From Kineothrix sp. IPX-CK (GTDB taxonomy: Bacteria; Bacillota; Clostridia; Lachnospirales; Lachnospiraceae): a stretch of DNA of 64,000 bases. Positions within the stretch are counted from its first letter, which is position 1. The number at the start of each line of letters is the position of its first letter. The position numbers and the translations under genes are program-made. Shown piece after piece: positions 1-64,000 of this stretch. The notes under the pieces are model-generated. The model was not told the DNA's origin. It searched no databases and saw only the letters and a list, made by a program, of their open reading frames with translations. The stretch covers positions 4,650,001-4,714,000 of the forward strand of contig NZ_CP146256.1 of the NCBI RefSeq assembly GCF_039134705.1, read 5' to 3'.

Positions 1-1230
1 AATATCAAAAAGAAGTTTCAGGACAATAAAATTGCTCTGGTGGATGAAGTAATTGCGCTGGATTTGGAAAGCAGAAAGACGCAGCAGAAGGCTGATGATT
101 TAAGGGCGAACCGCAATAAGATTTCCAAGGAAATCGGAACGCTGATGTCCCAAGGGAAAAAGGAAGAAGCGGAAGCAAAAAAAGCGGAAGTTGCAGTCGG
201 TGCGAAGCGTCTTGCAGAGCTGGAAGAAGTTGAAAAGGGACTGGAAGAAAAGATAACCAAAATAATGATGACTATCCCTAATATCATCGATTCCAGCGTA
301 CCTATCGGCAAGGATGATTCAGAAAATGTTGAAATTAAAAAATATGGAGAAGCTGTAATTCCTGATTTTGAAATCCCTTATCATACGGAAATCATGGAGA
401 AGTTAAATGGAATTGATCTGGATAGTGCCAGAAAGGTTGCAGGAAATGGTTTCTATTATTTAATGGGTGATATAGCAAGGCTGCATTCCGCAGTTATCTC
501 CTATGCGAGAGATTTTATGATCGACAGAGGATTTACTTACTGCATTCCACCTTTTATGATTCGAAGCAATGTAGTAACGGGAGTTATGAGCTTTGCCGAA
601 ATGGAAGCGATGATGTACAAGATTGAGGGTGAGGATCTGTATTTAATCGGAACTTCCGAGCATTCTATGATAGGTAAATTTATCGATACTATTGTTCCTG
701 AGGAAGAGCTTCCCAAGACTCTCACCAGCTACTCTCCTTGTTTTAGGAAGGAAAAAGGCGCTCATGGGCTGGAGGAACGTGGTGTGTATAGAATACATCA
801 ATTCGAAAAGCAGGAAATGGTAGTGGTATGTAAGCCTGAGGAATCACCTATGTGGTTTGAAAAGCTGTGGCAGAATACGGTAGATTTATTCCGTTCTATG
901 GATATTCCGGTAAGAACGATAGAATGCTGTTCCGGCGATTTGGCAGACCTGAAGGTAAAGTCTTATGATGTGGAGGCATGGTCACCGAGACAGGAGAAAT
1001 ATTTTGAAGTGGGAAGCTGTTCCAATTTAGGAGATGCACAAGCAAGAAGATTAAAAATTCGTGTAAACGGAGAAAATGGAAAGTACTTCGCGCATACATT
1101 AAATAATACGGTAGTCGCTCCGCCAAGAATGCTGATTGCATTTCTGGAGAATAATCTCCAGGAGGACGGTTCCATAAGAATTCCTGAGGTGTTACAGCCT
1201 TATATGGGCGGTAAGAAAGTAATTAAATAA
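1..1230 (+). CDS. serS: Serine--tRNA ligase (SerRS), 5' end outside the window
   Basis: Class II aminoacyl-tRNA synthetase that charges tRNA-Ser in the cytoplasm. The frame is open from base 1, so the N-terminus lies upstream; the GTG at 40 is inside the coiled-coil arm (roughly the first 80 visible residues, rich in Lys/Glu) and is not the start. The catalytic half shows a motif-2-like FRKEKGAHGLEERG segment followed by YRIHQFEKQE, and a motif-3-like segment NNTVVAPPRMLIAFLEN near the C-terminus. These motifs differ from the usual bacterial forms (motif 2 FRxEAGxxGRDTRG, motif 3 with GxxxGRTL), so this is a divergent SerRS type; many Clostridia carry two serS genes and this may be the second. 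It is followed after 67 bases by the DUF3881-like gene on the same strand. Identity is firm; subtype is inferred. Confidence 0.93.
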   Translation, partial: NIKKKFQDNKIALVDEVIALDLESRKTQQKADDLRANRNKISKEIGTLMSQGKKEEAEAKKAEVAVGAKRLAELEEVEKGLEEKITKIMMTIPNIIDSSVPIGKDDSENVEIKKYGEAVIPDFEIPYHTEIMEKLNGIDLDSARKVAGNGFYYLMGDIARLHSAVISYARDFMIDRGFTYCIPPFMIRSNVVTGVMSFAEMEAMMYKIEGEDLYLIGTSEHSMIGKFIDTIVPEEELPKTLTSYSPCFRKEKGAHGLEERGVYRIHQFEKQEMVVVCKPEESPMWFEKLWQNTVDLFRSMDIPVRTIECCSGDLADLKVKSYDVEAWSPRQEKYFEVGSCSNLGDAQARRLKIRVNGENGKYFAHTLNNTVVAPPRMLIAFLENNLQEDGSIRIPEVLQPYMGGKKVIK

Positions 1231-1297
1231 TGTACAAAAACAGTTTTTGTGCCCCTGCCCCAATGCAATCTGTAGTTTTTGAAAAGAGGTGAAATCT

Positions 1298-2179
1298 TTG
1301 CATAAATATTTAAGGGCAATCGGTTTTAGTAAATTGAAGGATAGAAAAGAACTGCAAAATCTTTTAACCGATATTATTGTAAATACGAATGAACGTTCTT
1401 ACACATCTAATGGAGAAGATACGATCATAGCAGAATTCCGCAAAGATTTTGCTGAAAATATGGGAATCGCTGTCTGTGGTGAATTCGATAGGGAAGAGAG
1501 ATATTCGTATGATTATTATTATCCGTATTTGAGAGGAAGCGGTGTTACCTCGGAGGAAGACGTATCTGTGGAACGTCATGCAGGTACGGAATCTTACGCA
1601 GGAGTGTGTGACGACATTAAAATTGGAGTTTCACTTATTTTTTACTTGCAGAACATGATTCCATACGTGAAGGCACAAAACAGCAACAGCCTTCCTATAA
1701 GAGGAACGACACTCACTTTGTCAGGACTTTCTCTCCAAGGAAAGATTATGATGCCAATCATAAAAAATGAAAAGGATAAGAAGATTATTCAAAAGGCATC
1801 CAATAACCGAAATTCCTTGATTGCCGCTGCAAGAAAGGGAGACGAAGATGCTATTGAGAGTCTGACGTTAGAGGATATGGACACTTATACCACCATTTCC
1901 AAGAGAATCCAGAAAGAGGATGTATTCAGTCTCGTGGACACCTATTTCATGCCCTACGGCGTGGAATGTGACCAGTACTCCGTCTTGGGGGAAATCATAG
2001 AATGTCATAAAGTGACCAATAGAATGACCGGAGAGGAAATCCACCAGATGACTGTAAGCTGCAATGATTTGCAATTCGACATCTGTATCAATACGGAGGA
2101 TCTGTACGGCGAGCCTCAGGTGGGAAGAAGGTTCAAGGGAAATATATGGATGCAGGGATTTATTAACTTTCCCGAATAG
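1298..2179 (+). CDS. DUF3881-like protein of unknown function
   Basis: Soluble protein of 293 residues with no signal peptide or membrane segment. I place the start at TTG 1298 because an AGAGGTG ribosome site sits 6 bases upstream; the in-frame GTG at 1289 overlaps that site. The N-terminus (MHKYLRAIGFSKLKDRKELQ) resembles the DUF3881 family, which I recall as Clostridia-specific and often near serS; this is recognition by eye, not a search. The middle is acidic and the C-terminal 60 residues look like a small beta barrel ending in a Phe-Pro-Glu tail. A short inverted repeat TTACTGT/ACAGTAA (2182-2206) follows the stop but has no clear T-run. No catalytic motif was recognised, so no function is proposed. 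Confidence 0.7.
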   Translation: MHKYLRAIGFSKLKDRKELQNLLTDIIVNTNERSYTSNGEDTIIAEFRKDFAENMGIAVCGEFDREERYSYDYYYPYLRGSGVTSEEDVSVERHAGTESYAGVCDDIKIGVSLIFYLQNMIPYVKAQNSNSLPIRGTTLTLSGLSLQGKIMMPIIKNEKDKKIIQKASNNRNSLIAAARKGDEDAIESLTLEDMDTYTTISKRIQKEDVFSLVDTYFMPYGVECDQYSVLGEIIECHKVTNRMTGEEIHQMTVSCNDLQFDICINTEDLYGEPQVGRRFKGNIWMQGFINFPE

Positions 2180-2292
2180 CATTACTGTTCACTCCGTTCA
2201 CAGTAACCCAATAATAATTTTGAAAAGGGAAGGTTGCCAGAGTCCAATTCTTGTGGTAGAATAGTTCGGTAACAGTCCCTTTTCAATAATGT

Positions 2293-2366
2293 GTTTCCGT
2301 AGCTCAGTTGGATAGAGCGACCGCCTCCTAAGCGGTAGGTCGGGTGTTCAAGTCACCTCGGGAACG
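2293..2366 (+). tRNA. tRNA-Arg (anticodon CCU)
   Basis: Full cloverleaf without encoded CCA. Acceptor arms GTTTCCG (2293-2299) and CGGGAAC (2359-2365) pair over 7 bp with one G-T; anticodon stem ACCGC/GCGGT encloses CTCCTAA, giving CCU (reads AGG); the T arm is GGGTG-TTCAAGT-CACCT. Its 3' half (2325-2366) is repeated perfectly at 9180-9221, so this gene is the integration target of the island that follows. Confidence 0.95.
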
Positions 2367-2369
2367 TTG
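2325..2369 (+). repeat. Left 45-bp direct repeat (attL-like) inside tRNA-Arg
   Basis: The 45 bases from the anticodon loop to just past the discriminator base (starting CTCCTAAGCGG, ending GGGAACGTTG) are identical to 9180-9224. The repeat covers the anticodon loop, variable region, T arm and 3' acceptor strand. This is the classical att core of elements that integrate into a tRNA 3' end and restore it on insertion. Confidence 0.9.
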
Positions 2370-2370
2370 G

Positions 2371-2412
2371 GAAGTATTGAAAACACTGGATTTTTCAATA
2401 CTTCTCTTTTTT
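2371..2412 (+). terminator. Terminator after tRNA-Arg
   Basis: GAAGTATTGAAAA pairs with TTTTTCAATACTTC and is followed by CTCTTTTTT. It lies just inside the left repeat, so the island supplies the terminator now used by the tRNA. Confidence 0.8.
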
Positions 2413-2566
2413 GTCCCCAAATTCTGTAATATGTGAATATCTATTTTTTAAAAATAAAAATTATTTAATAGAATAGGTATTCTAATACCGGATTTTCAAA
2501 AGTATTATGACTAAATGATGGAGCGTAGCTATAAAATTTTTTGGCTGGAATACAAATAGAGATTCT

Positions 2567-2803
2567 TTAGGGGCATAATTCCCATTCACCAATCCATTTT
2601 TGGTTAGTATAGTCGTATAGACGTCGGTATAATCGCCCATCTTCATTTTTATATCTCCATCCAATATTAGCAGCTCTTGTCTGAAATTCAGTATTAATAC
2701 GATTTACAACTAAAGATTCAGAGGCAAAAATTGGAACAGTCCATAAATTCATAAATGTAACTGAACATAGGATAATCAATATAATAATAAATTTTTTTTT
2801 CAT
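2567..2803 (-). CDS. Small exported protein, third gene of the blaI-M56 operon
   Basis: 78 residues. A typical signal peptide (MKKK, then about 18 hydrophobic residues, probable cleavage after IFA-SES near residue 28) leaves a mature chain of about 50 residues with paired aromatic/basic motifs (IGWRYKNEDGRLYRRLYDY, then WIGEW) and a C-terminal Cys-Pro. An AAAAAGGAGAAAG site precedes the ATG. Similar short exported proteins with an RYK..LYKRLYDY..W.G.W pattern occur in Lachnospiraceae, from memory; their function is not known to me. It lies 54 bases downstream of the M56 gene on the same strand, so it is probably co-transcribed with the repressor and sensor protease. It might be a ligand, a modulator or a substrate of the protease; nothing in the sequence decides among these. 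Confidence 0.7.
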   Translation of the reverse strand: MKKKFIIILIILCSVTFMNLWTVPIFASESLVVNRINTEFQTRAANIGWRYKNEDGRLYRRLYDYTNQKWIGEWELCP

Positions 2804-2857
2804 TTACTTTCTCCTTTTTAAAGAATCAAAGTTCATTTATAAATTATGTTTTCTGTC

Positions 2858-3994
2858 TTATTCATTATATATTATTAGGTTTTCATCAAAAATTTCTGTT
2901 ACTGTGCCAACATATTCCTGCTCAACATACACATCATAGGTTCCATCATCATTCTGAATGAGATACGAATTCGTTTCATTAATTTCATATGTTCCTTCCG
3001 CATGCTCATCTGTTATGGCATATGGTTCAAATATGATGAAGTTGGGCATAAGAAAAATAATCAATACTAAAACCAATCCTATAAGCATATATTTGATAGT
3101 ACGCTTATTTTTTATTTCACTACCCTTGGCGTATTCAAATATAGCTTCTATCCGATTTGCTATGTCATCTTCACAATCACTATTGAATGCAGCAACCCAA
3201 TGCATTCTATGTATATCTGACTGCAACCTGGCAATTCTAATCAAACATTCAAGATACTCCATTTTTTGAAATTCTTCCAGCTTATTAATCACTACTGAGT
3301 CGACACGGAGTTCCTGAATTTTTATCAACTGATTACGTAGCAAATAAACGAATGGATTCCACCAATAAATTGCTTGTAATAATTCACATATGAACCTGAT
3401 CCATAAGTCTTTGAAATAATAGTGTGCCATTTCATGACTCAGTATATAATACCATTCATCTACTGACAATTCTATTTCTGGTAATATAATGATAGGATTA
3501 AGCAGCCCAAATATGAAAGGTGACTTTACCTGGCTACTACTTACCACATTAAAACAAACCTGTTTTTTATATTTAGAGTTTATTTTATCGACAACTCGGT
3601 TCACAGCAGATTTATTTATTATTTTAAAGTTATTAACAGTGTGTTTTAGCGCAATATAAGATAATATCAGTTTTAAAACGAATATTATGCTTCCTATGAT
3701 TGATATTATAATCATAATTGATAGTAATGACCATTCCATCTCAGCGAAGGCGAATACAGGTTTTACAAAAGTAATATAGATATCTGGCCAGAATTTTGTA
3801 ATGTTGATATTATTCTGAGAAGGTAATTCAAAAGGCAAAAATAGTCGAAACATTATCATTACTATAATAAACAACACAATCTGGATTCCAATTTTTAATA
3901 CAATCTCACTTTTGGTTATAATATAATTGAGAGATAATGTTGCAATCCCACTGAAAAATACAATATTCAACACTGTTGATAAAGTAATTATCAT
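2858..3994 (-). CDS. M56 family (BlaR1/MecR1-type) membrane metallopeptidase
   Basis: Integral membrane zinc protease of 378 residues. Hydrophobic segments lie near residues 5-25, 32-52 and 92-115, then a cytoplasmic M56 domain with the zinc motif HEMAH (187-191) and a downstream ELRVD (about 228-232), and a further membrane segment near 288-310. In BlaR1 this protease inactivates the BlaI repressor after an extracellular signal. Here the C-terminal exterior part is only about 65 residues and has no penicillin-binding domain (no SxxK or KTG), so the signal is not beta-lactam binding by a PBP-type sensor. The tail contains a short TY(E/D)V..EYVGTVTEI beta-rich stretch. The gene follows blaI by 22 bases, with AAAGGGGAA as ribosome site, and precedes the exported peptide gene. 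Identity of the protease is firm; what it senses is unknown. Confidence 0.9.
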   Translation of the reverse strand: MIITLSTVLNIVFFSGIATLSLNYIITKSEIVLKIGIQIVLFIIVMIMFRLFLPFELPSQNNINITKFWPDIYITFVKPVFAFAEMEWSLLSIMIIISIIGSIIFVLKLILSYIALKHTVNNFKIINKSAVNRVVDKINSKYKKQVCFNVVSSSQVKSPFIFGLLNPIIILPEIELSVDEWYYILSHEMAHYYFKDLWIRFICELLQAIYWWNPFVYLLRNQLIKIQELRVDSVVINKLEEFQKMEYLECLIRIARLQSDIHRMHWVAAFNSDCEDDIANRIEAIFEYAKGSEIKNKRTIKYMLIGLVLVLIIFLMPNFIIFEPYAITDEHAEGTYEINETNSYLIQNDDGTYDVYVEQEYVGTVTEIFDENLIIYNE

Positions 3995-4016
3995 AAATTC
4001 CCCTTTATTTCTCTAT

Positions 4017-4442
4017 TTAGTCCTCAAAGGTTTGGTGCTCTGAGTCTTCCATTTTAAGTATCTGCTTTTTTCGTTCCTTAATCATTTCTTCCAATCTGTC
4101 GAGTTCACTTAAAGTGTCTTCGCTATTATCTGTTGGTAATAATGATGCCAATAGATGAGATGTAGCAATACTCTTGTTAATTAAGGACCCGGTTAATTCT
4201 TGCAGGGCCTCCGACTCTATGCTTTCTGAGCTGACTAACGGCTTAAATTTACGTCCCAGTGTCTTATTACTATAGGCATATCCATCCACAGCAACCATGC
4301 CCTTCTTTAGCAAAGATTGCATTACCCTCTGTACACTGTATACAGTCCCCCCCTCTCTATTAACAACCTCTGATACCATAAGAGCTTTTTCTGACTCCCA
4401 CAATATACGCATAACATCAATTTCACGTTTGGTCAATTTCAT
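4017..4442 (-). CDS. BlaI/MecI/CopY-family transcriptional repressor
   Basis: 141 residues, usual for BlaI. The winged helix-turn-helix spans about residues 1-80 (MKLTKREIDVMRILWE, then the recognition region TVYSVQRVMQSLLKKGMV), followed by a Leu-rich dimerisation region (about 80-140). Family members repress operons as dimers and are cleaved or released when a cognate M56 protease is activated; the protease is encoded immediately downstream. The ribosome site is AAGGAGCAC. It has its own leftward promoter (4484-4513) and faces a rightward promoter with a large palindrome (4582-4606), so it probably represses both directions. The acidic C-terminal tail (after about residue 105) is slightly longer than in classical BlaI. 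Confidence 0.92.
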   Translation of the reverse strand: MKLTKREIDVMRILWESEKALMVSEVVNREGGTVYSVQRVMQSLLKKGMVAVDGYAYSNKTLGRKFKPLVSSESIESEALQELTGSLINKSIATSHLLASLLPTDNSEDTLSELDRLEEMIKERKKQILKMEDSEHQTFED

Positions 4443-4483
4443 ACAATGTGCTCCTTCTTGCGGATATTTTAAAGACTAAGATT

Positions 4484-4513
4484 ATTATAACAACTTAAGA
4501 TTGTCAGCGTCAA
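4484..4513 (-). promoter_or_regulatory. Leftward promoter of the blaI-M56-peptide operon
   Basis: Read on the minus strand: -35 TTGACG (complement of 4508-4513), 18-base spacer, -10 TATAAT (complement of 4484-4489). The spacer holds an imperfect palindrome TAACAA-N7-TTGTCA (4488-4506), a possible autoregulatory repressor site resembling the half-site of the main operator. Confidence 0.65.
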
Positions 4514-4548
4514 CAAGAGTTGCCGATTTTTTCAAAAAACGACTTGAT

Positions 4549-4619
4549 TTTACATAACAATTCTGCTATGGTATAATCATCTTAATTGACAACGGTTGCC
4601 AATTAAGGCAAACATTGCC
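4549..4619 (+). promoter_or_regulatory. Rightward promoter with strong palindromic operator (probable BlaI target)
   Basis: A consensus-like sigma-A promoter, TTTACA (4549-4554), 17 bases, TATAAT (4572-4577), is followed by a 25-bp palindrome at 4582-4606: left arm TTAATTGACAAC, central G, right arm GTTGCCAATTAA, matching at 11 of 12 positions. A second inverted repeat GGCAA-N3-TTGCC follows at 4607-4619. The palindrome covers the expected transcription start, an ideal place for repression. The adjacent BlaI-family gene makes it the likely regulator; that assignment is inference. The transcript would have a leader of about 370 bases before the SH3-like gene. Confidence 0.72.
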
Positions 4620-4815
4620 AATATTGGAAATAAAACGTAAGCCAGGGTTATTGGGGGACACAGATTGGATTGATTTATAATTTGTAAAAATATTTTAGCC
4701 AAAAGAAAGAAGCAAAAGGAGAATTTTACAAGCAGAATTAGTCCCTTAGAAATGAAATTCTACGAAAGCTGGTAAAGTTTCTTTTCTGATTTATCTGAGT
4801 GAGGGGGGTGAGAAT

Positions 4816-4857
4816 ATGATAATTAGAAAAATAACTATTTATTTTAGAGATGATTAG
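4816..4857 (+). CDS. Possible 13-residue micro-ORF in the leader
   Basis: A very strong ribosome site (GAGGGGGGTGAG) ends 4 bases before ATG 4816; the frame encodes MIIRKITIYFRDD and stops at 4857. It lies in the long leader between the BlaI-type promoter and the SH3-like gene. It could be a leader peptide, a short peptide product or chance. Apart from this and the promoter, the 4620-4959 stretch shows nothing recognisable. Confidence 0.35.
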   Translation: MIIRKITIYFRDD

Positions 4858-4959
4858 TTTTTTTAATGGAAGTAAGATGGGAGAAAAAATCAAAGATTGG
4901 TCAAAGGCTTTCAGTTTTTTAACAGATCTTATATTAAATCAAAAAAAGGGGGAAGAACT

Positions 4960-5262
4960 ATGATTAAACATTTTAAGAACAAAACTTTAGCTGGTGCATT
5001 TGCACTTATTATGGGAGCAATAATTTTAATTGCACCATTAACAACTTATGCTGCAAACTTTAACCAGTATGCCACGGTTGGTGGAGATGGTGTCCGATTA
5101 AGAAAAACCCCAAGTTTCAATGGGACCATATTGGAATTAATGTACAAAGGCGAGGGCATATGGATTGACTCTGAGTATAGCGATAATTATTGGGTTCATG
5201 TAAAGAGAGTGAAGACTAATACAATAGGTTATATGGGCTATGATTTATATGACCATCAATGA
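4960..5262 (+). CDS. Small exported SH3-like protein
   Basis: 100 residues. The start is ATG 4960, preceded by AAAAAGGGGGAAG; an upstream in-frame extension to 4897 lacks a ribosome site and would bury the signal peptide. Signal peptide: MIKHFKNKT, then a hydrophobic core (AGAFALIMGAIILIAPL) and probable cleavage after TYA (about residue 28). The mature part (about 70 residues) resembles a bacterial SH3 domain (GDGVRLRKTPSFNGTILELM, then WVHVKRVKT..IGYMGYDLY). Such domains usually bind peptidoglycan or cell-surface ligands. It is the first full gene behind the BlaI-type operator. A copy of its C-terminal third follows directly (5268-5351). Domain call by pattern; ligand unknown. Confidence 0.8.
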   Translation: MIKHFKNKTLAGAFALIMGAIILIAPLTTYAANFNQYATVGGDGVRLRKTPSFNGTILELMYKGEGIWIDSEYSDNYWVHVKRVKTNTIGYMGYDLYDHQ

Positions 5263-5267
5263 CCATG

Positions 5268-5351
5268 GTTGATAATACTTGTATCCACGTAAAAAGAGAT
5301 AAGAGTCAAACAATAGGTTATATGGACTACGCCTATTATGTACATAGTTGA
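5268..5351 (+). pseudogene. Truncated tandem copy of the SH3-like C-terminus
   Basis: The frame reads DNTCIHVKRDKSQTIGYMDY and continues AYYVHS before a stop. This parallels the end of the preceding protein (SDNYWVHVKRVKTNTIGYMG, then YDLYDHQ). It has no start, signal peptide or N-terminal half, so it is the remnant of a tandem duplication, diverged at roughly a third of positions. Confidence 0.75.
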
Positions 5352-5474
5352 TTCTAATCATTTTGAAGGAAAGGGTGTCTCGAATTATCATCTTTTGAGA
5401 TACCCTATGCCTCTATTATTTAAAATTAAATGTACTGAGATTGTGTGTTTTATTTAGTTGGATGGGGTCAAAAG

Positions 5475-6569
5475 ATGAGTAGACAACGGTTTATTTTGAA
5501 AAGAAAAGCATTCATTACATTGCTCATTGGCATATTCATTTTATCTGGCTGCGGGCAAAGTGAAAACAGTAAGATTGATAGTGATAATTTATTTACAGAA
5601 ACAGAAGGAAGGATGAAAGATGATGAAAATAATGAACCATCCGAAGATTTGCCAAAGCCGCTTGAGGTTCCTGTAAATACCAAAATAGAAGATATTCATT
5701 ATTACAGTGAGGATTATATTGATCTGTTGGCATCTCCGCCTCTCTGTAAATCCGATGGGAAGAATATATATTTGGTTGACAAGCAGGATTTTTATATCAT
5801 GCCGGTTGGTACAGATGAGCTTAGCCCGGCGAATATTGACATCCCGGAAGGAATGGATGTTTACAATCTTGCTTTTGACAGCTATGGGAGAATTCATTTA
5901 CTCATTGCGGACCGTGATAACGAGGAATATTTTATCTGGCGGCTTGATGAAAGCTATCAGGTTGACAAAACAATTGACATTTCCGCATATGTTGAAGAAA
6001 AACAAGTGCCGCTTTGGTTTCTGATTCATAAAGACGGTACCTATTATATCCAGTGGCCTCTAAATCGGAATGGAATAATTGTTGACAGTGAAGGTGTGCT
6101 TAAGCATAAATTTACGTTGGAATCACTTGGAATTAGGTGGACAAGGGAAGCCGCAGTCGGAAAAGACGGCCAGATTTATCTCGTTTACGGCGATCGGGAT
6201 GAGAAATGGGAAATTGGTAAGTTAGATGTGAAAAACTGCCTAATAAAAAATGAAAATTCGTCCCTTTATTTTCCGGGCAGTGAGATTTTTATGGCGATGT
6301 CCGGCGGTACAGATACGAATCTTTTGCTATTGAGCCCATACAGTGGAGTTTGGGCTTGCGATACGGAAAGTGGAATCATGGAAAACCGTGTGCCACTATC
6401 TGATCTTCGTTTGGGTTTCGATACGGAATCGGAATTCTGGCTCCGCATATTTTTGCCCGATGGCCGGCTGCTTTTGCTGGGACAAACAGTAAATGATAAT
6501 AATGCAGATAATGTTGATGGCGAGAGTTCTAAGCATCTGCTTTTTAAGTATATTCCTGTGGGTAAATAA
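5475..6569 (+). CDS. Exported propeller-like lipoprotein (first of two paralogues)
   Basis: 364 residues from ATG 5475; the upstream in-frame extension would precede the signal peptide without a ribosome site. Lipoprotein signal MSRQRFILKRKAFITLLIG followed by IFILSGC, with lipid attachment at Cys26, then a low-complexity acidic linker. The rest is beta-rich with repeated short units of the type 'xxKDGxxY' (HKDGTYYI, GKDGQIYLVYG), suggesting a beta-propeller-like fold. The unit GKDGQIYLVY has a counterpart ATGKDGQVYALF in the next gene, so the two are diverged paralogues. Together with the solute-binding protein at 7587 they match the domain order of the single 722-residue protein at 45698-47866. 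It would sit on the outer face of the membrane. No enzyme motif was seen. Confidence 0.8.
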   Translation: MSRQRFILKRKAFITLLIGIFILSGCGQSENSKIDSDNLFTETEGRMKDDENNEPSEDLPKPLEVPVNTKIEDIHYYSEDYIDLLASPPLCKSDGKNIYLVDKQDFYIMPVGTDELSPANIDIPEGMDVYNLAFDSYGRIHLLIADRDNEEYFIWRLDESYQVDKTIDISAYVEEKQVPLWFLIHKDGTYYIQWPLNRNGIIVDSEGVLKHKFTLESLGIRWTREAAVGKDGQIYLVYGDRDEKWEIGKLDVKNCLIKNENSSLYFPGSEIFMAMSGGTDTNLLLLSPYSGVWACDTESGIMENRVPLSDLRLGFDTESEFWLRIFLPDGRLLLLGQTVNDNNADNVDGESSKHLLFKYIPVGK

Positions 6570-6593
6570 GGATATTATGAAAGTAGAGAAAAT

Positions 6594-7544
6594 ATGAAGA
6601 AATTTAGGAAAAAGGCTATCATAATTGTGCTTTTAATGCTAACCTTTGCAGTAGGTACTATATTTTTCCTACAAACACATGACCATCCGGCAATGCCTGT
6701 AGCGGCTTGCGGTAGTATAGATGAGATTTTTATTATTGGTAATACATTTGATGACCAGTCTGGGGATTTGTTAGCAAGCGGGATTTATATCTTAGATAAG
6801 GATAGATATAAAATGTCATTATATAATAATATGACATTAATAGATTCCATGAGTTTTGAAAAAATTGCCTTGGACAAAGATAATAACTTATTTTCAATTG
6901 TGCGAAAACAAGACGAAAACGCAATATATGAGATATGGAAAATCAATAATGGGATTGTATTAAATAAATATGACATTACAAATTCTATAGATGAGAAAAA
7001 CAACGGAGGAATCCGGGCGTTTACTATTGATGGAAATGGGAATTTTTTCATTAGAGAGATTTCTTCGGATGAGGTAATAGTCATAGATAAAAGTGGATTT
7101 GAAACATCCAGGTTAAAGGATGTAGCGAGTGATATTTCATTTGAAAGCATGGCAACCGGAAAAGACGGACAAGTGTATGCACTATTTTGTAAAAATATCG
7201 ATGCTGGGAGTGGATTTAAAATCATTTCATTTGCTGATGGATTAATCAATGAAATATGTAATGGAAATATTTTGCCAACTGAAGAGATTTATAGTGTCAT
7301 GGGAACATGCACAAAATATGATTTGGTAATGAAGGGAATATATGGTGTTTATGGATATAATTTTAATTCGGAAGCTGCTGAGAATATAATATATTTTCCT
7401 CCATTCGAAGCTGAATTTACTAAGAGCTTTTTTGTAGAAGATGAACTGTACATTTTTTTTACTGATATAGATGATGATAAAAGGCACAAAATAAAATCTA
7501 TAGAATTGAAAACGATAGATTTAGTAACAGGTGTTTTCCAGTAG
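6594..7544 (+). CDS. Exported propeller-like protein (second paralogue)
   Basis: 316 residues. It has a basic N-terminus (MKKFRKKA) and one hydrophobic segment (about 8-26), followed by HDHPAMPVAACG. There is no standard lipobox directly after the hydrophobic core, so it is probably anchored by the N-terminal helix; lipidation at the Cys near residue 38 is less likely. The exterior part has repeats such as DGNGNFFI and GKDGQVYALF that parallel the upstream lipoprotein. It starts 24 bases after that gene and is in the same transcription unit. Codon usage is very AT-rich. The function is unknown; the context suggests an accessory subunit to the solute-binding lipoprotein that follows. Confidence 0.75.
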   Translation: MKKFRKKAIIIVLLMLTFAVGTIFFLQTHDHPAMPVAACGSIDEIFIIGNTFDDQSGDLLASGIYILDKDRYKMSLYNNMTLIDSMSFEKIALDKDNNLFSIVRKQDENAIYEIWKINNGIVLNKYDITNSIDEKNNGGIRAFTIDGNGNFFIREISSDEVIVIDKSGFETSRLKDVASDISFESMATGKDGQVYALFCKNIDAGSGFKIISFADGLINEICNGNILPTEEIYSVMGTCTKYDLVMKGIYGVYGYNFNSEAAENIIYFPPFEAEFTKSFFVEDELYIFFTDIDDDKRHKIKSIELKTIDLVTGVFQ

Positions 7545-7586
7545 AATTATCGTACATATAATAATGATAGAATGAGGAATATTGGG

Positions 7587-8903
7587 ATGAAAAAGCATAT
7601 CTTATGGATTTTACTAATATTGTGTTTTTCATTTACGGGATGTAATGCGAAGTCATCTGCGGTGACAGAAACAAAAACCTTGACGCTGGCGGTCTTTGAA
7701 AGTGAATCGCAGTTATCAAGGTCAAAGCTATTTCAATGGGTGAATTTGTATAATGAGAATAATTCTGATGTAAAAATTGAAATTGTAAATTATTTAGATA
7801 ATTACTCGGACTCGTTTGAAGCCTTTAATCAAATCAAAGTCGAAATTAGTGCCGGAAAAGGCCCTGACATGATTAATTTTGGCGGGCAATATTCACCGCT
7901 TGATGCTTCATCCGGAATGATGGCTGATTTATACCCTTTAATGCAAAATGATGAGTCGTTTGATAAGCAAGATTTTTACTATAATATTCTTGAATCTTTT
8001 GAGGTAGGTGATAGCCTTTATGTGCTTGTACCCACCTATAGAATAGACTCATATGCTACGGCTAACAATGAACTTTTAGGTTTAGAAAGAATGGATATTA
8101 AGCAATTAGCAGATGCTTACAATATGCTGGATGATGAAAGTATTCTTTTTCCGGGAGAAACTAAAAAAGCTGTTTTCGGAATGATCTGCTATGGGAGTCT
8201 GGAAAACTACGTTGATTGGGGTGAAGGCATATGCCATTTTAATAGTGACAGTTTTAAAGAAATCTTAAATTTTGCTAATCAATTTCCGCTAAGTCTAAAC
8301 ATGGCGAATGATTACTCGGCGAAGGCATTTTTTACAGAAGGCCGTGCTCTTTTGTATCCGGTTTCCATTGACAATGTTTATGGAACAACCAGAATAAGAA
8401 CGCTTTATGGGGAAACGCCGACTTATATTGGTTATCCGCTTGATTCAGGCAATGGGAACATGGCGGCGATTGTTGATATCTCAATCGGTATCAGTTCAAC
8501 CAGTAAAAATAAAGAGGAAGCATGGGGGTTTTTAAGAAGCTTGCTTGACGGTGAATTCCAAGATAACACCGAAAGCGGATTACCGCTTCGAATCAGTTCA
8601 TTGGAACAAAAGTTAGAGGATGCAAAGAGGGCAGAATTTGATTCAAATGGCGAAAAGGTAGTAAAAGAGCGGCTTATTTTTGATAGTGAAGATTCTGTTA
8701 ATATCTATGAAATAACTAATGAAGATGCAGAAACACTTAAAGCAATTATTAGTAAAATTGAGTTTAGTATGACGGTTGATTCTAACCTATATAGCATCAT
8801 GCTGGAAGAGGCAGATTACTTGTTTAATGATGATCGGAATGTAGATAATGTCGCAGATATTATTCAAAATCGAGCAAGTATATATATAAATGAGAAGAAA
8901 TAG
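7587..8903 (+). CDS. Extracellular solute-binding lipoprotein (ABC type 1-like) without its own permease
   Basis: 438 residues from ATG 7587, which has GAGG 8 bases upstream; an in-frame ATG at 7572 is less well placed. Lipoprotein signal MKKHILWILLILCFSFTGC (Cys19). The mature chain follows the family 1 solute-binding pattern: TLTLAVFESESQLSRSKLFQ at the N-terminus, an AGKGPDMINFG motif near residue 95, and a C-terminal NVADIIQNRASIYIN segment. The last matches TDIIENRVNIYLNE at the end of the fused 722-residue protein. No permease or ATPase genes are nearby, so it probably acts as a surface receptor, not as part of an importer; that is inference. It is the last gene of the BlaI-controlled rightward unit, closed by the hairpin at 9004-9043. 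Confidence 0.85.
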   Translation: MKKHILWILLILCFSFTGCNAKSSAVTETKTLTLAVFESESQLSRSKLFQWVNLYNENNSDVKIEIVNYLDNYSDSFEAFNQIKVEISAGKGPDMINFGGQYSPLDASSGMMADLYPLMQNDESFDKQDFYYNILESFEVGDSLYVLVPTYRIDSYATANNELLGLERMDIKQLADAYNMLDDESILFPGETKKAVFGMICYGSLENYVDWGEGICHFNSDSFKEILNFANQFPLSLNMANDYSAKAFFTEGRALLYPVSIDNVYGTTRIRTLYGETPTYIGYPLDSGNGNMAAIVDISIGISSTSKNKEEAWGFLRSLLDGEFQDNTESGLPLRISSLEQKLEDAKRAEFDSNGEKVVKERLIFDSEDSVNIYEITNEDAETLKAIISKIEFSMTVDSNLYSIMLEEADYLFNDDRNVDNVADIIQNRASIYINEKK

Positions 8904-8907
8904 ATTC

Positions 8908-8988
8908 GAGATTGTCCTTGGCGGTCGGGCTGCTTTGGAGAAACTTCATGCCTTTGAAATACGGACTGTTGGGGATTTGATATCTTGA
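8908..8988 (+). pseudogene. Possible DinB/UmuC (Y-family polymerase) fragment
   Basis: The frame contains GRAALEKLHAFEIRTVGDLI before a stop. This resembles the helix-hairpin-helix of Y-family DNA polymerases (typical form GxxTAEKLHxLGIRTVGDLA). No other part of the gene remains. It lies near the right end of the island and may mark a junction with another element. Confidence 0.45.
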
Positions 8989-9003
8989 TTATATATGTTT
9001 TTT

Positions 9004-9043
9004 AAAAAGTGGATTTAGAACTTACTCTAAATGCACTTTTTTT
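9004..9043 (+). terminator. Terminator of the rightward island operon
   Basis: AAAAAGTG and ATTTAGA pair, around a loop ACTTAC, with TCTAAAT and CACTTTTTTT; a T-run ends the hairpin. It lies 100 bases after the solute-binding gene. Confidence 0.7.
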
Positions 9044-9179
9044 GATGACGGAATTTTTAGAATTTTCACTTTTTTGCATTGGTTTCACACCCCCTTGACA
9101 GACAAAGAGAAAAGAGGGTTATTTAATAAGCAATAGACAAAATGCTGATAACAAATGATGATGTAACCCTCCATAGGAA

Positions 9180-9224
9180 CTCCTAAGCGGTAGGTCGGGT
9201 GTTCAAGTCACCTCGGGAACGTTG
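9180..9224 (+). repeat. Right 45-bp direct repeat (attR-like), orphan tRNA 3' half
   Basis: Identical to 2325-2369. The 5' half of the tRNA is missing (upstream sequence is ATGTAACCCTCCATAGGAA), so this copy cannot make a tRNA. It is the displaced original 3' end of tRNA-Arg. Confidence 0.9.
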
Positions 9225-9230
9225 TAAAAA

Positions 9231-9265
9231 CCCTGTAATTTCAATAGTTGCAGGGCTCTTTCTTT
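9231..9265 (+). terminator. Ancestral terminator of tRNA-Arg
   Basis: CCCTGTAA (9231-9238) and TTGCAGGG (9248-9255) form a stem, followed by CTCTTTCTTT. It lies directly after the orphan tRNA 3' half. Confidence 0.65.
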
Positions 9266-9338
9266 ATCAATAATAATTATTCAATATACAGCCCATAAAA
9301 TCTGATAAAAGCATCATAAAAGACTGAGTATGAAATAC

Positions 9339-9367
9339 TTGACAAATCTATAATCAGGCAATATAAT
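9339..9367 (+). promoter_or_regulatory. Promoter of the oligopeptide ABC operon
   Basis: Exact consensus TTGACA (9339-9344), 17 bases, TATAAT (9362-9367), about 58 bases upstream of the ATG of the binding protein. No operator palindrome is evident. Confidence 0.8.
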
Positions 9368-9424
9368 ATAACCTACAAATCATATATGAATACAATAAAT
9401 TAATTTAAAAGGACGGTGACAGAA

Positions 9425-11026
9425 ATGAAAAAGCAAAAAAATTTATTTACCCGCACGGTTGTAACTATCGTATCACTTCTAACTCTTACAAGCCTTGCCG
9501 CCTGCGGAAATTCAGCCTCGACCGTTCCAGGCACTGATTCGAAAGAAGAAAAAACACTGGTAATTGCAGTGCCCGATGCCATTAACTTGCTCGAAGCAGG
9601 TCAGGAGGGCTCAGTTATCCAGTATTATATTCAGCAGATAGTTAACGAAGGTCTTGTAGCGATTGGTGAGGACGGAAAGATCCATCCCGCGCTGGCTGAA
9701 AGCTGGGAGGATGAGAATTCTACCGTTTGGACATTCAATCTGAGAAAAGATGCCAAGTTCTCCGATGGCTCACCCGTAACGATTGATGATATCATTTATT
9801 CAATTGAGCGCAGCGCCGACCCTGAACAGTCTCCCTCAATCGCTTATTTTTACCCCGATGGTTTTGCCATTGATAAAGTGGACGAATATACTTTAAAAAT
9901 CACATTACCCCATGCACAGTCAAACTTTATTTGGTCGATATCAAATAATGGAGGATTGTTCGTAACCAAAAAGGAATGGGCGCAAAATGCTGAAGCAATA
10001 GGCTCCGCTAAGGATTTGCTGCTTGGCTCAGGTCCGTATAAAATATCAGAATTCTCTCCCGGCTCTCACGTGACACTGGAAGCCTCCGATTACTGGTGGG
10101 GCGGCACACCCGAGATGAAAAAGGTGAGAATAGATTTTATCCCCGACAGCCAGACCCGTCTTCTTGCGTTCAAGCAGGGTGATGTTGACTTTGCCTTTGA
10201 TATTCCAGTAAGTCAGATAAGCGATTATCAGTCGGTAGACGGTGCTAAGGTAGAAACTTATAAAGACCGCTCTTATGTCGGTTTGACCTTTGATTTAACC
10301 GTAAAACCCTTTGATAACGAGCACATTCGCAAGGCTGTTTCCTACGCAGTTGATTCACAAGGGATTATCGACAGCATAAAGGATGGCTATCCGGAAAAGG
10401 CAACGGCATTCACAGCACCCGAGCAGTTCGCAACTGTTCTCTCGGCTGATGATGCCCGCAAAAAGTTAAATGAGCTTACGCATTATGATTATAACCTTGA
10501 AAAAGCAAAAGAGGAATTCGAGCTTTCAGGCGAAGAACCCTTTTCAACAACGATCTATTATCCCGACAGTAACCAGGATCTAGGTAAGGCTTCCTTAGTG
10601 ATTGCCGATTCCCTGAAAGAAATAGGAATCACTGTTGATGTTCAGGAGATTCCTCTCGAGCAGTGGCTAAACGAAATGGGTTCAGGTACAAAGGGGATTG
10701 ACTGGATGGATTACCGCCCGCCAACACTCGACCCAGCCGAAATTGCCGTATGGTTTCTTGATACCACAGGCGAGGGTACAAACCCTGCAAACTGGACAGA
10801 TGAATCGGTTCAGCCCTATTTTCAGGCGATTTACGAGAAATCTGCTGAAGAAGGTCTTGATGATTTGTTAAAGGGTATCGGTATAGCGCAGGAACAGGCA
10901 ATTTACGCTCCCATCTGGTGGGGCGAGGGCGCAATTGCCTACAACAGTTCGATTGAGGTTGATAACTTCAGCTCATATACTTTCCTGTCACAAAACTGGC
11001 CCCAAAATTTTACTTTTACAAAATAA
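9425..11026 (+). CDS. Oligopeptide/nickel-type ABC transporter substrate-binding lipoprotein
   Basis: 533 residues, family 5 (Opp/Dpp/Nik) binding protein. The start is ATG 9425 behind AAAGGA; the GTG at 9416 is too close to that site. Lipoprotein signal ends in TSLAACG (Cys about 27). Family features: the early segment LAESWEDENSTVWTFNLRKD, FSDGSPVTIDDIIYSIER, and GSGPYKISEF in mid-protein. It delivers a peptide or a metal-chelate complex to the permeases encoded next. The substrate cannot be told from sequence. It is the first gene of a five-component system carried on four genes and is separated from the permease by two hairpins (11090-11128 and 11152-11205). Codon choice (more CCC, GCG and CGC) looks different from the island to its left. 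Confidence 0.92.
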   Translation: MKKQKNLFTRTVVTIVSLLTLTSLAACGNSASTVPGTDSKEEKTLVIAVPDAINLLEAGQEGSVIQYYIQQIVNEGLVAIGEDGKIHPALAESWEDENSTVWTFNLRKDAKFSDGSPVTIDDIIYSIERSADPEQSPSIAYFYPDGFAIDKVDEYTLKITLPHAQSNFIWSISNNGGLFVTKKEWAQNAEAIGSAKDLLLGSGPYKISEFSPGSHVTLEASDYWWGGTPEMKKVRIDFIPDSQTRLLAFKQGDVDFAFDIPVSQISDYQSVDGAKVETYKDRSYVGLTFDLTVKPFDNEHIRKAVSYAVDSQGIIDSIKDGYPEKATAFTAPEQFATVLSADDARKKLNELTHYDYNLEKAKEEFELSGEEPFSTTIYYPDSNQDLGKASLVIADSLKEIGITVDVQEIPLEQWLNEMGSGTKGIDWMDYRPPTLDPAEIAVWFLDTTGEGTNPANWTDESVQPYFQAIYEKSAEEGLDDLLKGIGIAQEQAIYAPIWWGEGAIAYNSSIEVDNFSSYTFLSQNWPQNFTFTK

Positions 11027-11089
11027 TAGTTTATAATGGAAGACAGCACAGTTTTCTACAATTTAAGGTTTAAAATTAATAATAAACAT

Positions 11090-11128
11090 CACACTTCCCG
11101 ATAGCAAACAAAAATGTCGGGAAGTGTG
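11090..11128 (+). terminator. Hairpin after the binding-protein gene (probable partial terminator)
   Basis: CACACTTCCCGA (11090-11101) and TCGGGAAGTGTG (11117-11128) form a perfect 12-bp stem; the following TTCATTTTGT is only a weak T-tract. Such hairpins between binding-protein and permease genes usually raise binding-protein mRNA over the rest of the operon. Confidence 0.65.
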
Positions 11129-11151
11129 AGTTCATTTTGTATGAATATACT

Positions 11152-11205
11152 ATCAATTGACAAGGTTACACACGGTTTAGAGCGTGTTAGACCTTGTCAA
11201 TTGAT
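11152..11205 (+). repeat. 54-bp perfect-armed palindrome before the permease gene
   Basis: Arms ATCAATTGACAAGGT (11152-11166) and ACCTTGTCAATTGAT (11191-11205) are perfect 15-bp complements, with an inner ACACG/CGTGT continuation around GTTTAGAG. It ends 21 bases before the permease ATG. It could be an RNA hairpin (processing or attenuation) or a DNA operator; no T-run follows. Confidence 0.8.
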
Positions 11206-11226
11206 GGTAACTAGGATGAAAATATT

Positions 11227-12210
11227 ATGAGCAAATTAAGATTTATTATAAAACGGCTGCTTCAGTGTCTTGTTTCGCTGGTGGTGCTGTCTTTTGTTAT
11301 TTTTTCACTGCTTTATATAGCTCCCGGTGACCCTGCCCGCGCCCTTGTGGGGGCGAAAAAAGTCACTCCCGAGTTATTAAACCAAATCCGCGAGCAGTAC
11401 CATTTAAATGATCCTTTTCTTTCCCAGTACACTAGGTGGGTTAAGGATGCTCTTTCGCTTGATTTCGGCAACTCAATAAAGGCGGGATACCCTGTTATCG
11501 ATTATATAGCCTCCCACGCTGCCGTTACCTTTCAGCTTGTTGGGTTATCCCTGCTGTTCAGCATAATGATCGGCGTTGGGCTGGGTGTGGTGTCGGCGCG
11601 CAGAAAAGGCAGGCTTGCCGATAAAATAATCGACATTTCATCTTTAATCGGCACTTGCTCGCCGAGTTTTGCGTTAGGGTTGGTGCTGCTCTATTTTTTT
11701 TCCTATAAGTTCGGCATTTTTCCAATGTATGGCATAGGTGACGAGAGTAATCCTATTGATGTTTTGTGGCACTTAGTTTTGCCGGCAATCACACTTACGA
11801 TAGGAGTCGCCGCCCTGCTTATTAAAATAACCCGCTCTGCTATGCTAAAGGAAGTATCCAGTGACTACACCGTATTTATGCGTGCACGGGCAATCCCCAC
11901 AAAAAAGATAGTGCTCTCTCAGCTTAAAAACGCTTCATCTCCTGTTTTAACAAGCACAGGGCTGGTGCTCGCAAGCCTTTTCGGCTCAACTGTTTTGATA
12001 GAAAACGTCTTTGCAATTCCCGGGCTTGGCGAACTGCTAACCAAATCAGTTACTTTTCGCGATGTTCCGGTTGTTCAGTTTATCGCCCTTATGTTGGCGG
12101 TAATAATTTGTTTTACATCGGCATTCGTTGATATTTTAGTTTATCTTTTCAATCCAATTACCCACAGAGCACAAAGTGGCAATAAAAAAGCGGCAAAGGG
12201 GGAAATTTGA
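11227..12210 (+). CDS. Oligopeptide/nickel-type ABC permease, DppB-like
   Basis: 327 residues, six predicted membrane segments (first about 10-30). N-terminal family signature FVIFSLLYIAPGDPARALVG, and the EAA loop region near residues 205-235 (MRARAIPTKKIVLSQLKNAS) that contacts the ATPase. The C-terminal segment LIENVFAIPGLGELLTKSV is typical of DppB/OppB. The protein forms half of the membrane channel with the next gene product. The two genes are adjacent: the stop at 12210 is one base before the next ATG. Confidence 0.93.
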   Translation: MSKLRFIIKRLLQCLVSLVVLSFVIFSLLYIAPGDPARALVGAKKVTPELLNQIREQYHLNDPFLSQYTRWVKDALSLDFGNSIKAGYPVIDYIASHAAVTFQLVGLSLLFSIMIGVGLGVVSARRKGRLADKIIDISSLIGTCSPSFALGLVLLYFFSYKFGIFPMYGIGDESNPIDVLWHLVLPAITLTIGVAALLIKITRSAMLKEVSSDYTVFMRARAIPTKKIVLSQLKNASSPVLTSTGLVLASLFGSTVLIENVFAIPGLGELLTKSVTFRDVPVVQFIALMLAVIICFTSAFVDILVYLFNPITHRAQSGNKKAAKGEI

Positions 12211-12211
12211 T

Positions 12212-13048
12212 ATGAAAAAAACTATAAAAAATAAAAAGTTAAAGGTACCTCCTGCCAGAATAATCTTATCAGGCCTGTTTTTGTTTATAATTTTCTTGTG
12301 GATTATTGCTCCCTCGCTTTTTGCTCCCGATGCCTTAAGCCTGGATATTAATAATACCAAGCTGCCCATCGGTTCAGAAGGTCATCTCCTCGGTACCGAT
12401 GCTTTGGGGCGTGATGTACTAAAACTTCTCATTGCGGGTGCCGGCAGTGCAATGATAGGGCCGGTGTGTATTGCGTTGGGATCCCTTATTATAGGACTAG
12501 TTCTGGGAAGTACAGCAGGTTGGTTTGGCGGATTTTGGGATAAAATCGTATCAGCTTATGCGGATTTAACTCTTTCAATGCCGTCAATGCTGCTGGCTAT
12601 TGTTGCGGCTGCAATTATCGGCGGGGGTTACTGGGTAAGCGTTCTGGTTATGATTATTTTGTATTCTCCTTTCGATATCCGTTTGGTACGCTCTGCGGTA
12701 ATACAGCAAAGATGCAAACCCTATATCGAATCGGCAAAAATGCTTAATCTAAGCGCTGTTAACATTTTAGCAAAACACATTTTCCCCAATATCGCGATGG
12801 TAGTGCTGGTTAATTTCTTTTTAAACATAGCATACGGTTTAATGAGTATGTCGTCCTTGTCATTTTTGGGGCTTGGAGTAGGACCAAAGGAAGCCGATTG
12901 GGGACGGCAGCTCTCCGACGGGCGCGAGTTGTTGTCACAAAATCCCGCCGTGTCCCTCTCTGCGGGTATCGTAATAATTTTAACAGCTGTTTCTATTAAT
13001 CTTATAGGCAGCTATCTTCTTGAAAGGAGCGGTTTAGATGACATTTAA
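12212..13048 (+). CDS. Oligopeptide/nickel-type ABC permease, DppC-like
   Basis: 278 residues from ATG 12212, which follows AAAGGGGGAAA; an in-frame upstream extension would overlap the preceding gene. It carries the N-terminal DppC signature (HLLGTDALGRDVLKLLIAGA), five to six membrane segments, and the EAA-type segment (ESAKMLNLSAVNILAKHIFP). The C-terminus shows SSLSFLGLGVGPKEADWG, the usual DppC/OppC hallmark. The 3' end overlaps the ATPase gene by 11 bases, indicating translational coupling. Confidence 0.93.
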   Translation: MKKTIKNKKLKVPPARIILSGLFLFIIFLWIIAPSLFAPDALSLDINNTKLPIGSEGHLLGTDALGRDVLKLLIAGAGSAMIGPVCIALGSLIIGLVLGSTAGWFGGFWDKIVSAYADLTLSMPSMLLAIVAAAIIGGGYWVSVLVMIILYSPFDIRLVRSAVIQQRCKPYIESAKMLNLSAVNILAKHIFPNIAMVVLVNFFLNIAYGLMSMSSLSFLGLGVGPKEADWGRQLSDGRELLSQNPAVSLSAGIVIILTAVSINLIGSYLLERSGLDDI

Positions 13049-14612
13049 TCCGGTACAGCCCTCCGAAAATAAAGTTCAAAAAATAGATGCCGAAGCTACA
13101 ATTAAAATAAGCATCAGCGATTTAAGGGTGCAAATCGGCGAGAGCGAAATATTAAAAGGTATAGATTTTAAGCTGGAAGGTAATGAAAGTGTCGGTATTG
13201 TAGGGCAATCGGGCTCGGGCAAAACAATGATGATGCGCTCCCTCATCGGGCTGCTTCCGGATCAGGCGAAGCAGGCGGGAGATTACAGAATAGACGAACA
13301 AAAATTTAATCTTAACGCTCGTGAAAAGCAGTGGGGAAAAATAAGAGGCAGCGGTATAGGTATGGTTATGCAAGACCCCTTTACCGCCCTTGATCCTCTG
13401 AAAAAGTGCGGCAAACAAATTCTGGACGGCGTCCCGAATGATAAAAAAGCCGTATTTAATATTGTGTCCGCCCTGGAAGAAGTCGGCCTGCCAAAAGAAG
13501 TCGCCGACAGATACCCTTTTGAATTATCGGGCGGTCAACGGCAGAGGATAGTAATTGCCGCATCCCTTGCAACCCAACCCCGTCTGCTGATAGCTGACGA
13601 AGCAACTACCGCGTTGGATGTAATAACACAAAAGGAAATTCTCGACCTTATCGATCATATCCGCAGTGTTCGCACGATGCCTTTAATCATAATCACCCAC
13701 AATATACGCCTTGCAAAAACAAGATGCGACCGTGTGCTGGTTATGGAAAACGGAAAAATTGTAGAAGAAGGCACAGCAAAAAAAGTAACCGAACAACCCC
13801 GTTCGGAAGCGGCCAAAACACTAATCGAAGCCGACCGGTTTTTGCAGATAAGATCGTTTTCCGATTCTCATTCGGGCGGCGACATCCTGCTTAAGGCAGA
13901 GAACCTGAACAAGAGATTCGGCAGCGTTAATGCACTTATTGATGTTACTATTGACGTATGTGCCGGCGAATGCGTCGGCATAGTAGGGCAGTCAGGCTCG
14001 GGTAAAACAACATTGGCGAGATGTCTTGTCGGATTAACCAAGGCTGATTCCGGCTCGGTTAAATTTTTCGGAAAAAACCGCACTCAGATAGTCTTTCAAG
14101 ATCCTTATTCATCGCTTAATCCTGCCCATAAAATACGATATATTTTAGAATCAGCGCTGAAAGCATCAAACAGACCGCTTAGCGAGCTAGAAGAATTGAT
14201 ATCTCTAGCTGAAGTACCCGCAGAACTTCTGGATCGAAAACCCGCCAAATTATCGGGGGGACAGCGACAAAGAGTAGCAATTGCGCATGCCCTGGCGCCC
14301 CGCCCCGATTTGTTAATATGTGATGAATCAGTGTCGGCGTTGGATGTAGTCGTTCAGAACCAGATATTGAATATGCTCGAAAAGCTCCGTCGTGAACGTC
14401 ACCTTGCTGTGCTTTTTATCACTCATGATTTATCAGTATTACGTATGATTGCAGAGAGGGTATACGTCATGAATGAGGGACGTATAGTTGAACACGGCAC
14501 AGCCCGGGAAATTTTTGAATCACCAGAAAACAGCTATACAAAAGCACTAATAGAAGCGGCAGCCTTCGGCAGCACCGAACGCGCCCAGGGCGGACTCGAA
14601 CCTTTTATATAA
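13038..14612 (+). CDS. Fused double ABC ATPase of the oligopeptide-type transporter (DppD-DppF in one chain)
   Basis: 524 residues containing two complete nucleotide-binding domains. Domain 1 (about 25-265) has Walker A GQSGSGKT, signature LSGGQRQR and Walker B LLIADEATTALD. Domain 2 (about 280-520) has the same Walker A, LSGGQRQR and LLICDESVSALD. In most Opp/Dpp systems these are two genes; here they are joined, so one polypeptide powers both halves of the transporter. Start ATG 13038 lies behind GAAAGGAGCGG inside the end of the permease gene. The C-terminal extension typical of OppD/OppF that binds the permease is short in both halves. It is the last gene of the operon. Confidence 0.95.
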   Translation: MTFNPVQPSENKVQKIDAEATIKISISDLRVQIGESEILKGIDFKLEGNESVGIVGQSGSGKTMMMRSLIGLLPDQAKQAGDYRIDEQKFNLNAREKQWGKIRGSGIGMVMQDPFTALDPLKKCGKQILDGVPNDKKAVFNIVSALEEVGLPKEVADRYPFELSGGQRQRIVIAASLATQPRLLIADEATTALDVITQKEILDLIDHIRSVRTMPLIIITHNIRLAKTRCDRVLVMENGKIVEEGTAKKVTEQPRSEAAKTLIEADRFLQIRSFSDSHSGGDILLKAENLNKRFGSVNALIDVTIDVCAGECVGIVGQSGSGKTTLARCLVGLTKADSGSVKFFGKNRTQIVFQDPYSSLNPAHKIRYILESALKASNRPLSELEELISLAEVPAELLDRKPAKLSGGQRQRVAIAHALAPRPDLLICDESVSALDVVVQNQILNMLEKLRRERHLAVLFITHDLSVLRMIAERVYVMNEGRIVEHGTAREIFESPENSYTKALIEAAAFGSTERAQGGLEPFI

Positions 14613-14724
14613 ATCGTTTAAAAAGTTCTTTTTCGATAGAGCTTGTACCCATCAAAGATTTTAGGTATGATTAAATATAGGAAAAAAGGAAAATATAAAA
14701 AGGAGAGAGAAAAGGAGGTATTTT

Positions 14725-15912
14725 ATGGGAAAGAAATTGACCGATAAAGTGAGCTGGGTAGGAAAAACGGACTGGGAGCTTATGAAGTTCCACGGAGATG
14801 AGTATTCCACCCACAGGGGCTCTTCCTACAATTCTTATTTGATCAGAGACCAAAAAAACGTACTGATAGATACGGTATGGCAGCCCTATGACAAAGAGTT
14901 CGTAGCTCGATTAAAACAGGAAATCGATTTAGAGAAAATTGATTATATTATTTTAAACCACAGTGAAATCGATCATAGCGGCGCATTGCCCGAATTGATG
15001 AGAGAGCTTCCGGATACACCCATTTATTGTACGGCGAACGGTGTAAAAATAATAAAGGGTCATTATCATCAGGACTGGAATTTCGTAACTGTTAAGACAG
15101 GGGATTCTCTGGATCTTGGTGAAAGCAAGCTGGTTTTCGTGGAAGCGCCCATGCTTCATTGGCCGGATAGCATGATGACTTATATGACCGGAGAAAATAT
15201 CCTTTTCAGCAACGATGCCTTCGGGCAGCATTATGCGACAGAATCTCTGTATAACGATGCTGTGGATGAGGCAGAGCTTTTTGCAGAGGCACTGAAATAT
15301 TATGCGAATATCCTTACCCCCTTTAGTCCTCTTGTTATGAAGAAAATCAAAGAGGTCTTAGCTCTTAACCTTCCGGTAGATATGATTTGTACAAGCCATG
15401 GAGTAATCTGGAAGGATAATCCGGTTCAGATTATCGAGAACTATCTAAAGTGGGCGGATAACTATCAGGAAAATCAGGTTACACTCGTATACGATACCAT
15501 GTGGAATTCTACCCGTAAAATGGCGGAAGCCATAGCGGAGGGCATTCGTCAGACCGATTCTTCCATAACGGTCAAGCTGATGAATGCTGCTAAGGAGGAC
15601 AAGAACGATATTATTACCGAGGTATTCCGCTCCAAAGCCATTCTTACAGGCTCCTCCACCATTAACAATGGTCTGCTCTTTTCTATGGGCGGTATTCTCG
15701 AGATGATGAAGGGCCTTAAATTCAAAAATAAAAAAGCCGCAGCTTTTGGAAGCTACGGCTGGAGCGGCGAATCGGTGAAGCAGTTGACAAAGTTCCTCGG
15801 TGAAGGAGGCTTTGAAGTTGTTAATGACGGCCTGCGCCTGCTCTGGGTGCCGGATGAGGAGGGTATTACCTCATGTGTGGAATATGGCAGACAATTCGCC
15901 AAGGCACTATAA
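14725..15912 (+). CDS. fprA: A-type flavoprotein / flavodiiron protein (FprA)
   Basis: Cytoplasmic oxygen- or NO-reducing enzyme of 395 residues. The N-terminal metallo-beta-lactamase-like domain (1-250) has the di-iron ligands H79-x-E81-x-D83-H84 (NHSEIDHSGA), a His in LHWPDSM near 147, an Asp in SNDAFGQH near 165 and a His in CTSHGVIW near 226. The C-terminal flavodoxin domain starts near 255 with the FMN loop LVYDTMWNSTRKMAE and contains GSSTINNGLL. Reduced rubredoxin or a flavoprotein would donate electrons. An AAAGGAGG site precedes ATG 14725. Its stop is two bases from the end of the convergent P-type ATPase remnant. Together with the hybrid-cluster and hemerythrin genes at the window's end it indicates an anaerobe that defends itself against O2 or NO. 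Confidence 0.95.
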   Translation: MGKKLTDKVSWVGKTDWELMKFHGDEYSTHRGSSYNSYLIRDQKNVLIDTVWQPYDKEFVARLKQEIDLEKIDYIILNHSEIDHSGALPELMRELPDTPIYCTANGVKIIKGHYHQDWNFVTVKTGDSLDLGESKLVFVEAPMLHWPDSMMTYMTGENILFSNDAFGQHYATESLYNDAVDEAELFAEALKYYANILTPFSPLVMKKIKEVLALNLPVDMICTSHGVIWKDNPVQIIENYLKWADNYQENQVTLVYDTMWNSTRKMAEAIAEGIRQTDSSITVKLMNAAKEDKNDIITEVFRSKAILTGSSTINNGLLFSMGGILEMMKGLKFKNKKAAAFGSYGWSGESVKQLTKFLGEGGFEVVNDGLRLLWVPDEEGITSCVEYGRQFAKAL

Positions 15913-15913
15913 T

Positions 15914-16817
15914 TTATTCCAGTAAATTTCCCATGCTCTTTACGCTTACAGCCAGAGTGGAGGTGTTGTGCAGCAGCGCAGAGGTTGCGGGCTGCAGGAT
16001 GCCTCCTGCTCCCAGAGCGATCAATTCGGAGTTTAAAGCCGACGATGAAACGATAGTTTGTGCCGATGCGCTTCATCAGGCTGTCACTGATAGCTATTCC
16101 TTCATCTGCGGCAGATAGAGCAGGAGAATCGTTGATACCGTCTCCTACCATGATCACCTTTTTCCCCTCTGCTTTCTCTTTTTCCACATATTTCGCTTTG
16201 TCTTCAGGAAGAACTTCCGAATAGTATTCGTCTACACCCACTTTTTTCGCGATAGAAGCAGCAGCACGTTTGTTATCTCCGGTCATCATGACTATTTTGC
16301 TTATTCCGGCTTTTCTCAAGGAATTAATGATTCCCTCGGCCTCTTCTCTTAACGGGTCCTCTATGCAGATGACCCCTGCCAGCTTATTGTCTATGGCGAG
16401 GTATAGGTGAGATTGCTCCCCGGGCAGCTTATGAAATTTTTCCATCATGCCTTCAGGAAGTTCGCAGCCTTCATCCTCAAATACAAAGTGGTGGCTGCCG
16501 ATAATCGTCTTTTTATCTCCTATAAAAGTAGAAATGCCGTGTGCGACGATATAATCTACCCTGGAGTGCATTTCTTCATGTTCCAGATTCCTTTCTCTGG
16601 CGGCGTTCACCACGGCTTTAGCCATGGAATGAGGAAAATGCTCTTCCATGCATGCAGCCATCCGCAGCAGTTCGTCGGGAGAGTCTCCGTTGAAGGAAAC
16701 CACATTGATAACCGCAGGTTGTGCTTTGGTCAGGGTACCGGTCTTATCGAAGACAATAGTATCTGCTTGTGCTATGGCTACAAGATATTTTCCTCTTTCG
16801 TAGTCATTAGTGTTCAT
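15914..16817 (-). pseudogene. Degraded heavy-metal P1B-type ATPase (C-terminal part)
   Basis: What remains begins near the phosphorylation site: DTIVFDKTGTLTK, then the nucleotide-binding domain with HFPHSMAKAV, MMTGDNKRAAASIAKKVGV and GDGINDSPALSAADEGIAIS. Three lesions are visible. The N-terminal metal-binding domain, first membrane helices and TGES actuator are absent. The chain jumps from GIAISD directly to SLMKRIGTNYRFIVGF, deleting about 40 residues. A single extra A in the AAA at about 16033 shifts the frame; removing it restores a normal ending (NSELIALGAGGILQPATSAL, then further to KSMGNLLE and the stop at 15914). Family knowledge: such pumps export Zn/Cd/Cu. The remnant cannot transport. 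Confidence 0.88.
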
Positions 16818-16884
16818 ATCCGGTGTATATTGTCATTATGAGGCAGAATACCATCGCCCACGCCCAATATTTATGGTGCTTCAT
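16807..16884 (-). CDS. 25-residue membrane peptide upstream of the ATPase remnant
   Basis: ATG at 16884 follows a strong AAGGAGGAAGAAAA site and encodes MKHHKYWAWAMVFCLIMTIY followed by TGYEH. The single hydrophobic helix matches my memory of short DUF6219-like proteins next to heavy-metal ATPases. Its end overlaps the truncated ATPase frame by 11 bases, so the deletion that removed the ATPase N-terminus probably begins inside or just after this gene; the peptide may itself be shortened. Confidence 0.6.
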   Translation of the reverse strand: MKHHKYWAWAMVFCLIMTIYTGYEH

Positions 16885-17091
16885 TTTTCTTCCTCCTTAG
16901 TAAAATAACAAATTATCCTCATTTCAAGCAACCGAAAGCTTTCCCTTTTCTTTCATTTTATTGCTTTATGTGGTAATATTTAAGTGTAATAAAAATTTAA
17001 CAAACTTTTAATATAATAGATTACCGTTTACACAGCAGCTTAACACTTGCTGTTAGGCTGCGTAAGAACGTGATTGGGGAGAACTATTACA

Positions 17092-18396
17092 ATGGGTGTA
17101 AGATTAAAAAATATTATAAAAAGTTTATTTAGAAAAATAGTCTTTCATTATAAAAAGCATCCAATACTTTTATGTCTGGTTCTTAGCTTTGCTGTTTTTA
17201 CCGTTCCGGCCGTCTTGGTTTTTATCTCAGAGATATTAAATCATGGGGTAGATAAGGATGATTTGTACATGTATTTTATTATTTTTATCCTTATTTGGAT
17301 ATTCATTGCGGTACCCTTGGTGCTGACGATAATAAATATGGCTGCCTTGTTTTTTAAAAATCCCTCTTCGGAGCTTTCGAGAGGCAGCAGGAGAATTGAG
17401 GCACTCACCATTTTTCTTGGAATTGTTTATAGCGTCATCTATGCGGGTTCAGGTTTTTCTAATATAACCTTTAATGATTGGTGGATCGAGCTCTGGAATT
17501 TGGAAAAGCATTCTCCTATTCTTACGGAGGCCCTGCCTACCATATTAGCGATCATCGGCCTTTCTATGCTGGGATATATTATCGTTCGCTATGGCAGGCT
17601 GGAAAAACTACCGCCTTTAGTCCTTACCTTCTGTATTGCCGGCATGTATCTGGGAGCGGCACAGTGCGTTCTTTGGATTGTGCAAATATGGGAAATGGAA
17701 TATGACAGCATATTTTTTAGTTTATTGCCGTTTAATTTTATTCTTATCGTATTTAAAACAATAAAGGAGCTTATATTCAGATGGCAGGAGCTTCAGGCTG
17801 CGGATGCAAGTCAGACAAAAGAATCCTTTTCTTTTATCCAGTCATGGCTGATGAATTCATCCAAATGGCCAGTCATAGGACTGATACTTATCCTTCCGCT
17901 TCTGGGAATTGTGATCGTGATCCTGATGCTGTTCGGACAGGCGCCGGACAGCTTTATAAAGGCCTGGACGGAGACAGCTGATTGGAGCTTGTCCAAAAGA
18001 ATAGCTCCGCAGAACGTTATGTACGACGAACACTATTTATGCACGGTAGCAGCAGGCGGACATAAGAGGGTGGTGAAGCCTCTGCGGCTTGGAGTGAGGC
18101 ACGGACATGAGGTCATCGTCAATAGACAGCTTTGCGTTGCTAATGCATTCGAGCAGATTCTTGAAGAAAGGACTCCTCGCTTGCACGCAGTGATAAGAGA
18201 TGCTTACGATAAATATGGTTATCCGATTGCTAAGAATATCAAATCGCCGTTTATGGCAGATTTTATTTATTATGTTATGAAACCGGCAGAATGGTTTTTC
18301 CTGATGGTCATTTACCTTTGTGACAGCAAGCCGGAGAATAGAATTGCACTGCAGTATATTCCCAAACCTCATATGAGGTTTGAGGAAATAAATTAA
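17092..18396 (+). CDS. Polytopic membrane protein, DUF6688-like
   Basis: 434 residues. ATG 17092 follows GGGGAGA at suitable distance. About seven membrane segments occupy residues 25-300 (LLCLVLSFAVFTVPAVLVF, then others up to VIGLILILPLLGIVIVILML). A conserved-looking soluble C-terminal part follows: YDEHYLCTVAAGGHKRVVKP, then RHGHEVIVNRQLCVANAFEQ. I associate this pattern with the DUF6688 family, from memory. The function is unknown. It lies 24 bases upstream of an NMT1-type binding-protein gene and may be co-transcribed with that transporter. An inverted repeat CAGCAGCTTAACA / TGTTAGGCTG lies in its leader (about 17033-17061). Confidence 0.65.
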   Translation: MGVRLKNIIKSLFRKIVFHYKKHPILLCLVLSFAVFTVPAVLVFISEILNHGVDKDDLYMYFIIFILIWIFIAVPLVLTIINMAALFFKNPSSELSRGSRRIEALTIFLGIVYSVIYAGSGFSNITFNDWWIELWNLEKHSPILTEALPTILAIIGLSMLGYIIVRYGRLEKLPPLVLTFCIAGMYLGAAQCVLWIVQIWEMEYDSIFFSLLPFNFILIVFKTIKELIFRWQELQAADASQTKESFSFIQSWLMNSSKWPVIGLILILPLLGIVIVILMLFGQAPDSFIKAWTETADWSLSKRIAPQNVMYDEHYLCTVAAGGHKRVVKPLRLGVRHGHEVIVNRQLCVANAFEQILEERTPRLHAVIRDAYDKYGYPIAKNIKSPFMADFIYYVMKPAEWFFLMVIYLCDSKPENRIALQYIPKPHMRFEEIN

Positions 18397-18420
18397 TAAA
18401 TGGTAAGGAAGGGAAGAATT

Positions 18421-19512
18421 ATGAAAAAATTATTGATGTTGCCTATAAGTTTGGCTTTGTGCCTCACACTAATAACGGGCTGCGGCAGCCAGGCGGGAGG
18501 TCCCTCGGAGGTCCAGCCGACGGAAACCTCCGGGGCGGAGAGCCAGGCTCCTGGAGAAGAGACTAAAGAGACTGCGGACATATCCGATACGACAGATACA
18601 GCGGTTCGGGTCATGGCACTGAAAGGGCCTACCGCTATGGGTTTAGTAGAGTTTATGAATGAAAGCGAATCCGGTGCTGTGAACGGGAACGATTATGAGT
18701 TCACCATCGCGGCTTCTGCGGATGAAGTAACTCCCAAGCTGGTCCAGGGTGAGGCGGACATTGCGGCAGTCCCCGCTAATCTGGCTTCGGTGCTTTATAA
18801 CAATACGGAAGGCCAGGTACAGGTGTTGTCTATCAATACCTTAGGGGTGCTTTATATTGTGGATACGGGAGATACGGTACATTCGGCGGCGGATTTGAAA
18901 GGAAAAACCATATATGCCAGCGGAAAAGGCGCAACTCCGGAATATGCAATAGACTATATTCTTATGAAAAATGGAATAGACCCGGAAAAAGATGTAACGA
19001 TAGAATGGAAGTCGGAACATGCGGAATGTGTGGCGGCGCTTGCGGCCTCCGAAGATGGAGGTATCGCTCTGCTCCCTCAGCCCTTCGTTACCATAGCGCA
19101 GACACAGGATGACAGAATACGTATTGCGCTTGATCTGACAGAGGAGTGGGACATGCTGCAAAAGGATGAGGAGACGCCCAGTGCCCTTCTTACCGGAGTC
19201 GTTGTAGCGAGAGCCGATTTCATAGAGGAGCATCCTGAGACAATAAGTGCTTTTATGGATTCCTATAAGAAATCTGTAGATTACGTAAATGGAAATATGG
19301 AGGAAGCAGCAAAGCTTATCGAGAAGTTCGATATCGTTCCTGCCGCTGTAGCACAAAAGGCGCTGCCGTATTGCAATATTACTTTTATCGAGGGAGCGGA
19401 AATGAAGGATAAACTTTCGGGATATCTGAGCGTATTGTTGGAACAGAATGAAAAGTCCGTGGGAGGAGAGATTCCGGCAGATGACTTTTACTATGAAAGA
19501 CAAGGGAATTAA
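18421..19512 (+). CDS. NMT1/SsuA-type ABC transporter substrate-binding lipoprotein
   Basis: 363 residues from ATG 18421 (AAGGAAGGGAAG upstream). Lipoprotein signal MKKLLMLPISLALCLTLITG then Cys; a Ser/Glu/Thr-rich linker follows. The body has family features of the taurine/nitrate/thiamine-precursor group: VRVMALKGPTAMGLVEFMN, LVQGEADIAAVPANLASVLY and GKTIYASGKGATPEYAIDYI. It binds a small organic or inorganic substrate at the cell surface and passes it to the permease that overlaps its 3' end by 32 bases. The 'GPTAMG' start is common in the less studied branch of this family, so the substrate cannot be stated. Confidence 0.9.
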   Translation: MKKLLMLPISLALCLTLITGCGSQAGGPSEVQPTETSGAESQAPGEETKETADISDTTDTAVRVMALKGPTAMGLVEFMNESESGAVNGNDYEFTIAASADEVTPKLVQGEADIAAVPANLASVLYNNTEGQVQVLSINTLGVLYIVDTGDTVHSAADLKGKTIYASGKGATPEYAIDYILMKNGIDPEKDVTIEWKSEHAECVAALAASEDGGIALLPQPFVTIAQTQDDRIRIALDLTEEWDMLQKDEETPSALLTGVVVARADFIEEHPETISAFMDSYKKSVDYVNGNMEEAAKLIEKFDIVPAAVAQKALPYCNITFIEGAEMKDKLSGYLSVLLEQNEKSVGGEIPADDFYYERQGN

Positions 19513-20251
19513 ATCAAATATAAAAATATGGGCTGTTTTGCTATGGCTGCTCGTGTGGGAGATAGCGGCGCGTTCTATCGGGCAGGAGATACTTTTGGTA
19601 TCTCCTGTTGTTGTATTGACTAAATTTCTGCAATTGTCCTTTACTTTCTCGTTCTGGCAATCCATTTTCTTTTCTCTCCTTCGTATCATCGGAGGATTTT
19701 TGTTAGCTTTATGTGCCGGAATGATATTGGCAGCAATCAGCTCTGTTCACAACTTTATCAAGGAACTGATACGACCTCTTATCGCGGTAATAAAGACAGT
19801 GCCCGTGGCATCCTTCATTATCCTCGTATTGATATGGGTGCCTTCCCGCAATTTATCGGTAGTTATTTCCTTTCTCATGGTACTGCCGGTGGTATATCAT
19901 AATATTTCGGAGGGTATAGAGAGGATGGACCGGCAGCTTCTGGAAATGGCTCAGGTCTTTCAAGTACCTTATGGAAGGCGCCTCAGATATATATATCTTT
20001 CTCAGATCATGCCCTTTTTTAAGACGGCGGCCTCTCTGTCCCTGGGACTATGCTGGAAGGCGGGGATTGCAGCGGAGGTGATAGGCATTCCGAAAGGATC
20101 TATCGGAGAAAAGTTATATGAAGCGAAGATTTATTTGCAGACTCCGGATTTATTTGCATGGACACTCACCATTGTCCTTTTGAGTGTGAGTTTCGAGAAA
20201 ATATTTCTACTTTTTGTGGATAAGTTGGTTAAAAAGATGGAGAGAGGTTGA
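19481..20251 (+). CDS. ABC transporter permease, SsuC/TauC-like
   Basis: 256 residues. I use ATG 19481, behind GGAGGAGAG at about 13 bases; ATG 19493 is an alternative with no ribosome site. Six membrane segments; N-terminal WAVLLWLLVWEIAARSIG, and the EAA-type loop EMAQVFQVPYGRRLRYIYLS near residues 155-175. The ending of the family, GLCWKAGIAAEVIGIPKGSIG, is present. The first 11 codons overlap the binding-protein gene, which implies translational coupling. The ATPase gene follows after 23 bases. Confidence 0.9.
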   Translation: MTFTMKDKGIKSNIKIWAVLLWLLVWEIAARSIGQEILLVSPVVVLTKFLQLSFTFSFWQSIFFSLLRIIGGFLLALCAGMILAAISSVHNFIKELIRPLIAVIKTVPVASFIILVLIWVPSRNLSVVISFLMVLPVVYHNISEGIERMDRQLLEMAQVFQVPYGRRLRYIYLSQIMPFFKTAASLSLGLCWKAGIAAEVIGIPKGSIGEKLYEAKIYLQTPDLFAWTLTIVLLSVSFEKIFLLFVDKLVKKMERG

Positions 20252-20274
20252 AAACCCAAGGAGAACCATAAGAA

Positions 20275-20871
20275 ATGGATATTGAAGTTATTAATGTATC
20301 AAAAAAGTACGGGGAGAAAGAAGTACTTCGTAACTTTTCCATCAAAATAAAAGAGGGAACAGTTACTTCTGTTATGGCGCCCTCCGGAGCAGGCAAGACA
20401 ACGCTTCTCAGAATTCTGGCGGGGCTTGAGAAGGCGGATGAGGGAAGTGTTATAGGAATGGAAAACAAAAGGATCGGCATGGTCTTTCAAGAGGACAGAC
20501 TTTGTGAAAATCTGAATGCAGTTTCCAATATTCGTCTGGTATGCGATAGCGGGATAACCGTGCGGCAGATCGAGGAAGAACTGCAAAGAGTAGGTCTTTC
20601 GGGAAGCGAAAGGCAGCCCGTCAGGGAATTATCCGGCGGTATGCGAAGACGAACCGCTCTGGTACGGGCCTTGCTGTCCCCTTATGATATTCTGATTCTG
20701 GATGAACCTTTTAAAGGGCTGGATGAACATAAAAAAAATGAAGTCATGAGCTATACCTTGGAAAAAAGTATGGGTAAGACGGTTATATTGGTGACCCACG
20801 ATGAAAATGAAGCGAAATTTATGGATGGAAAAATAATATTTCTGAATAACGGAGATCATAGATTAATTTGA
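20275..20871 (+). CDS. ABC transporter ATPase, SsuB/TauB-like, short form
   Basis: 198 residues, some 40-50 shorter than typical SsuB. Walker A APSGAGKTTLLR (about 38-49), Q-loop GMVFQEDRLCENLNAV, signature LSGGMRRRTALVRALL and Walker B ILILDEPFKGLDEHKKN, then switch histidine VTHDENEA. The chain ends soon after the H-loop, so the C-terminal regulatory helix is missing, which is common among compact members. It powers the transporter encoded upstream. Confidence 0.92.
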   Translation: MDIEVINVSKKYGEKEVLRNFSIKIKEGTVTSVMAPSGAGKTTLLRILAGLEKADEGSVIGMENKRIGMVFQEDRLCENLNAVSNIRLVCDSGITVRQIEEELQRVGLSGSERQPVRELSGGMRRRTALVRALLSPYDILILDEPFKGLDEHKKNEVMSYTLEKSMGKTVILVTHDENEAKFMDGKIIFLNNGDHRLI

Positions 20872-20951
20872 GGCTTTCGGAATCTTTTATTCTATAACGA
20901 AGCGGAGGAAAGTACATATAATAATATAACTTAAATATTAAGGATATATCT

Positions 20952-21776
20952 ATGTTCTATATTACTTCCTCAGATAATGTAAAAATAGCAGTATATAATT
21001 ATGATTGCGGCGGGACTCATACGGTTTTTCTTATTCACGGCTGGCCGCTCTCCCATAAAATCTACGAATATCAGGTAGAGAGATTAATTGCCTGTGGTTA
21101 TCGGGTAGTGTCAATTGATTTAAGAGGCTTTGACAACTCTGATGCTCCGGCCTGCGGTTATTCCTATGATCGGATGGCAGCGGATATTTATGGAATTATT
21201 ACGGCGCTTCGCCTTACGGATATTGTTTTGGTAGGATTCTCCATGGGCGGAGCGATCGCATTACGGTACATGAACATATATCAGGGATACGGAGTAAAGC
21301 AGTTGATTCTGTTAGCGGCAGCGGCTCCTTCATGGACGCAGCGCCCCGGTTATCCTTATGGACTTACAAGAAGTTATGTGGATGGATTAATTGAGCAGGT
21401 ATGTACCGATAGGCCTAAGCTTGTTCATGAATTTACTCATAACCAGTTATTCGCGTGTCCTCAAAGCGAGGCAGCTAAAAATTGGTTTGAGGATATAGCG
21501 CTTTCCGCATCGGGAATCGGAACTTTGAAAACAGCAATTTCCCTTCGGGATGAGGACGGGAGAAAGGATCTGGCAGCAGTGTCTGTACCTACTGCAATTA
21601 TACATGGCGCCAAGGATATTGTTGTATCCAATGATCTCGTGAGAATTCAGCATATGAGCATCCGAGGTTCCAAGCTGTATACTCTTGAAAATAGCGGACA
21701 CGGAATCATGTATGATGAATTGGACAAATTTAACCGGATATTTATTAATGTAATTGAGGAGTTGCATCCAGCTTGA
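20952..21776 (+). CDS. Alpha/beta hydrolase
   Basis: 274 residues, cytoplasmic. Oxyanion-hole segment FLIHGWPLSHKIYEYQ (about 26-41), nucleophile elbow GFSMGGAIAL with Ser at about 97, acid in IIHGAKDIVV and catalytic His in ENSGHGIMYDE. This order is that of the epoxide hydrolase/haloperoxidase-like group ('HGWPLS', 'GFSMGG'), often annotated as non-haem chloroperoxidase-like. The natural substrate is unknown. It is 80 bases after the ABC ATPase on the same strand, probably a separate unit. Confidence 0.85.
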   Translation: MFYITSSDNVKIAVYNYDCGGTHTVFLIHGWPLSHKIYEYQVERLIACGYRVVSIDLRGFDNSDAPACGYSYDRMAADIYGIITALRLTDIVLVGFSMGGAIALRYMNIYQGYGVKQLILLAAAAPSWTQRPGYPYGLTRSYVDGLIEQVCTDRPKLVHEFTHNQLFACPQSEAAKNWFEDIALSASGIGTLKTAISLRDEDGRKDLAAVSVPTAIIHGAKDIVVSNDLVRIQHMSIRGSKLYTLENSGHGIMYDELDKFNRIFINVIEELHPA

Positions 21777-21857
21777 CATTTGTATTAAAAGTATTCAAAA
21801 TAAAAGAAATGGACATCTTAGGATTAGGACTGTTTTGCAAAGGAAAAGGTATTTGAC

Positions 21858-22808
21858 ATGAATTATATAGTGTTTGATTTAGAATGGAATCAAAGCAATA
21901 CCGGAAAAGATGAAGAAGTAAAAACCGTCCCTTTTGAAATTATAGAAATTGGCGCTTTAAAACTGAACGACAATTTTGAAATTACCGGGGAGTTCAACCG
22001 GTTGATTAAGCCTCAGATATATCATGAAATGCACCATATTACTAGAAAATTGATACATTTGCAGATAGAAGAGCTGGAGAACGAGAGTTTTTTTATTGAT
22101 GTCATACATGATTTTCTTACATGGTGCGGAACGGATTATATGTTTTGTACTTGGGGGCCTTTGGATTTGACTGAACTTCAGCGGAATATGCGCTATTACG
22201 ATATACCACTGCTTTCGGACAGGCCGTTGAAATTTTATGACGTGCAAAAGCTATTCAGCATCGGCTTCGAGGACAAGAAGTCCAGAAGAACCTTGGAGTA
22301 TGCTATCGATTTTCTGAATATAGGAAAGGACATTCCCTTTCACAGAGCTTTCAGCGATGCATATTATACTGCAAAAATACTGGCACATATCGACAAGGAA
22401 CTGCTCAGCAATTTTTCCTTTGATGTTTTTGTGGCACCGGCGAGCAAGAAAGAAGAAGTGTATGCGGTATTTGATAATTATACAAAGTACATTTCCAGAG
22501 AATTCGACAGTAAGCAGGATGTGCTGGATGACAGGGAAATTATGAGTACCAAGTGCTATCTTTGCCGGAAGAATATCAAGCGTAAAATTAAGTGGTTTAC
22601 TCCTAACGGAAAGCATTACTACAGTGTAGGCTATTGTAACAGCCACGGTTTCATGAAAGCAAAAGTGCGTATCAAGAAATCGGAGAACGATAAGATATAT
22701 GCCATAAAGACCACGAAATTTATATCGGAAGAGGATGTGCTCGAAATCAAAGAGAAGCAGGGACGGGCCAGGCAGCAGAAAAAAGAAAGAAATAAGTACG
22801 GAAGGTAA
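21858..22808 (+). CDS. DnaQ-like 3'-5' exonuclease family protein
   Basis: 316 residues. Exonuclease domain (1-180) with DEDDh residues: the first motif YIVFDLEWNQ (Asp/Glu at 6 and 8), an Asp in GPLDLTELQ, and the last motif HRAFSDAYYTAKIL (His and Asp). A C-terminal region (about 225-316) has two Cys-X2-Cys-like elements (CYLCRKNIKRK and later Cys/His) that resemble a small zinc-binding tail, and ends in a basic stretch. It would degrade short DNA or RNA; whether it has a repair or RNA-turnover role is not visible. The 202-bp palindromic repeat begins 13 bases after the stop. Confidence 0.88.
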   Translation: MNYIVFDLEWNQSNTGKDEEVKTVPFEIIEIGALKLNDNFEITGEFNRLIKPQIYHEMHHITRKLIHLQIEELENESFFIDVIHDFLTWCGTDYMFCTWGPLDLTELQRNMRYYDIPLLSDRPLKFYDVQKLFSIGFEDKKSRRTLEYAIDFLNIGKDIPFHRAFSDAYYTAKILAHIDKELLSNFSFDVFVAPASKKEEVYAVFDNYTKYISREFDSKQDVLDDREIMSTKCYLCRKNIKRKIKWFTPNGKHYYSVGYCNSHGFMKAKVRIKKSENDKIYAIKTTKFISEEDVLEIKEKQGRARQQKKERNKYGR

Positions 22809-22820
22809 ACAAAATAATGA

Positions 22821-23022
22821 TTCGGCAATTTGCACAATTTCAATTTCAATAGTGTGATACAAAATATAGTTCATTCGCAACACGCTCTCGCTTGGATGAA
22901 GTACGTAGTGGTACATAAGACCCTAAAATACAGGGTCTAAGTACCAACGACTTCATACAGTTGCTCATTGAACTATGTTTTGTATCACTATAGCCAAGTC
23001 TGTGTTTGTGCAAATTGCCGAA
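22821..23022. repeat. 202-bp MITE-like palindrome with terminal inverted repeats
   Basis: Outer arms TTCGGCAATTTGCACAA and TTGTGCAAATTGCCGAA are perfect 17-bp complements. Inner arms ATAGTG(TG)ATACAAAA and TTTTGTATCACTAT, GTTCATTCGCAAC and GTTGCTCATTGAAC, and TGGATGAAGT and ACTTCAT-type segments also pair. The apex is AGACCCT-AAAATAC-AGGGTCT. The whole element can form one long stem and has no coding frame, as in miniature inverted-repeat elements. Confidence 0.8.
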
Positions 23023-23104
23023 GCTAAGTTGTCTGTAAGGCTTTTGGAACTCTAATCTATAATGGGAAAGTGCTCCTGTTACATAAAAAATGGACGCGCA
23101 GCTG

Positions 23105-24619
23105 CTAAAAATCAAAATCTTTGTACTGGGAGCGCATTCTATTCTTTCGTCTGCTTTTTCTCCGCAGACGGCTTCTGCGCCTTTTTGCGAAACTGTAATT
23201 CTGTATGACAGATTTCACTACGAATAAGAGAATTAATATGCCCGCAACGATAAGAATAAAGGATAAGACCCTTTTCACATTGACAAATATAACATTCTCC
23301 TGAGGATCCTCACTGTCTGCTTCCGGCGCGTCGGAAGCGGTGCCTTCTATGGAGGTGTCGAAATCGTAAGAGGATTCCGTGTTAAGAGCGATATCCACAG
23401 TCGCGTTTCCTACGTATACGCCGTTATAAGTATAATCGATTTTGGCAATCTGGCTGTCGCTTTCGACATCATAAGAGATAGAAGATTGTGTATCCTGGAA
23501 AACTGCCGTCTTCGGAAGTACGATATAGCTGTCCTTGTTGAGGGACAGAACCGGTTTGGAGTTGCCGAAGATATCGTTGTCTGTCTGGAAAAAATCGGCG
23601 TTGTTTATATCATAGTTTGTCTCGTTCTCCGATACATTGACGATTTCAAAATTGCTGAAGCCGTATTGAAACAAATCTACCGTATCTGTAAACTGTTTGG
23701 GGGATTCCTCCTTCATAATAACACAGATGAGCTTCATGCCGTTTCGTTCCGCACAGCTTACAAGAGTCTGTCTGGAGTTATCTGTATAACCGGTCTTGCC
23801 GCCGATGATACCTTCACAGGGATATTCGTTATTCACAATCTTATGGTGCGTGCGAAGGATGAAGTCGTCGGGCTGGGTGGCGGTAGGTTCGAAATGATAA
23901 GAAGGCATACCTGATATTTTTGCCAGGAGTTCGTTCTTATAAAAAGCCCGGGCGATGGTGGCGAGGTCATAAGCGGAAGTATAATGGTCGTCGTCGTGCA
24001 GGCCGTTAGCATTGACAAAATGAGAATCGGTACAGCCTAGCTCTTTGGCCTTTTCATTCATCATTTCTGCAAAGCCCTCTATGCTGCCGCCCACATGCTC
24101 CGCAACCGCATTGGCAACCTCATTGGCTGACCCGATAAGGATTCCATATAAGCATTCCTCCATAGTAATAGACTGTCCTTCGTCCATACCCATATTCGAG
24201 CTTCCTCTGGGAATGGAGAAAACGGCGTTGCGGGAGAAGGTGACCATTTCGTCCAGAGAGGAATTCTCGGCTGCTATCAAGCAGGTAAGAATCTTGGTGG
24301 TGCTGGCGGGATATAATTGTTCATGAATGTTCTTGCTGTATAGGATTGTTCCCGTATTAGCTTCCATGACAATGGCCGATTCGGCGCCGATCTGAGGACC
24401 TGCGGGCCAGTTCTCTATTTCGTTGGACTGGATGGGAAGGGTTTTTCTATTCTCCATAGCCTGAGTAAGCTCGTCCAGACTAGCTGCCTGTACATATGCA
24501 GTATCTGCTGCAAAAGCGGAGGAAAATATGGCGGCCGACAGAGTAAAAAGACAGAGTTTTTTCTTTAATTTATGAAGATAAAAAGGCTTTTTATTAAGCC
24601 TGAAATGATTAAAAGACAT
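23105..24619 (-). CDS. dacA: D-alanyl-D-alanine carboxypeptidase (S11 family, DacA-type PBP)
   Basis: 504 residues. Exported through a hydrophobic N-terminal segment (about 21-46). The penicillin-binding motifs are all present: S106-TT-K109 (PASTTKIL), S164-A-N166 and K275-T-G277 (GGKTGYTD). It trims the terminal D-Ala of peptidoglycan stem peptides on the cell surface. After the catalytic domain and a beta-rich domain comes a C-terminal membrane helix (about 450-475, VLSFILIVAGILILLFVV) and a very basic tail (RRRSRLRRKSRRKNR), so it is anchored at the C-terminus by a transmembrane helix and not by the amphipathic helix of classic PBP5. ATG 24619 follows AGGAGTG. Single gene on this strand, divergent from trmB. 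Confidence 0.93.
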   Translation of the reverse strand: MSFNHFRLNKKPFYLHKLKKKLCLFTLSAAIFSSAFAADTAYVQAASLDELTQAMENRKTLPIQSNEIENWPAGPQIGAESAIVMEANTGTILYSKNIHEQLYPASTTKILTCLIAAENSSLDEMVTFSRNAVFSIPRGSSNMGMDEGQSITMEECLYGILIGSANEVANAVAEHVGGSIEGFAEMMNEKAKELGCTDSHFVNANGLHDDDHYTSAYDLATIARAFYKNELLAKISGMPSYHFEPTATQPDDFILRTHHKIVNNEYPCEGIIGGKTGYTDNSRQTLVSCAERNGMKLICVIMKEESPKQFTDTVDLFQYGFSNFEIVNVSENETNYDINNADFFQTDNDIFGNSKPVLSLNKDSYIVLPKTAVFQDTQSSISYDVESDSQIAKIDYTYNGVYVGNATVDIALNTESSYDFDTSIEGTASDAPEADSEDPQENVIFVNVKRVLSFILIVAGILILLFVVKSVIQNYSFAKRRRSRLRRKSRRKNRMRSQYKDFDF

Positions 24620-24801
24620 AAAATGACACTCCTATTCAAAATTTAAACATTATTCTAATAATACACTATTTTATCTAAAAACCAAAGATAATTACAAAAA
24701 AATAATAATATTTAATAAATAAATCATCGCGTCCGGTTGGGGCTTTTCATTTATCGTTTTGTGGTGTAAAATGAAGCATAAGAAAATTAAGGAGCAGCTT
24801 T

Positions 24802-25443
24802 ATGCGTTTACGGAATATATCAGGCTCGAGAGAAATTATCGGTGAAAGCGAATTCGTTATTAGGGAGCCGGAGAAGCAAAAGGGAAGCTGGCGGAGTGTC
24901 TTTGGTAATGACCGGCCCATACACATCGAAATAGGAATGGGAAAAGGCCGTTTTATCATGGATATGGCGAAGGCTTATCCGGACATTAATTATATCGGGA
25001 TCGAAAAATATTCCAGTGTTTTGCTGCGAGCAATACAAAAGATGGAGCAGAAGGAAGCTCTGCCAAATATCCGTTTTGTACGGATGGATGCCGAGACCAT
25101 TACGGAGGTCTTCCGGGAAAAGGAGGTGGAGAGGATTTATCTCAATTTTTCCGACCCGTGGCCCAAGGACAGACACGCTAAGCGCCGTCTGCCGTCTAAG
25201 GAATTCCTCGCACGCTATGATAAGATATTGGCAAAGGAAGGACATCTGGAATTCAAGACGGACAATAAGGATTTGTTCCTATTCGCCTTGGAGGAGTTGG
25301 AAAACGCCGGCTGGAGAGCAGAGAAGGTGACTTACGACCTGCACCGTGACGAGGAGATGATGCGGGGAAATATAATGACCGAATATGAAGATAAATTTTC
25401 TTCTTTAGGTAATCCTATTTATAAATATATTATTGTGAGATAG
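24802..25443 (+). CDS. trmB: tRNA (guanine-N7)-methyltransferase
   Basis: 213 residues, SAM-dependent methyltransferase that makes m7G46 in tRNA. Motif I IHIEIGMGKGRFIMDMAK (about 45-62), then INYIGIEKYSSVLL, and the TrmB hallmark YLNFSDPWPKDRHAKRRL near residues 112-130. The sequence FKTDNKDLFLFALEELENAG near the C-terminus is also characteristic. GGAGCAG lies before the ATG. The thioredoxin gene follows after 15 bases and is probably in the same transcript. Confidence 0.96.
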   Translation: MRLRNISGSREIIGESEFVIREPEKQKGSWRSVFGNDRPIHIEIGMGKGRFIMDMAKAYPDINYIGIEKYSSVLLRAIQKMEQKEALPNIRFVRMDAETITEVFREKEVERIYLNFSDPWPKDRHAKRRLPSKEFLARYDKILAKEGHLEFKTDNKDLFLFALEELENAGWRAEKVTYDLHRDEEMMRGNIMTEYEDKFSSLGNPIYKYIIVR

Positions 25444-25458
25444 AAAGAGAGGTTTCAT

Positions 25459-25782
25459 ATGGAATACAAATTTACAACGGCAAATTTTGAGGAAGAGGTT
25501 CTGAAATCGGATGTTCCGGTATTGGTGGATTTTTTTGCAGATTGGTGCGGACCCTGTAAGATGATGGCTCCTGTGGTGGTGGAGCTTGCGAAAGAGCTGG
25601 AAGGGAAGGTAAAGATAGGTAAGTGCAATGTGGATGAGGAAATGGAGGTAGCACAGAAATATCGAGTGATGTCCATACCTACGTTTATCATATTTAAAGG
25701 GGGAGAAGCAGTAAGCGTAACCGTCGGAGGTGTATCTAAGGCGGATTTAGAGAATAAGCTGCAAGAGGCGCTGACGAAGTAA
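25459..25782 (+). CDS. trxA: Thioredoxin
   Basis: 107 residues, the standard length. Active site W29-C30-G-P-C33-K in FFADWCGPCKMMAPVV; the cis-Pro is in VMSIPTFIIF and the C-terminal Gly pair in VTVGGVSKADLE. It reduces disulfides in the cytoplasm using a thioredoxin reductase that is not encoded in this window. AAAGAGAGG precedes the ATG. A terminator follows the stop. Confidence 0.96.
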   Translation: MEYKFTTANFEEEVLKSDVPVLVDFFADWCGPCKMMAPVVVELAKELEGKVKIGKCNVDEEMEVAQKYRVMSIPTFIIFKGGEAVSVTVGGVSKADLENKLQEALTK

Positions 25783-25799
25783 TCGAAGTTTTAAATGTT

Positions 25800-25836
25800 A
25801 AGAACACTCGCTCAGCGGGTGTTTCTTGTTGTTTTC
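25800..25836 (+). terminator. Terminator after trxA
   Basis: AGAACACTCGCT and AGCGGGTGTTTCT form a stem (with one bulge), followed by TGTTGTTTTC. Confidence 0.65.
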
Positions 25837-25864
25837 AGCCGGCAGGAAAGGCGTGGATATTTTA

Positions 25865-27649
25865 ATGAGTGAGCATAGAAAAAAACGTGTGAGGTACAAC
25901 AAGAAGCATGTAGCGGTGGTGGCCGGATCGGGAGCCGCTATCCTTCTTGTGCTGGTACTTGCTGTTATCTTGGTAAAGTCCGTATTTTTTGGAGAGAAAA
26001 AGGAGGATACGGAGGTGGCTGCCGTTCAGGTACTTGAGGAAACTCAGGAACCGGCCGAAGAGGAGCCCCTGAAGGAGGCAGAAGGAGAAGCTGATGCGGA
26101 GACAGAAGATTTGCATGTAGTCGCCGATGTAGCGGAGATGGACGATGATGAGGACCCTCAGGAAGCGGAAAGCATGGGTGAGGACGGCGCAGGAGCAGCG
26201 TCGGATATAAGTGCGGTGATTAAAGGGGCCAATGAAACAGGAGAGGTTTCCTATGGCATCGATGTGGCCAAATGGCAGGGAACCATAGACTGGCAGCAAG
26301 TAGCGGACTCCGGCGTAGAATTCGCTATTATCCGTGTGGGCTACCGTACCCAGAAAACGGGAATCATTATGGAGGATCCATTAGCAAAATATAATATGCA
26401 GCAGGCTAAAGAAGCAGGGCTTAAATTAGGTGTTTATTTTTTCTCAACAGCGATAACTCAGGAAGAGGCCAGAGAGGAAGCTGCATGGGTAACGAGCTTC
26501 ATCGCCCAGTATCCCATCACCTATCCGGTAGTTTATAACTGCGAAGGTTTCCAGTCCTCGGAAAGCAGGCAGTACGGCTTGGAGAAAAGTGTAAGGAGCG
26601 ACTGTGCGGCTGCATTCCTGGATTATGTACAGAGCAAGGGATATACTCCTATGTTCTACGCAGCGAAAAATGAGATGCAGGGAAATGCGCTGTGGGATAC
26701 GGATGAGCTAAGCAGTAAGTACAAGATATGGGTATCTCAGTATCCTGAGCTTCCTTATCCTCAGACTGTCTCGTCCAGCTACAGCGGCACTCATGCTATG
26801 TGGCAGTACACTAGTCAGGGCACGGTGCCCGGTGTTCCAAAGGGCGTGGATATGAATGTGGCTTATTTCAGCTATAGTCAGGCGGCGGAGGCGGTGGATG
26901 ACACTCCTTATGAAGCGGTAGAAGCAGACCCGGAGGCACTGCTGGATATGGCGGAAGTAAATGAGCAGGTAACCGCGAAAATAGAGACAAATCTTCGTTC
27001 AATACCGAGTACAGCCAGCGAAGATACAATCGTGGGAAAGTTGAAGAACAAAGAGGTGGTAACCAGAACCGGTATTTCTGCCAGCGGATGGTCAAGGCTT
27101 GAGTATAATGGGCAAAGGGTATATGCGGTGAGCAGCTATTTGACTACGGAGCTGGAATATGAGGCTCCGGCAGCAGCAGTACAGCCATCCTCCATTTACC
27201 AGCCGGTGAACGAGACGGTGACGGCTAAGAAGGTAACCAATCTAAGGAGCGCAGCCAGTTCGTCAAGTGATGATACGATAGTGGCGGTACTCCAGAACGG
27301 AGAAACGGTAACACGTACCGGAATCGGAAGCAACGGCTGGTCACAGGTAGATTATAACGGACAGACCTTGTATGCCATCAGCAGCTATCTGACTACCGAT
27401 TTAGGATATGTACAGACGACTCCTGATACTTCCGTCTATACCGATGTCAACGAGCAGGTGACACCGAAGATTGAATGCAATCTGCGTACGGAACCGAGTA
27501 CGGCAAACGAAGGTACGGTAGTGGCAACGATAAGGAATGGGGATGTTGTGACCAGAACAGGAATTAACCCGAATACGGGGTGGTCAAGACTGGACTATAA
27601 CGGACAGACGGTATATGCGGTGAGCAGCTATCTGACACCGGTGCAGTAA
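25865..27649 (+). CDS. GH25-type lysozyme with N-terminal anchor and three SH3 domains
   Basis: 594 residues from ATG 25865. The upstream in-frame extension lacks a good ribosome site. A basic head and a membrane helix (about 15-38) anchor it; an acidic low-complexity spacer (about 45-120) reaches the wall. The GH25 domain (about 130-330) starts SYGIDVAKWQGTIDWQQVAD and contains ITYPVVYNCEGFQSS. Classical GH25 has Asp-X-Glu at that strand; here it is Asn-Cys-Glu, so the Glu is kept but the Asp is replaced. Three tandem SH3 repeats follow, each of the form 'TNLRSxxSxxxxDTIVxxLxNGExVTRTGI...GWSRLxYNGQxxYAVSSYLT' (near 350-415, 440-505 and 525-592). The likely role is cleaving or remodelling peptidoglycan. 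It stands alone between two terminators. Confidence 0.9.
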   Translation: MSEHRKKRVRYNKKHVAVVAGSGAAILLVLVLAVILVKSVFFGEKKEDTEVAAVQVLEETQEPAEEEPLKEAEGEADAETEDLHVVADVAEMDDDEDPQEAESMGEDGAGAASDISAVIKGANETGEVSYGIDVAKWQGTIDWQQVADSGVEFAIIRVGYRTQKTGIIMEDPLAKYNMQQAKEAGLKLGVYFFSTAITQEEAREEAAWVTSFIAQYPITYPVVYNCEGFQSSESRQYGLEKSVRSDCAAAFLDYVQSKGYTPMFYAAKNEMQGNALWDTDELSSKYKIWVSQYPELPYPQTVSSSYSGTHAMWQYTSQGTVPGVPKGVDMNVAYFSYSQAAEAVDDTPYEAVEADPEALLDMAEVNEQVTAKIETNLRSIPSTASEDTIVGKLKNKEVVTRTGISASGWSRLEYNGQRVYAVSSYLTTELEYEAPAAAVQPSSIYQPVNETVTAKKVTNLRSAASSSSDDTIVAVLQNGETVTRTGIGSNGWSQVDYNGQTLYAISSYLTTDLGYVQTTPDTSVYTDVNEQVTPKIECNLRTEPSTANEGTVVATIRNGDVVTRTGINPNTGWSRLDYNGQTVYAVSSYLTPVQ

Positions 27650-27681
27650 AAAGATAAATTATTAATAATATTTGAGTTACT

Positions 27682-27724
27682 AACAAAGGAGCATTTGAAT
27701 GTACAAATGCTCCTTTGTTTTTTA
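27682..27724 (+). terminator. Terminator after the GH25 lysozyme gene
   Basis: AACAAAGGAGCATTTG (27682-27697) and CAAATGCTCCTTTGTT (27704-27719) form a perfect 16-bp stem followed by TTTTT. One of the strongest hairpins in the window. Confidence 0.92.
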
Positions 27725-27851
27725 TCTTATAGGAAAGTACGTCCTATAAGATAAAAGCGGTGCGCAGCTTCGCGCGCGGAACAAAAGCTGTGCTGCCGGC
27801 GTATTTAGCGCAAGAGTGTGCGAAGCACACTTTTGTTCTCTTATAGGAAAG
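27723..27851. repeat. Palindromic intergenic element
   Basis: TATCTTATAGGA (27723-27734) and TCCTATAAGATA (27742-27753) form a perfect 12-bp stem. A further CTTATAGGAAAG copy lies at 27840-27851. Between them is a GC-rich segment with GTGTGCGAAGCACAC. It has no coding frame; a repeat-family element is likely. Confidence 0.5.
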
Positions 27852-27919
27852 GCCTTGCTATGGTAACGGGATAAGGTAATGATTCCTATAGAGCAAAAAC
27901 TGCTTGTATCGGTCTGGTT

Positions 27920-28678
27920 TTAAGGATAATATTTTGGGCTGCCGTCAAACTCAAATTTGTTTAAATCACCCCGGTAATGAGCAAAGGCATAATCAATAAT
28001 AACACCTTCCGACGTAGTAGATATGTTATGGAAGTAAAGCATAGGAGCATTTACCTTTACATTCAGCAGTTCAATATCTTCGGAAGTAGCATTCATTGCA
28101 GAAACAATGGTTTTTGTATTGGCAATCTGCGTTTCCGGATTGGTCATTAATAATTCATATAAAGAATAAGATTTGAAATCATAGCTCAGAATAAAAGAAC
28201 ATAAGTCATATGGTATATAATTTTGAAAAGTTACCATGGGAATATCATCGGCAAAGCGCCTTCTGAACATAGAGATGACTTTTTGGTCCGGCTTTAGATT
28301 CAATTTTTCGGCAATTTCCGATGTGGGAGTAACAACGCTTAGATCAATCAGTTCTGTCCGGGGCGTTTTTCCCAATCTTGAAATCTGCTGATAGAAAGGT
28401 TCGAAAGAACGAATGTAGCTGGAGTTCTGCTCCGGCTTCGTTACAAAGGTTCCTTTACTGGCTTTTCTTATCAGCCACCCTTCCTGAACGAGTTCCGATA
28501 TAGCCTGTCTCACCGTAGAACGGCTGATGTGATAAAATTCTACCAATTCGCTTTCCGTAGGGATCGCATCTCCTACTGCAAAGCAGTTGTCTTTGATATC
28601 ATTTAATAAAATTGTTTTTAGTTGAAAGTACAACGGAATCGGTGTACTTTTATCTATCTTCTTTTGGAATAGTTGCAT
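27920..28678 (-). CDS. GntR-family transcriptional regulator (HutC/UTRA type)
   Basis: 252 residues. N-terminal winged helix (about 10-80) with STPIPLYFQLKTILLNDI and the helix-turn-helix ESELVEFYHISRSTVRQAIS; C-terminal UTRA ligand domain (about 95-245). It probably senses a sugar phosphate and controls the divergent sugar operon starting at 29044; that rests on gene order. TGTACGTACA at 28977-28986 upstream of the kinase is a candidate site. Confidence 0.92.
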   Translation of the reverse strand: MQLFQKKIDKSTPIPLYFQLKTILLNDIKDNCFAVGDAIPTESELVEFYHISRSTVRQAISELVQEGWLIRKASKGTFVTKPEQNSSYIRSFEPFYQQISRLGKTPRTELIDLSVVTPTSEIAEKLNLKPDQKVISMFRRRFADDIPMVTFQNYIPYDLCSFILSYDFKSYSLYELLMTNPETQIANTKTIVSAMNATSEDIELLNVKVNAPMLYFHNISTTSEGVIIDYAFAHYRGDLNKFEFDGSPKYYP

Positions 28679-28934
28679 GATTTTCCCCCTTAATAATTAT
28701 TTGTTACTCATTTACATGTTTTATATGCTAATGATACATTGATAGTCCGTATAAAAATATAATTATGTTCGGATAATAAAACAATTAGCATATCAGTAAT
28801 AAATATTATAGTAATCATATGATATAAAAATGAAAATTGCAAGAGAAAAAGATATGATTCAGAAATTTCGTACAAAATCATTCGATTAAAAAGCATCAAA
28901 AATTGGGCATTATATATAAAAATAAAATAATATA

Positions 28935-28988
28935 TTGACTTTTTTTATCACATATGCAATTATAATAACATACCAATGTACGTACAAT
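28935..28988 (+). promoter_or_regulatory. Promoter/operator region of the sugar operon
   Basis: TTGACT (28935-28940) and TATAAT (28961-28966) are present but 20 bases apart, so one hexamer may be shifted. Immediately downstream is the palindrome TGTACGTACA (28977-28986) within CAATGTACGTACAATA, the best candidate for the GntR regulator. The rest of the 365-bp gap 28679-29043 is AT-rich with no frame I would call. Confidence 0.5.
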
Positions 28989-29043
28989 ACAATAAAAAGA
29001 AATCAAAAATAATATTTAACCGAGAAAAGGATAACAACTTATC

Positions 29044-29988
29044 ATGAAGATACTTTGTATAGGAATGATGGTATGCGACACATTGCTTTCTCCTGTGCCC
29101 TCCAATATTTTGGAGCTGGATAGTGTGAGCATCAATAAACCGTCCGTATGCTGCGGAGGAGATGCTTTAAATGTAGCAATTGGTCTTGCTAAATTAGATA
29201 ATCCCGTATCAATAATAGGAAGGATCTCGAGTGATACAAATGGCAAGTTTATTCTGAATGAATGTAAGAAATATAACATTGATGTTTCCGGCGTAATTTA
29301 TGATGAAGAGAGTGCCACTGCGGCTTCCTATGCGCTGATCGACGAAAAGGGAGAAAGACATTTCCTTTCGGAAAAATCTATTTTTGGAAGATTGCAGGGT
29401 AAAGATATTTCAGATAAGGCAATTGAGGATGCAGATATTATTTATATCGGTTCCGCCATGGCTCTACGTAAAATGGACGAGGAAGGCATACACAGCGTAT
29501 TCTCGAGAGCACACGGGCAAGGGAAAATAACCGTTATGGATGCGGCCATCAACAGAGAGGATCCCCACAGGGATTGGCTGAAATATTTGGCTCCGGCCTT
29601 TATGGAGACAGATGTGTTTTTTCCCAGCATCGATGAAGCGATTAAAATAACCGGGGAAACAAATCCAGAAAAAATAGCAGAATATTTCAGGCCGTTTTCT
29701 ATAAAAATATTTGGAATTAAATTAGGAGCCTCAGGCTGTTTTGTCACGGATTTTAAGCATAAAAGATTTATTAGATGTCCGGAAAATATGCCGGTAGTTG
29801 ATACGACCGGCGCAGGGGACTCTTTTATGGCAGGTCTGGTAAGCGGCCTGGCAAGAGGCTTCGATGTTTTTTCCAGCACTCAGCTTGCCGTAAGCGTTGC
29901 GACTAAAAATGTAGGTGCCGTAGGAGGAACGGCAGGAATCCCCAATTTTGAAGAAGCTTATCTTTTTTACAAAGAAAACTATCAATAA
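29044..29988 (+). CDS. PfkB-family carbohydrate kinase
   Basis: 314 residues, cytoplasmic. N-terminal signature region VCCGGDALNVAIGLAKLDNP (about 37-56) and C-terminal ATP/catalytic signature VDTTGAGDSFMAGLVSGLA (Asp of GAGDSF about 258), both PfkB hallmarks. It would phosphorylate a ketose or a related sugar brought in by the ABC system downstream. First gene of a six-gene operon (kinase, aldolase, binding protein, ATPase, permease, aldo-keto reductase). The exact sugar is not determinable. Confidence 0.9.
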   Translation: MKILCIGMMVCDTLLSPVPSNILELDSVSINKPSVCCGGDALNVAIGLAKLDNPVSIIGRISSDTNGKFILNECKKYNIDVSGVIYDEESATAASYALIDEKGERHFLSEKSIFGRLQGKDISDKAIEDADIIYIGSAMALRKMDEEGIHSVFSRAHGQGKITVMDAAINREDPHRDWLKYLAPAFMETDVFFPSIDEAIKITGETNPEKIAEYFRPFSIKIFGIKLGASGCFVTDFKHKRFIRCPENMPVVDTTGAGDSFMAGLVSGLARGFDVFSSTQLAVSVATKNVGAVGGTAGIPNFEEAYLFYKENYQ

Positions 29989-30014
29989 AATGTCGCTGCA
30001 CAATTTAGTTATTA

Positions 30015-30041
30015 TCAAGCTTAATAAAATAATAAGCTTGA
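30015..30041 (+). other. Hairpin between kinase and aldolase genes
   Basis: TCAAGCTTA and TAAGCTTGA form a 9-bp stem followed by AAAAATAAAT. It has no T-run, so it is more likely an mRNA-stability or processing hairpin than a terminator. Confidence 0.4.
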
Positions 30042-30116
30042 AAAATAAATGCTCACTAACATATTTACGGATTCACACACACTATATAAAATCCGTAAGA
30101 AGAAAGGATGAAAGTT

Positions 30117-30965
30117 ATGAAATTTGCACCAATGAAAGAAATTCTCAAATTAGCGGAGGAACAAAAAGTTGCATACGGCGCGTTTGTAACAGTTTCTTAT
30201 GAGACTGCACTGGCGGCTATCGAGGCAGGATCCGAACTCAATTGCCCGGTAATCTTTATTACCGGAACAGATTGCTGTGATCTAATGGGAGGATTCGAAG
30301 GAACGGTAGAGACCGTAAAAAGAGCTGCGGCAAATTCAAAAGTGCCTATTGCGCTTCATTTAGACCATTGCCGTACCTATGAAGAATGCGTACAGGCTAT
30401 TCAGGCGGGATATTCTTCCGTTATGATCGATGGCTCGTCCCTTCCGTTTGAAGAGAACATAGCGCTCACCAAAAAAGTAGTGGATTATGCGCACACATTA
30501 GGTATTACAGTAGAGGGAGAACTGGGAAAACTTGTAGGTGAAGAAGGAAACTTAGTGGTAAAGGGTCCGGAAGGCGCACAGACCGATCCGCAGGAAGCAA
30601 AGGAATTCGTGGAAAGGACAGGCGTCGATTGCCTGGCAGTCAGCATCGGAACACAGCATGGACATTACATAGCAGCGCCTCAGTTGAACATAGAAAGGCT
30701 GAAAGCGATCCAGGAAGTAGTCGAAGTACCTCTTGTATTGCATGGAGGCTCCGGAACGCCTATCGATCAGGTACAGGAATCCATACGTAACGGTATCCGG
30801 AAGATCAATGTGGCTACGGACGTTCTTACAGCGGTGGCCAATTCTTTTGAAGAACTGAAGAAACAGCCCGGATTCAAATATAATACGGCAATGTTCATTA
30901 ATTCTAAAAATGCGGCAAAAGAGCTTATTAAAGGCAAGATGAAGGATTTCAGATTCGAGAAGTGA
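30117..30965 (+). CDS. Class II ketose-bisphosphate aldolase
   Basis: 282 residues from ATG 30117; the ATG at 30108 is one base from the GAAAGG site and is too close. Class II features: LHLDHCRTYEECVQAIQAGY with the catalytic Asp and zinc His, VEGELGKLVGEEG, zinc His in GTQHGHY, and LHGGSGTPIDQVQESIRNGI with zinc His and phosphate-binding Gly/Ser; INVATD at the end. It cleaves a ketose bisphosphate (fructose- or tagatose-like) to dihydroxyacetone phosphate and an aldehyde. With the PfkB kinase upstream it makes a two-step route for a specific sugar. Whether the substrate is tagatose, fructose or another is not visible. Confidence 0.93.
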   Translation: MKFAPMKEILKLAEEQKVAYGAFVTVSYETALAAIEAGSELNCPVIFITGTDCCDLMGGFEGTVETVKRAAANSKVPIALHLDHCRTYEECVQAIQAGYSSVMIDGSSLPFEENIALTKKVVDYAHTLGITVEGELGKLVGEEGNLVVKGPEGAQTDPQEAKEFVERTGVDCLAVSIGTQHGHYIAAPQLNIERLKAIQEVVEVPLVLHGGSGTPIDQVQESIRNGIRKINVATDVLTAVANSFEELKKQPGFKYNTAMFINSKNAAKELIKGKMKDFRFEK

Positions 30966-31044
30966 TCCCAATGATATTATGCCTTGAAAAGGGTATTATA
31001 TAAAACTATAATTGCTAGTTAATTTAAAATGGAGGACAGGTTAT

Positions 31045-32193
31045 ATGAAAAAGAGAATGGTAAGTGTATTATTGGCAGCAGTTATGACGTTATCTTTAAT
31101 GGCATGCGGTGCAAAAGAAACCGCACAGGAAGCACCTGCGGCAGAGACTCCCGCTTCTGCTAAGGAGGAGCCGGAAGAAGAGGCGCAGGAGGAGGAGCCT
31201 GCGGCAGAAACAGCCTCTGATGTAAAATCCACTGTTATTTGGAGGGCGTTTGATGACCAGTTCCAAAGCGGCTTTAGAATCATCATGCAGAACGAAGAAG
31301 AAAAAATAGGCGGTATCACTCTTGATATGCAGGATGCAGCAAATGACGTTTCCACAGCAATCAGTAAGCTTGAGGCGGCTTTGACGAAAGGTACCGATGT
31401 TGTTGCTATCTGTGCACCTGATCGTGAAAGTACGGAGACTATGGCTCAGAAGACGAACGAAGAAGGGGTGCCGGCAGTATTTTTTAACATGGAACCTATG
31501 GAGACGACTATGCAGACCTATGACAATATTTATTATGTAGGCGCTCAGGCTAAGGAGTCAGGTGAAATGTGTGCGCAGGCATTAATAAATTACTGGAACA
31601 GCAATAAAGAAGTTGCAGATAAGAATAAGGACGGAGTTCTTCAGCTCGTTATTTTGCAGGGAGAAATCGGGCAGCAGGACGTTGTGCTTCGTACCCAGGC
31701 TTATGAGGAAACTTTAAAAGCACAGGGTATTGATTATGAAGTACTGGCGATGGATACAGCCAACTGGGATCAGGCACAGGCGCTGGATAAGATGAATGCA
31801 TGGATTACAGCTTATGGAATTGACGGAATAGAAGGTGTTCTTTGCAATAATGATAATATGGCAATGGGTGCAATGCAGGCATGTATCAATAATGGATATA
31901 ATAATGGCGATGCGGACAAATTTGTTCCTATCGTAGGAATCGATGCAAATATCGATGCGTTGGAAGTAATGAAAGCGGACTCTTTATTGGGAACGGTACT
32001 TAATGACAGATTAAGTCAGTCTGATGCTATTATCAATGTAATCAAAGCTGCAAAAGAAGGTAAAGAGGTTACGGAAGAAGTGGTGGGAGTTGATTGCACG
32101 GTTGATGGAAAATATGTATGGGTTCCTTACGTAATTGTAGATTCGAGCAACCTGGATTCCACATTGGAACTTATGAGTTCTATTTCACAGTAA
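31045..32193 (+). CDS. Sugar ABC transporter substrate-binding lipoprotein (family 4, RbsB/XylF-like)
   Basis: 382 residues from ATG 31045 behind GGAGGAC. Lipoprotein signal MKKRMVSVLLAAVMTLSLMA then Cys (about 21), then an Ala/Glu/Pro-rich linker (about 28-60). The body has the family 4 pattern: SAISKLEAALTKGTDVVAIC-type segment (about 105-125), LQLVILQGEIGQQDVV, and FVPIVGIDANIDALEVMKAD near the C-terminus. It captures a pentose or hexose outside the cell and hands it to the permease below. A hairpin after the gene (32224-32262) probably raises its expression over the rest. Confidence 0.92.
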   Translation: MKKRMVSVLLAAVMTLSLMACGAKETAQEAPAAETPASAKEEPEEEAQEEEPAAETASDVKSTVIWRAFDDQFQSGFRIIMQNEEEKIGGITLDMQDAANDVSTAISKLEAALTKGTDVVAICAPDRESTETMAQKTNEEGVPAVFFNMEPMETTMQTYDNIYYVGAQAKESGEMCAQALINYWNSNKEVADKNKDGVLQLVILQGEIGQQDVVLRTQAYEETLKAQGIDYEVLAMDTANWDQAQALDKMNAWITAYGIDGIEGVLCNNDNMAMGAMQACINNGYNNGDADKFVPIVGIDANIDALEVMKADSLLGTVLNDRLSQSDAIINVIKAAKEGKEVTEEVVGVDCTVDGKYVWVPYVIVDSSNLDSTLELMSSISQ

Positions 32194-32223
32194 AACGTGC
32201 CGTCAGATCATTGATTTGTTTGA

Positions 32224-32262
32224 AAGGGTGCCGGATAGTCATAAGGCTTCCGGTCACCCTTC
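32224..32262 (+). terminator. Intra-operon hairpin after the sugar-binding gene
   Basis: AAGGGTG-CCGGA and TCCGG-TCACCCTT form an extended stem, followed by CCTATAATTT. It is probably a partial terminator or mRNA stabiliser. Confidence 0.55.
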
Positions 32263-32291
32263 CTATAATTTAGCAAGGGAGGATTATTACT

Positions 32292-33821
32292 TTGGAAAAG
32301 TACCGATTGAAAGTAAGTAATATGTCAAAATCTTTTCCGGGCGTAAAGGCGCTGAATAATGTACAGCTGGCAGTAAGACCGGGTTCGGTGCATGCTTTAA
32401 TCGGAGAAAACGGTGCCGGTAAATCAACATTGATGAAATGCCTGTTCGGATTGTATCATCCGGAGGAAGGGACGATAGAGCTGGACGGCGAAAAAGTGAA
32501 TATCACAGATCCGAATACTGCTTTGAAATTAGGCATCTCCATGATACATCAGGAATTGAATCCGATTCCTTACCGCAATGTGATAGACAATATGTGGGTG
32601 GGAAGATTTGAGAAAAAAGGGCCCATTGTAGATGAAGAACGGATGAAAGCAAAGACAGAAGAGCTGCTTCAGGATTTGGAGTTTGATATTCCGGCAGAGA
32701 CACTGGCAAAGGATTTATCCGTTTCTCAGATGCAGGCAATAGAAATAGCCAAAGCGGTATCTTATGATGCCAAAGTTATCATAATGGACGAACCGACCTC
32801 TTCTTTGACAGTTGCGGAGACGAAACATCTTTTTCACATTATCAACCGTCTGAAGGCAGAAGGGCGTTCTATTATATATATATCCCATAAGCTGGAAGAA
32901 ATATTTGAAATTGCAGATGAAATAACAGTAATGCGCGACGGACAATACGTAGGAAGATGGGATATCGAGGATATAACCATCGATGAATTAATTCATCAGA
33001 TGGTGGGACGTAATATGGAAGAACGGTTTCCTCCTTCCGAGGATACCATACAGGATAAGGTGCTTTTAAAGGTTGAGAATCTGACGAGTGCCGAGGAACA
33101 TTCATTTGAACATATCAGCTTTGAACTTTATAAAGGAGAAATATTGGGGATCGGCGGTTTGGTAGGTGCCCAGAGAACGGAGCTGGTGGAAGCTATTTTC
33201 GGGCTCAGAAAGATTATCTCTGGAACGCTTACTATGGACGGTAAGACAATCCAGAATAATACACCGCAGGATGCCATTAAGAACAAATTTGCATTGCTGA
33301 CCGAAGAGAGGCGTTCCACAGGAATTATTCCCATGCTTTCCGTATGGGATAATACTCTGGCAGTTGCATATAAAAAGCTGGCTGATAATATTATCGGATA
33401 TATTAATAAACAAAAAATAGAAAAAGATGTGGACAGAGTATGTAAAGACTTAGATGTCAGGATGGCGGGCACGGAAACATTGATTAAAAATCTGTCCGGA
33501 GGGAATCAGCAAAAAGTCCTGGTAGGAAGGTGGCTGCTTTCAGACTGCGATATCCTTATTCTGGACGAGCCCACAAGAGGTGTGGATGTAGGCGCGAAAT
33601 ATGAAATTTATAGAATTATGAGAGATCTCATAAAAAAAGGAAAAGCGATCATCATGGTATCTTCAGAAATGCCGGAGCTTCTTGGCATGTCGGATACTAT
33701 CATGATTATGTGTGAAGGAAAGCTATCCGGAGTATTAAAGCAAAGCGAGGCAACTCAGGTGGAAGTAATGAAGTATGCAACAAAGTTTTCTAATAAGGCA
33801 AAAGAGGAGGCTTCCGAATGA
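32292..33821 (+). CDS. Sugar ABC transporter ATPase (RbsA/MglA-like, two domains)
   Basis: 509 residues, TTG start at 32292 with GGGAGGA eight bases upstream; no ATG fits. Domain 1: Walker A GENGAGKSTLMKCL (about 37-50), signature LSVSQMQAIEIAKAV, Walker B VIIMDEPTSSLT. Domain 2: GLVGAQRTELVEAIFG in place of a canonical Walker A, signature LSGGNQQKVLVGRWL, and ILILDEPTRGVDVGAKYEIY. This degenerate second P-loop is normal for RbsA/MglA. It overlaps the permease gene by four bases (ATGA). Confidence 0.95.
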   Translation: MEKYRLKVSNMSKSFPGVKALNNVQLAVRPGSVHALIGENGAGKSTLMKCLFGLYHPEEGTIELDGEKVNITDPNTALKLGISMIHQELNPIPYRNVIDNMWVGRFEKKGPIVDEERMKAKTEELLQDLEFDIPAETLAKDLSVSQMQAIEIAKAVSYDAKVIIMDEPTSSLTVAETKHLFHIINRLKAEGRSIIYISHKLEEIFEIADEITVMRDGQYVGRWDIEDITIDELIHQMVGRNMEERFPPSEDTIQDKVLLKVENLTSAEEHSFEHISFELYKGEILGIGGLVGAQRTELVEAIFGLRKIISGTLTMDGKTIQNNTPQDAIKNKFALLTEERRSTGIIPMLSVWDNTLAVAYKKLADNIIGYINKQKIEKDVDRVCKDLDVRMAGTETLIKNLSGGNQQKVLVGRWLLSDCDILILDEPTRGVDVGAKYEIYRIMRDLIKKGKAIIMVSSEMPELLGMSDTIMIMCEGKLSGVLKQSEATQVEVMKYATKFSNKAKEEASE

Positions 33822-34807
33822 AAACTATAAACATCAAAAAAATCTTGGTCGATAAGGCACTTGTTATCGTGCTGCTATTTATGATTATTGGAATTATTAT
33901 TATAGAACCTTCTTTTTTGCAGTGGCGTGTGTTCACTGATATTATCACACAGTCGGCAGTAAAGATGATTTGTGCGCTGGGTCTTATGTTTCCGCTTTTG
34001 ATTGGAGGAACGGATCTTGCGGGAGGCAGGCAGGTAGGTCTGGCGGCAGTGCTGGTTGCATCCATGTCCCAGATGAGTACCTACTCGAACAGATTTTGGC
34101 CCAATCTTCCCGAACTCCCCATTATTATTCCCATGCTTGTAGCCATTGCGGCAGTAGCAGCCATCGGTGCAATAAACGGATTTATGGTTTCCAGATTAAA
34201 GATGGCTCCCTTCATTGCAACATTTGGTATGTCTACTATCGTATACGGTATTAACTGTCTTTATTTTGCCAAAAAGCCTAATAACTCACAGCCTATAGGC
34301 GGAATCCGGGAAGATTTAAGATTTTTGAGCAGCTATAAAATATTTGACCAGGTCAGCTTGCTTGTTGCCATTGCGATTGCAGCCGTAGTTATCGTATGGT
34401 TTGTGCTGAATAAGACAGTATTCGGAAAAAATATTTATATCGTAGGCGGCAATGCAGATGCGGCCAGAGTATCAGGTGTCAACGTAGGAAAAGTGATCAT
34501 GGCGGTCTTCATTATTGAAAGCTGCCTTGTAGGACTTGCAGGTATCATGGAGGTGGCAAGGACCGGCGGCGCTAACAGCTCCTATGGTATGGCGTATGAA
34601 TTCGATGCGATTTCATCCTGCGTGGTCGGCGGTGTATCTTTAAGCGGCGGAATAGGAAAAGTATCCGGTGCGGCCATAGGTGTGATCATTTTTACATTTA
34701 TCAGTTATGGTCTGGCTTTTATCGGAGTAAACTCGAATTGGCAGTTAATTATCAAGGGTATTATAATTTGCAGTGCGGTTGCTCTGGATATGAGAAAAAA
34801 TGCTTAA
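33818..34807 (+). CDS. Sugar ABC transporter permease (RbsC/MglC-like)
   Basis: 329 residues with eight to ten membrane segments. N-terminal KALVIVLLFMIIGIIIIEPS-type helix; GGTDLAGGRQVGLAAVLVAS near 65-85; the conserved loop VFGKNIYIVGGNADAARVSG near 200-220 contacts the ATPase, and GGVSLSGGIGKVSGAAIGV near 265-285 is a family signature. It forms the transmembrane channel with the two upstream gene products. Translationally coupled to the ATPase. Confidence 0.95.
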   Translation: MKTINIKKILVDKALVIVLLFMIIGIIIIEPSFLQWRVFTDIITQSAVKMICALGLMFPLLIGGTDLAGGRQVGLAAVLVASMSQMSTYSNRFWPNLPELPIIIPMLVAIAAVAAIGAINGFMVSRLKMAPFIATFGMSTIVYGINCLYFAKKPNNSQPIGGIREDLRFLSSYKIFDQVSLLVAIAIAAVVIVWFVLNKTVFGKNIYIVGGNADAARVSGVNVGKVIMAVFIIESCLVGLAGIMEVARTGGANSSYGMAYEFDAISSCVVGGVSLSGGIGKVSGAAIGVIIFTFISYGLAFIGVNSNWQLIIKGIIICSAVALDMRKNA

Positions 34808-34827
34808 CAAGAAAGGAACTAATAGAA

Positions 34828-35721
34828 ATGAAAAGAGTAAAGTTATCGGATAAGCTGTCTCTTTCCGCGATTGTGCAGGGATTCTGGAGACTGGAAGACT
34901 GGAATATGACGGCAAAGGAATTGACAGATTATATGAACGCCTGCATAGAAAAAGGAGTAACTACTTTTGATACGGCGGAGATTTATTCGGCTACTCTGTG
35001 TGAGAAGTTAATGGGAGAAGCTTTTGAAGAGGATAAAACGATCAGGGACAGAATAGAGCTTGTCTCCAAGACAGGTATATTCCAACAGGAAATTAACGGA
35101 AGTACTTTTGGATATTATGATACTACTTATGATAGAATCATCCGTTCCTGTAAAGAAAGCCTGCAGCGTCTTAAGACGGATCATCTCGATCTGTACTTAA
35201 TTCACAGAGAGGATCCCTGCTTTGATCCGTGGGAAACGGCAAGGGCATTAAAAGACTTAAAAAAAGCAGGAATGGTAAAAGAAGTCGGTGTATCCAATTT
35301 TGATCCCTTCAAGTTCGATGCTTTGAACAAAGCGATGGATGGTGAACTTGTAACCAATCAAATCGAATGGAATCCGGTATGCTTTGAACATTTTGAGAGC
35401 GGTATGATGGATTATCTGGCATTACATAAGGTTCATCCTATGATTTGGTCACCGCTTGCAGGAGGAAGACTTTTTAAAGGAAAAGACTCTCATTGTGAAA
35501 AAGCAATGGAGAAAATAAGGGAAATTGCAGCAAGGCACGGGGAAGAACCGGATACGATCATCTATGCATGGCTGATGTATCATCCGGTGAAAGCGATGCC
35601 GCTTTTGGGAAGTAATAAACTGAACAGGCTTGACCTTGCGATAAAAGCACTGGATGTGAAGCTTGAACATTATGAATGGTATGAAATATATGTGGCAAGC
35701 GGCCAACAGGTTTTAAGATAA
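34828..35721 (+). CDS. Aldo/keto reductase
   Basis: 297 residues from ATG 34828, which has AAGAAAGGA upstream; an in-frame upstream extension would run into the permease gene. AKR tetrad: Asp and Tyr in TFDTAEIYSATLCEKLMGEA, Lys in LVSKTGIFQQ, His in DLYLIHREDPC. NADPH-binding C-terminal motif region LLGSNKLNRLDLAIKAL. The group (YdhF-like, 'LSAIVQGFWRLEDW') reduces aldehydes or ketoses. Last gene of the sugar operon; it may act on an intermediate or product of the pathway. It is followed by a terminator. Confidence 0.92.
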   Translation: MKRVKLSDKLSLSAIVQGFWRLEDWNMTAKELTDYMNACIEKGVTTFDTAEIYSATLCEKLMGEAFEEDKTIRDRIELVSKTGIFQQEINGSTFGYYDTTYDRIIRSCKESLQRLKTDHLDLYLIHREDPCFDPWETARALKDLKKAGMVKEVGVSNFDPFKFDALNKAMDGELVTNQIEWNPVCFEHFESGMMDYLALHKVHPMIWSPLAGGRLFKGKDSHCEKAMEKIREIAARHGEEPDTIIYAWLMYHPVKAMPLLGSNKLNRLDLAIKALDVKLEHYEWYEIYVASGQQVLR

Positions 35722-35728
35722 TTCTGAA

Positions 35729-35760
35729 GTGAGAATTCCGTAAAGGAGTTCTCATTTTTT
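35729..35760 (+). terminator. Terminator of the sugar operon
   Basis: TGAGAATTCC and GGAGTTCTCA pair around GTAAA (one G-T), followed by TTTTTT. Confidence 0.8.
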
Positions 35761-35884
35761 ACAATTTAATTTCATACGTAAAAGATATGTAAACATTCAA
35801 AATAATAAAAACAACGCTAAAATTATATGATAAAATGAAAAAGTAAAAATAGATGAATTATTTTATTTATGAGGAGGACAAAAG

Positions 35885-37933
35885 ATGAAATCGATTAAAA
35901 CGAAGATGTTGATCACTATTTTACCGATTATTATTTTATCCATGATTTTTCTTACTTTTAGCAGTGCAAATGCCAGTAAAAAAAGTATTTTAAAACAAAC
36001 AGGGAACTTGATGTCGTCCGAATTAAATGGAGAAATTACAAATATTTCCAGAGAAATAAGGGAAGTAGAAATGATGGCGGATATGATTTCCTCAACAGTA
36101 TCCAATACATATCAGACTACGAAGCTGAAAGAATATGAAAAGGTTTTGGGAGAGATTATATATACCAATGATCTGGCAATGGGGAGCGGTATTTGGTTTG
36201 AGCCGTATCAGTTTGACAAAGCCCAGAAATACGTGGGTCCTTATATTTACAAGGACGGGGAACAGCCGGCGGTGACTTATGATTACAGCAATGCAGAGTA
36301 TGATTATTTCAGCTATGAGTGGTATCAGAATGCGGTGAAATCCCAGGGCGAACCGGTATTTACGGAACCTTATTATGATGAAACATTAGGAGTTACTATG
36401 TCTTCATGTACTGTGCCGGTGAAAAATCAAGAAGGCAGTTTTATCGGAGCGATTACGGTAGATATTGAACTTACGACAATTCAAAATCTGGTAAACGGTA
36501 TTCAGGTAGGAGAAAGAGGAAAGGCCCTTCTGCTAGGGGCGGATGGAAGTTATCTTTCCTGTCCTGACAGCGAAAAGATAATGAAGCAGAAGATTCAGGA
36601 AGAAGAGAATGCGTCTCTCGCAGAACTTGGCAGCCAGATCCTGCAGCAGAAGGAAGGAAGCGGTTCCTATACCGATGGCAGTGAAACATATCAAGTATAT
36701 TTTAAGACTTTACCTGAATTGAATTGGATGCTGATCATTGAAATTCCTGAAAGTGAGCTGAATGCTCCGGTCCAGGCACTTACTATACAGATGGCAGGAA
36801 TCAGCACAGGGTCTATTATCCTATGTTTTGCCGTTGTTTTGTATATGGTTGGAAGACTTAGCTCTAACTTAAAGAAGGTAAACCATTTTGCAGGAATTTT
36901 ATCAAAAGGCGATCTTACTGTAAATGATTTAAAAATAAAGGGGAAAGATGAACTGAAGCAAATGAGTGATTCTTTAAACGAAATGTTTGTAAATAATAAG
37001 CTCATTATTGGGCATATTGCGCAGAATTCCGAGACGCTGAATGGATCCAGCGGCAACCTGACACAGGCGGCCGGAGAGCTTACGATACAATTTAATAATA
37101 TAGCCGGTATTATGAATAAGGTCAATGAAGATATGATGTCATCCAGCGCCGCTACGGAGGAAGTAAATGCATCGGTAGAGGAAGTGAATTCTTCCGCTAA
37201 TTTGCTGCTTGATGAGACGGGAAGAAGCAATGAGCTGGCCGCGGAAATCGGTAAACGCGCGACAGAGGTTAAGATGAACAGCAGAAATTCATATGAAAAG
37301 GCAGCTGATCTGACAAAGGTTTATGAAAATGAGCTTGCACAGAGCATGAGCAATGCAAAGATCGTGGAATCCGTGAGCCTGCTTGCCGATGTGATTTCAG
37401 AAATTGCCGATCAAATTAATTTACTATCTCTTAATGCTTCCATAGAAGCGGCGCGGGCGGGAGAACAGGGAAGAGGATTCGCGGTCGTAGCAGGAGAAAT
37501 TGGCAAGCTGGCGGGGCAGACGGCTTCTGCAGTCAATGAGATTAAGGAAACCACCGGAAAAATTGAAGATGCCTTTGGATTATTGATTCATACGGCAAAG
37601 GAGCTTCTGGGATTCATTACGGAGACGGTATCCCCAGACTATGAAGCCTTCGTCCATACAGCAATACAGTATGAGTCGGATGCGGAGACGATCAAGGACT
37701 TCTCAGAAAAAATATCGGAGATGTCCAGGGGAATAGAACATGTTATAAACGAAGTGAGTCAGGCGGTGCAAAGCATAGCTTACTCCACTCAAAGTACCTC
37801 CGATAATAGCAGCAAAATTATAGAATCCATCCTTGTTATGGAAAAGACAGTGACCGAAGTAGGGGATATGTCCACGGAACAGAATGAGATATCTAAACAG
37901 CTATATGATGTGGTGAATAAGTTTAAATTATAG
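35885..37933 (+). CDS. Methyl-accepting chemotaxis protein with Cache sensor
   Basis: 682 residues. Membrane helices at about 8-25 and 297-320 enclose a double-Cache periplasmic-type domain (about 40-290; pattern [20 protein letters not shown], then [14 protein letters not shown] and [20 protein letters not shown]). A HAMP-like region follows (about 320-375). The signalling hairpin [20 protein letters not shown] then [20 protein letters not shown] is canonical (about 505-545). The receptor would sense a small molecule outside and control CheA. No other chemotaxis genes are in the window. It is 164 bases after the sugar operon and may report on the same nutrient; that is speculation. A terminator follows. 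Confidence 0.95.
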
Positions 37934-37939
37934 AGAAAG

Positions 37940-37965
37940 AAGGGCTGCCAAGAGGCAGCCCTTTG
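37940..37965 (+). terminator. Terminator after the chemoreceptor gene
   Basis: AAGGGCTGCC (37940-37949) and GGCAGCCCTT (37954-37963) form a perfect 10-bp stem ending in TTTG. Confidence 0.8.
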
Positions 37966-37982
37966 CCAATCAGGCTATTAGG

Positions 37983-38147
37983 CTAGTGTGCTGGCACGCT
38001 GACATCTTGTCTAATAACTTGCCTGAATTTCCATCTGCTTCGTTGGCGTCAATCGACGTAGCCACCGCTACGCCTCATTCCTCCGCCTTGCAGACGGAAA
38101 ATTCATTCTGCGTCATTAGCCCAAGTGCCAACGTGTCAGCACACTAG
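37983..38147. repeat. 165-bp MITE/REP-like imperfect palindrome
   Basis: Terminal arms CTAGTGTGCTG and CAGCACACTAG are perfect. Inner blocks pair in series: CTTGTCTAATAAC with GCGTCATTAGCCCAAG, GAATTTCCATCTGC with GCAGACGGAAAATTC. The apex is CGTAGC-CACC-GCTACG. There is no coding frame. It abuts the stop codon of the flavodoxin gene (38148). The blocks resemble repeats I have seen in Lachnospiraceae genomes, from memory. Confidence 0.75.
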
Positions 38148-38696
38148 TTATACTGTAGCAGAGTTGAGCAGATGTTTAGAAAGCCTGTTTATTTCTTTCA
38201 CTGCTGCTTCTGAAAGTCGATTTGCCTCCGCTTCGCTGATTTTATATTCCGAAGTATCGTTTCGAGTCGGCTTTGAACCTTTGGAAATCAAAGTCTTTAT
38301 ATGCCGATCGAGCAGGATAACAGGTTTTTTTCCTGTTCGTTTCAAAAGCTCTCTGTGCAGTGTTTTATTTTCACCATCTGCCCCGCCGCTGATGGAAAGA
38401 AAACCATATGCTTGCGGATTGGATTTTAAATAGCGTAAAAATGCTCTGATCGGTGAAGCTACATGCCCCATCCAGACAGGACCGCAAAAAAGGATTAAGT
38501 CATACTGAGTGATCACGTCCGTAGCAGGCCGTACCTCCGGTGTCCGGGCAAAAAGCATATCCATTATGATAGTCCGCATTGTCACAGGCCTTTGTGCTGT
38601 GATCTTAATATGCTTTGCTGATAGGCCCTTTGCCACGAATTCGGCAAGCATATCATTGTTGCCGGTGTAAGAATAAGAAATAACTGCAATATTCAT
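38148..38696 (-). CDS. Flavodoxin-family protein
   Basis: 182 residues from ATG 38696, preceded by GGGGAGA. FMN-phosphate loop VISYSYTGNNDMLAEFVAKG (about 5-24), then LILFCGPVWMGHVASPIRAF (about 85-104) and FLSISGGADGENKTLHREL. It would carry electrons or reduce small molecules using FMN. Third gene of a three-gene operon behind a TetR operator (39537-39564); the FMN-binding protein upstream suggests a shared redox role. Its stop is at the very edge of the 165-bp repeat. Confidence 0.88.
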   Translation of the reverse strand: MNIAVISYSYTGNNDMLAEFVAKGLSAKHIKITAQRPVTMRTIIMDMLFARTPEVRPATDVITQYDLILFCGPVWMGHVASPIRAFLRYLKSNPQAYGFLSISGGADGENKTLHRELLKRTGKKPVILLDRHIKTLISKGSKPTRNDTSEYKISEAEANRLSEAAVKEINRLSKHLLNSATV

Positions 38697-38711
38697 GAAA
38701 TATCTCCCCAA

Positions 38712-39170
38712 CTATTGTTTTACCGCTTGTTTCAGCGCATTTTCCAGTGCTTTCAGGTGTGCTTTGGAAGTGAGCGTTGCCCCGCTGATTGCGTCCACCT
38801 GCAGCGATTTCGATTCCATCACTTTTTGGAACAAATCATCCATGGTTTTTCCTTTTGTCAATTCGGCAGAGTTTCCGTCACTGTCCAGCGCACCTTCCAG
38901 TATATTTATCTTTGTAATTTTACCTTCGGATATGGTAACTTCAACGCTGGCATCCCTGAGATTTCCCTTTGCGGCGTTATATTCTCCGATATAGGTTCCA
39001 TCCTGAAGTTTTGTGAAGTCAATATTTCCGATGGTAAGTATTTGAAGCTCCCGGCGTCCTGGCGCATCGGCGAGAAGTGCGATTATCGTACTTAGGACAA
39101 TGATACCTGCAATAATCAAAAGGATAAGCCGGATTTTGCCCTTTTTTGCACCTGTTTTAAAAGCCGTCAT
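38712..39170 (-). CDS. Membrane-anchored FMN-binding domain protein
   Basis: 152 residues. N-terminal membrane helix (about 13-34, IRLILLIIAGIIVLSTIIAL), then an FMN_bind domain (about 52-150). The motif DAISGATLTSKAHLKALENAL near 125-145 includes SGAT, the sequence flavinylated by ApbE-type transferases through Thr. The domain is outside the membrane, as in extracellular electron transfer systems. No apbE, NDH or other known partner is in the window. The gene lies between the 99-residue protein and the flavodoxin gene in the TetR-controlled operon. Confidence 0.9.
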   Translation of the reverse strand: MTAFKTGAKKGKIRLILLIIAGIIVLSTIIALLADAPGRRELQILTIGNIDFTKLQDGTYIGEYNAAKGNLRDASVEVTISEGKITKINILEGALDSDGNSAELTKGKTMDDLFQKVMESKSLQVDAISGATLTSKAHLKALENALKQAVKQ

Positions 39171-39211
39171 TTACATTCCTCCGATCTTTGTAAAATTATA
39201 CGTTAAGCATC

Positions 39212-39511
39212 CTATTCCAGAGTGATTTTTACATGCTCGTTTTTATCCGGTTCGTCAACCTCAACAAGAACACAAGGCAATGTCATTTCACCGCTGTCCA
39301 GTGCTTCAAAGATGGCATCCATATCGATATCCTTGAGCCGTTCCAGTTCATTTTCGGCATCTCCTTTCTTTTTTGAGTTATTTGCCATCTGTCCGAACTT
39401 AAGCCCCATTTTCACGACAAAATATGGAATACGCACATTGGCGGTCAAAACCCCGTTTTCGGTAACTTCAATTCGAATACTTTTTGGTTTAACAGAATTC
39501 ATGTCTCCCAT
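39212..39511 (-). CDS. Small unknown protein with SHOCT-like end
   Basis: 99 residues, soluble, acidic C-terminus. The middle VRIPYFVVKMGLKFGQMANN and the tail LKDIDMDAIFEALDSGEMTL followed by PCVLVEVDEPDKNEHVKITL look like the small SHOCT-like domain often found in regulatory or envelope-stress proteins ('LKGIDLDEIIEAL...GKLVDVEDEDGEHVEIYV'). The match is by eye. First gene of the TetR-linked operon, 41 bases before the FMN-binding gene. AGGAGG precedes the ATG. Confidence 0.6.
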   Translation of the reverse strand: MGDMNSVKPKSIRIEVTENGVLTANVRIPYFVVKMGLKFGQMANNSKKKGDAENELERLKDIDMDAIFEALDSGEMTLPCVLVEVDEPDKNEHVKITLE

Positions 39512-39536
39512 AAATTAACCTCCTTAAATAAATATT

Positions 39537-39564
39537 ATGAATGAATATTTTTTTACTCATTCAT
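39537..39564 (-). promoter_or_regulatory. TetR operator in front of the SHOCT-like/FMN-binding/flavodoxin operon
   Basis: ATGAATGA (39537-39544), 12 bases, TCATTCAT (39557-39564). The same 8-12-8 arrangement occurs at 40205-40232 in front of the tetR gene. The two sites bracket tetR, strongly suggesting one regulator for both units. Confidence 0.78.
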
Positions 39565-39590
39565 TTTTAGCTCTGAAAATACTACTCCGT

Positions 39591-40175
39591 TTAACTATCG
39601 GAGCAGTTTATCAGGCTTTTCATAATAAGCTCCGTCATAAGATGTAAAAGTTCCGGAAAATATTCAAGCCCGATTTCCTCCTTATGTGTGTCGGCATTTA
39701 TAATAGCCGCAAAAATCATCATAATCATTTTACTATCTATGTCATTTCGTATTTTCCCGCGCTTCTGCCAAAGAACTATTAGTTCCAGAAAGTTGTCATA
39801 TAGAAAATCAACTGTATCAATGCCGTTGTCTTCACGATATACTTGCTCCAGCTTTTCAAAGACGCTTCTATTGTACCATTCCCTCAGAATAGGATTTGCC
39901 TTTGTCCCCTCAACATTTAATTTAAGCATCTGCCCTACTACGTCCATAGGGCTCTGTTCCAGGTCAAGCGATTGAAAGCATGCTTGCTTCAGTTTACTAT
40001 TCTCTTCCAGAAAAATATCCATAAAGAGTTTTTCTTTAGAGGAATAATAGTTATAAAAAGTTCCCACCGCCATTCCGGCTTTTTTTGTGATCTCGGAAAT
40101 ATTGGTGTCCTTGAATCCCTTTTCGCGAAACAGTTCTTTTGCGCAGTCGTAAATTAATAACTTTTTATCTTCCAC
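39591..40175 (-). CDS. TetR/AcrR-family transcriptional regulator
   Basis: 194 residues. N-terminal helix-turn-helix (about 5-55): LLIYDCAKELFREKGFKDTN, then ISEITKKAGMAVGTFYNYYSSKEKLF. The C-terminal ligand/dimer domain has no recognisable specificity. It sits between two copies of the same operator, ATGAATGA-N12-TCATTCAT, so it most likely autoregulates and controls the downstream SHOCT-like/FMN-binding/flavodoxin genes. The inducer is unknown; the redox cargo suggests an electrophile, flavin or oxidant. Confidence 0.93.
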   Translation of the reverse strand: MEDKKLLIYDCAKELFREKGFKDTNISEITKKAGMAVGTFYNYYSSKEKLFMDIFLEENSKLKQACFQSLDLEQSPMDVVGQMLKLNVEGTKANPILREWYNRSVFEKLEQVYREDNGIDTVDFLYDNFLELIVLWQKRGKIRNDIDSKMIMMIFAAIINADTHKEEIGLEYFPELLHLMTELIMKSLINCSDS

Positions 40176-40204
40176 TGATATACCTCCAAGTTAACAGCCA
40201 GAGT

Positions 40205-40232
40205 ATGAATGAAAAAATTAATATTCATTCAT
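40205..40232 (-). promoter_or_regulatory. TetR autoregulatory operator
   Basis: ATGAATGA (40205-40212), 12 bases, TCATTCAT (40225-40232), 30 bases upstream of the tetR start. It is the twin of the site at 39537-39564. Confidence 0.75.
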
Positions 40233-40275
40233 ATTATAATGAATAAAATAAATTTTGTCAATCTAAGAATCTTTA

Positions 40276-43200
40276 TTAATCTACGCTTTTCAGTGCCTCT
40301 ACCATATTGATCTGATTAAGGGCACGATTAGTCATCAGGTTCACGGCCAGGGCAAAGCACAATGTGATGGCGGAAGATATCAGATAGCTCGCAGGTTCCA
40401 CATGTACGGCAAAGAATACCGAAGGAAGCTGGAGCACACTGGTAAGAAGTCCGCTCAAAAATCTGCCTAACGGCAAGCCGCCCAAAATTCCTATTAAAGT
40501 TAAGATCAAGGTTTCCTTATGCACATACTGATGCACTTCGTTATCGTAAAAGCCTAATACTTTAATGGTAGCAAGCTCTCTGACGCGCTCGGAAATATTG
40601 GTGTTGGATAAGGTAAATAATACTACAAAGGCAAGGCCACCGGCCATAACAATGAGCAGCAGGACAACCGCGTTGATCAAATCGAAACCGAAATCCTCTT
40701 TAAGGCCGTCAGTGCTTGCAGCGGTAAGTATTTCGTCGTTGCTTCTAAGTGACTGGACATATTCTTCGTGGTCAGTGCACGTTTCCGAAAGATGGACAAG
40801 CGCGCCGTTGGGCGCATATTTCTCGAATAGTGTCTCGTAGTAGGACTGGGTCATATATATGTTGTTGCCTAAGTAATTCTTTGCAATGCCGGCGATAACG
40901 GCCTCTTTTTCCTCCAATTGAAGATTCTGTAGGGAAACGGTATCCCCCTCGCTTAAATTCAAGATCTGTGCGGCGTTCTGCGTAACATATATGCCGTCGC
41001 TGCCTATGGAAATGGGCACGGAGTCCGGACTTTGTACATGAATATAATCTTCGATGGAGGTATCGTCCGGAATTACCATTAACTGGACCTTTTCCGCTTC
41101 CTTCTCCGAATTAAGCAGCTTAATGCTGTCGATTTGCAGATTCAGGTAATCGGTTACGTTCTCATCTCCTGCCAGCTTTTGTATAAGAAAATCGTTATCC
41201 TCTGAATCCACTACCGCCATTAGATCGTAGCAGTAGATTTCTTCATACTGTTCCGGTGCCAGGTTTACGATGGTATCTTTAAGTGCGAAGCCGCAAAGAA
41301 CGAGGGCGGTACAGCCCATAATGCCTCCTACCGTCATAAACAAGCGTTTTTTAAAGCGGAACAGGTTGCGGACAGTGACTTTATTCAGGAACTTGAAACG
41401 GTTCCAGATAAAGGGCAGCCGCTCCAGGAAAACACGGGAGCCTGCTCTGGGAGCCTTGGGTCTCATGAGCGTTGCGGGTGTCTGGTTGAGCTCACTATGG
41501 CAGGCGAGCACAGTCGCTGCGGCGATTCCGATCAAAAATAAGAGCACACCTCCTATGCCGTAAAGCATGTCGAAACGCAGATAATATTCAGGAAGATTAT
41601 AAAGCGTCTTTAGAATATACAGTAAAAACTTCGGGAACAGGATAAAACCTGCTAAATCTCCCAAGATTCCTCCAAACAAGCAGGCGAGCAGGGCAAAAAG
41701 GAGATATTTCCAATAAACGGCGGCGTTCTTAAAGCCTAATGCCTGATAGGTTCCTACCAATCCCCGTTCCTCCTCTACCATGCGCGTCATGGTGGTAAGG
41801 CTCATGAGAGCAGCAACCACTAAAAAGATAACCGGAAATACGTTTCCTACCGCTTCTATGGAGGACATATCGTTTTGAAGGCTGGAATAGCTGTCCAGGG
41901 AGATACGGTCCTGAACATACCACTGAGTCATGTCGATATCATCGAGCTCTGCGTAGGCATCGGTGATTTTTTCTTTAGCCTCCGTTTTTTTGTCGGTATA
42001 TTCCTGCTCTTTTTCAAGGAGCTTCGTTTCACCTTCCGCGAGATCCAGTTTTCCTTCCTCCAGCTCTTCCTTGGCGTCGGCAATTTTCTTTTTCGCATCC
42101 GATTCTTCTGCATTAAGTGTCGCCTCACCGTCAGCCAATTCTGTTTTTGCAGATTCTATTTTATTCCTGCCGTCCTGGAGCTCCGCTTTCTTTTCTTCGA
42201 TGGTCTTACGGCCTTCTGCTATCTGGGCCTCCGCTCCGGCCAGCTGGGATGCAATTCCATCCAAATGCTGTCTGGTGCTTTCTCTTGATTGCTCGAAGGA
42301 GGCTTTTTGAATGTCCAAGGTCTGCTGACCTCCGTTTATTTTGGCCATGCCGATAGCTGCCTGCACACCGGAAGCGGGCAGCGCATTCAGCTGCTCTGCC
42401 TGGGCCTGCATTTGTCCGATTGCGGCAGCAAGCTGTGCAGCCTCAGCTGTTTTTGTCTCTCTCTCAGCTGTTAAGTCTGCGATGATCTGTTCGTCGAGAC
42501 CTTGATCTGTGGCATCTGCAATTCTCTGGTTTAAATTTTCTATATATACGTTGATATCGTTTATCGATTCCTGCAGCTGTGCAATTTGTGCGGTCAGTCC
42601 GGCATTCATGGTATCTGTATGGGTTTGCAGCGCACTGAGGAGAGCAGCGCTTTCGACAGCAGTGCTCTGTGCGATATCAGCGTCTTGTGCGCCGGCGGCA
42701 GCCAAGGCTGCCGCTGCGTCAACGAGAGCATTCCATTCGTTTTCAGGCCAAGCGTCTCCGAAGGGGGCTTTTATTTGTTCCAGGCCGGATTCCAGCTGCA
42801 TGCGGGATTCATCCAATTGATTCTGGGCGCTGCTAAGCTGCTCGTCGGCCTCTGCGAATTTGTCTTCTGCCTGTCTGCGGCCGTCGGCCAGCTCCTGCTT
42901 CCCGTCTTCGATTTGCTTGGCGTTGGCATTCAGCTGCGCTTCGCCTTGAACTAACTGTGCCTCACCGTCTAAAAGCTCTGCTTCGGAATCGGCCAGTACC
43001 TGCTTTCCGTCTAAGAGCTCTGCCCTGGCGTCCGCAATTTTCTTTAGAGCGTCCGCTTCTTCCCGGGAGAGAGTGTTTTCACCGTCCGCTAACTCTTGTT
43101 TTCCATCGTTGATATCGTTCCAGGCATCCGCAAATTTTTCATCCGCCTCCGCAAATTTTTCATTCATGGTATCTTCGGCATCTTCGATTTTATCACGGGC

Positions 43201-44136
43201 CTCTGATACGACGGAATTGTAGCGTGCCAGTTCCCGCTGTTCCTTGATACGGCCTTCAATATTGTTGATAACGGACTGGATTGCGTTTTCATATTCGTCG
43301 GAATTGCTGTCCATTCCGATCGTTTCGGACAGAGTAAGATAAACAGCGGTGAAGATATCGATGTCAGCGTCGGCCGGAATAATGAAAAAAGTATAGTCTG
43401 CGGACATGGCAGAACGGTATACCGTTCCGAAGCCTTCGCTCTGGATATTCATGGGGTCGATGACTATGCCGGTAATTGTATAGGTGTTATGGGCAAAGAC
43501 AGGGGTATCTTCCTCTTCTTCTAAATCCATATCCATGTCTTCATCCACATCGAAGTCGACGTCGGAGATGGGATCTTCGCCGGTAGAATCCTCGATATCA
43601 TCAGAAGCTGCATTATTTTCAGCGATTTCAACGCTATCTTCATCAGAGGATTCTATATCATCTTCTTCCTCAGAATCTTCCGCAATAGTAATGGTATCTC
43701 CAATAGATTTCCCGGAAGCATCTATATATTTCTGTGTAACGGCGATTTCGCCGGAATTTGCAGGAAGCTTTCCCTCCAGCAAATAAGGTGTGTTCATCCC
43801 GTTTTCGCTGAGAACTGTCATCTCGGCGCTTTTCGATATTTCCTCCACATAGGTGTTGACCGTTTTGCTGTATCCGCCTTCAGCGAGCGCTACGCCATCC
43901 ACCTTCTCGAGTGCATCTACATCCTCTTCGGAGAGTCCCAGTGTGGATACGATGCGAATATCAAAAAGATTCTGTCTGTCGAAAAATTTGTCCGCGGAGT
44001 AATACATATCCTGACAAGACGCATAAATGCCCGTCAGCATCGTTACCCCAAGCATGGTAATAATAAGAATGGATAAAAAGCGTTTCCAGTTCTTTTTCAT
44101 GGAACGCCAGGTGTCTTTCTTGTAGGAACGATTCAT
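40276..44136 (-). CDS. Very large FtsX/MacB-type ABC transporter permease with coiled-coil exterior
   Basis: 1286 residues. ATG 44136 is used; it lies four bases after the ATPase stop, and a longer in-frame extension would overlap the ATPase. Membrane helix 1 (about 15-38), then an exterior MacB-type domain with an acidic Glu/Asp tract (about 155-205), and a very long alpha-helical region (about 300-760) made of repeated 'ADGEAxLxxGxxQIxxGKxELxDG' units. FtsX helices follow (VFPVIFLVVAALMSLTTMTR and two more), a second exterior domain, and the final three helices ending in NLMTNRALNQINMVEALKS. Such permeases (YhgE/Pip-like repeats with FtsX domains) export or sense peptides and lipids. Its ATPase partner upstream is frameshifted. 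Confidence 0.9.
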   Translation of the reverse strand: MNRSYKKDTWRSMKKNWKRFLSILIITMLGVTMLTGIYASCQDMYYSADKFFDRQNLFDIRIVSTLGLSEEDVDALEKVDGVALAEGGYSKTVNTYVEEISKSAEMTVLSENGMNTPYLLEGKLPANSGEIAVTQKYIDASGKSIGDTITIAEDSEEEDDIESSDEDSVEIAENNAASDDIEDSTGEDPISDVDFDVDEDMDMDLEEEEDTPVFAHNTYTITGIVIDPMNIQSEGFGTVYRSAMSADYTFFIIPADADIDIFTAVYLTLSETIGMDSNSDEYENAIQSVINNIEGRIKEQRELARYNSVVSEARDKIEDAEDTMNEKFAEADEKFADAWNDINDGKQELADGENTLSREEADALKKIADARAELLDGKQVLADSEAELLDGEAQLVQGEAQLNANAKQIEDGKQELADGRRQAEDKFAEADEQLSSAQNQLDESRMQLESGLEQIKAPFGDAWPENEWNALVDAAAALAAAGAQDADIAQSTAVESAALLSALQTHTDTMNAGLTAQIAQLQESINDINVYIENLNQRIADATDQGLDEQIIADLTAERETKTAEAAQLAAAIGQMQAQAEQLNALPASGVQAAIGMAKINGGQQTLDIQKASFEQSRESTRQHLDGIASQLAGAEAQIAEGRKTIEEKKAELQDGRNKIESAKTELADGEATLNAEESDAKKKIADAKEELEEGKLDLAEGETKLLEKEQEYTDKKTEAKEKITDAYAELDDIDMTQWYVQDRISLDSYSSLQNDMSSIEAVGNVFPVIFLVVAALMSLTTMTRMVEEERGLVGTYQALGFKNAAVYWKYLLFALLACLFGGILGDLAGFILFPKFLLYILKTLYNLPEYYLRFDMLYGIGGVLLFLIGIAAATVLACHSELNQTPATLMRPKAPRAGSRVFLERLPFIWNRFKFLNKVTVRNLFRFKKRLFMTVGGIMGCTALVLCGFALKDTIVNLAPEQYEEIYCYDLMAVVDSEDNDFLIQKLAGDENVTDYLNLQIDSIKLLNSEKEAEKVQLMVIPDDTSIEDYIHVQSPDSVPISIGSDGIYVTQNAAQILNLSEGDTVSLQNLQLEEKEAVIAGIAKNYLGNNIYMTQSYYETLFEKYAPNGALVHLSETCTDHEEYVQSLRSNDEILTAASTDGLKEDFGFDLINAVVLLLIVMAGGLAFVVLFTLSNTNISERVRELATIKVLGFYDNEVHQYVHKETLILTLIGILGGLPLGRFLSGLLTSVLQLPSVFFAVHVEPASYLISSAITLCFALAVNLMTNRALNQINMVEALKSVD

Positions 44137-44140
44137 GACT

Positions 44141-44841
44141 TCACCACTCAATCTGCTCGATGGGCATAGGATGCTCATTTTGCACCGTCTTTACCACCGT
44201 ACCGTTTTTAAAGTGAATTACCCGGTCCGCCATGGGAGCCAGGGAAGAATTGTGCGTGATAAGGAGAACTGTGATTTTTTCCTTTCGGCAGGTATCCTGA
44301 AGCAGTTGTAAAATTTGCTTTCCGGTATTGTAATCCAACGCGCCGGTAGGCTCGTCGCATAAAAGAAGTTTGGGATTTTTGGCAATTGCACGGGCGATGG
44401 ACACACGCTGCTGTTCCCCACCTGAAAGCTGTGCGGGAAAATTATTCTTGCGATCTGTAAGCCCTACTTTATCGAGAGTCTCGGAAGCGTTCAAGGAATT
44501 CGGACAAATCTGTGATGCAAGCTCCACATTTTCCAGCGCTGTCAAATTAGGCATCAGATTATAGAATTGGAACACAAAGCCGATGTCTGCGCGCCGATAG
44601 CCTACCAATTGCTTTTTGGTATAGGCGGCAATATTTTCTCCGTCCACGATGACATCGCCTGAGGAGGTCGTGTCCATACCTCCTAATATATTAAGAGCCG
44701 TCGTTTTGCCGGCGCCCGAAGCGCCAAAATGACGGCTAGTTCTCCTTTATCCACAGAAAAGCTCGCGTCGCTCAATGCCCGGATCTTGACATCGTCAGCC
44801 GCGTATTCTTTAATAACATGATTAAATTCTATATATGCCAT
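44141..44841 (-). pseudogene. ABC transporter ATPase (MacB/LolD-type), frameshifted in Walker A
   Basis: The start ATG at 44841, behind GGAGGACGC, opens MAYIEFNHVIKEYAADDVKI and runs to GELAVIL, then leaves frame at about 44725. One G appears to be missing from a GG run. Restoring it gives GASGAGKTTALNILGGMDTT, which joins the remaining 178-residue frame (from 44677): Q-loop [10 protein letters not shown], signature [17 protein letters not shown], Walker [13 protein letters not shown] and H-loop ITHNSS. Everything except that base looks functional. The gene couples to the giant permease downstream. A real mutation, a slippage-based switch or a sequencing error are all possible. Confidence 0.88.
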
Positions 44842-44912
44842 GCGTCCTCCATTTCAATTTTTGCATATCCGCTGTATTTGACTTTTCCCCCAAAGTTATT
44901 TATGATAGAGTC

Positions 44913-44941
44913 ATTATATAAACACTGTGTTGATTTTGCAA
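44913..44941 (-). promoter_or_regulatory. Promoter of the ABC exporter operon
   Basis: On the minus strand: -35 TTGCAA (44936-44941), 17-base spacer, -10 TATAAT (complement of 44913-44918). It is divergent from the TetR-type gene. Confidence 0.7.
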
Positions 44942-45028
44942 CCGACAGTTGATTTCGGGACGATGATTTTGCAACAAAACAATATAAAAGTGTTGATTTC
45001 ACAATCAAGTTATATAAAAATGTCGGTT
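44927..45028. promoter_or_regulatory. Repeat-rich operator region between exporter and tetR-type gene
   Basis: Several inverted repeats lie close together: GTTG-ATTTTG-CAAC, TTGATT-TCAC-AATCAA and AACCGACA...TGTCGGTT. The TTGATTT(T/C) element occurs three times. This fits multiple binding sites for the adjacent TetR-type regulator over the exporter promoter. The remaining stretch to 45128 shows no gene. Confidence 0.5.
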
Positions 45029-45128
45029 TAAATTTAAAATTTAAGTTTTTTGGGGTATGCATGGGAAGAAGCGGCTTAACGAGCCGGGGTAGTGGCAGAG
45101 ATATTGACCGCGGGGAAGGAGTACATTT

Positions 45129-45689
45129 ATGAAAAAAATGAAACAAGGCAGGAAAACGCGATATACGCAAATGGTTTTGCAAGACAGTCTGGTGGAGCTT
45201 ATGAAGCAGAAGCCCATCGCGAAAATAACGATTAAGGAGTTGTGTGAAAATGCGGATATTAACCGCACTACTTTTTATGCGCATTATACCGACCAGTACG
45301 ATCTGCTCCAAAAGATGGAGGAAGAATGTCTTTCCTATGCAAGAGAGGCTATCTCCAACCTTATCGGGGAAAAGGACCAGGATGTGATGATGAAGCTTTT
45401 AGAGGAGATATTTCAGTATTTTATCGACAACAGAAATCATATTCAGGTGCTCATGAGCGAACAGGGAGATATCAATTTTCAAAAGCAGCTTTTTGCAATG
45501 ATTTATGAGTTTTGCGGCATAGCTCCGGACTCCGGCAAAAATGCCGGTATGGGAACGAAAGAGTTCTATTTTGTCTTCGTTGTGTCCGGGAGCGTGGGCC
45601 TGATTCAGCATTGGCTGAAGGACGATGCCATGAAGTCGGCCAGGGAAATGGCCGAAATCATATACAATGTGGCGGGCTTAGTCAGATAG
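45129..45689 (+). CDS. TetR/AcrR-family regulator divergent from the ABC exporter
   Basis: 186 residues. HTH (about 8-55): RYTQMVLQDSLVELMKQKPI, then AKITIKELCENADINRTTFY-type recognition helix. The C-terminal domain resembles the TetR_C_8-like group (FVVSGSVGLIQHWLKDD). Location suggests it represses the ABC exporter. Bases 45383-45689 are repeated, with a short internal deletion and only a few substitutions, at 49095-49362. The gene ends eight bases before the convergent fused lipoprotein gene. Confidence 0.93.
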   Translation: MKKMKQGRKTRYTQMVLQDSLVELMKQKPIAKITIKELCENADINRTTFYAHYTDQYDLLQKMEEECLSYAREAISNLIGEKDQDVMMKLLEEIFQYFIDNRNHIQVLMSEQGDINFQKQLFAMIYEFCGIAPDSGKNAGMGTKEFYFVFVVSGSVGLIQHWLKDDAMKSAREMAEIIYNVAGLVR

Positions 45690-45697
45690 CGGGCGGA

Positions 45698-47866
45698 TTA
45701 TTCATTTAAATAGATATTTACCCTATTCTCTATAATATCGGTTACTTCGTTTACCGTTTTCTGTCCGGTAAAATAAGCTGGTACTTCATCCATAACTATG
45801 CTTACTAAGGGAGAAACATTCCGTCTGATGATTACAGAGCCATCGATAAGCGCTCTAATGATTTTAATATCCTCTTCTCTTGCCGCATATATTTCAACTA
45901 CCCTATTTTCCATATCATCAAAATAGGATATTACCGGAACCTCCCTCTCATTTCCTTCACCGTCCAAATAAGTATCAATTTTCATAGAGGCTTCCAATTG
46001 TCTGTTCAATATTTTATTGCAGGTTGAGAACTTCCAGCTTGGGGTTATGGTTCCTTGCAGTTCATCCGTAAAATGACTTTCTATAAATTCCCAAGCCTTT
46101 TCTTTATAACTGCTTTTGGCATTGATAGCAAAGCAATTATCTGGTATGATTACCGCTCCGTTACCCGCCGCCCCCGGATAGCCGGCGAATATAGTATCAT
46201 CGCCCCATACATAGCTACTATATAAGTATTCTTTAACATCGGAAAACGAATTTGGTTCAAATAACATTTGCCCTTGTCTGCGAACAGAAGTATCGCTAGT
46301 ATAGAAGACCTCTGAGGGCATGCGGCCCGCAAGCTCAATATATTGCTGAAGTCTTGCTTTATCTAAGCGGAGATTCTCCTTGGACGTACCAATATCCATA
46401 CCATAGGAAATGCAAAGCTGAAGCATCATCTCCTTGCTTATAGGCGTTTTCTCAAGCAGATAAGGATTGTTGTCCAAAATATTCATGATATCATCGGTAG
46501 ACCATACCCTTTTGTCTGCCACCCATTTTTCTTTCGTTACTAATGTATCGATAGTAAAGTTTGTCGGCAGCATATATAATTGACCATTATTTAAAAGCGA
46601 TTCGTAAACAGAGTTTACCATATCTTCCTTATGAAGCACATCGCTTTTCTCCATATAGGGAACCAAATTATCCAGCACTCCTTTGGATCCTAGCACCCAA
46701 TCGTCGATGTAGAGCGAATCCAGCAATAGAATATCCGGCCCCTTTCCCGCGATTAAGTCATAATAAAGATTATTTACCGATGTATCATTATCCTGTTCCC
46801 AGTAATCGACTATGGTGATTCTATATTCGGGGTTACTATTATTGAACTGCACCACGGCATTGCGTGTCTCTGCTTTCTCATGGAAGCATCCGAGCAGAAG
46901 CTCTGTCTTTTGTTTTATCGACTCTTCCGATTGCCATGAAATATTCCGAATGCTTTCCTCTTGAAGAACGAGGCAATTAAGACGATTGTCCGCATCATAA
47001 TATATCTTGCCTATCTTATCTCCAACTATTCCATAATCCGACCATTGCAACATAACCCTGATGTTACCCGTAGAGACAGAATAGGAAAACAACTGGGAAT
47101 CTGTGCGGTATAATATATCACCATTAGAATTTGAAATAAAGTCAAAATAAACATCCTGAAGAATTCCAGGGATACTTCTCATTTCTTTTGTCTGTACATC
47201 CCAAATGCCTATCTCGCTTTGTCCGTTTATAAACTGCTGTACAATGGCAGAACCATCCTCAAGAAAGCAGACATCGTAAAACGATTCATCCGCCCACCTT
47301 TTTTCGTCCAATACTTCCCCGTCAAGATTCATAAAGCAGTAAGCGAATTTAGAGTATATCAATATATTGTCATCTTCATTTGCAGTTATCTTCCATTCAT
47401 AGCAATCATCTTCATCACCGCCATGAAATTCATTCATCCACTTAATTGTTTTTTCGGTACCATCTAAATTAATTTTTTTGACATAGATATTTTCATTATT
47501 ACCGTCAACCTCCAGTATCAGAAAAAAAGCAACTTCCTTTGATGATAGCGCAAAATCCAATACATCGACCGTTTCTAAATCGAAAGAACAAAATGAGGAT
47601 GGCACGTTATTACTGTCCGTCTTTAAAAAATAAAAATTCTCCCGATTTTTATCCATTGTAGAATATAATATGTTTCCATTATTCGCATCTATTCTACTAT
47701 AGTATTCATTACCCGCAATAGAAATATTTTTACTATCAATGCTTATCAGTTCGGAAGAGCCCTTCCTTTCTGCAACATCCTTATTTATTTCTTTATTGCC
47801 GCATGATACGAACAGCGGCAATATGAGAACCATTATAAAAACAACAAGACTTTTTTTATATTTCAT
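45698..47866 (-). CDS. Fused propeller-like/solute-binding lipoprotein
   Basis: 722 residues. Lipoprotein signal MKYKKSLVVFIMVLILPLFV-SC (Cys22). Residues 45-315 are beta-rich and propeller-like (NGNILYST, DGSAIVQQF, SNGDILYRTDSQLF). From about residue 322 there is an extracellular solute-binding domain (TELLLGCFHEKAETRNAVVQ, AGKGPDILLLDSLY, and ending TDIIENRVNIYLNE). The same parts occur as separate genes in the island: propeller-like proteins at 5475 and 6594 and the binding protein at 7587. No permease or ATPase is adjacent, so a receptor role is as likely as transport. GGGGAGAATGT precedes the ATG. Probably one transcript with the 3D-domain gene upstream (gap 74 bases). Confidence 0.85.
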   Translation of the reverse strand: MKYKKSLVVFIMVLILPLFVSCGNKEINKDVAERKGSSELISIDSKNISIAGNEYYSRIDANNGNILYSTMDKNRENFYFLKTDSNNVPSSFCSFDLETVDVLDFALSSKEVAFFLILEVDGNNENIYVKKINLDGTEKTIKWMNEFHGGDEDDCYEWKITANEDDNILIYSKFAYCFMNLDGEVLDEKRWADESFYDVCFLEDGSAIVQQFINGQSEIGIWDVQTKEMRSIPGILQDVYFDFISNSNGDILYRTDSQLFSYSVSTGNIRVMLQWSDYGIVGDKIGKIYYDADNRLNCLVLQEESIRNISWQSEESIKQKTELLLGCFHEKAETRNAVVQFNNSNPEYRITIVDYWEQDNDTSVNNLYYDLIAGKGPDILLLDSLYIDDWVLGSKGVLDNLVPYMEKSDVLHKEDMVNSVYESLLNNGQLYMLPTNFTIDTLVTKEKWVADKRVWSTDDIMNILDNNPYLLEKTPISKEMMLQLCISYGMDIGTSKENLRLDKARLQQYIELAGRMPSEVFYTSDTSVRRQGQMLFEPNSFSDVKEYLYSSYVWGDDTIFAGYPGAAGNGAVIIPDNCFAINAKSSYKEKAWEFIESHFTDELQGTITPSWKFSTCNKILNRQLEASMKIDTYLDGEGNEREVPVISYFDDMENRVVEIYAAREEDIKIIRALIDGSVIIRRNVSPLVSIVMDEVPAYFTGQKTVNEVTDIIENRVNIYLNE

Positions 47867-47940
47867 ACATTCTCCCCATTATAATTTATAGAAGGACAAC
47901 ATAGCCTCCCTGCATCTGCAAAGAGGCCATATATATTGAT

Positions 47941-48876
47941 TTAACCAACACTTATTAAGGTAACCGCCCTATTCCCATTTGTCCATCCGCTCATGCTTGA
48001 ATTTCCTATCCCTCTAAAAACATCAATTCTATAACCATTAATAGCATTACCGCCATCTTCTGCTCTTCGACTCCCAACATTTGTAATTTGCACTGTTGCA
48101 CGCTTCCAAATGCCTCCCACTTTGGCTCTTGGTATGAAATAGGGATCAACAGCAATTGTTGTGCCTGCGGTGGGGGTGGTTCCGGTTGCTGTCATTGGGG
48201 AACTATAAGAATATGTATCTGATCCTATATACTTGATGTATTTACCATTATCAGCTTTTCCAGAACCGTTAAGTTTTACTGCTGCTAAAAATCTTCCTCT
48301 AAAGGTGCTATCGGTTATCCCTGATGCATTTATCTTAGCATCACTATAATCACTTTCTAAAGCAATATTGTAACCTGTGCAGTAAAAGCTATTTTGATAG
48401 TCACAACGTAAGTTTGGTGTTTGAGTAATGGTATTCGAATTCGTAGAGCCCATTCTACAATATAAAGAAAATGTCTTCGGACCACGAATATCAAGATCTA
48501 AGTAGCCGTTACCCGAACTGTCAAAAGCAGTAGTCTTACTACCTTTAACTGGACCGGTATACGAAAAAGCAGAGAGAGGTGTATTGGTCACTTTATGATT
48601 GTTATACCTTATAGCTGTAACCTTATATCTAAATCGGTATAGAACTTCTGCGTTATTGACTAAACTTTCTTTGAACGGTGTAGTCGGAATAATTTGGGTA
48701 CTGACTGGAGTAATTGTAATGGATCGAACATCAGACGGCAATGCATTTACAGAAACCGAATTCATTTCATCATAATATAGATTTTCTTCCTGAATGGCGG
48801 CGTCCTCTGCAAAAGCAGTAATACTAGTTGACATTAACGATACAATAATCGGAACTAAAAACAATTTTCTTTTCAT
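47941..48876 (-). CDS. Secreted 3D-domain protein
   Basis: 311 residues. Signal peptide MKRKLFLVPIIVSLMSTSITAFA (cleavage after AFA, about 23). The last 75 residues form a 3D (Asp-Asp-Asp) domain: AVDPYFIPRAK, then RRAEDGGNAINGYRIDVFRG. The three aspartates are conserved, but the usual 'AEDTGG' is AEDGGN. 3D domains share the fold of MltA lytic transglycosylases and are found in wall-active proteins. The N-terminal 220 residues are Ser/Thr/Asn-rich and beta-like, with no family recognised. AAAGGGGAAA precedes the ATG. Likely partner of the fused lipoprotein downstream. Confidence 0.82.
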   Translation of the reverse strand: MKRKLFLVPIIVSLMSTSITAFAEDAAIQEENLYYDEMNSVSVNALPSDVRSITITPVSTQIIPTTPFKESLVNNAEVLYRFRYKVTAIRYNNHKVTNTPLSAFSYTGPVKGSKTTAFDSSGNGYLDLDIRGPKTFSLYCRMGSTNSNTITQTPNLRCDYQNSFYCTGYNIALESDYSDAKINASGITDSTFRGRFLAAVKLNGSGKADNGKYIKYIGSDTYSYSSPMTATGTTPTAGTTIAVDPYFIPRAKVGGIWKRATVQITNVGSRRAEDGGNAINGYRIDVFRGIGNSSMSGWTNGNRAVTLISVG

Positions 48877-49094
48877 ATAACATTTCCCCTTTCTGTTAAT
48901 TATGAGTAATCAAGCTTTATATTCTATAATTAGACTGTTATTAGATGCTATGTCCCCTTATATTCCAATAAAACTTTTATTCATAATAACAAATATTCTT
49001 AATATTATACATTTTCGAGCATAAACGTCAAATATTATGCATTAAATGTAGAAATTATCTTTCTTTATTATGTTAGAGAATTAGATACCCAAGG

Positions 49095-49362
49095 TGTGAT
49101 GATGAAGCTGTTAGAGGAGGTGCTCATGAGCGAACAGGGAGATATTAATTTTCAAAAGCAGCTCTTTGCAATGATTTATGAGTTCTGCGGCATAGCTCCG
49201 GACTCCGGCAAAAATGCCGGCATGGGAACGAAAGAGTTCTATTTTGTCTTCGTTGTGTCCGGGAGCGTGGGCCTGATTCAGCATTGGCTGAAGGACGATG
49301 CCATGAAGTCGGCCGGGGAAATGGCCGAAATCATATACAATGTGGCGGGCTTAGTCAGGTAA
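49095..49362 (+). pseudogene. Orphan duplicate of the tetR 3' end
   Basis: The frame reproduces the last about 88 residues of the regulator at 45129, from VMMKLLEE to the end (NVAGLVR), lacking about 12 codons (IFQYFIDNRNHI-region). By eye there are about six substitutions in the last 245 bases, nearly all synonymous. It has no HTH and no proper start. Together with 45383-45689 it forms direct repeats around the 45690-49094 block. Confidence 0.88.
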
Positions 49363-49369
49363 CTCACAG

Positions 49370-50764
49370 TCATTTCACCACATGAATCGCCTTACCGCAG
49401 CTTTTAATTACAGCTTTATACCAAAGAGCGGAATCTTTAAGTGTCCGTTTCTGCGTGGTGTAGTCCACGTGGATGAGTCCGAATCTTTCCGTATACCCGT
49501 TGGACCATTCATAGTTATCGAGGAGCGACCATGCGAAATAGCCAAGGATGGGAATTCCTGCATCTATGGCTTTTTCCAGCTCCAATAAATAGCGCTGGAG
49601 AAAATCGATCCGAAGAGGATCGTGCACTTTTCCGTCAAGACTTACCCAATCCGCCATAGAAGCTCCGTTTTCCGTAATGATGATCGGTACCCGGTATCTT
49701 TCATATATAAACTCCGGCATATATCTGAGAATACGGGGGGTTACTTCCCACTTGAACGCCGTTAAGTCCGCACCCAGGTGATGAGGTGTACGCTGCGGCT
49801 CTCCGTCACTTCCGCATTGTATTTCCTGTCCCGTATAGAAGTTGCAGCCTAAGAAATCCAATGGCTGTGATATCAGCTCCATATCGCCCGGAGCGATCAT
49901 TTCTTTTGGAAAATCGTCTCCGAAGACTTCCACAACATCTTTTGGATATTCTCCTTTAAAAACAGGATCAAGCCATAAAGCGCTGCACCAGAAATTGCGC
50001 TCTTTGCAGGCAAAAGCTGCTTTCCCGGCTGCTGCGATATCTTCCTTATTATCTGTTGCAGGATAGAAAGCAGAAGGATTGGGGGCCATGCCTACGAAAG
50101 GCTTCTTTTTTGCATATTCGCGAATAACTTTAACTGCCTTACCATGGGCTTTCAATAGGTTATGGATGAGCTGAAAGGCCTGTCTGTCCGTCACCCGCAG
50201 CTTCGGAGCGCATTCTCCGTCTATGTGTCCGATAACGATGTGGCATTGAGGTTCGTTCAAAGTCATCCAATAGCTCACGCGGTCGGAAAAGCGCTCCACG
50301 GCCACACGAACATATTCCGCAAATATATCCGGCAAAGCGGGATTCGCCCAGCCGCCGATATCTTGCAGTGCCTGCGGAAAGTCCCAGTGAAACAGCGTAA
50401 CGCAAGGCTCAATACCGGCTGCCAGCAATTCATCGATCAAGCGGTTATAAAAGGCGATTCCCTGCTCGTTAACCTTCCCTCTGCCCTCCGGCAGTATCCG
50501 GCTCCAACTGATGGAGAATCGATATGCTTTGAGACCCATCTTCTTCATAAGCGCCACATCTTCTTTATACCGGTGATAATGGTCGCAAGCGATTTCCCCG
50601 TTTTCTTTGTTTAAAATATTTGTTTTCTTTCTTAAGGAATCATACCTCGTGTCATGGTCATAAGTATCCCAGATAGAAGGTCCCCGTCCGTCCTCTGCAG
50701 AAGCCCCCTCTATCTGATAAGCCGCAGTAGCGGCTCCCCACATAAAATTTTTAGGAAATGTCAT
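49370..50764 (-). CDS. Beta-glucosidase, glycoside hydrolase family 1
   Basis: 464 residues, the normal GH1 length, with no signal peptide (cytoplasmic). N-terminal signature FPKNFMWGAATAAYQIEGAS; acid/base Glu171 in WMTLNEPQC; nucleophile Glu in IIITENGAS near residue 370; the GH1 glycone residues TLFHWDFPQAL are present. It hydrolyses beta-linked di- or oligosaccharides (possibly phosphorylated; 6-phospho specificity is not evident). It starts 40 bases after the LplC-like permease gene on the same strand, so it is likely in the operon and acts on the imported sugar. Confidence 0.93.
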   Translation of the reverse strand: MTFPKNFMWGAATAAYQIEGASAEDGRGPSIWDTYDHDTRYDSLRKKTNILNKENGEIACDHYHRYKEDVALMKKMGLKAYRFSISWSRILPEGRGKVNEQGIAFYNRLIDELLAAGIEPCVTLFHWDFPQALQDIGGWANPALPDIFAEYVRVAVERFSDRVSYWMTLNEPQCHIVIGHIDGECAPKLRVTDRQAFQLIHNLLKAHGKAVKVIREYAKKKPFVGMAPNPSAFYPATDNKEDIAAAGKAAFACKERNFWCSALWLDPVFKGEYPKDVVEVFGDDFPKEMIAPGDMELISQPLDFLGCNFYTGQEIQCGSDGEPQRTPHHLGADLTAFKWEVTPRILRYMPEFIYERYRVPIIITENGASMADWVSLDGKVHDPLRIDFLQRYLLELEKAIDAGIPILGYFAWSLLDNYEWSNGYTERFGLIHVDYTTQKRTLKDSALWYKAVIKSCGKAIHVVK

Positions 50765-50803
50765 AATCTTTCCGGCAAGTGCCGTCCTCCTTTTTCTTAT
50801 TTG

Positions 50804-51682
50804 TCATCCTTTTACTGCTCCGATAACGATGCCCTTTACAAAATACTTCTGGAAAAATGGATAGATTAAAAGTACCGGTAATGCCCCGACCACCGCCACC
50901 GCCATACGTATGGAAGTAGAAGGCATCTGCATAGTGGTCGCTCCTGAGGAGGAGGCGTTCTTTATCATCTCCACATTATCCAGCATTTTCTTTAACAATA
51001 CCTGAATGCTGAAGTATTTATCATTAGTAACATAATAAAGACCATTCAGCCAGTCGTTCCAGTAGCTTAGACCTATAAGCAAGGTCAGGGTAGCAATAAT
51101 GGGCTTGGACATGGGAAGCACTATTTGCAGCAAGATCCGAAATTCTCCGGCTCCGTCCGCTTTTGCCGCCTCTATGACCTCCTCCGGGATGTTGGTCGTT
51201 AAATAAGAGCGCATCATAATTACGTTGAATGCATTTAACAGCAGGCCCGGCACAATCAGCGCCCATAAAGTGTTCTTTATGTGAAAGGTCTGAGTCCACA
51301 TGATATAGGTCGGTACAAGACCGCCGTTAAACAGCATGGTAAAAAATATAAAAAAAGCAAAAATGTTTCTTCCCGGCATACTTTTTCTCGACAACGGATA
51401 AGCGAACAGCGTTGTAAGAACGAGGCTTGTAAGGGTCCCCAAAAAGGTTACCAGAATCGATATCCCATATCCTCTGAAAATGGATTTGGAGCCGAAAACC
51501 AAATACTTGTAGGCTGACAAATCGAAGACTTTCGGGAAAAAGGAATATCCGTATTTTACCAGTGTACCGTCCGCCGTCAAGGAAGAGCTGATGAGCAGAA
51601 GAAAGGGAAGGACACAGGCAAGGCATAAAATTACCATAACAGTATTTACAGCATATTGAAATCCCCTATCATGATTAACCAT
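50804..51682 (-). CDS. Carbohydrate ABC transporter permease, LplC-like
   Basis: 292 residues, six membrane segments. Start region YAVNTVMVILCLACVLPFLL; the EAA loop EEVIEAAKADGAGEFRILLQ (about 180-200) contacts the ATPase; PLSKPIIATL-type ending (PMSKPIIATLTLLIGLSYWN) and C-terminal FFQKYFVKGIVIGAVKG are family signatures. It pairs with the LplB-like permease. The ATPase is not in the operon; these systems use a shared MsmK-type ATPase elsewhere, which is established for the family. AGGAGGAAA precedes the ATG. Confidence 0.95.
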   Translation of the reverse strand: MVNHDRGFQYAVNTVMVILCLACVLPFLLLISSSLTADGTLVKYGYSFFPKVFDLSAYKYLVFGSKSIFRGYGISILVTFLGTLTSLVLTTLFAYPLSRKSMPGRNIFAFFIFFTMLFNGGLVPTYIMWTQTFHIKNTLWALIVPGLLLNAFNVIMMRSYLTTNIPEEVIEAAKADGAGEFRILLQIVLPMSKPIIATLTLLIGLSYWNDWLNGLYYVTNDKYFSIQVLLKKMLDNVEMIKNASSSGATTMQMPSTSIRMAVAVVGALPVLLIYPFFQKYFVKGIVIGAVKG

Positions 51683-51694
51683 ATCTTTTTCCTC

Positions 51695-52630
51695 CTAAAA
51701 CAGTGCGTTTTCTTTACTTATTTTTCTGACTACATAGTTAGCAGTCAATACCAGAATAAAGCCTACAAGCGATTGATATAGGCCCGCCGCCGCCGACATG
51801 CCAATATTATTCGTTTGAGTCAGACCCCGGTATACATATGTATCTATCGTATTGGTTACATCGATCAGGGAACCGCTGTTCATGGGTACTTGGTAAAAGA
51901 GTCCGAAGTCAGAATAGAAGATTCTGCCGATTGCCATTAAAGTCAGCGTAATAATCGTTGTTTTCAGCCCCGGCAGAGTTATATATTTCACCTGCTGCCA
52001 TCTGCTTGCTCCGTCGATCATGGCGGCTTCATAATAACCTTTGTCGATACCGATTAAAGTAGCGTAATAAATAATACAGTTATAACCAAAGCCTTTCCAT
52101 AAATTGACTAATATCAATATAAAGGGCCAGTATTTTTCTTCGGAATACCAGGATATGATATCAAGGCCCAAGGGTTTTAATATGGAATTGTTGATAAAGC
52201 CGTTCTGTGTATTTAAAAAGCCGTATACTACATAGCTGACTACTACCGTAGAAATTAAATAGGGTATGAGTATCAAAGTCTGATATGTCTTTTTGGCCTT
52301 TTCATTTCTTATTTCATTTAGCAGTATTGCAATGAGGATGGCAACTACTGTTCCGAGTATGATAAAAACGGCATTGTAACCGAGGGTATTTCTTGTTATC
52401 GTCCATGCGTCTTTAGTTTTAAAAAGGAACTCGAAGTTCTTAAAGCCTATATTCGGACTGTCATATACGCCCTTTTTAAGATCATACTTTTTAAAGGCTA
52501 ATACGATACCCGACATTGGGATATAATTATTGATGAACAGATAAATAATTCCCGGCAGCATCATGAGATACAGGGGTAAAAATTTCTTGATTTTTTTCCA
52601 TTCTATTTTTTTGCGCTTTGTTGTTTGCAT
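51695..52630 (-). CDS. Carbohydrate ABC transporter permease, LplB-like
   Basis: 311 residues, six membrane segments. Family signatures: PGIIYLFINNYIPMSGIVLA (about 25-45), then EAAMIDGASRWQQVKYITLP (about 200-220; EAA loop). It ends with the LplB-type FILVLTANYVVRKIS. It forms the sugar channel with the LplC-like protein whose gene follows after 12 bases. AAGAGGTAC precedes the ATG. A hairpin region separates it from the binding-protein gene upstream. Confidence 0.95.
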   Translation of the reverse strand: MQTTKRKKIEWKKIKKFLPLYLMMLPGIIYLFINNYIPMSGIVLAFKKYDLKKGVYDSPNIGFKNFEFLFKTKDAWTITRNTLGYNAVFIILGTVVAILIAILLNEIRNEKAKKTYQTLILIPYLISTVVVSYVVYGFLNTQNGFINNSILKPLGLDIISWYSEEKYWPFILILVNLWKGFGYNCIIYYATLIGIDKGYYEAAMIDGASRWQQVKYITLPGLKTTIITLTLMAIGRIFYSDFGLFYQVPMNSGSLIDVTNTIDTYVYRGLTQTNNIGMSAAAGLYQSLVGFILVLTANYVVRKISKENALF

Positions 52631-52665
52631 ATGATTTTGTACCTCTTATATTGGATTTTCGAACA

Positions 52666-52730
52666 GACGAAGAGGATGTCCCCTCCATAAGTTTGAAAAC
52701 TTATGTAATTTTGGAACACCCTCATCCGTT
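52666..52730 (-). terminator. Hairpin between binding-protein and permease genes
   Basis: On the minus strand, GGATGAGGGTGTTCC and GGGGACATCCTCTTCG can pair with a few mismatches around an inner ATAAGTTT/AAACTTAT stem. It is probably a partial terminator or mRNA-stabilising hairpin that favours binding-protein expression. Confidence 0.45.
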
Positions 52731-52745
52731 TTTTCTATCCTATTC

Positions 52746-54284
52746 TTACTTTTCAGCCAGCCAGGCATCGAACTGTGCTTGTTTCTCTGCAATAATCGTA
52801 TCGATTCCCGCCGCCTTCAATTCCTGTGTCATCTCAGGAATCGCTTCGTCAGGGTTTAAGCATCCTGTAATCAATCCGTTCTGATATTTTGCTACTATAT
52901 TGTTGCATGCGGTTACTTCGTTCAATACATTTTCATTATTGAAAAGGAAGCCCTTTGCCGGTGAAGAGTGTGCGGAAGCGTTGAATTCTCCAAGCTGATT
53001 CCATACATCCGCATCGTCGCCTTCCCAAACGTAAGTAATCTGCTCGTTAGGCCATGCCCATCCGACGACGGAATAGTCAGTAGTGGAAGAGTCGATGCCA
53101 TCCGCATAATTGATGATCTTATTCGATTCATCTACAATTTTGTAGTTCTTGCCTTCGATACCGTTAATTAAGAGGTTAGCTACATCTGAGTTCGTATACA
53201 TCAGGTTCAGCATTTGCATAGCTTTGTCGGGTTGTTCGCTGTTTCCGGCAATAGCCCAGCAAGCGTTAACCATAGAAGTGGTGGAATGAGCTGCATAAAG
53301 CTCTACGGCAGCCATTTCTACACCGCATTTTCTCGTTTCCTCAGCCTCAAATCCGGCTTTGATAGGCGTAAAGGTACCGAAACCTACGCCGGAACTGATA
53401 TAAGTAGCATAGCTTTCATCTGTGTTGGCGCCATCGGGCATCATTAAGCCTTCCTGCACCCAGCGGTACATCATATCACAATATTCTTTGAAGCTTTCCG
53501 TTTCGTATAAATTAACGACCTGGGTGCTGTCCTCCAGACAATTTTCCAGGACACCGAGGCTGTCGCTCATAACATCTGCGGACCATGTAGGAAAATTCAT
53601 GCTGCCGCCGTTGGGAACGCAGGGATACATGTCGGGATATGCTTCTTTTACCTTTTGTAAAGCAACCTCGAGTTCTTCGAAGGTGATAGGCTTGCTGTAA
53701 TCGATGCCCAGCTCGTCCGCAATCGCTTTGTTCATTTCAAAGCCTCTTGCCTGAGCCTTATCCTTATTCATGGGAACACCGTAGATACTTCCGTTTACTG
53801 TAGTACAAGCCCAGTCATCCTCGGAAATAGAAGACTGCATGTCCGGTGCGTATTGTGCCAGAAGGTCATCCATAGCTACAATTTCATTACTTGCTACCAT
53901 ACTGGATAGAGTTACCTCCCATGGAAATGCGTAGAATAAATCCAGCTTTTCACCGGATGTAAGAGCCAGATTCAGCTGCTCGGAGGTAACTCCGCGAACC
54001 AGCTCCACATTACAGTTGATCAAGTCTCTCGTAATCTCGCTTACCTTTTCGGATACTTCGGCACAAGCCTCTGTGCTGGCTTCATAGGGTGCATAGATAG
54101 TCACCGTATAAAGATCCTCACTGCTGCCTGCAGCAGCATTTTCTGTTCCTGCAGATGCTTCCTGCGCATTATCTGACGTTTGTCCTGCTGATGTGTCGGT
54201 GCCTGCGGCCGAACCGCATCCGGCGAGGGCTGTGCAGAGCATTGCCGTAGTTAATAATACGGATAATACTTTTTTTGCTTTCAT
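52746..54284 (-). CDS. Carbohydrate ABC substrate-binding lipoprotein with DUF3502-type end
   Basis: 512 residues. Lipoprotein signal MKAKKVLSVLLTTAMLCTAL then AGC (Cys about 23), followed by an Ala/Gly/Ser/Thr linker. The mature chain has an LplA-like layout; the C-terminal stretch KGFLFNNENVLNEVTACNNI and ELKAAGIDTIIAEKQAQFDA matches the DUF3502 pattern I recall from gut Clostridia. It captures an oligosaccharide for the LplB/LplC-like permeases. AAAGGAGGC precedes the ATG. Upstream is the two-component pair that likely controls it. Confidence 0.92.
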   Translation of the reverse strand: MKAKKVLSVLLTTAMLCTALAGCGSAAGTDTSAGQTSDNAQEASAGTENAAAGSSEDLYTVTIYAPYEASTEACAEVSEKVSEITRDLINCNVELVRGVTSEQLNLALTSGEKLDLFYAFPWEVTLSSMVASNEIVAMDDLLAQYAPDMQSSISEDDWACTTVNGSIYGVPMNKDKAQARGFEMNKAIADELGIDYSKPITFEELEVALQKVKEAYPDMYPCVPNGGSMNFPTWSADVMSDSLGVLENCLEDSTQVVNLYETESFKEYCDMMYRWVQEGLMMPDGANTDESYATYISSGVGFGTFTPIKAGFEAEETRKCGVEMAAVELYAAHSTTSMVNACWAIAGNSEQPDKAMQMLNLMYTNSDVANLLINGIEGKNYKIVDESNKIINYADGIDSSTTDYSVVGWAWPNEQITYVWEGDDADVWNQLGEFNASAHSSPAKGFLFNNENVLNEVTACNNIVAKYQNGLITGCLNPDEAIPEMTQELKAAGIDTIIAEKQAQFDAWLAEK

Positions 54285-54393
54285 AACAAGCCTCCTTTGT
54301 TTGATACCTTCATTATAGAAAAGTATATTTCATACAGCCACCTTGCTTGTGTCTTGTTAATATTAAAAAAGTGATATTTTTTCTGCGGGGATG

Positions 54394-54434
54394 ATAAAAA
54401 AGTAACATTTTCAGGCAAGAAATGTTACTTTTTT
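54394..54434 (-). terminator. Terminator after the response-regulator gene
   Basis: AAAAAGTAACATTTTC and GAAATGTTACTTTTTT pair around AGGCAA; on the minus strand it begins right at the stop codon and ends in a T-run. It separates the two-component genes from the binding-protein promoter (about 54300-54390). Confidence 0.82.
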
Positions 54435-56034
54435 ACCTCATTTTCCCGTTTACCTCTCTGTCCTCTAACGGGGAAAGTCCATTCATTTTCTTATAGACCT
54501 GGGCAAAATATGAGAAATTATTGTAGCCAACCTTCATGGTTATCACGCTGATGGGAAGATTGGTGCTTCGCACCAGATCCTTTGCAAGTTCCATTTTTTC
54601 GCTCATGATGTATTCCTTTAAGGACATACCCGTTTCGCTCTTAAAGAGCCGGGAAACATAGTTGGGATTCAGATGTACGAGCTCCGCAATATCTGTACGC
54701 TTGATGTCCATTTCCATATTGCTGCGGATGTATTGCCGGATGGAATCTATCTGGGATTTCTGCTTTTCGTCGGACATGCTCATTTCGTTTAAGTAAGCCA
54801 TAATGTATTTTATGAACCATTTCATGTCTTCCAGAGAGCTGTAAGCACTTAAGGCTCTTTCACGCTGCTCCTCTTCATCGAACATTTCGGAGAGGGTCTT
54901 TCCGTATTTGGCAGCAGCCTGATAAACCAGACTTAGGAAATCCTGATAAAAACATTTCAATATCTCTGAGCTGATTACTTTTTTCTCCGCCATATTTTCT
55001 ATGATTTCCAAAACATCATCACAGATTTTTTCATACAATTCGTTTTGTAGTAAGGGTTCTATGGCTGCAAAGTATTTTCTCACCTGTTCGTAGCCTGCCG
55101 GACTGTTTTTTATGTCATCTGCATCCATAACGGTGTTGCCCTTTGTCACATCCTTCTGCTTAACTATCTCTAGCTGCTCGACGGCAATTCTTATATGAGA
55201 GAGTTTTTCGCATCCTGCAATGTAGCCCCTAACGGTACAGCCATAATATTCTCTGTAAAGCTCGATAAAATGTGCAAGCTGCTGCAGCACGATTTCTTTT
55301 TCAATGGAGTGGGATTCCTTTCTGTAAAAATAAATGATATATTCATTCCTATCCCTGGCATACAGCAGCACACCGTATCCGTAATTATAGAAAAGCTCCT
55401 CCAGAATATTGGTTATGGCATATTTTAACAAATCGCTGTCCCATTCTTTCATCTGGGTATTTTCTTCTTGTATCTGAAGCCATACCACATAGGACTTCTC
55501 ATCCTCCGCAAGAGGAATATTCAGATTTTTCAAGTCGTTCAAAGCCTGCTTCTGCAAGTCGCCCGTTTCCAAAAACATCCTTTGTAAAACAGCGTCCAGT
55601 AAAATATCCCTGCGCTTTTGGAAAAGGTCGCTGCAGTAGGCCATTTCTTCTTTTTTTCTTCGGATTTGTATTTTTCCGATGAGCTTCTCGACAGCCTTTT
55701 CGATTTCCTCATATCTTGCCGGCTGCAGAATATAGTCAAAGCTTCCAAGCTGAATAGCCTCCTTGGCATATATGAAATCAGCATGTGCCGTTAAAAAGAT
55801 ACATTCGATATCGTACTCGTTTCTTCTAACCCAGGAAAAAAGACTTAAACCGTTCTCTACAGGCATTTCTATATCGCAGAGCATGATATCCACCTTCTGG
55901 GACTTGATAATTTCCTTCGCTTCATTAGCGCTGTAAGCTTTAAGTACTTTTTGTATCCCGGTTTTTTTCCAGTCGATACCGAATATCAGTCCGCTGACTA
56001 CGCTGATTTGGTCGTCGATAATTAAAATGGTCAT
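54433..56034 (-). CDS. AraC-type response regulator (YesN-like)
   Basis: 533 residues from ATG 56034, overlapping the histidine kinase stop (ATGA). Receiver domain (1-120): acidic pocket Asp7-Asp8 in MTILIIDDQ and phospho-acceptor Asp54 in MLCDIEMPVE. A long linker follows, and a C-terminal AraC double HTH (about 430-530) with RTDIAELVHLNPNYVSRLFK and SVITMKVGYNNFSYFAQVYK. It activates nearby carbohydrate uptake genes when phosphorylated by the kinase encoded upstream; that role is typical of YesN/YesM and inferred here. Confidence 0.94.
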   Translation of the reverse strand: MTILIIDDQISVVSGLIFGIDWKKTGIQKVLKAYSANEAKEIIKSQKVDIMLCDIEMPVENGLSLFSWVRRNEYDIECIFLTAHADFIYAKEAIQLGSFDYILQPARYEEIEKAVEKLIGKIQIRRKKEEMAYCSDLFQKRRDILLDAVLQRMFLETGDLQKQALNDLKNLNIPLAEDEKSYVVWLQIQEENTQMKEWDSDLLKYAITNILEELFYNYGYGVLLYARDRNEYIIYFYRKESHSIEKEIVLQQLAHFIELYREYYGCTVRGYIAGCEKLSHIRIAVEQLEIVKQKDVTKGNTVMDADDIKNSPAGYEQVRKYFAAIEPLLQNELYEKICDDVLEIIENMAEKKVISSEILKCFYQDFLSLVYQAAAKYGKTLSEMFDEEEQRERALSAYSSLEDMKWFIKYIMAYLNEMSMSDEKQKSQIDSIRQYIRSNMEMDIKRTDIAELVHLNPNYVSRLFKSETGMSLKEYIMSEKMELAKDLVRSTNLPISVITMKVGYNNFSYFAQVYKKMNGLSPLEDREVNGKMR

Positions 56035-57740
56035 TTTCCTTCCTCCTGTTCTATCGGAATATATAGCTCCACACATGCACCGTTAGAATTGCTGCAAAGA
56101 ATCGTTCCTTCTTTGCCGTAAAACATTTCAAAACGCTTTTCGATATTTTTGATTCCTATATGTTCCTTCCCGTCTGCTCCGTAATCTTCCCCGAAAAGGT
56201 TGGGAAGTTCTTCTCCGAAGCCGGGCCCGTTGTCCAGAATAGTAATGCAGACATAGGAGTTTTTTTCTCCCGTAAGTGTTGTGGCACGTATGGAAAGCAT
56301 CAGCTTTTTATCTGACTGAGCGCCATGCTTTACAGAGTTTTCTATAAATGTAATGATCGATAAAGGAGGAATAAGAAATTCTAACAGCCCTTCATCAATA
56401 TCTATCCGGCATTCCGGAGGCTCGGACTGACACATCTGCTGTAATGCCACATAGTTCTTGACACCCTCTATTTCCTCTCCCAGTGTGATGAAAGCCGGAT
56501 TGCTCTTGAACATACTGCGAAGATACTTAGATAAAATGATAATCATTTCCTGAATTTTTTCAAAATCCTTTTGTTCAGCCAAGGCATATATGTTTTTGAG
56601 ACAATTTAGGAAAAAGTGAGGCCTGATTTGTATTTGCAGATATTGCATCTGTACGTTCTTAAGCTGAATCTCCCTCTCATATGCGTTGATTTTCAGTTCA
56701 TTGATCTTATCTACCATAACATTGAAGCTGTTTTTCATCTGGAGAAATTCTTCGATATGGTATTCCTCCTCCATCCGGGCATCCGTCTGTCCCTCCCCTA
56801 TGGACTTCATGGTGGCAATGAGCGTTTCCAACGGATCAAAAAGCTTCCTTCTCATGTAGAAGAAGCCGAAAGGGATTGCCAGCGCGATGATCAAGGTCAG
56901 CACCAGCAGCAATATTTGTACGTAATCCAGATATTGAAAGGCACCTTTATAAGGGCTTATATAATATTGCATAATGCCGGCATAGGGAAAATCCTTTTCC
57001 ACCAGCATATATTTTTCACCGTTTGCATAAGCAATATAATAGTTTTTGTTCGTCCGCTCCAAAGGAATCTGATGTTCGTCCATGAAGGCGTTCATGGTCA
57101 AGGGCACGTTGTCCTCTCTGGCATAGACCAGATAACCGTCCAGAGTTTCATCCTTTTCATGCTGGGGCGTGGTTATAAGGGAAAAGTCCAGCACGATTAC
57201 CGCATAATTATGATTATTTTTCAGGATCCGGAGCAAGTAATTTCTTCCCTCCAGCTGTATCAACTGCCAGCCCTTTTTATTGCACTGCGCATCATTAAGG
57301 ATCTGAGAAGAAATCGTTTCTTCCAGCTCCTTTTTCTCGAAATAGGTGTAATTTCCTGATTCCGCATAGACCATTCTGAAAATGCCGTTGTAAGGAGAAT
57401 TAATGCCCAAAGCACCTAACCCCGCTAACTGTGAATTTACCATTGCGCGATAATCCGCGGCTATTGCATCGCAACACAAATAAGCCTCCAGATAGCTGGT
57501 GGCATAATTCAGCTGTAACATATCCGCGTCGTTGGCCAATAGGTTAGCCATGGAATAACTGATATATTCGATATCCTTTGCCACAGGCTTCTCATAAATA
57601 GATAAAATATCCAAATTATTGGAGGCGACCTGATTGTTCAGGATACGCAGCGTATATACGTTGTAGGCGAATAATACGGATAAAAGCGGCACGATAATCA
57701 AGAACATCCATAATAATATTTTTGATTGCAGCTTACTCAT
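56031..57740 (-). CDS. Sensor histidine kinase (YesM-like)
   Basis: 569 residues. Membrane helices at about 8-28 and 280-303 bracket an exterior sensor domain of about 250 residues. HAMP (about 304-355), then the His_kinase box with phospho-His in QIRPHFFLNCLKNIYALAEQ (about 375-395), N-box ITFIENSVKHGAQ and G-box ILDNGPGFGEEL. It likely senses a carbohydrate or its binding protein at the cell surface and phosphorylates the AraC-type regulator downstream (4-base overlap). Confidence 0.94.
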   Translation of the reverse strand: MSKLQSKILLWMFLIIVPLLSVLFAYNVYTLRILNNQVASNNLDILSIYEKPVAKDIEYISYSMANLLANDADMLQLNYATSYLEAYLCCDAIAADYRAMVNSQLAGLGALGINSPYNGIFRMVYAESGNYTYFEKKELEETISSQILNDAQCNKKGWQLIQLEGRNYLLRILKNNHNYAVIVLDFSLITTPQHEKDETLDGYLVYAREDNVPLTMNAFMDEHQIPLERTNKNYYIAYANGEKYMLVEKDFPYAGIMQYYISPYKGAFQYLDYVQILLLVLTLIIALAIPFGFFYMRRKLFDPLETLIATMKSIGEGQTDARMEEEYHIEEFLQMKNSFNVMVDKINELKINAYEREIQLKNVQMQYLQIQIRPHFFLNCLKNIYALAEQKDFEKIQEMIIILSKYLRSMFKSNPAFITLGEEIEGVKNYVALQQMCQSEPPECRIDIDEGLLEFLIPPLSIITFIENSVKHGAQSDKKLMLSIRATTLTGEKNSYVCITILDNGPGFGEELPNLFGEDYGADGKEHIGIKNIEKRFEMFYGKEGTILCSNSNGACVELYIPIEQEEGK

Positions 57741-57784
57741 ATCTGACCTCCAATTTAAAGGGGAATTTGGCTGTGAACAGTAGC

Positions 57785-57822
57785 AGCAAAATGACTATGT
57801 CTTATCGTAACATAGTCATCCC
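57785..57822 (-). terminator. Terminator after the enolase-superfamily gene
   Basis: ATGACTATG (57791-57799) and CATAGTCAT (57811-57819) form a 9-bp stem; on the minus strand it is followed by TTTTGC. It separates the gene from the histidine kinase. Confidence 0.55.
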
Positions 57823-57862
57823 CTTGAATATACGTTATTTATATGGTAATTACCGGAAGCTT

Positions 57863-59077
57863 CTACGGTCTGACCGCCGTTCCGTCCTGCAGGCGGCTGT
57901 AGAGCCAGCTGAAATCCATAGAAACAGGCGGATATTTATCCGCGGCTTTCTCATCTATTTCCACACCGATTCCCGGCGCTTCGCTCACATAGGCATAGCC
58001 TCTCCTGATTTCGGGGCAGCCCGGAAAGACCTCTCGCTCTTTTTCAGAAAAACCGGCATATTCCTGTATTCCGAAATTAGTGACTGCAGTATCGATATGC
58101 ATGCCTGCGGCGGCACCTATGGGGGACATGTCATTAGGACCATGCCACGCTGTCTTCACCTGATAGGCTTCACAGAAATGAGCCAGCTTTATCGCCGGAG
58201 TGATACCCCCGATATCGCTTAAATGTACTCTTATAAAATCAATCCAATGATTCTGGACAAGAGCCTTCCAGTCGTTGGGCGCCGTAAAAAGCTCTCCCAT
58301 GGCAAGAGGTGTTACGGTATGTTCTCTCAATATTCTAAAGCTGTCCGACTGCTCCGGCGAAAGTGCATCCTCCAAAAAGAACAGATGATACGGTTCAAGA
58401 TCCTTTGCCAGCCGCATGCTTTCTGCCAAAGTAAGCCTCTCATGTACATCGTGCATCAGCTCCAGGTCTTCTCCGAAATCGATACGTATTTTTTCAAATA
58501 AAGAAATCACGGAACGGGTATATTGCCCCGGATGATAATAGGCGCCTTCAGGAGCGTCATCGGGCTTGCACAGCCATTGGCCCACCTGTCCGGCATTCCC
58601 CCCATACAATCCCATATGGCAGCGTATGTAGCGATATCCGTCCTGGATATATTGCCGGATACATTCCTCTACTTCCTCCAGGCAGTTGCCGTCCGCATGG
58701 CGGTACAGAGCCACTCCCGTTCTTGTTTTGCCGCCGAGGAGAGCGTACAGAGGCATTCCTGCCAGCTTTCCCTTAATATCCCACAGGGCCTCATCGATGC
58801 CGGATATGGCATTGTTCAGAACGGGACCGTTTCTCCAATAGGAGCTGCCCATCATCGTCTGCCATATGTCCTCTATGTTGTGGACCGATTTATTTTTCAG
58901 CATCGGCGCCAAATATTCCTCAATAGCCGTTACCACAGCCTTATAGCGCCACGTGAAGGTTGCGCATCCATATCCGCAAAGTCCCGGCTGATTGGTCACC
59001 ACCTTTACCGCTACCAGATTGATATTGTTTGGAGCGGTCACGATGACTTGTATATCTTCAATTTTTACATCATTCAT
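57863..59077 (-). CDS. Mandelate racemase/enolase-superfamily dehydratase (ManD/RspA-like)
   Basis: 404 residues from ATG 59077, which lies 8 bases after AAAGGTG; ATG 59083 is only two bases from it. ManD-like features: N-terminal capping domain; metal ligands Asp in ELMHDVHERL, Glu in FFLEDALSPEQ and Glu in LAMGELFTAPN; catalytic His in HDVHERL and in KTAWHGPNDMSPIGAAAG; Tyr/Arg in VALYRHADGN. Family members dehydrate D-mannonate or D-gluconate, though many RspA-like ones have low activity or unknown substrates. It probably breaks down sugar acids from the same uptake locus. It is a separate transcription unit. Confidence 0.9.
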   Translation of the reverse strand: MNDVKIEDIQVIVTAPNNINLVAVKVVTNQPGLCGYGCATFTWRYKAVVTAIEEYLAPMLKNKSVHNIEDIWQTMMGSSYWRNGPVLNNAISGIDEALWDIKGKLAGMPLYALLGGKTRTGVALYRHADGNCLEEVEECIRQYIQDGYRYIRCHMGLYGGNAGQVGQWLCKPDDAPEGAYYHPGQYTRSVISLFEKIRIDFGEDLELMHDVHERLTLAESMRLAKDLEPYHLFFLEDALSPEQSDSFRILREHTVTPLAMGELFTAPNDWKALVQNHWIDFIRVHLSDIGGITPAIKLAHFCEAYQVKTAWHGPNDMSPIGAAAGMHIDTAVTNFGIQEYAGFSEKEREVFPGCPEIRRGYAYVSEAPGIGVEIDEKAADKYPPVSMDFSWLYSRLQDGTAVRP

Positions 59078-59305
59078 AATCATAACACCTTTCCGCAAAT
59101 TTCTGCATGATTTTATAAAATATTATATAAAGTAGCGGAAAGGTTTTCTGCTAAAATTGTTACCGATTTTAATAAAAATGTGACATTATCCTCTTCCGGG
59201 TCGGTAGAATTTAATCAAATAGCCTCTTTTATTTTGCTTCACGATAAACCTATCGTTATATCGATGGCGGGCTAATATTAGAGGAATTTTAGAGGAAGTA
59301 AATGC

Positions 59306-59311
59306 TATAAT
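59306..59311 (+). promoter_or_regulatory. Extended -10 promoter element of the lipoprotein gene
   Basis: TGCTATAAT, an extended -10 of TATAAT at 59306-59311; no clear -35. It is 32 bases upstream of the lipoprotein ATG. Confidence 0.5.
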
Positions 59312-59342
59312 TGGCGCAACAAACCAAGGGAGGTATTTTAGT

Positions 59343-59858
59343 ATGAAATACAAAATTATTTTACTTTTGACAACAATGACTTTATTGATGGCTTGTACTG
59401 GCTGTGGCAAACAGACACGAAGTGAGAGCCTTACGTCAACACAGGAACTAGAGGAACAGCAGGAGCAAGATAGAGATGCTGATGATAAAAAAATTTCTGA
59501 GGAGACAGAGAAAGTAAATCCTGCAAATGGTGATGAACTGTTTGAAAGCAGTAATTTAAATGGCGCGGTTGTGGAAATTACTAATAACGGCTGTAAAATT
59601 ACACCTACATATACGCAGGACGATGTAGCTTATGAAGCAGCACCGGGCTATGAAAATCAAGAAGAACTGATTACCGTTGCCTATGACGAGGACTGTACAT
59701 TTCAAGCAGCTTATATTAACCTCCAGACCAATGCTGTAACCTATGATGCGGTAACAATAAGTGATGTGAAGGAGCAGACAAGCCTGGCAATTTACGGTGA
59801 GTATGATAGTGACAATATTCTCCATGCCAGCATTGTTTTTATTTACGAGTGGAATTAA
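59343..59858 (+). CDS. Small lipoprotein of unknown function
   Basis: 171 residues. Lipoprotein signal MKYKIILLLTTMTLLMACTG-C; the lipid Cys could be Cys18 (LMAC) or Cys21 (CTGC). An acidic Glu/Gln/Asp-rich linker (about 30-55) follows. The mature domain (about 65-171) is beta-rich (NLNGAVVEITNNGCKITPTY, then AYINLQTNAVTYDAVTISDV), as in small periplasmic-type beta-sandwich domains. No family was recognised. GGGAGG precedes the ATG. It stands alone and faces the degraded region at 59998-60627. Confidence 0.72.
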   Translation: MKYKIILLLTTMTLLMACTGCGKQTRSESLTSTQELEEQQEQDRDADDKKISEETEKVNPANGDELFESSNLNGAVVEITNNGCKITPTYTQDDVAYEAAPGYENQEELITVAYDEDCTFQAAYINLQTNAVTYDAVTISDVKEQTSLAIYGEYDSDNILHASIVFIYEWN

Positions 59859-59997
59859 TATGGCTTACCTGTGCATGGTTGAATATGTTTTGCCGGGATG
59901 TTATAATTCAGATGAATTTGCGGTCAGGTAAAACAATTTTTACATTACATATAATGAAGTGAACCGTAACGAATGAAGCAGGTAAGAAGAGAATTCC

Positions 59998-60330
59998 ATG
60001 AAAAGAAGAGACAGAAGCACGAAAAAGACCTTTGATAAAAAGGTGATACGATTTATAACCAGAGCCATGGTGCTATCCATCATGCTCCTTATTTTGGTGT
60101 CCGGAGTTTCCACGATGATATCGATAATCAATAAGTCGGCGCAGATGGCAATGAAAGAATTTGATGCCATGGCAGCCAATACAGAAGATAATTTTATATT
60201 GATTGTAAAGCTGATGGGGCAGATAAAAGAAGAAGAACAGCAAATGAACCCAATTCGTCTGGATGCTCTTCATTTACAAATACAGCCTCTTGGCGGGAAC
60301 GAAGAATCAGCCGTTTCGGACAATTTCTAG
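59998..60330 (+). pseudogene. Truncated membrane sensor N-terminus
   Basis: The frame opens KRRDRSTKKTFDKKVIRFIT, then a hydrophobic helix (AMVLSIMLLILVSGVST) and a short exterior segment (NKSAQMAMKEFDAMAANTED), as at the start of a chemoreceptor or histidine kinase. After about residue 75 the frame becomes KEEEQQMNPIRLDALHLQIQ, which is slightly like a histidine-kinase H-box (QxQMNPHFLYNTLDALH) with its core deleted. It then runs into the beta-helix remnant. No output domain remains, so it is a remnant. Confidence 0.6.
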
Positions 60331-60627
60331 GGCGGCACAGGCAGCGAGGGCCGGAGATACGGTTACCGTACATACAGGCGAATACCGGGAATGGGTAAAA
60401 CCTGCATATAGGGTGCAAAGGCATATAAGGACGAGAAGGAAAAGATAGTAAACAGCTACGATTCTCAGGTAAAGATTATTCGAGAGGATGGAAAAGTATA
60501 TTTGGAAATAACGGTTGATAAGGAGCTTACAGACAAAAAAGGCGTAATCCTACAAACAAAGGATACCGTTATCGGGCCTTTGAGCAATCTCAAAGAGGGA
60601 ATAAACCGGATCAAAGTCTGGGGATAA
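60263..60627 (+). pseudogene. Remnant of a beta-helix glycosidase (GH120-like)
   Basis: One frame reads AGTKNQPFRTISRAAQAARA, then GDTVTVHTGEYREWVKPAY, which is the start of right-handed beta-helix glycosidases of the GH120 beta-xylosidase type, from memory. After KPAY the frame shifts; another frame continues from KAYKDEKEKIVNSYDSQVK to VIGPLSNLKEGINRIKVWG and stops at 60627, looking like the end of a similar enzyme. The several-hundred-residue centre is missing. The 5' part overlaps the truncated sensor gene in another frame, so two decayed genes are fused here. Confidence 0.6.
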
Positions 60628-60634
60628 AGGAACG

Positions 60635-60660
60635 AAGCACCGAGTAATCGGTGCTTTTTT
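60635..60660 (+). terminator. Terminator after the glycosidase remnant
   Basis: AAGCACCGA and TCGGTGCTT pair around GTAA, followed by TTTT. It survived the decay of its gene. Confidence 0.85.
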
Positions 60661-60678
60661 CAATCGGAGATGCAGATG

Positions 60679-61239
60679 TCAGTCAGGATATTTCGATTGC
60701 AGTTCCTGTAAAATTTTTAAATAGGTTTCTTGTGTCTGGTTCTGTTCTGCTTCTGTTTCAAATGCTTTTACCCGCTGATCTACCGACTGCAGAATATCCG
60801 GAGGCAGATTTCTTTCCGCATAAGTATAGACAACCTGATTTTCTTTGTCGATATGCCGCAGCAGCAAATTCACATATCCCATGGCTTCAGTCAGAATGCC
60901 AAGTTTGAATATGGTCTGGGGATCGTCTCTATATTGATCGAGGGCCTTTTCCAGCTCCGAAATATGCAGCCGCCCTAAATCATGCTCTACCAGCATACCA
61001 TGCTGAATCAGTTTGACACCGATTTCCCCCAGACGATCGCTCATTTCTTGAAACAGAATTTGCTCTTCTTTGCCGTGATGATGCTTATCAGCATAATTTC
61101 GGGCAAATTGGATTATCTTGCGAAAGTCACCATCGTTCACATCCCGCCCGTCCAGGATACCACAGCAAGCTTTTTGTATAACGGTGAGAAGCTTCAGAAT
61201 ATTTTCATGTTCCTCTACCATTAATTCTACGCTGTACAT
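60679..61239 (-). CDS. Hemerythrin-domain protein
   Basis: 186 residues, four-helix bundle with di-iron-type ligands: VEEHENI, YADKHHHGKEEQILF, HGMLVEHDL and LLRHIDKENQVVY. The 'HHxxEE...HxxxxHD...HxxxE' arrangement is that of the YtfE/DnrN-like and related hemerythrin domains that bind O2, NO or iron. The C-terminus is a helical tail. It lies last in a unit with a protein of unknown function and, with a 70-base gap, the hybrid-cluster protein; a stress-defence function for NO or O2 is inferred from this context. GGAGTAAC precedes the ATG. Confidence 0.9.
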   Translation of the reverse strand: MYSVELMVEEHENILKLLTVIQKACCGILDGRDVNDGDFRKIIQFARNYADKHHHGKEEQILFQEMSDRLGEIGVKLIQHGMLVEHDLGRLHISELEKALDQYRDDPQTIFKLGILTEAMGYVNLLLRHIDKENQVVYTYAERNLPPDILQSVDQRVKAFETEAEQNQTQETYLKILQELQSKYPD

Positions 61240-61244
61240 AAGAG

Positions 61245-61856
61245 TTACTCCTTTCTGCTTATTACATATTTGTTGTTCTCGTATATGTGAAGCTCGAGGC
61301 CGCTGTGGGAAAGCATCCCCGCAATGATTTCTCCCCGAAGTGTGTCATATACCGATATATTGCCTCCTGCCCGGTCCCAATATTCATGGTGTACGCATTG
61401 TGTTTTTTGCCAGACGACTTTTTCTGTGTCATGTTCCATCACACTGTTAACGTGGTCACACGGCATACCATCCAGTAAGGTATCCTCCAAAACTTTAAAG
61501 GCATCATCCGCACCGATTCCGTTTTGAAGAGCATGCTTTTCTCCGAATTGGAATGCAACCTGTTTCAAATCAGTCAGTCTGGAAGGATCTTCCTTTAACA
61601 GGCTGGTAACCAGGAAGGCCAGTCTGTTCTCGCTTATCTCTATCTTCTGCTGGAGCCAGCCATGGATATTACTCCCGTCAATAATTTCTTCCAGCGGAGA
61701 TAAATCTAATTTACCATATGCAGTATCCAGCTCTTGTTCAGATAAGGTATTCCATCCCTCTTGTACGGAGACTTCCAAAATACTGTGAATCCACTCCTCC
61801 TGAAGCAGGATCTTATTGTATAACCAATAGTGAATCGGTCCTAAAAAAGCACTCAT
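61245..61856 (-). CDS. Unknown protein next to the hybrid-cluster gene
   Basis: 203 residues, soluble. The opening FLGPIHYWLYNKILLQEEWI looks familiar from Clostridia near hcp genes, but I cannot name a family. The sequence has a His/Cys/Glu-rich middle (VWQKTQCVHHEYWDRAGG) that could bind metal or haem. It may be a helper of the adjacent hemerythrin or hybrid-cluster protein; spacing is 5 bases to hemerythrin (downstream) and 70 to hcp (upstream). AAGGATTA lies before the ATG. A hairpin CTATGGAAGA/TCTTCCATAG at 61882-61908 lies in the gap to hcp. Confidence 0.6.
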   Translation of the reverse strand: MSAFLGPIHYWLYNKILLQEEWIHSILEVSVQEGWNTLSEQELDTAYGKLDLSPLEEIIDGSNIHGWLQQKIEISENRLAFLVTSLLKEDPSRLTDLKQVAFQFGEKHALQNGIGADDAFKVLEDTLLDGMPCDHVNSVMEHDTEKVVWQKTQCVHHEYWDRAGGNISVYDTLRGEIIAGMLSHSGLELHIYENNKYVISRKE

Positions 61857-61926
61857 AATCTAATCCTTCCTATAGAAGAGGCTATGGAAGAGCAAGCTTC
61901 TTCCATAGTCCCTGAACTGTTTTGGT

Positions 61927-63777
61927 TTATGCCAGGAGTTGATGATTAAGCTGATCCAGCAGGCCGCTTACTTCAATCCCATGAACTACGCAGGCATCTG
62001 CCAATGATTCCATCTGGGAGGAAGGACAGCCCAGGCAGTGCATACCGCTTGCCATCAGGACAGAAGCCGCATCCGGATACTGACGGAGAATTTCTCCGAT
62101 CAGCATATCCGCCGTAATACCTGACTGCTCTTTTTCCTCATCGCCAAAAAACAGCTCCATGTCATCTTCTACCGTTCCTATTCCTGCGATGCCGAAATTC
62201 TCCACAAGGACCTTTGCCACATTGGGGGAAAGGAAAGCCGGAAGTGTCGGGCCGAGGTGGATGTTCTTTACACCCAGATATAGCAGAGCCAGCAGGACAA
62301 TGACAGCCTTCTGCTCATACCATGCAATGTTGTACACAATGGGCAGATCGTTGATATCATCCAGGCCAAAAACTTCCTTCAGTTTGAGGGCAATGACTGC
62401 AAGAGAATAAGAGTCATTGCACTGTCCGGCATCCAGTACCCGAGGAATGCCGCCGATATCACCGAGGTCAAGCTTATTGTATTTGTATTTTGCACAGCCT
62501 GCCGTGAGGATGACTGCATCTTCGGGAAGTGCCTTCGCAAAATCAGTGTAGTAGTTTCTTGACTTGGCCCTGCCGTCACAGCCTGCCATGACAACAAACT
62601 TCTTGATCGCTCCGGATTTCACTGCGCCAACTACGGCATCGGCCAGTGCCAGGACCTGGTTATGGGCAAAGCCGCCGACGATTTGTCCGTGTTCGATTTC
62701 AGTGGGAGAGGGACAACGTTTTGCGTGTTCAATAATCTCTGTAAAATCCTTCTCATCGCCGATGCTGCCGGAAATATGCCTGCAGCCCGGATATCCTGAC
62801 GCGCCGGTAGTATACAGGCGATTCTTGTAGCTGTCTTTGGGGGGAACGATGCAGTTAGTGGTCATCAGAATAGGGCCGTTAAAGCTCTCAAATTCCTCTT
62901 TCTGCTTCCACCACGCGTTGCCGTAGTTACCTACAAAGTGAGGATACTTCTTGAAGGCCGGATAGTAATGAGCGGGTAACATTTCCGAGTGGGTGTATAC
63001 ATCTACGCCCGTACCCTCAGTTTGCTTCAGCAGCATTTCCATATCTCGCAGGTCGTGACCGGATATCAGGATACCGGGGCGCGTGCCCACTCCGATGTTG
63101 ACCTTAGTAATCTCCGGATTTCCATAGGCAGTAGTATTGGCTTTGTCCAGCAGCGCCATACCGTTAACGCCGTATTTGCCGGTTTCCAGCGTCAGAGCAA
63201 CCAGATCGTTCACAGTCAGGGAATCGTCCAGTGTCTTGGCAAGAGCACTCTGCAGGAAGGCATCCACATCTTCATCCTCCTGCAGCAGGGCATTAGCGTG
63301 TTTGGAGTAGGCGGAAAGACCCTTCAAGCCGTAAGTGATCAGTTCCCGCAGGCTGCGCACATCCTCATTCTTAGTGGACAATACGCCAATCTCAGCGGCC
63401 TTGGCCTTGAATTCTCCACGATCATCAGAGTCCCATTTCGCAGTATCCGGCAGTATGCCCTGATTCTCAACCTGCGCCAGAAGTTCCCGCTTTTTATCGA
63501 GAGTCTCGACAATACGGGCAATAATGGCATCCTCGTCAAAGTTAGCGTTGGTAATGGTGGTAAAGAGATTCAGAGTAACCAGATGATTTACTTCCTGTGC
63601 AATGGTCTTGCCTTCGCTGCGCAATTGTGTTGTAACTGAGGAAAGTCCCTTTGTTACATATATAAGCAGATCCTGCACAGCAGCAACCTCCGGATTTTTA
63701 CCGCAGACACCCGATACGGTACAACCGGTATTGCCGGCAGCTTCCTGACATTGGTAGCAAAACATTTTATTCTCCAT
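61927..63777 (-). CDS. hcp: Hybrid-cluster protein (hydroxylamine/NO reductase) with C-terminal DUF1858 domain
   Basis: 616 residues; usual Hcp length is about 540-550. N-terminal Fe-S cysteines C7, C10, C19 and C25 ([20 protein letters not shown]). Hybrid-cluster ligand regions: [59 protein letters not shown], and [16 protein letters not shown]. After about residue 550 a DUF1858-type domain follows: [20 protein letters not shown] and [20 protein letters not shown], with its CxxC pair. Such domains occur alone or fused and may supply an extra Fe-S or thiol site. The enzyme reduces NO or hydroxylamine and protects anaerobes. AGGAGGAAATG precedes the ATG, and an FNR/CRP-type palindrome lies upstream. 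Confidence 0.95.
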
Positions 63778-63828
63778 GATACATTTCCTCCGATTTCATA
63801 TATTTAATTTATTTGTCATTATGTTTTC

Positions 63829-63870
63829 ATTTTAACAAGGTAGATAAAAAAAATCGGTAACTTTCGTTAC
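63829..63870 (-). promoter_or_regulatory. hcp promoter with CRP/FNR-type operator
   Basis: GTAAC-TTTC-GTTAC (63857-63870) is a perfect 5-4-5 palindrome. On the minus strand a -10-like TAAAAT (complement of 63829-63834) places its centre near -41.5, the standard class II activator position. A CRP/FNR-family regulator such as HcpR is the likely partner, from general knowledge of hcp control. The rest to 64000 is AT-rich with no gene seen. Confidence 0.6.
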
Positions 63871-64000
63871 GGATGTAAATTATTAAAGAATATGTCACTC
63901 TATCATTTACAAAGAGTCTTTCATAGATATGCAGAAAGTAAATTACAGTAAAATTTAGTAAATATTTAGTAAAATAGGTTGACCCCACTCTTGGAAGTAT

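Follow-up and report, generated by a model that had tools for sequence, protein, structure and literature searches.

The locus described here raises the question of what a BlaI/M56 pair responds to when it stands beside a set of exported, receptor-like proteins. The textbook example of a proteolytic sensor, BlaR1/MecR1, is familiar from beta-lactam sensing; in the bla and mec systems a palindromic operator lies on the divergent promoter. To our knowledge, no signal is established for most of the M56 proteins in the window's relatives. The window, that is, the whole stretch of DNA analyzed, comprises 64,000 nucleotides of the Kineothrix sp. IPX-CK genome. The repressor and protease genes run leftward in it, followed by a small gene.

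2567 to 2803, minus strand: small exported peptide, 78 aa, with a signal sequence (by eye) and the C-terminal motif WRYKNEDGRLYRRLYDYTNQKWIGEWEL; its family is found downstream of M56
2858 to 3994, minus strand: M56 metalloprotease, 378 aa, with a short C-terminal tail (Pfam PF05569 Peptidase_M56, E 4.6e-28)
4017 to 4442, minus strand: BlaI-family repressor, 141 aa (Pfam PF03965 Penicillinase_R, E 1.3e-8)

As in BlaR1/MecR1, a BlaI/MecI-family repressor gene adjoins the M56 gene. The zinc motifs HExxH and ExxxD of the protease are intact, and H187, E188, H191, E228, and D232 were invariant in 21 rows. At 378 aa in all, the protein has no C-terminal penicillin-binding (beta-lactam) sensor domain, and it scored 115 bits against the NCBIfam model blaR1_generic (cutoff, 400), covering positions 102 to 367 of 585. 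The initial annotation, which denied the protein a beta-lactam-sensing domain, was correct in this respect.

No Pfam or NCBIfam model matched the exported peptide. BlaI, M56, and this peptide form a recurring trio in Lachnospiraceae. The window and 21 fetched loci together contain 23 M56 open reading frames (ORFs); the peptide gene follows directly downstream of 15 of these, and one (L122) carries the peptide motif fused to the M56 C terminus. A search with a profile of the peptide alone gave 30 loci, 28 with M56 upstream and 2 cut by contig ends; M56 was also upstream in all 6 further strong matches. At the testable strong loci outside the seed, a same-strand M56 gene was upstream in 20 of 20, within 110 nt in 19 of them. 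The distance between the two genes was at most 110 nt in 33 of 34 cases and at most 60 nt, or overlapping, in 29; L160, with 587 nt, was the one case beyond 110 nt. The peptide, which had been noted as an open item, is thus present as described and, as a member of a recurring family next to M56, is not an orphan. The peptides P0001 to P0006 were 62 to 100% identical, P0005 being the sequence of the window itself with a later start. The M56 tail and the peptide motif look alike by eye; this homology was rejected, with an hhalign probability of 0.2 and 49 of 100 column shuffles scoring as high. Likewise, a PDB profile match to the WW prototype 1e0m reached only E 0.28 and is a lead only; WW was absent from the Pfam families matched by 17 peptide members at E ≤ 1. 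Neither an M56-associated exported peptide nor an M56-SBP receptor was found in print in the open-licence literature, which is hence weak evidence of novelty.

The genes on the other side of the intergenic stretch run rightward.

4960 to 5262, plus strand: exported SH3-like protein, 100 aa (SH3_3, 21.2 bits, below the cutoff of 27; weak)
5271 to 5345, plus strand: decayed partial duplicate of the SH3 gene 3' end (73% repeat of 5182 to 5256)
5372 to 5406, plus strand: strong RNA hairpin between the SH3 and propeller 1 genes (z −3.39 for 5350 to 5440)
5475 to 6569, plus strand: propeller lipoprotein 1, lipobox LSGC (by eye), assigned by predicted fold (start in the ORF list, 5445)
6594 to 7544, plus strand: propeller-like exported protein 2 (profile match to the propeller 1 family only)
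7572 to 8903, plus strand: solute-binding lipoprotein (SBP), SBP_bac_1/8 type (PF01547 SBP_bac_1, E 1.1e-10)
9004 to 9041, plus strand: terminator-like hairpin after the SBP gene (z −3.87 for 8975 to 9060)

For the SH3-like gene, the in-frame ATG at 4960 was taken as the start (4897 in the ORF list); relatives of the protein stand beside propeller genes in L033 and L039. The predicted fold of propeller 1 was a beta-propeller (pLDDT 80.8), and Foldseek matched it best in the PDB to propellers including YCF48 and Drp35, with a lowest E value of 1.1e-8 and modest superposition (TM 0.3 to 0.65). The parts named in the initial annotation are therefore all present, BlaI, M56, and the SBP by Pfam and propeller 1 by fold, with the SH3 assignment remaining weak and propeller 2 recognized by profile similarity only. 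The SBP had also been described as lacking a transporter, and this holds: no transporter component occurs among the seven island proteins scanned, the island ORFs include no permease and ATPase genes of the kind that accompany the SBP of an ABC importer, and the Opp genes, which have their own binding protein, begin at 9416, outside the right repeat of the island described below. The hairpin at 9004 to 9041 was absent from the sites of the consensus scan.

The propeller and SBP genes of the window separately encode the two halves of what is elsewhere a family of propeller-SBP lipoproteins. In Lachnospiraceae, these lipoproteins are mostly about 710 to 920 aa long and often stand in tandem (e.g., L040 and L042), whereas the window has two separate genes and lacks the permease-like genes seen by eye in clusters L040, L041, L042, L044, and L045. 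Relatives of the window SBP (76 to 79% identical) occur in three congeners, and relatives of propeller 1 (48 to 60% identical) occur in L033 to L037.

The same family is tied to M56 elsewhere. In L107, BlaI, M56, and a propeller-SBP gene form one operon with a 4-nt overlap. In L209 (P0007), BlaI is followed by a single 1,152-aa M56-propeller-SBP protein, and P0009, P0010, and the shorter P0008 from the protein database are of the same make; P0121 carries M56 and SBP_bac_1. These single-chain proteins, of which no description was found in the literature searched, have three domain families in common with the window, joined in one polypeptide there and encoded by separate genes here. The SBP half of L209, on which the fold was modeled instead of on the window SBP, matched sugar-binding proteins, best of all CbpC of Clostridium thermocellum (E 4.8e-15).

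The trio linkage, the L122 fusion, the L107 operon, and the M56-propeller-SBP proteins suggest that the window M56 is most likely a receptor of the BlaR1 type that senses through the peptide and, probably, through the SBP and propeller lipoproteins. The existence of M56-propeller-SBP fusions makes it probable that the SBP and propellers serve in sensing and are not merely outputs. The operator on the rightward promoter is in keeping with the earlier description of them as controlled genes; the fusions speak against a role as outputs only. Since the sensing parts resemble an exported peptide and a sugar-binding-type lipoprotein, the system probably senses something other than penicillin. That the island as a whole is a self-contained BlaR1/BlaI-like proteolytic sensor built from these parts is a reading to which we give an even chance.

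A possible but rather unlikely alternative is that M56 and the peptide respond to envelope stress or to an antimicrobial peptide, and that the SH3, propeller, and SBP surface proteins are induced solely to bind or shield. No SBP or propeller gene was found near the 15 trio loci other than the window, so that the peptide and M56 may suffice for sensing. In addition, ABC transporter genes of peptide-export or efflux kinds stand close to some BlaI-M56 loci: an ABC_tran, FtsX/MacB, or C39 exporter match was obtained in 8 of the 20 loci L112 to L131 (L118, L119, L121, L122, L124, L125, L128, and L129), which were hand-picked for such looks. However, ABC genes are common, and the fusions and the L107 operon place the SBP/propeller family in the sensor position.

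How the two gene groups could be controlled by the BlaR1-like receptor can be read from the 517-bp intergenic stretch.

4484 to 4513, minus strand: leftward blaI promoter TTGACG-18-TATAAT (11 of 12 consensus matches; consensus match only)
4509 to 4524, no strand: weaker candidate operator, GTCAAC-4-GTTGCC, which overlaps the leftward promoter at its −35 (read from sequence)
4549 to 4577, plus strand: rightward promoter TTTACA-17-TATAAT with TG before the −10 (11 of 12 consensus matches)
4582 to 4606, no strand: predicted main operator, a 25-bp palindrome, TTAATTGACAACGGTTGCCAATTAA
4607 to 4619, no strand: second operator-like site, GGCAAACATTGCC, 19 bp downstream of the main operator, center to center

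The predicted main operator, with 11 of 12 arm pairs matching, ranked first among the 25-bp palindromes of the island (P = 0.006 for the intergenic stretch in 5,000 first-order shuffles) and sits at the start site expected from the rightward promoter, as the initial annotation had proposed. A palindromic operator on the target promoter, as in BlaR1/MecR1, is thus predicted. A scan of the 4.72-Mb genome found its core, TTGNCAANNNTTGNCAA, a single time and the reversed control not at all. The pattern GNCAANNNTTGNC has two matches in the 64 kb, both in this promoter region; this number is not unusual (1.0 expected; at least 2 in 24 of 100 shuffles), unlike the adjacency of the two matches in the promoter. 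The candidate operator at 4509 to 4524 has the half-sites of the main operator at a different spacing. At the other BlaI genes examined, the strongest upstream palindromes were unlike that of the window, and a conserved BlaI operator across loci is not claimed.

In the proposed scheme, M56 would be a membrane protease. The exported peptide would complete its short tail outside the cell, with the SBP and propeller lipoproteins acting as ligand-binding coreceptors; such parts elsewhere are fused to M56 or encoded directly after it. As long as ligand is absent, BlaI dimers would occupy the tandem operators at the rightward start site and probably the leftward promoter as well, keeping both operons low. 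Ligand binding outside would activate M56, BlaI would be cut, and the SH3/propeller/SBP operon would be induced together with the sensor itself, a positive loop that raises the amount of receptor at the surface. What is observed are the genes and their order, the island repeats, the sequence of the operator, the linkage of the families, and the fusions. Repression, cleavage, physical contact, and ligand class are what we infer; for the last, an oligosaccharide or envelope-derived glycan is a first guess from the SBP fold. The hairpin at 5372 to 5406, in a region for which 0 of 200 shuffles were as stable, may make propeller/SBP expression independent of the BlaI promoter.

The whole gene set is bracketed by a tRNA gene and repeats, which the initial annotation had missed.

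2292 to 2367, plus strand: tRNA-Arg gene, anticodon CCT (ARAGORN), the integration site
2325 to 2369, plus strand: left 45-bp repeat, attL-like, the tRNA 3' end; exact copy at 9180 to 9224
9180 to 9224, plus strand: right 45-bp repeat, attR-like, exact copy of 2325 to 2369

The set is a tRNA-bounded, foreign-looking genomic island of 6,855 bp and low GC, with the tRNA 3' end directly repeated at each boundary (mean of such pairs in 100 shuffles, 0). GC was 30 to 37% in 11 of the 12 1-kb windows wholly inside it and 40.6% in the twelfth, against 39.5 to 46.8% in those wholly outside. In relatives, the same tRNA is used by integrase-bearing elements or is unoccupied. A 464-aa integrase adjoins it in the two congeners G003 and G015 (in the latter, the repeats are separated by 49.7 kb), and a third congener, G001, has an integrase-like ORF of 461 aa beside it, the Pfam check covering the G015 protein only; a fourth (G004) has neither repeat nor integrase there. 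No empty site joining both window flanks was found, the right flank being without a match in 15 congeners. Searches for plasmid relatives returned one record, whose match was confined to 42 bp at the right repeat, which is the tRNA end; no phage relatives were found, and viral contigs held no SBP or M56 relatives, the single-protein patterns used reaching close relatives only. Around 8904 to 8990, a 28-residue translation resembles a Y-family polymerase by eye; it matched 0 Pfam families, and a polymerase remnant is not claimed.

It is improbable that this is a decaying island joining two functionally unlinked modules, a BlaI-M56-peptide sensor and a propeller-SBP set, although several observations fit. 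No integrase was found in the island (2370 to 9224), the genome's 11 integrase-domain places all lying elsewhere and its best similarity to the G015 integrase being 28%, and the SH3 duplicate has decayed. The scan covered 68 loci, 67 of them with an SBP-family gene, and the complete set of BlaI, M56, SH3, propeller, and SBP was found in the window only, contrary to the conservation expected initially. In congeners, the propeller-1/SBP pair is found at other chromosomal sites without BlaI/M56. Further points count against the receptor scheme itself. The SBP operon of the window is divergent from the M56 gene and not joined to it. M56 occurred in just 4 of the 68 loci (the window, L107, L209, and L215, the last fetched for its M56) and beside none of the five close propeller-1/SBP pairs (L033 to L037); thus, the SBP pair usually occurs without BlaI/M56, and several propeller-SBP clusters have the permease-like genes in their place. 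As for the two-module alternative, however, all seven island genes have open reading frames. The genome contains no other operator core like the one at the rightward start site, beside which a second copy lies at a distance of 19 bp, and fusions and one operon tie the same families together elsewhere.

A classical bla/mec-type beta-lactam or wall-antibiotic resistance module is very improbable: the BlaI and M56 families are present, but M56 lacks the penicillin-binding sensor domain, and the seven scanned island proteins include no beta-lactamase or transpeptidase. The initial reading of a BlaI/M56 proteolytic switch outside the known resistance systems is supported. Its suggestion of defense is not, 0 of 7 island proteins matching an anti-phage PADLOC model at E ≤ 0.01.

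By analogy, the window system would work like BlaR1/MecR1, with the same BlaI-family repressor and M56 gluzincin carrying HExxH and ExxxD; we do not file it as a member. It differs in having neither the penicillin-binding sensor domain nor a resistance gene, and its sensor role probably lies in a separate exported peptide and SBP/propeller lipoproteins. In BlaR1 (PMC9834060), the M56 gluzincin with HExxH and ExxxD is followed by a C-terminal extracellular part. The account of C. thermocellum BlaI_0696 and BlaI_1845 (PMC8457756) describes small clostridial BlaI regulons that, like that of the window, contain operon proteins of no assigned function. Two inverted-repeat pairs per promoter, as predicted here too, are given there, with half-sites GTCTAT/GACTAT versus GTTGNC in the window, and the regulons are interpreted by the authors as a beta-lactam response.

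The M56-tied peptide family and the M56 proteins with a propeller-SBP outer half provide handles on what such receptors read, and together they suggest that M56 receptors evolve by swapping extracellular modules. More tentatively, and at somewhat less than an even chance, a class of BlaR1-like receptors may sense nonantibiotic ligands via borrowed parts, an obligate exported peptide completing the M56 ectodomain plus sugar-binding-type SBP/propeller sensor modules, with the window as a dissociated, horizontally moved form that induces its own ligand-binding subunits. PF05569 (M56) was present in 93 of 145 genomes of the window's relatives.

Between 2567 and 8903 lie seven open genes, arranged as two divergent groups, and the gene products named in the initial annotation (BlaI, M56, SH3-like protein, two propellers, solute-binding lipoprotein and small exported peptide) were all present:

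Leftward group
blaI (-), BlaI-family regulator
2858-3994 (-), M56 membrane metalloprotease
2567-2803 (-), 78-aa exported peptide
Rightward group
SH3-like exported protein (+)
5475-6569 (+), propeller-type protein (propeller 1)
6594-7544 (+), propeller-type protein (propeller 2)
7572-8903 (+), solute-binding lipoprotein (SBP)

The SH3 assignment was weak (21.2 bits against a cut-off of 27). The fold of propeller 1, predicted from a 25-row alignment, had a pLDDT of 80.8, and its best PDB matches were beta-propellers such as YCF48 and Drp35, with modest TM-scores. The zinc motif residues of M56 (H187, E188, H191, E228, and D232) were invariant in 21 sequences. As annotated, no beta-lactam-sensing domain was found in the M56 of the window.

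The predicted operator at 4582-4606, a palindrome symmetric at 22 of 25 positions, covers the predicted start site; its core occurs only once in the genome. A second operator-like site of 13 bp shares this form at a distance of 19 bp. The two were the only matches to this form in the 64 kb, a count that is not unusual in itself (1.0 expected), and they adjoin each other within the promoter. For two BlaI proteins of Clostridium thermocellum, each promoter is reported to carry two inverted-repeat pairs (PMC8457756), and the predicted arrangement here is similar. The operator sequence was not found at the other BlaI loci examined. A candidate weaker operator pair overlaps the -35 element of the blaI promoter. 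Expression of the distal genes may be set lower by a strong hairpin that separates propeller 1 from the SH3 gene.

The exported peptide, which carries a signal sequence and the C-terminal motif W.YK..NG.LYRRLY..T...W..DW, belongs with M56. Among 23 M56 ORFs (that of the window and those of 21 loci, from among 50 matches listed), the peptide gene was directly downstream in 15, the motif was fused to the M56 C-terminus in one (L122), and a propeller-SBP gene took its place in one (L107). Neither peptide, fusion nor propeller-SBP followed the other six (the first copy in L115, L118, L119, L123, L124, and L126). A BlaI-family ORF was present in all 20 loci L112-L131. A peptide-only profile gave 49 matches in 42 of 397 genomes of the family; in G029, G236, G397, and G448, the sole match was weak (E of 3e-6 to 9e-4), lay in a longer ORF and was probably false. 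M56 was upstream in 28 of the 30 peptide loci returned, with the gene split between ORFs in two of them (L153 and L157), and the remaining two loci were cut by contig ends.

In a class-wide sample of 391 genomes, the profile gave 16 matches in 12 genomes. Eight were strong (E <= 3e-10) and came from five genomes, all within the same order and one belonging to another family; six strong loci not previously checked all had M56. The eight weak matches (E >= 2.7e-5) were a fragment or lengthy proteins of no relation, none of them near an M56 gene. With 14 seed loci left out, a same-strand M56 gene was upstream in 20/20 testable loci, at a distance of <= 110 nt in 19 and of 587 nt in L160. Together, the neighbour checks covered 32 of the 49 family matches; of the other 17, L113 and L122 were covered by the M56 survey. 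Pfam and NCBIfam contain no model for the peptide, and no PDB chain matched better than E 0.12. One BlaI-M56-peptide locus (L129, 1653-5025) adjoins a C39 peptidase exporter identified with Pfam and an ORF with a possible double-glycine leader, noted by eye and with no Pfam match.

The SBP of the window has 76-79% identical relatives in three congeners. In many other genomes, its 22-33% relatives are mostly the C-terminal part of proteins of ~710-920 aa, in which the profile identifies the N-terminal part as a propeller; relatives at E <= 1e-10 occurred in 29 of 145 genomes. Propeller 1 and SBP are therefore a split version of the propeller-SBP architecture. The same pair, with no BlaI/M56, is present in L033-L037 (truncated SBP in L033), an SH3-like gene is found with the propellers in L033 and L039, and permease-like genes were seen by eye in several fused clusters. 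Another member of the family lies at 45698-47866 (-), a 722-aa propeller-SBP lipoprotein whose only TAA serves as its stop codon. Between this gene and those for an ABC ATPase-like protein and a 1300-aa permease-like protein stands a convergent, regulator-like gene (45129-45689, +; names by eye). Three propeller-SBP lipoproteins stand in tandem in L043 (2872-12663), immediately after a cluster resembling radical-SAM peptide-maturation genes; the genes on their other side look like a protease and an ABC exporter (all by eye).

Co-location of M56 was scanned in 68 loci, namely the window, every SBP cluster found, L033/L034 and, chosen on account of its M56, L215; with the profile used, L038 alone lacked an SBP-family gene. 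M56 occurred in four (the window, L107, L209, and L215), a number that proves little by itself because ~285 M56 genes in 145 genomes of ~3 Mb lead one to expect about half a co-location by chance in the scanned sequence. The form of the genes says more for the link. In L107, BlaI, M56 and a 752-aa propeller-SBP lipoprotein follow in a row with a 4-nt overlap, and in L209 BlaI is followed by a single 1152-aa protein comprising M56, propeller and SBP. This L209 protein is P0007 in the database, and it and the relatives L033 and L034 carry the family name Lachnospiraceae. Among 120 matches listed of 429, P0008 (940 aa, N-terminus short), P0009, and P0010 share this build at 82, 56, and 43% identity, and P0121 combines an SBP_bac_1 domain with M56. 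The predicted L209 structure was confident over propeller and SBP and poor over the membrane part; in the PDB it matched oligosaccharide-binding proteins best, with CbpC of C. thermocellum at the top. The unexpected parts are the bond between peptide and M56 and the M56-propeller-SBP proteins, neither of which was found in the open-licence papers searched.

BlaR1 carries its sensor as the domain that follows the protease. On this model, the sensor would be whatever comes next to BlaI-M56, as a third gene or as a fused domain: the peptide in most loci seen, in some loci the propeller-SBP and, in the window, possibly both. The favoured reading is a receptor of the BlaR1 type whose sensor parts are dissociated and which would induce its own surface proteins; BlaI would repress, the parts would be in contact and sense a ligand, and M56-dependent cleavage would follow. 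The main results against this reading are that the SBP pair mostly occurs without BlaI/M56 and that the operator sequence was not found at the other BlaI loci examined. The hoped-for conservation of the seven-gene set also failed, as it was seen only in the window among the 68 loci. In the main rival explanation, M56 and the peptide form the sensor, and SBP and propellers are outputs. In eight of the 20 loci L112-L131, hand-picked for the test, a nearby gene encodes a component of a peptide-export or efflux ABC transporter (10 proteins, two without a match), which would fit an envelope-stress role.

The gene set lies on an island between repeats. The tRNA-Arg(CCT) gene has its 3' end at 2367, an exact second copy of its 3'-end 45 bp lies at 9180-9224, and the genome holds two further matches, each 81% identical. 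GC was 30-37% in 11 of 12 one-kb windows wholly inside the island and 40.6% in one, versus 39.5-46.8% wholly outside. Translation of 8904-8990 resembled a Y-family polymerase piece by eye; Pfam gave no match for this remnant.

No integrase was found inside the island. In a genus sample of 16 genomes, 11 with a match, G015 carries a 464-aa tyrosine integrase (the one protein checked with Pfam) directly after the tRNA-Arg gene and beside the left of two repeats 49.7 kb apart (L099-L101). The ORF at this position has the same length and start in G003 and is a 461-aa integrase-like ORF in G001. The best similarity to the G015 integrase in the genome of the window was 28%. These findings make the site an integration hotspot, with an island that either does not move or is mobilized in trans. 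None of 15 congeners matched the right flank, and thus no empty site joining the window's two flanks was found. G004 had neither repeat nor integrase at tRNA-Arg, and its adjacent gene resembles one beyond the right repeat of G015. In G001 (L106) and G002 (L104), a second copy of positions 1-51, the 5' part of the tRNA-Arg gene, immediately precedes a diverged copy of the gene (89% over 9-81), as though the greater part of the gene had been replaced by an arriving element.
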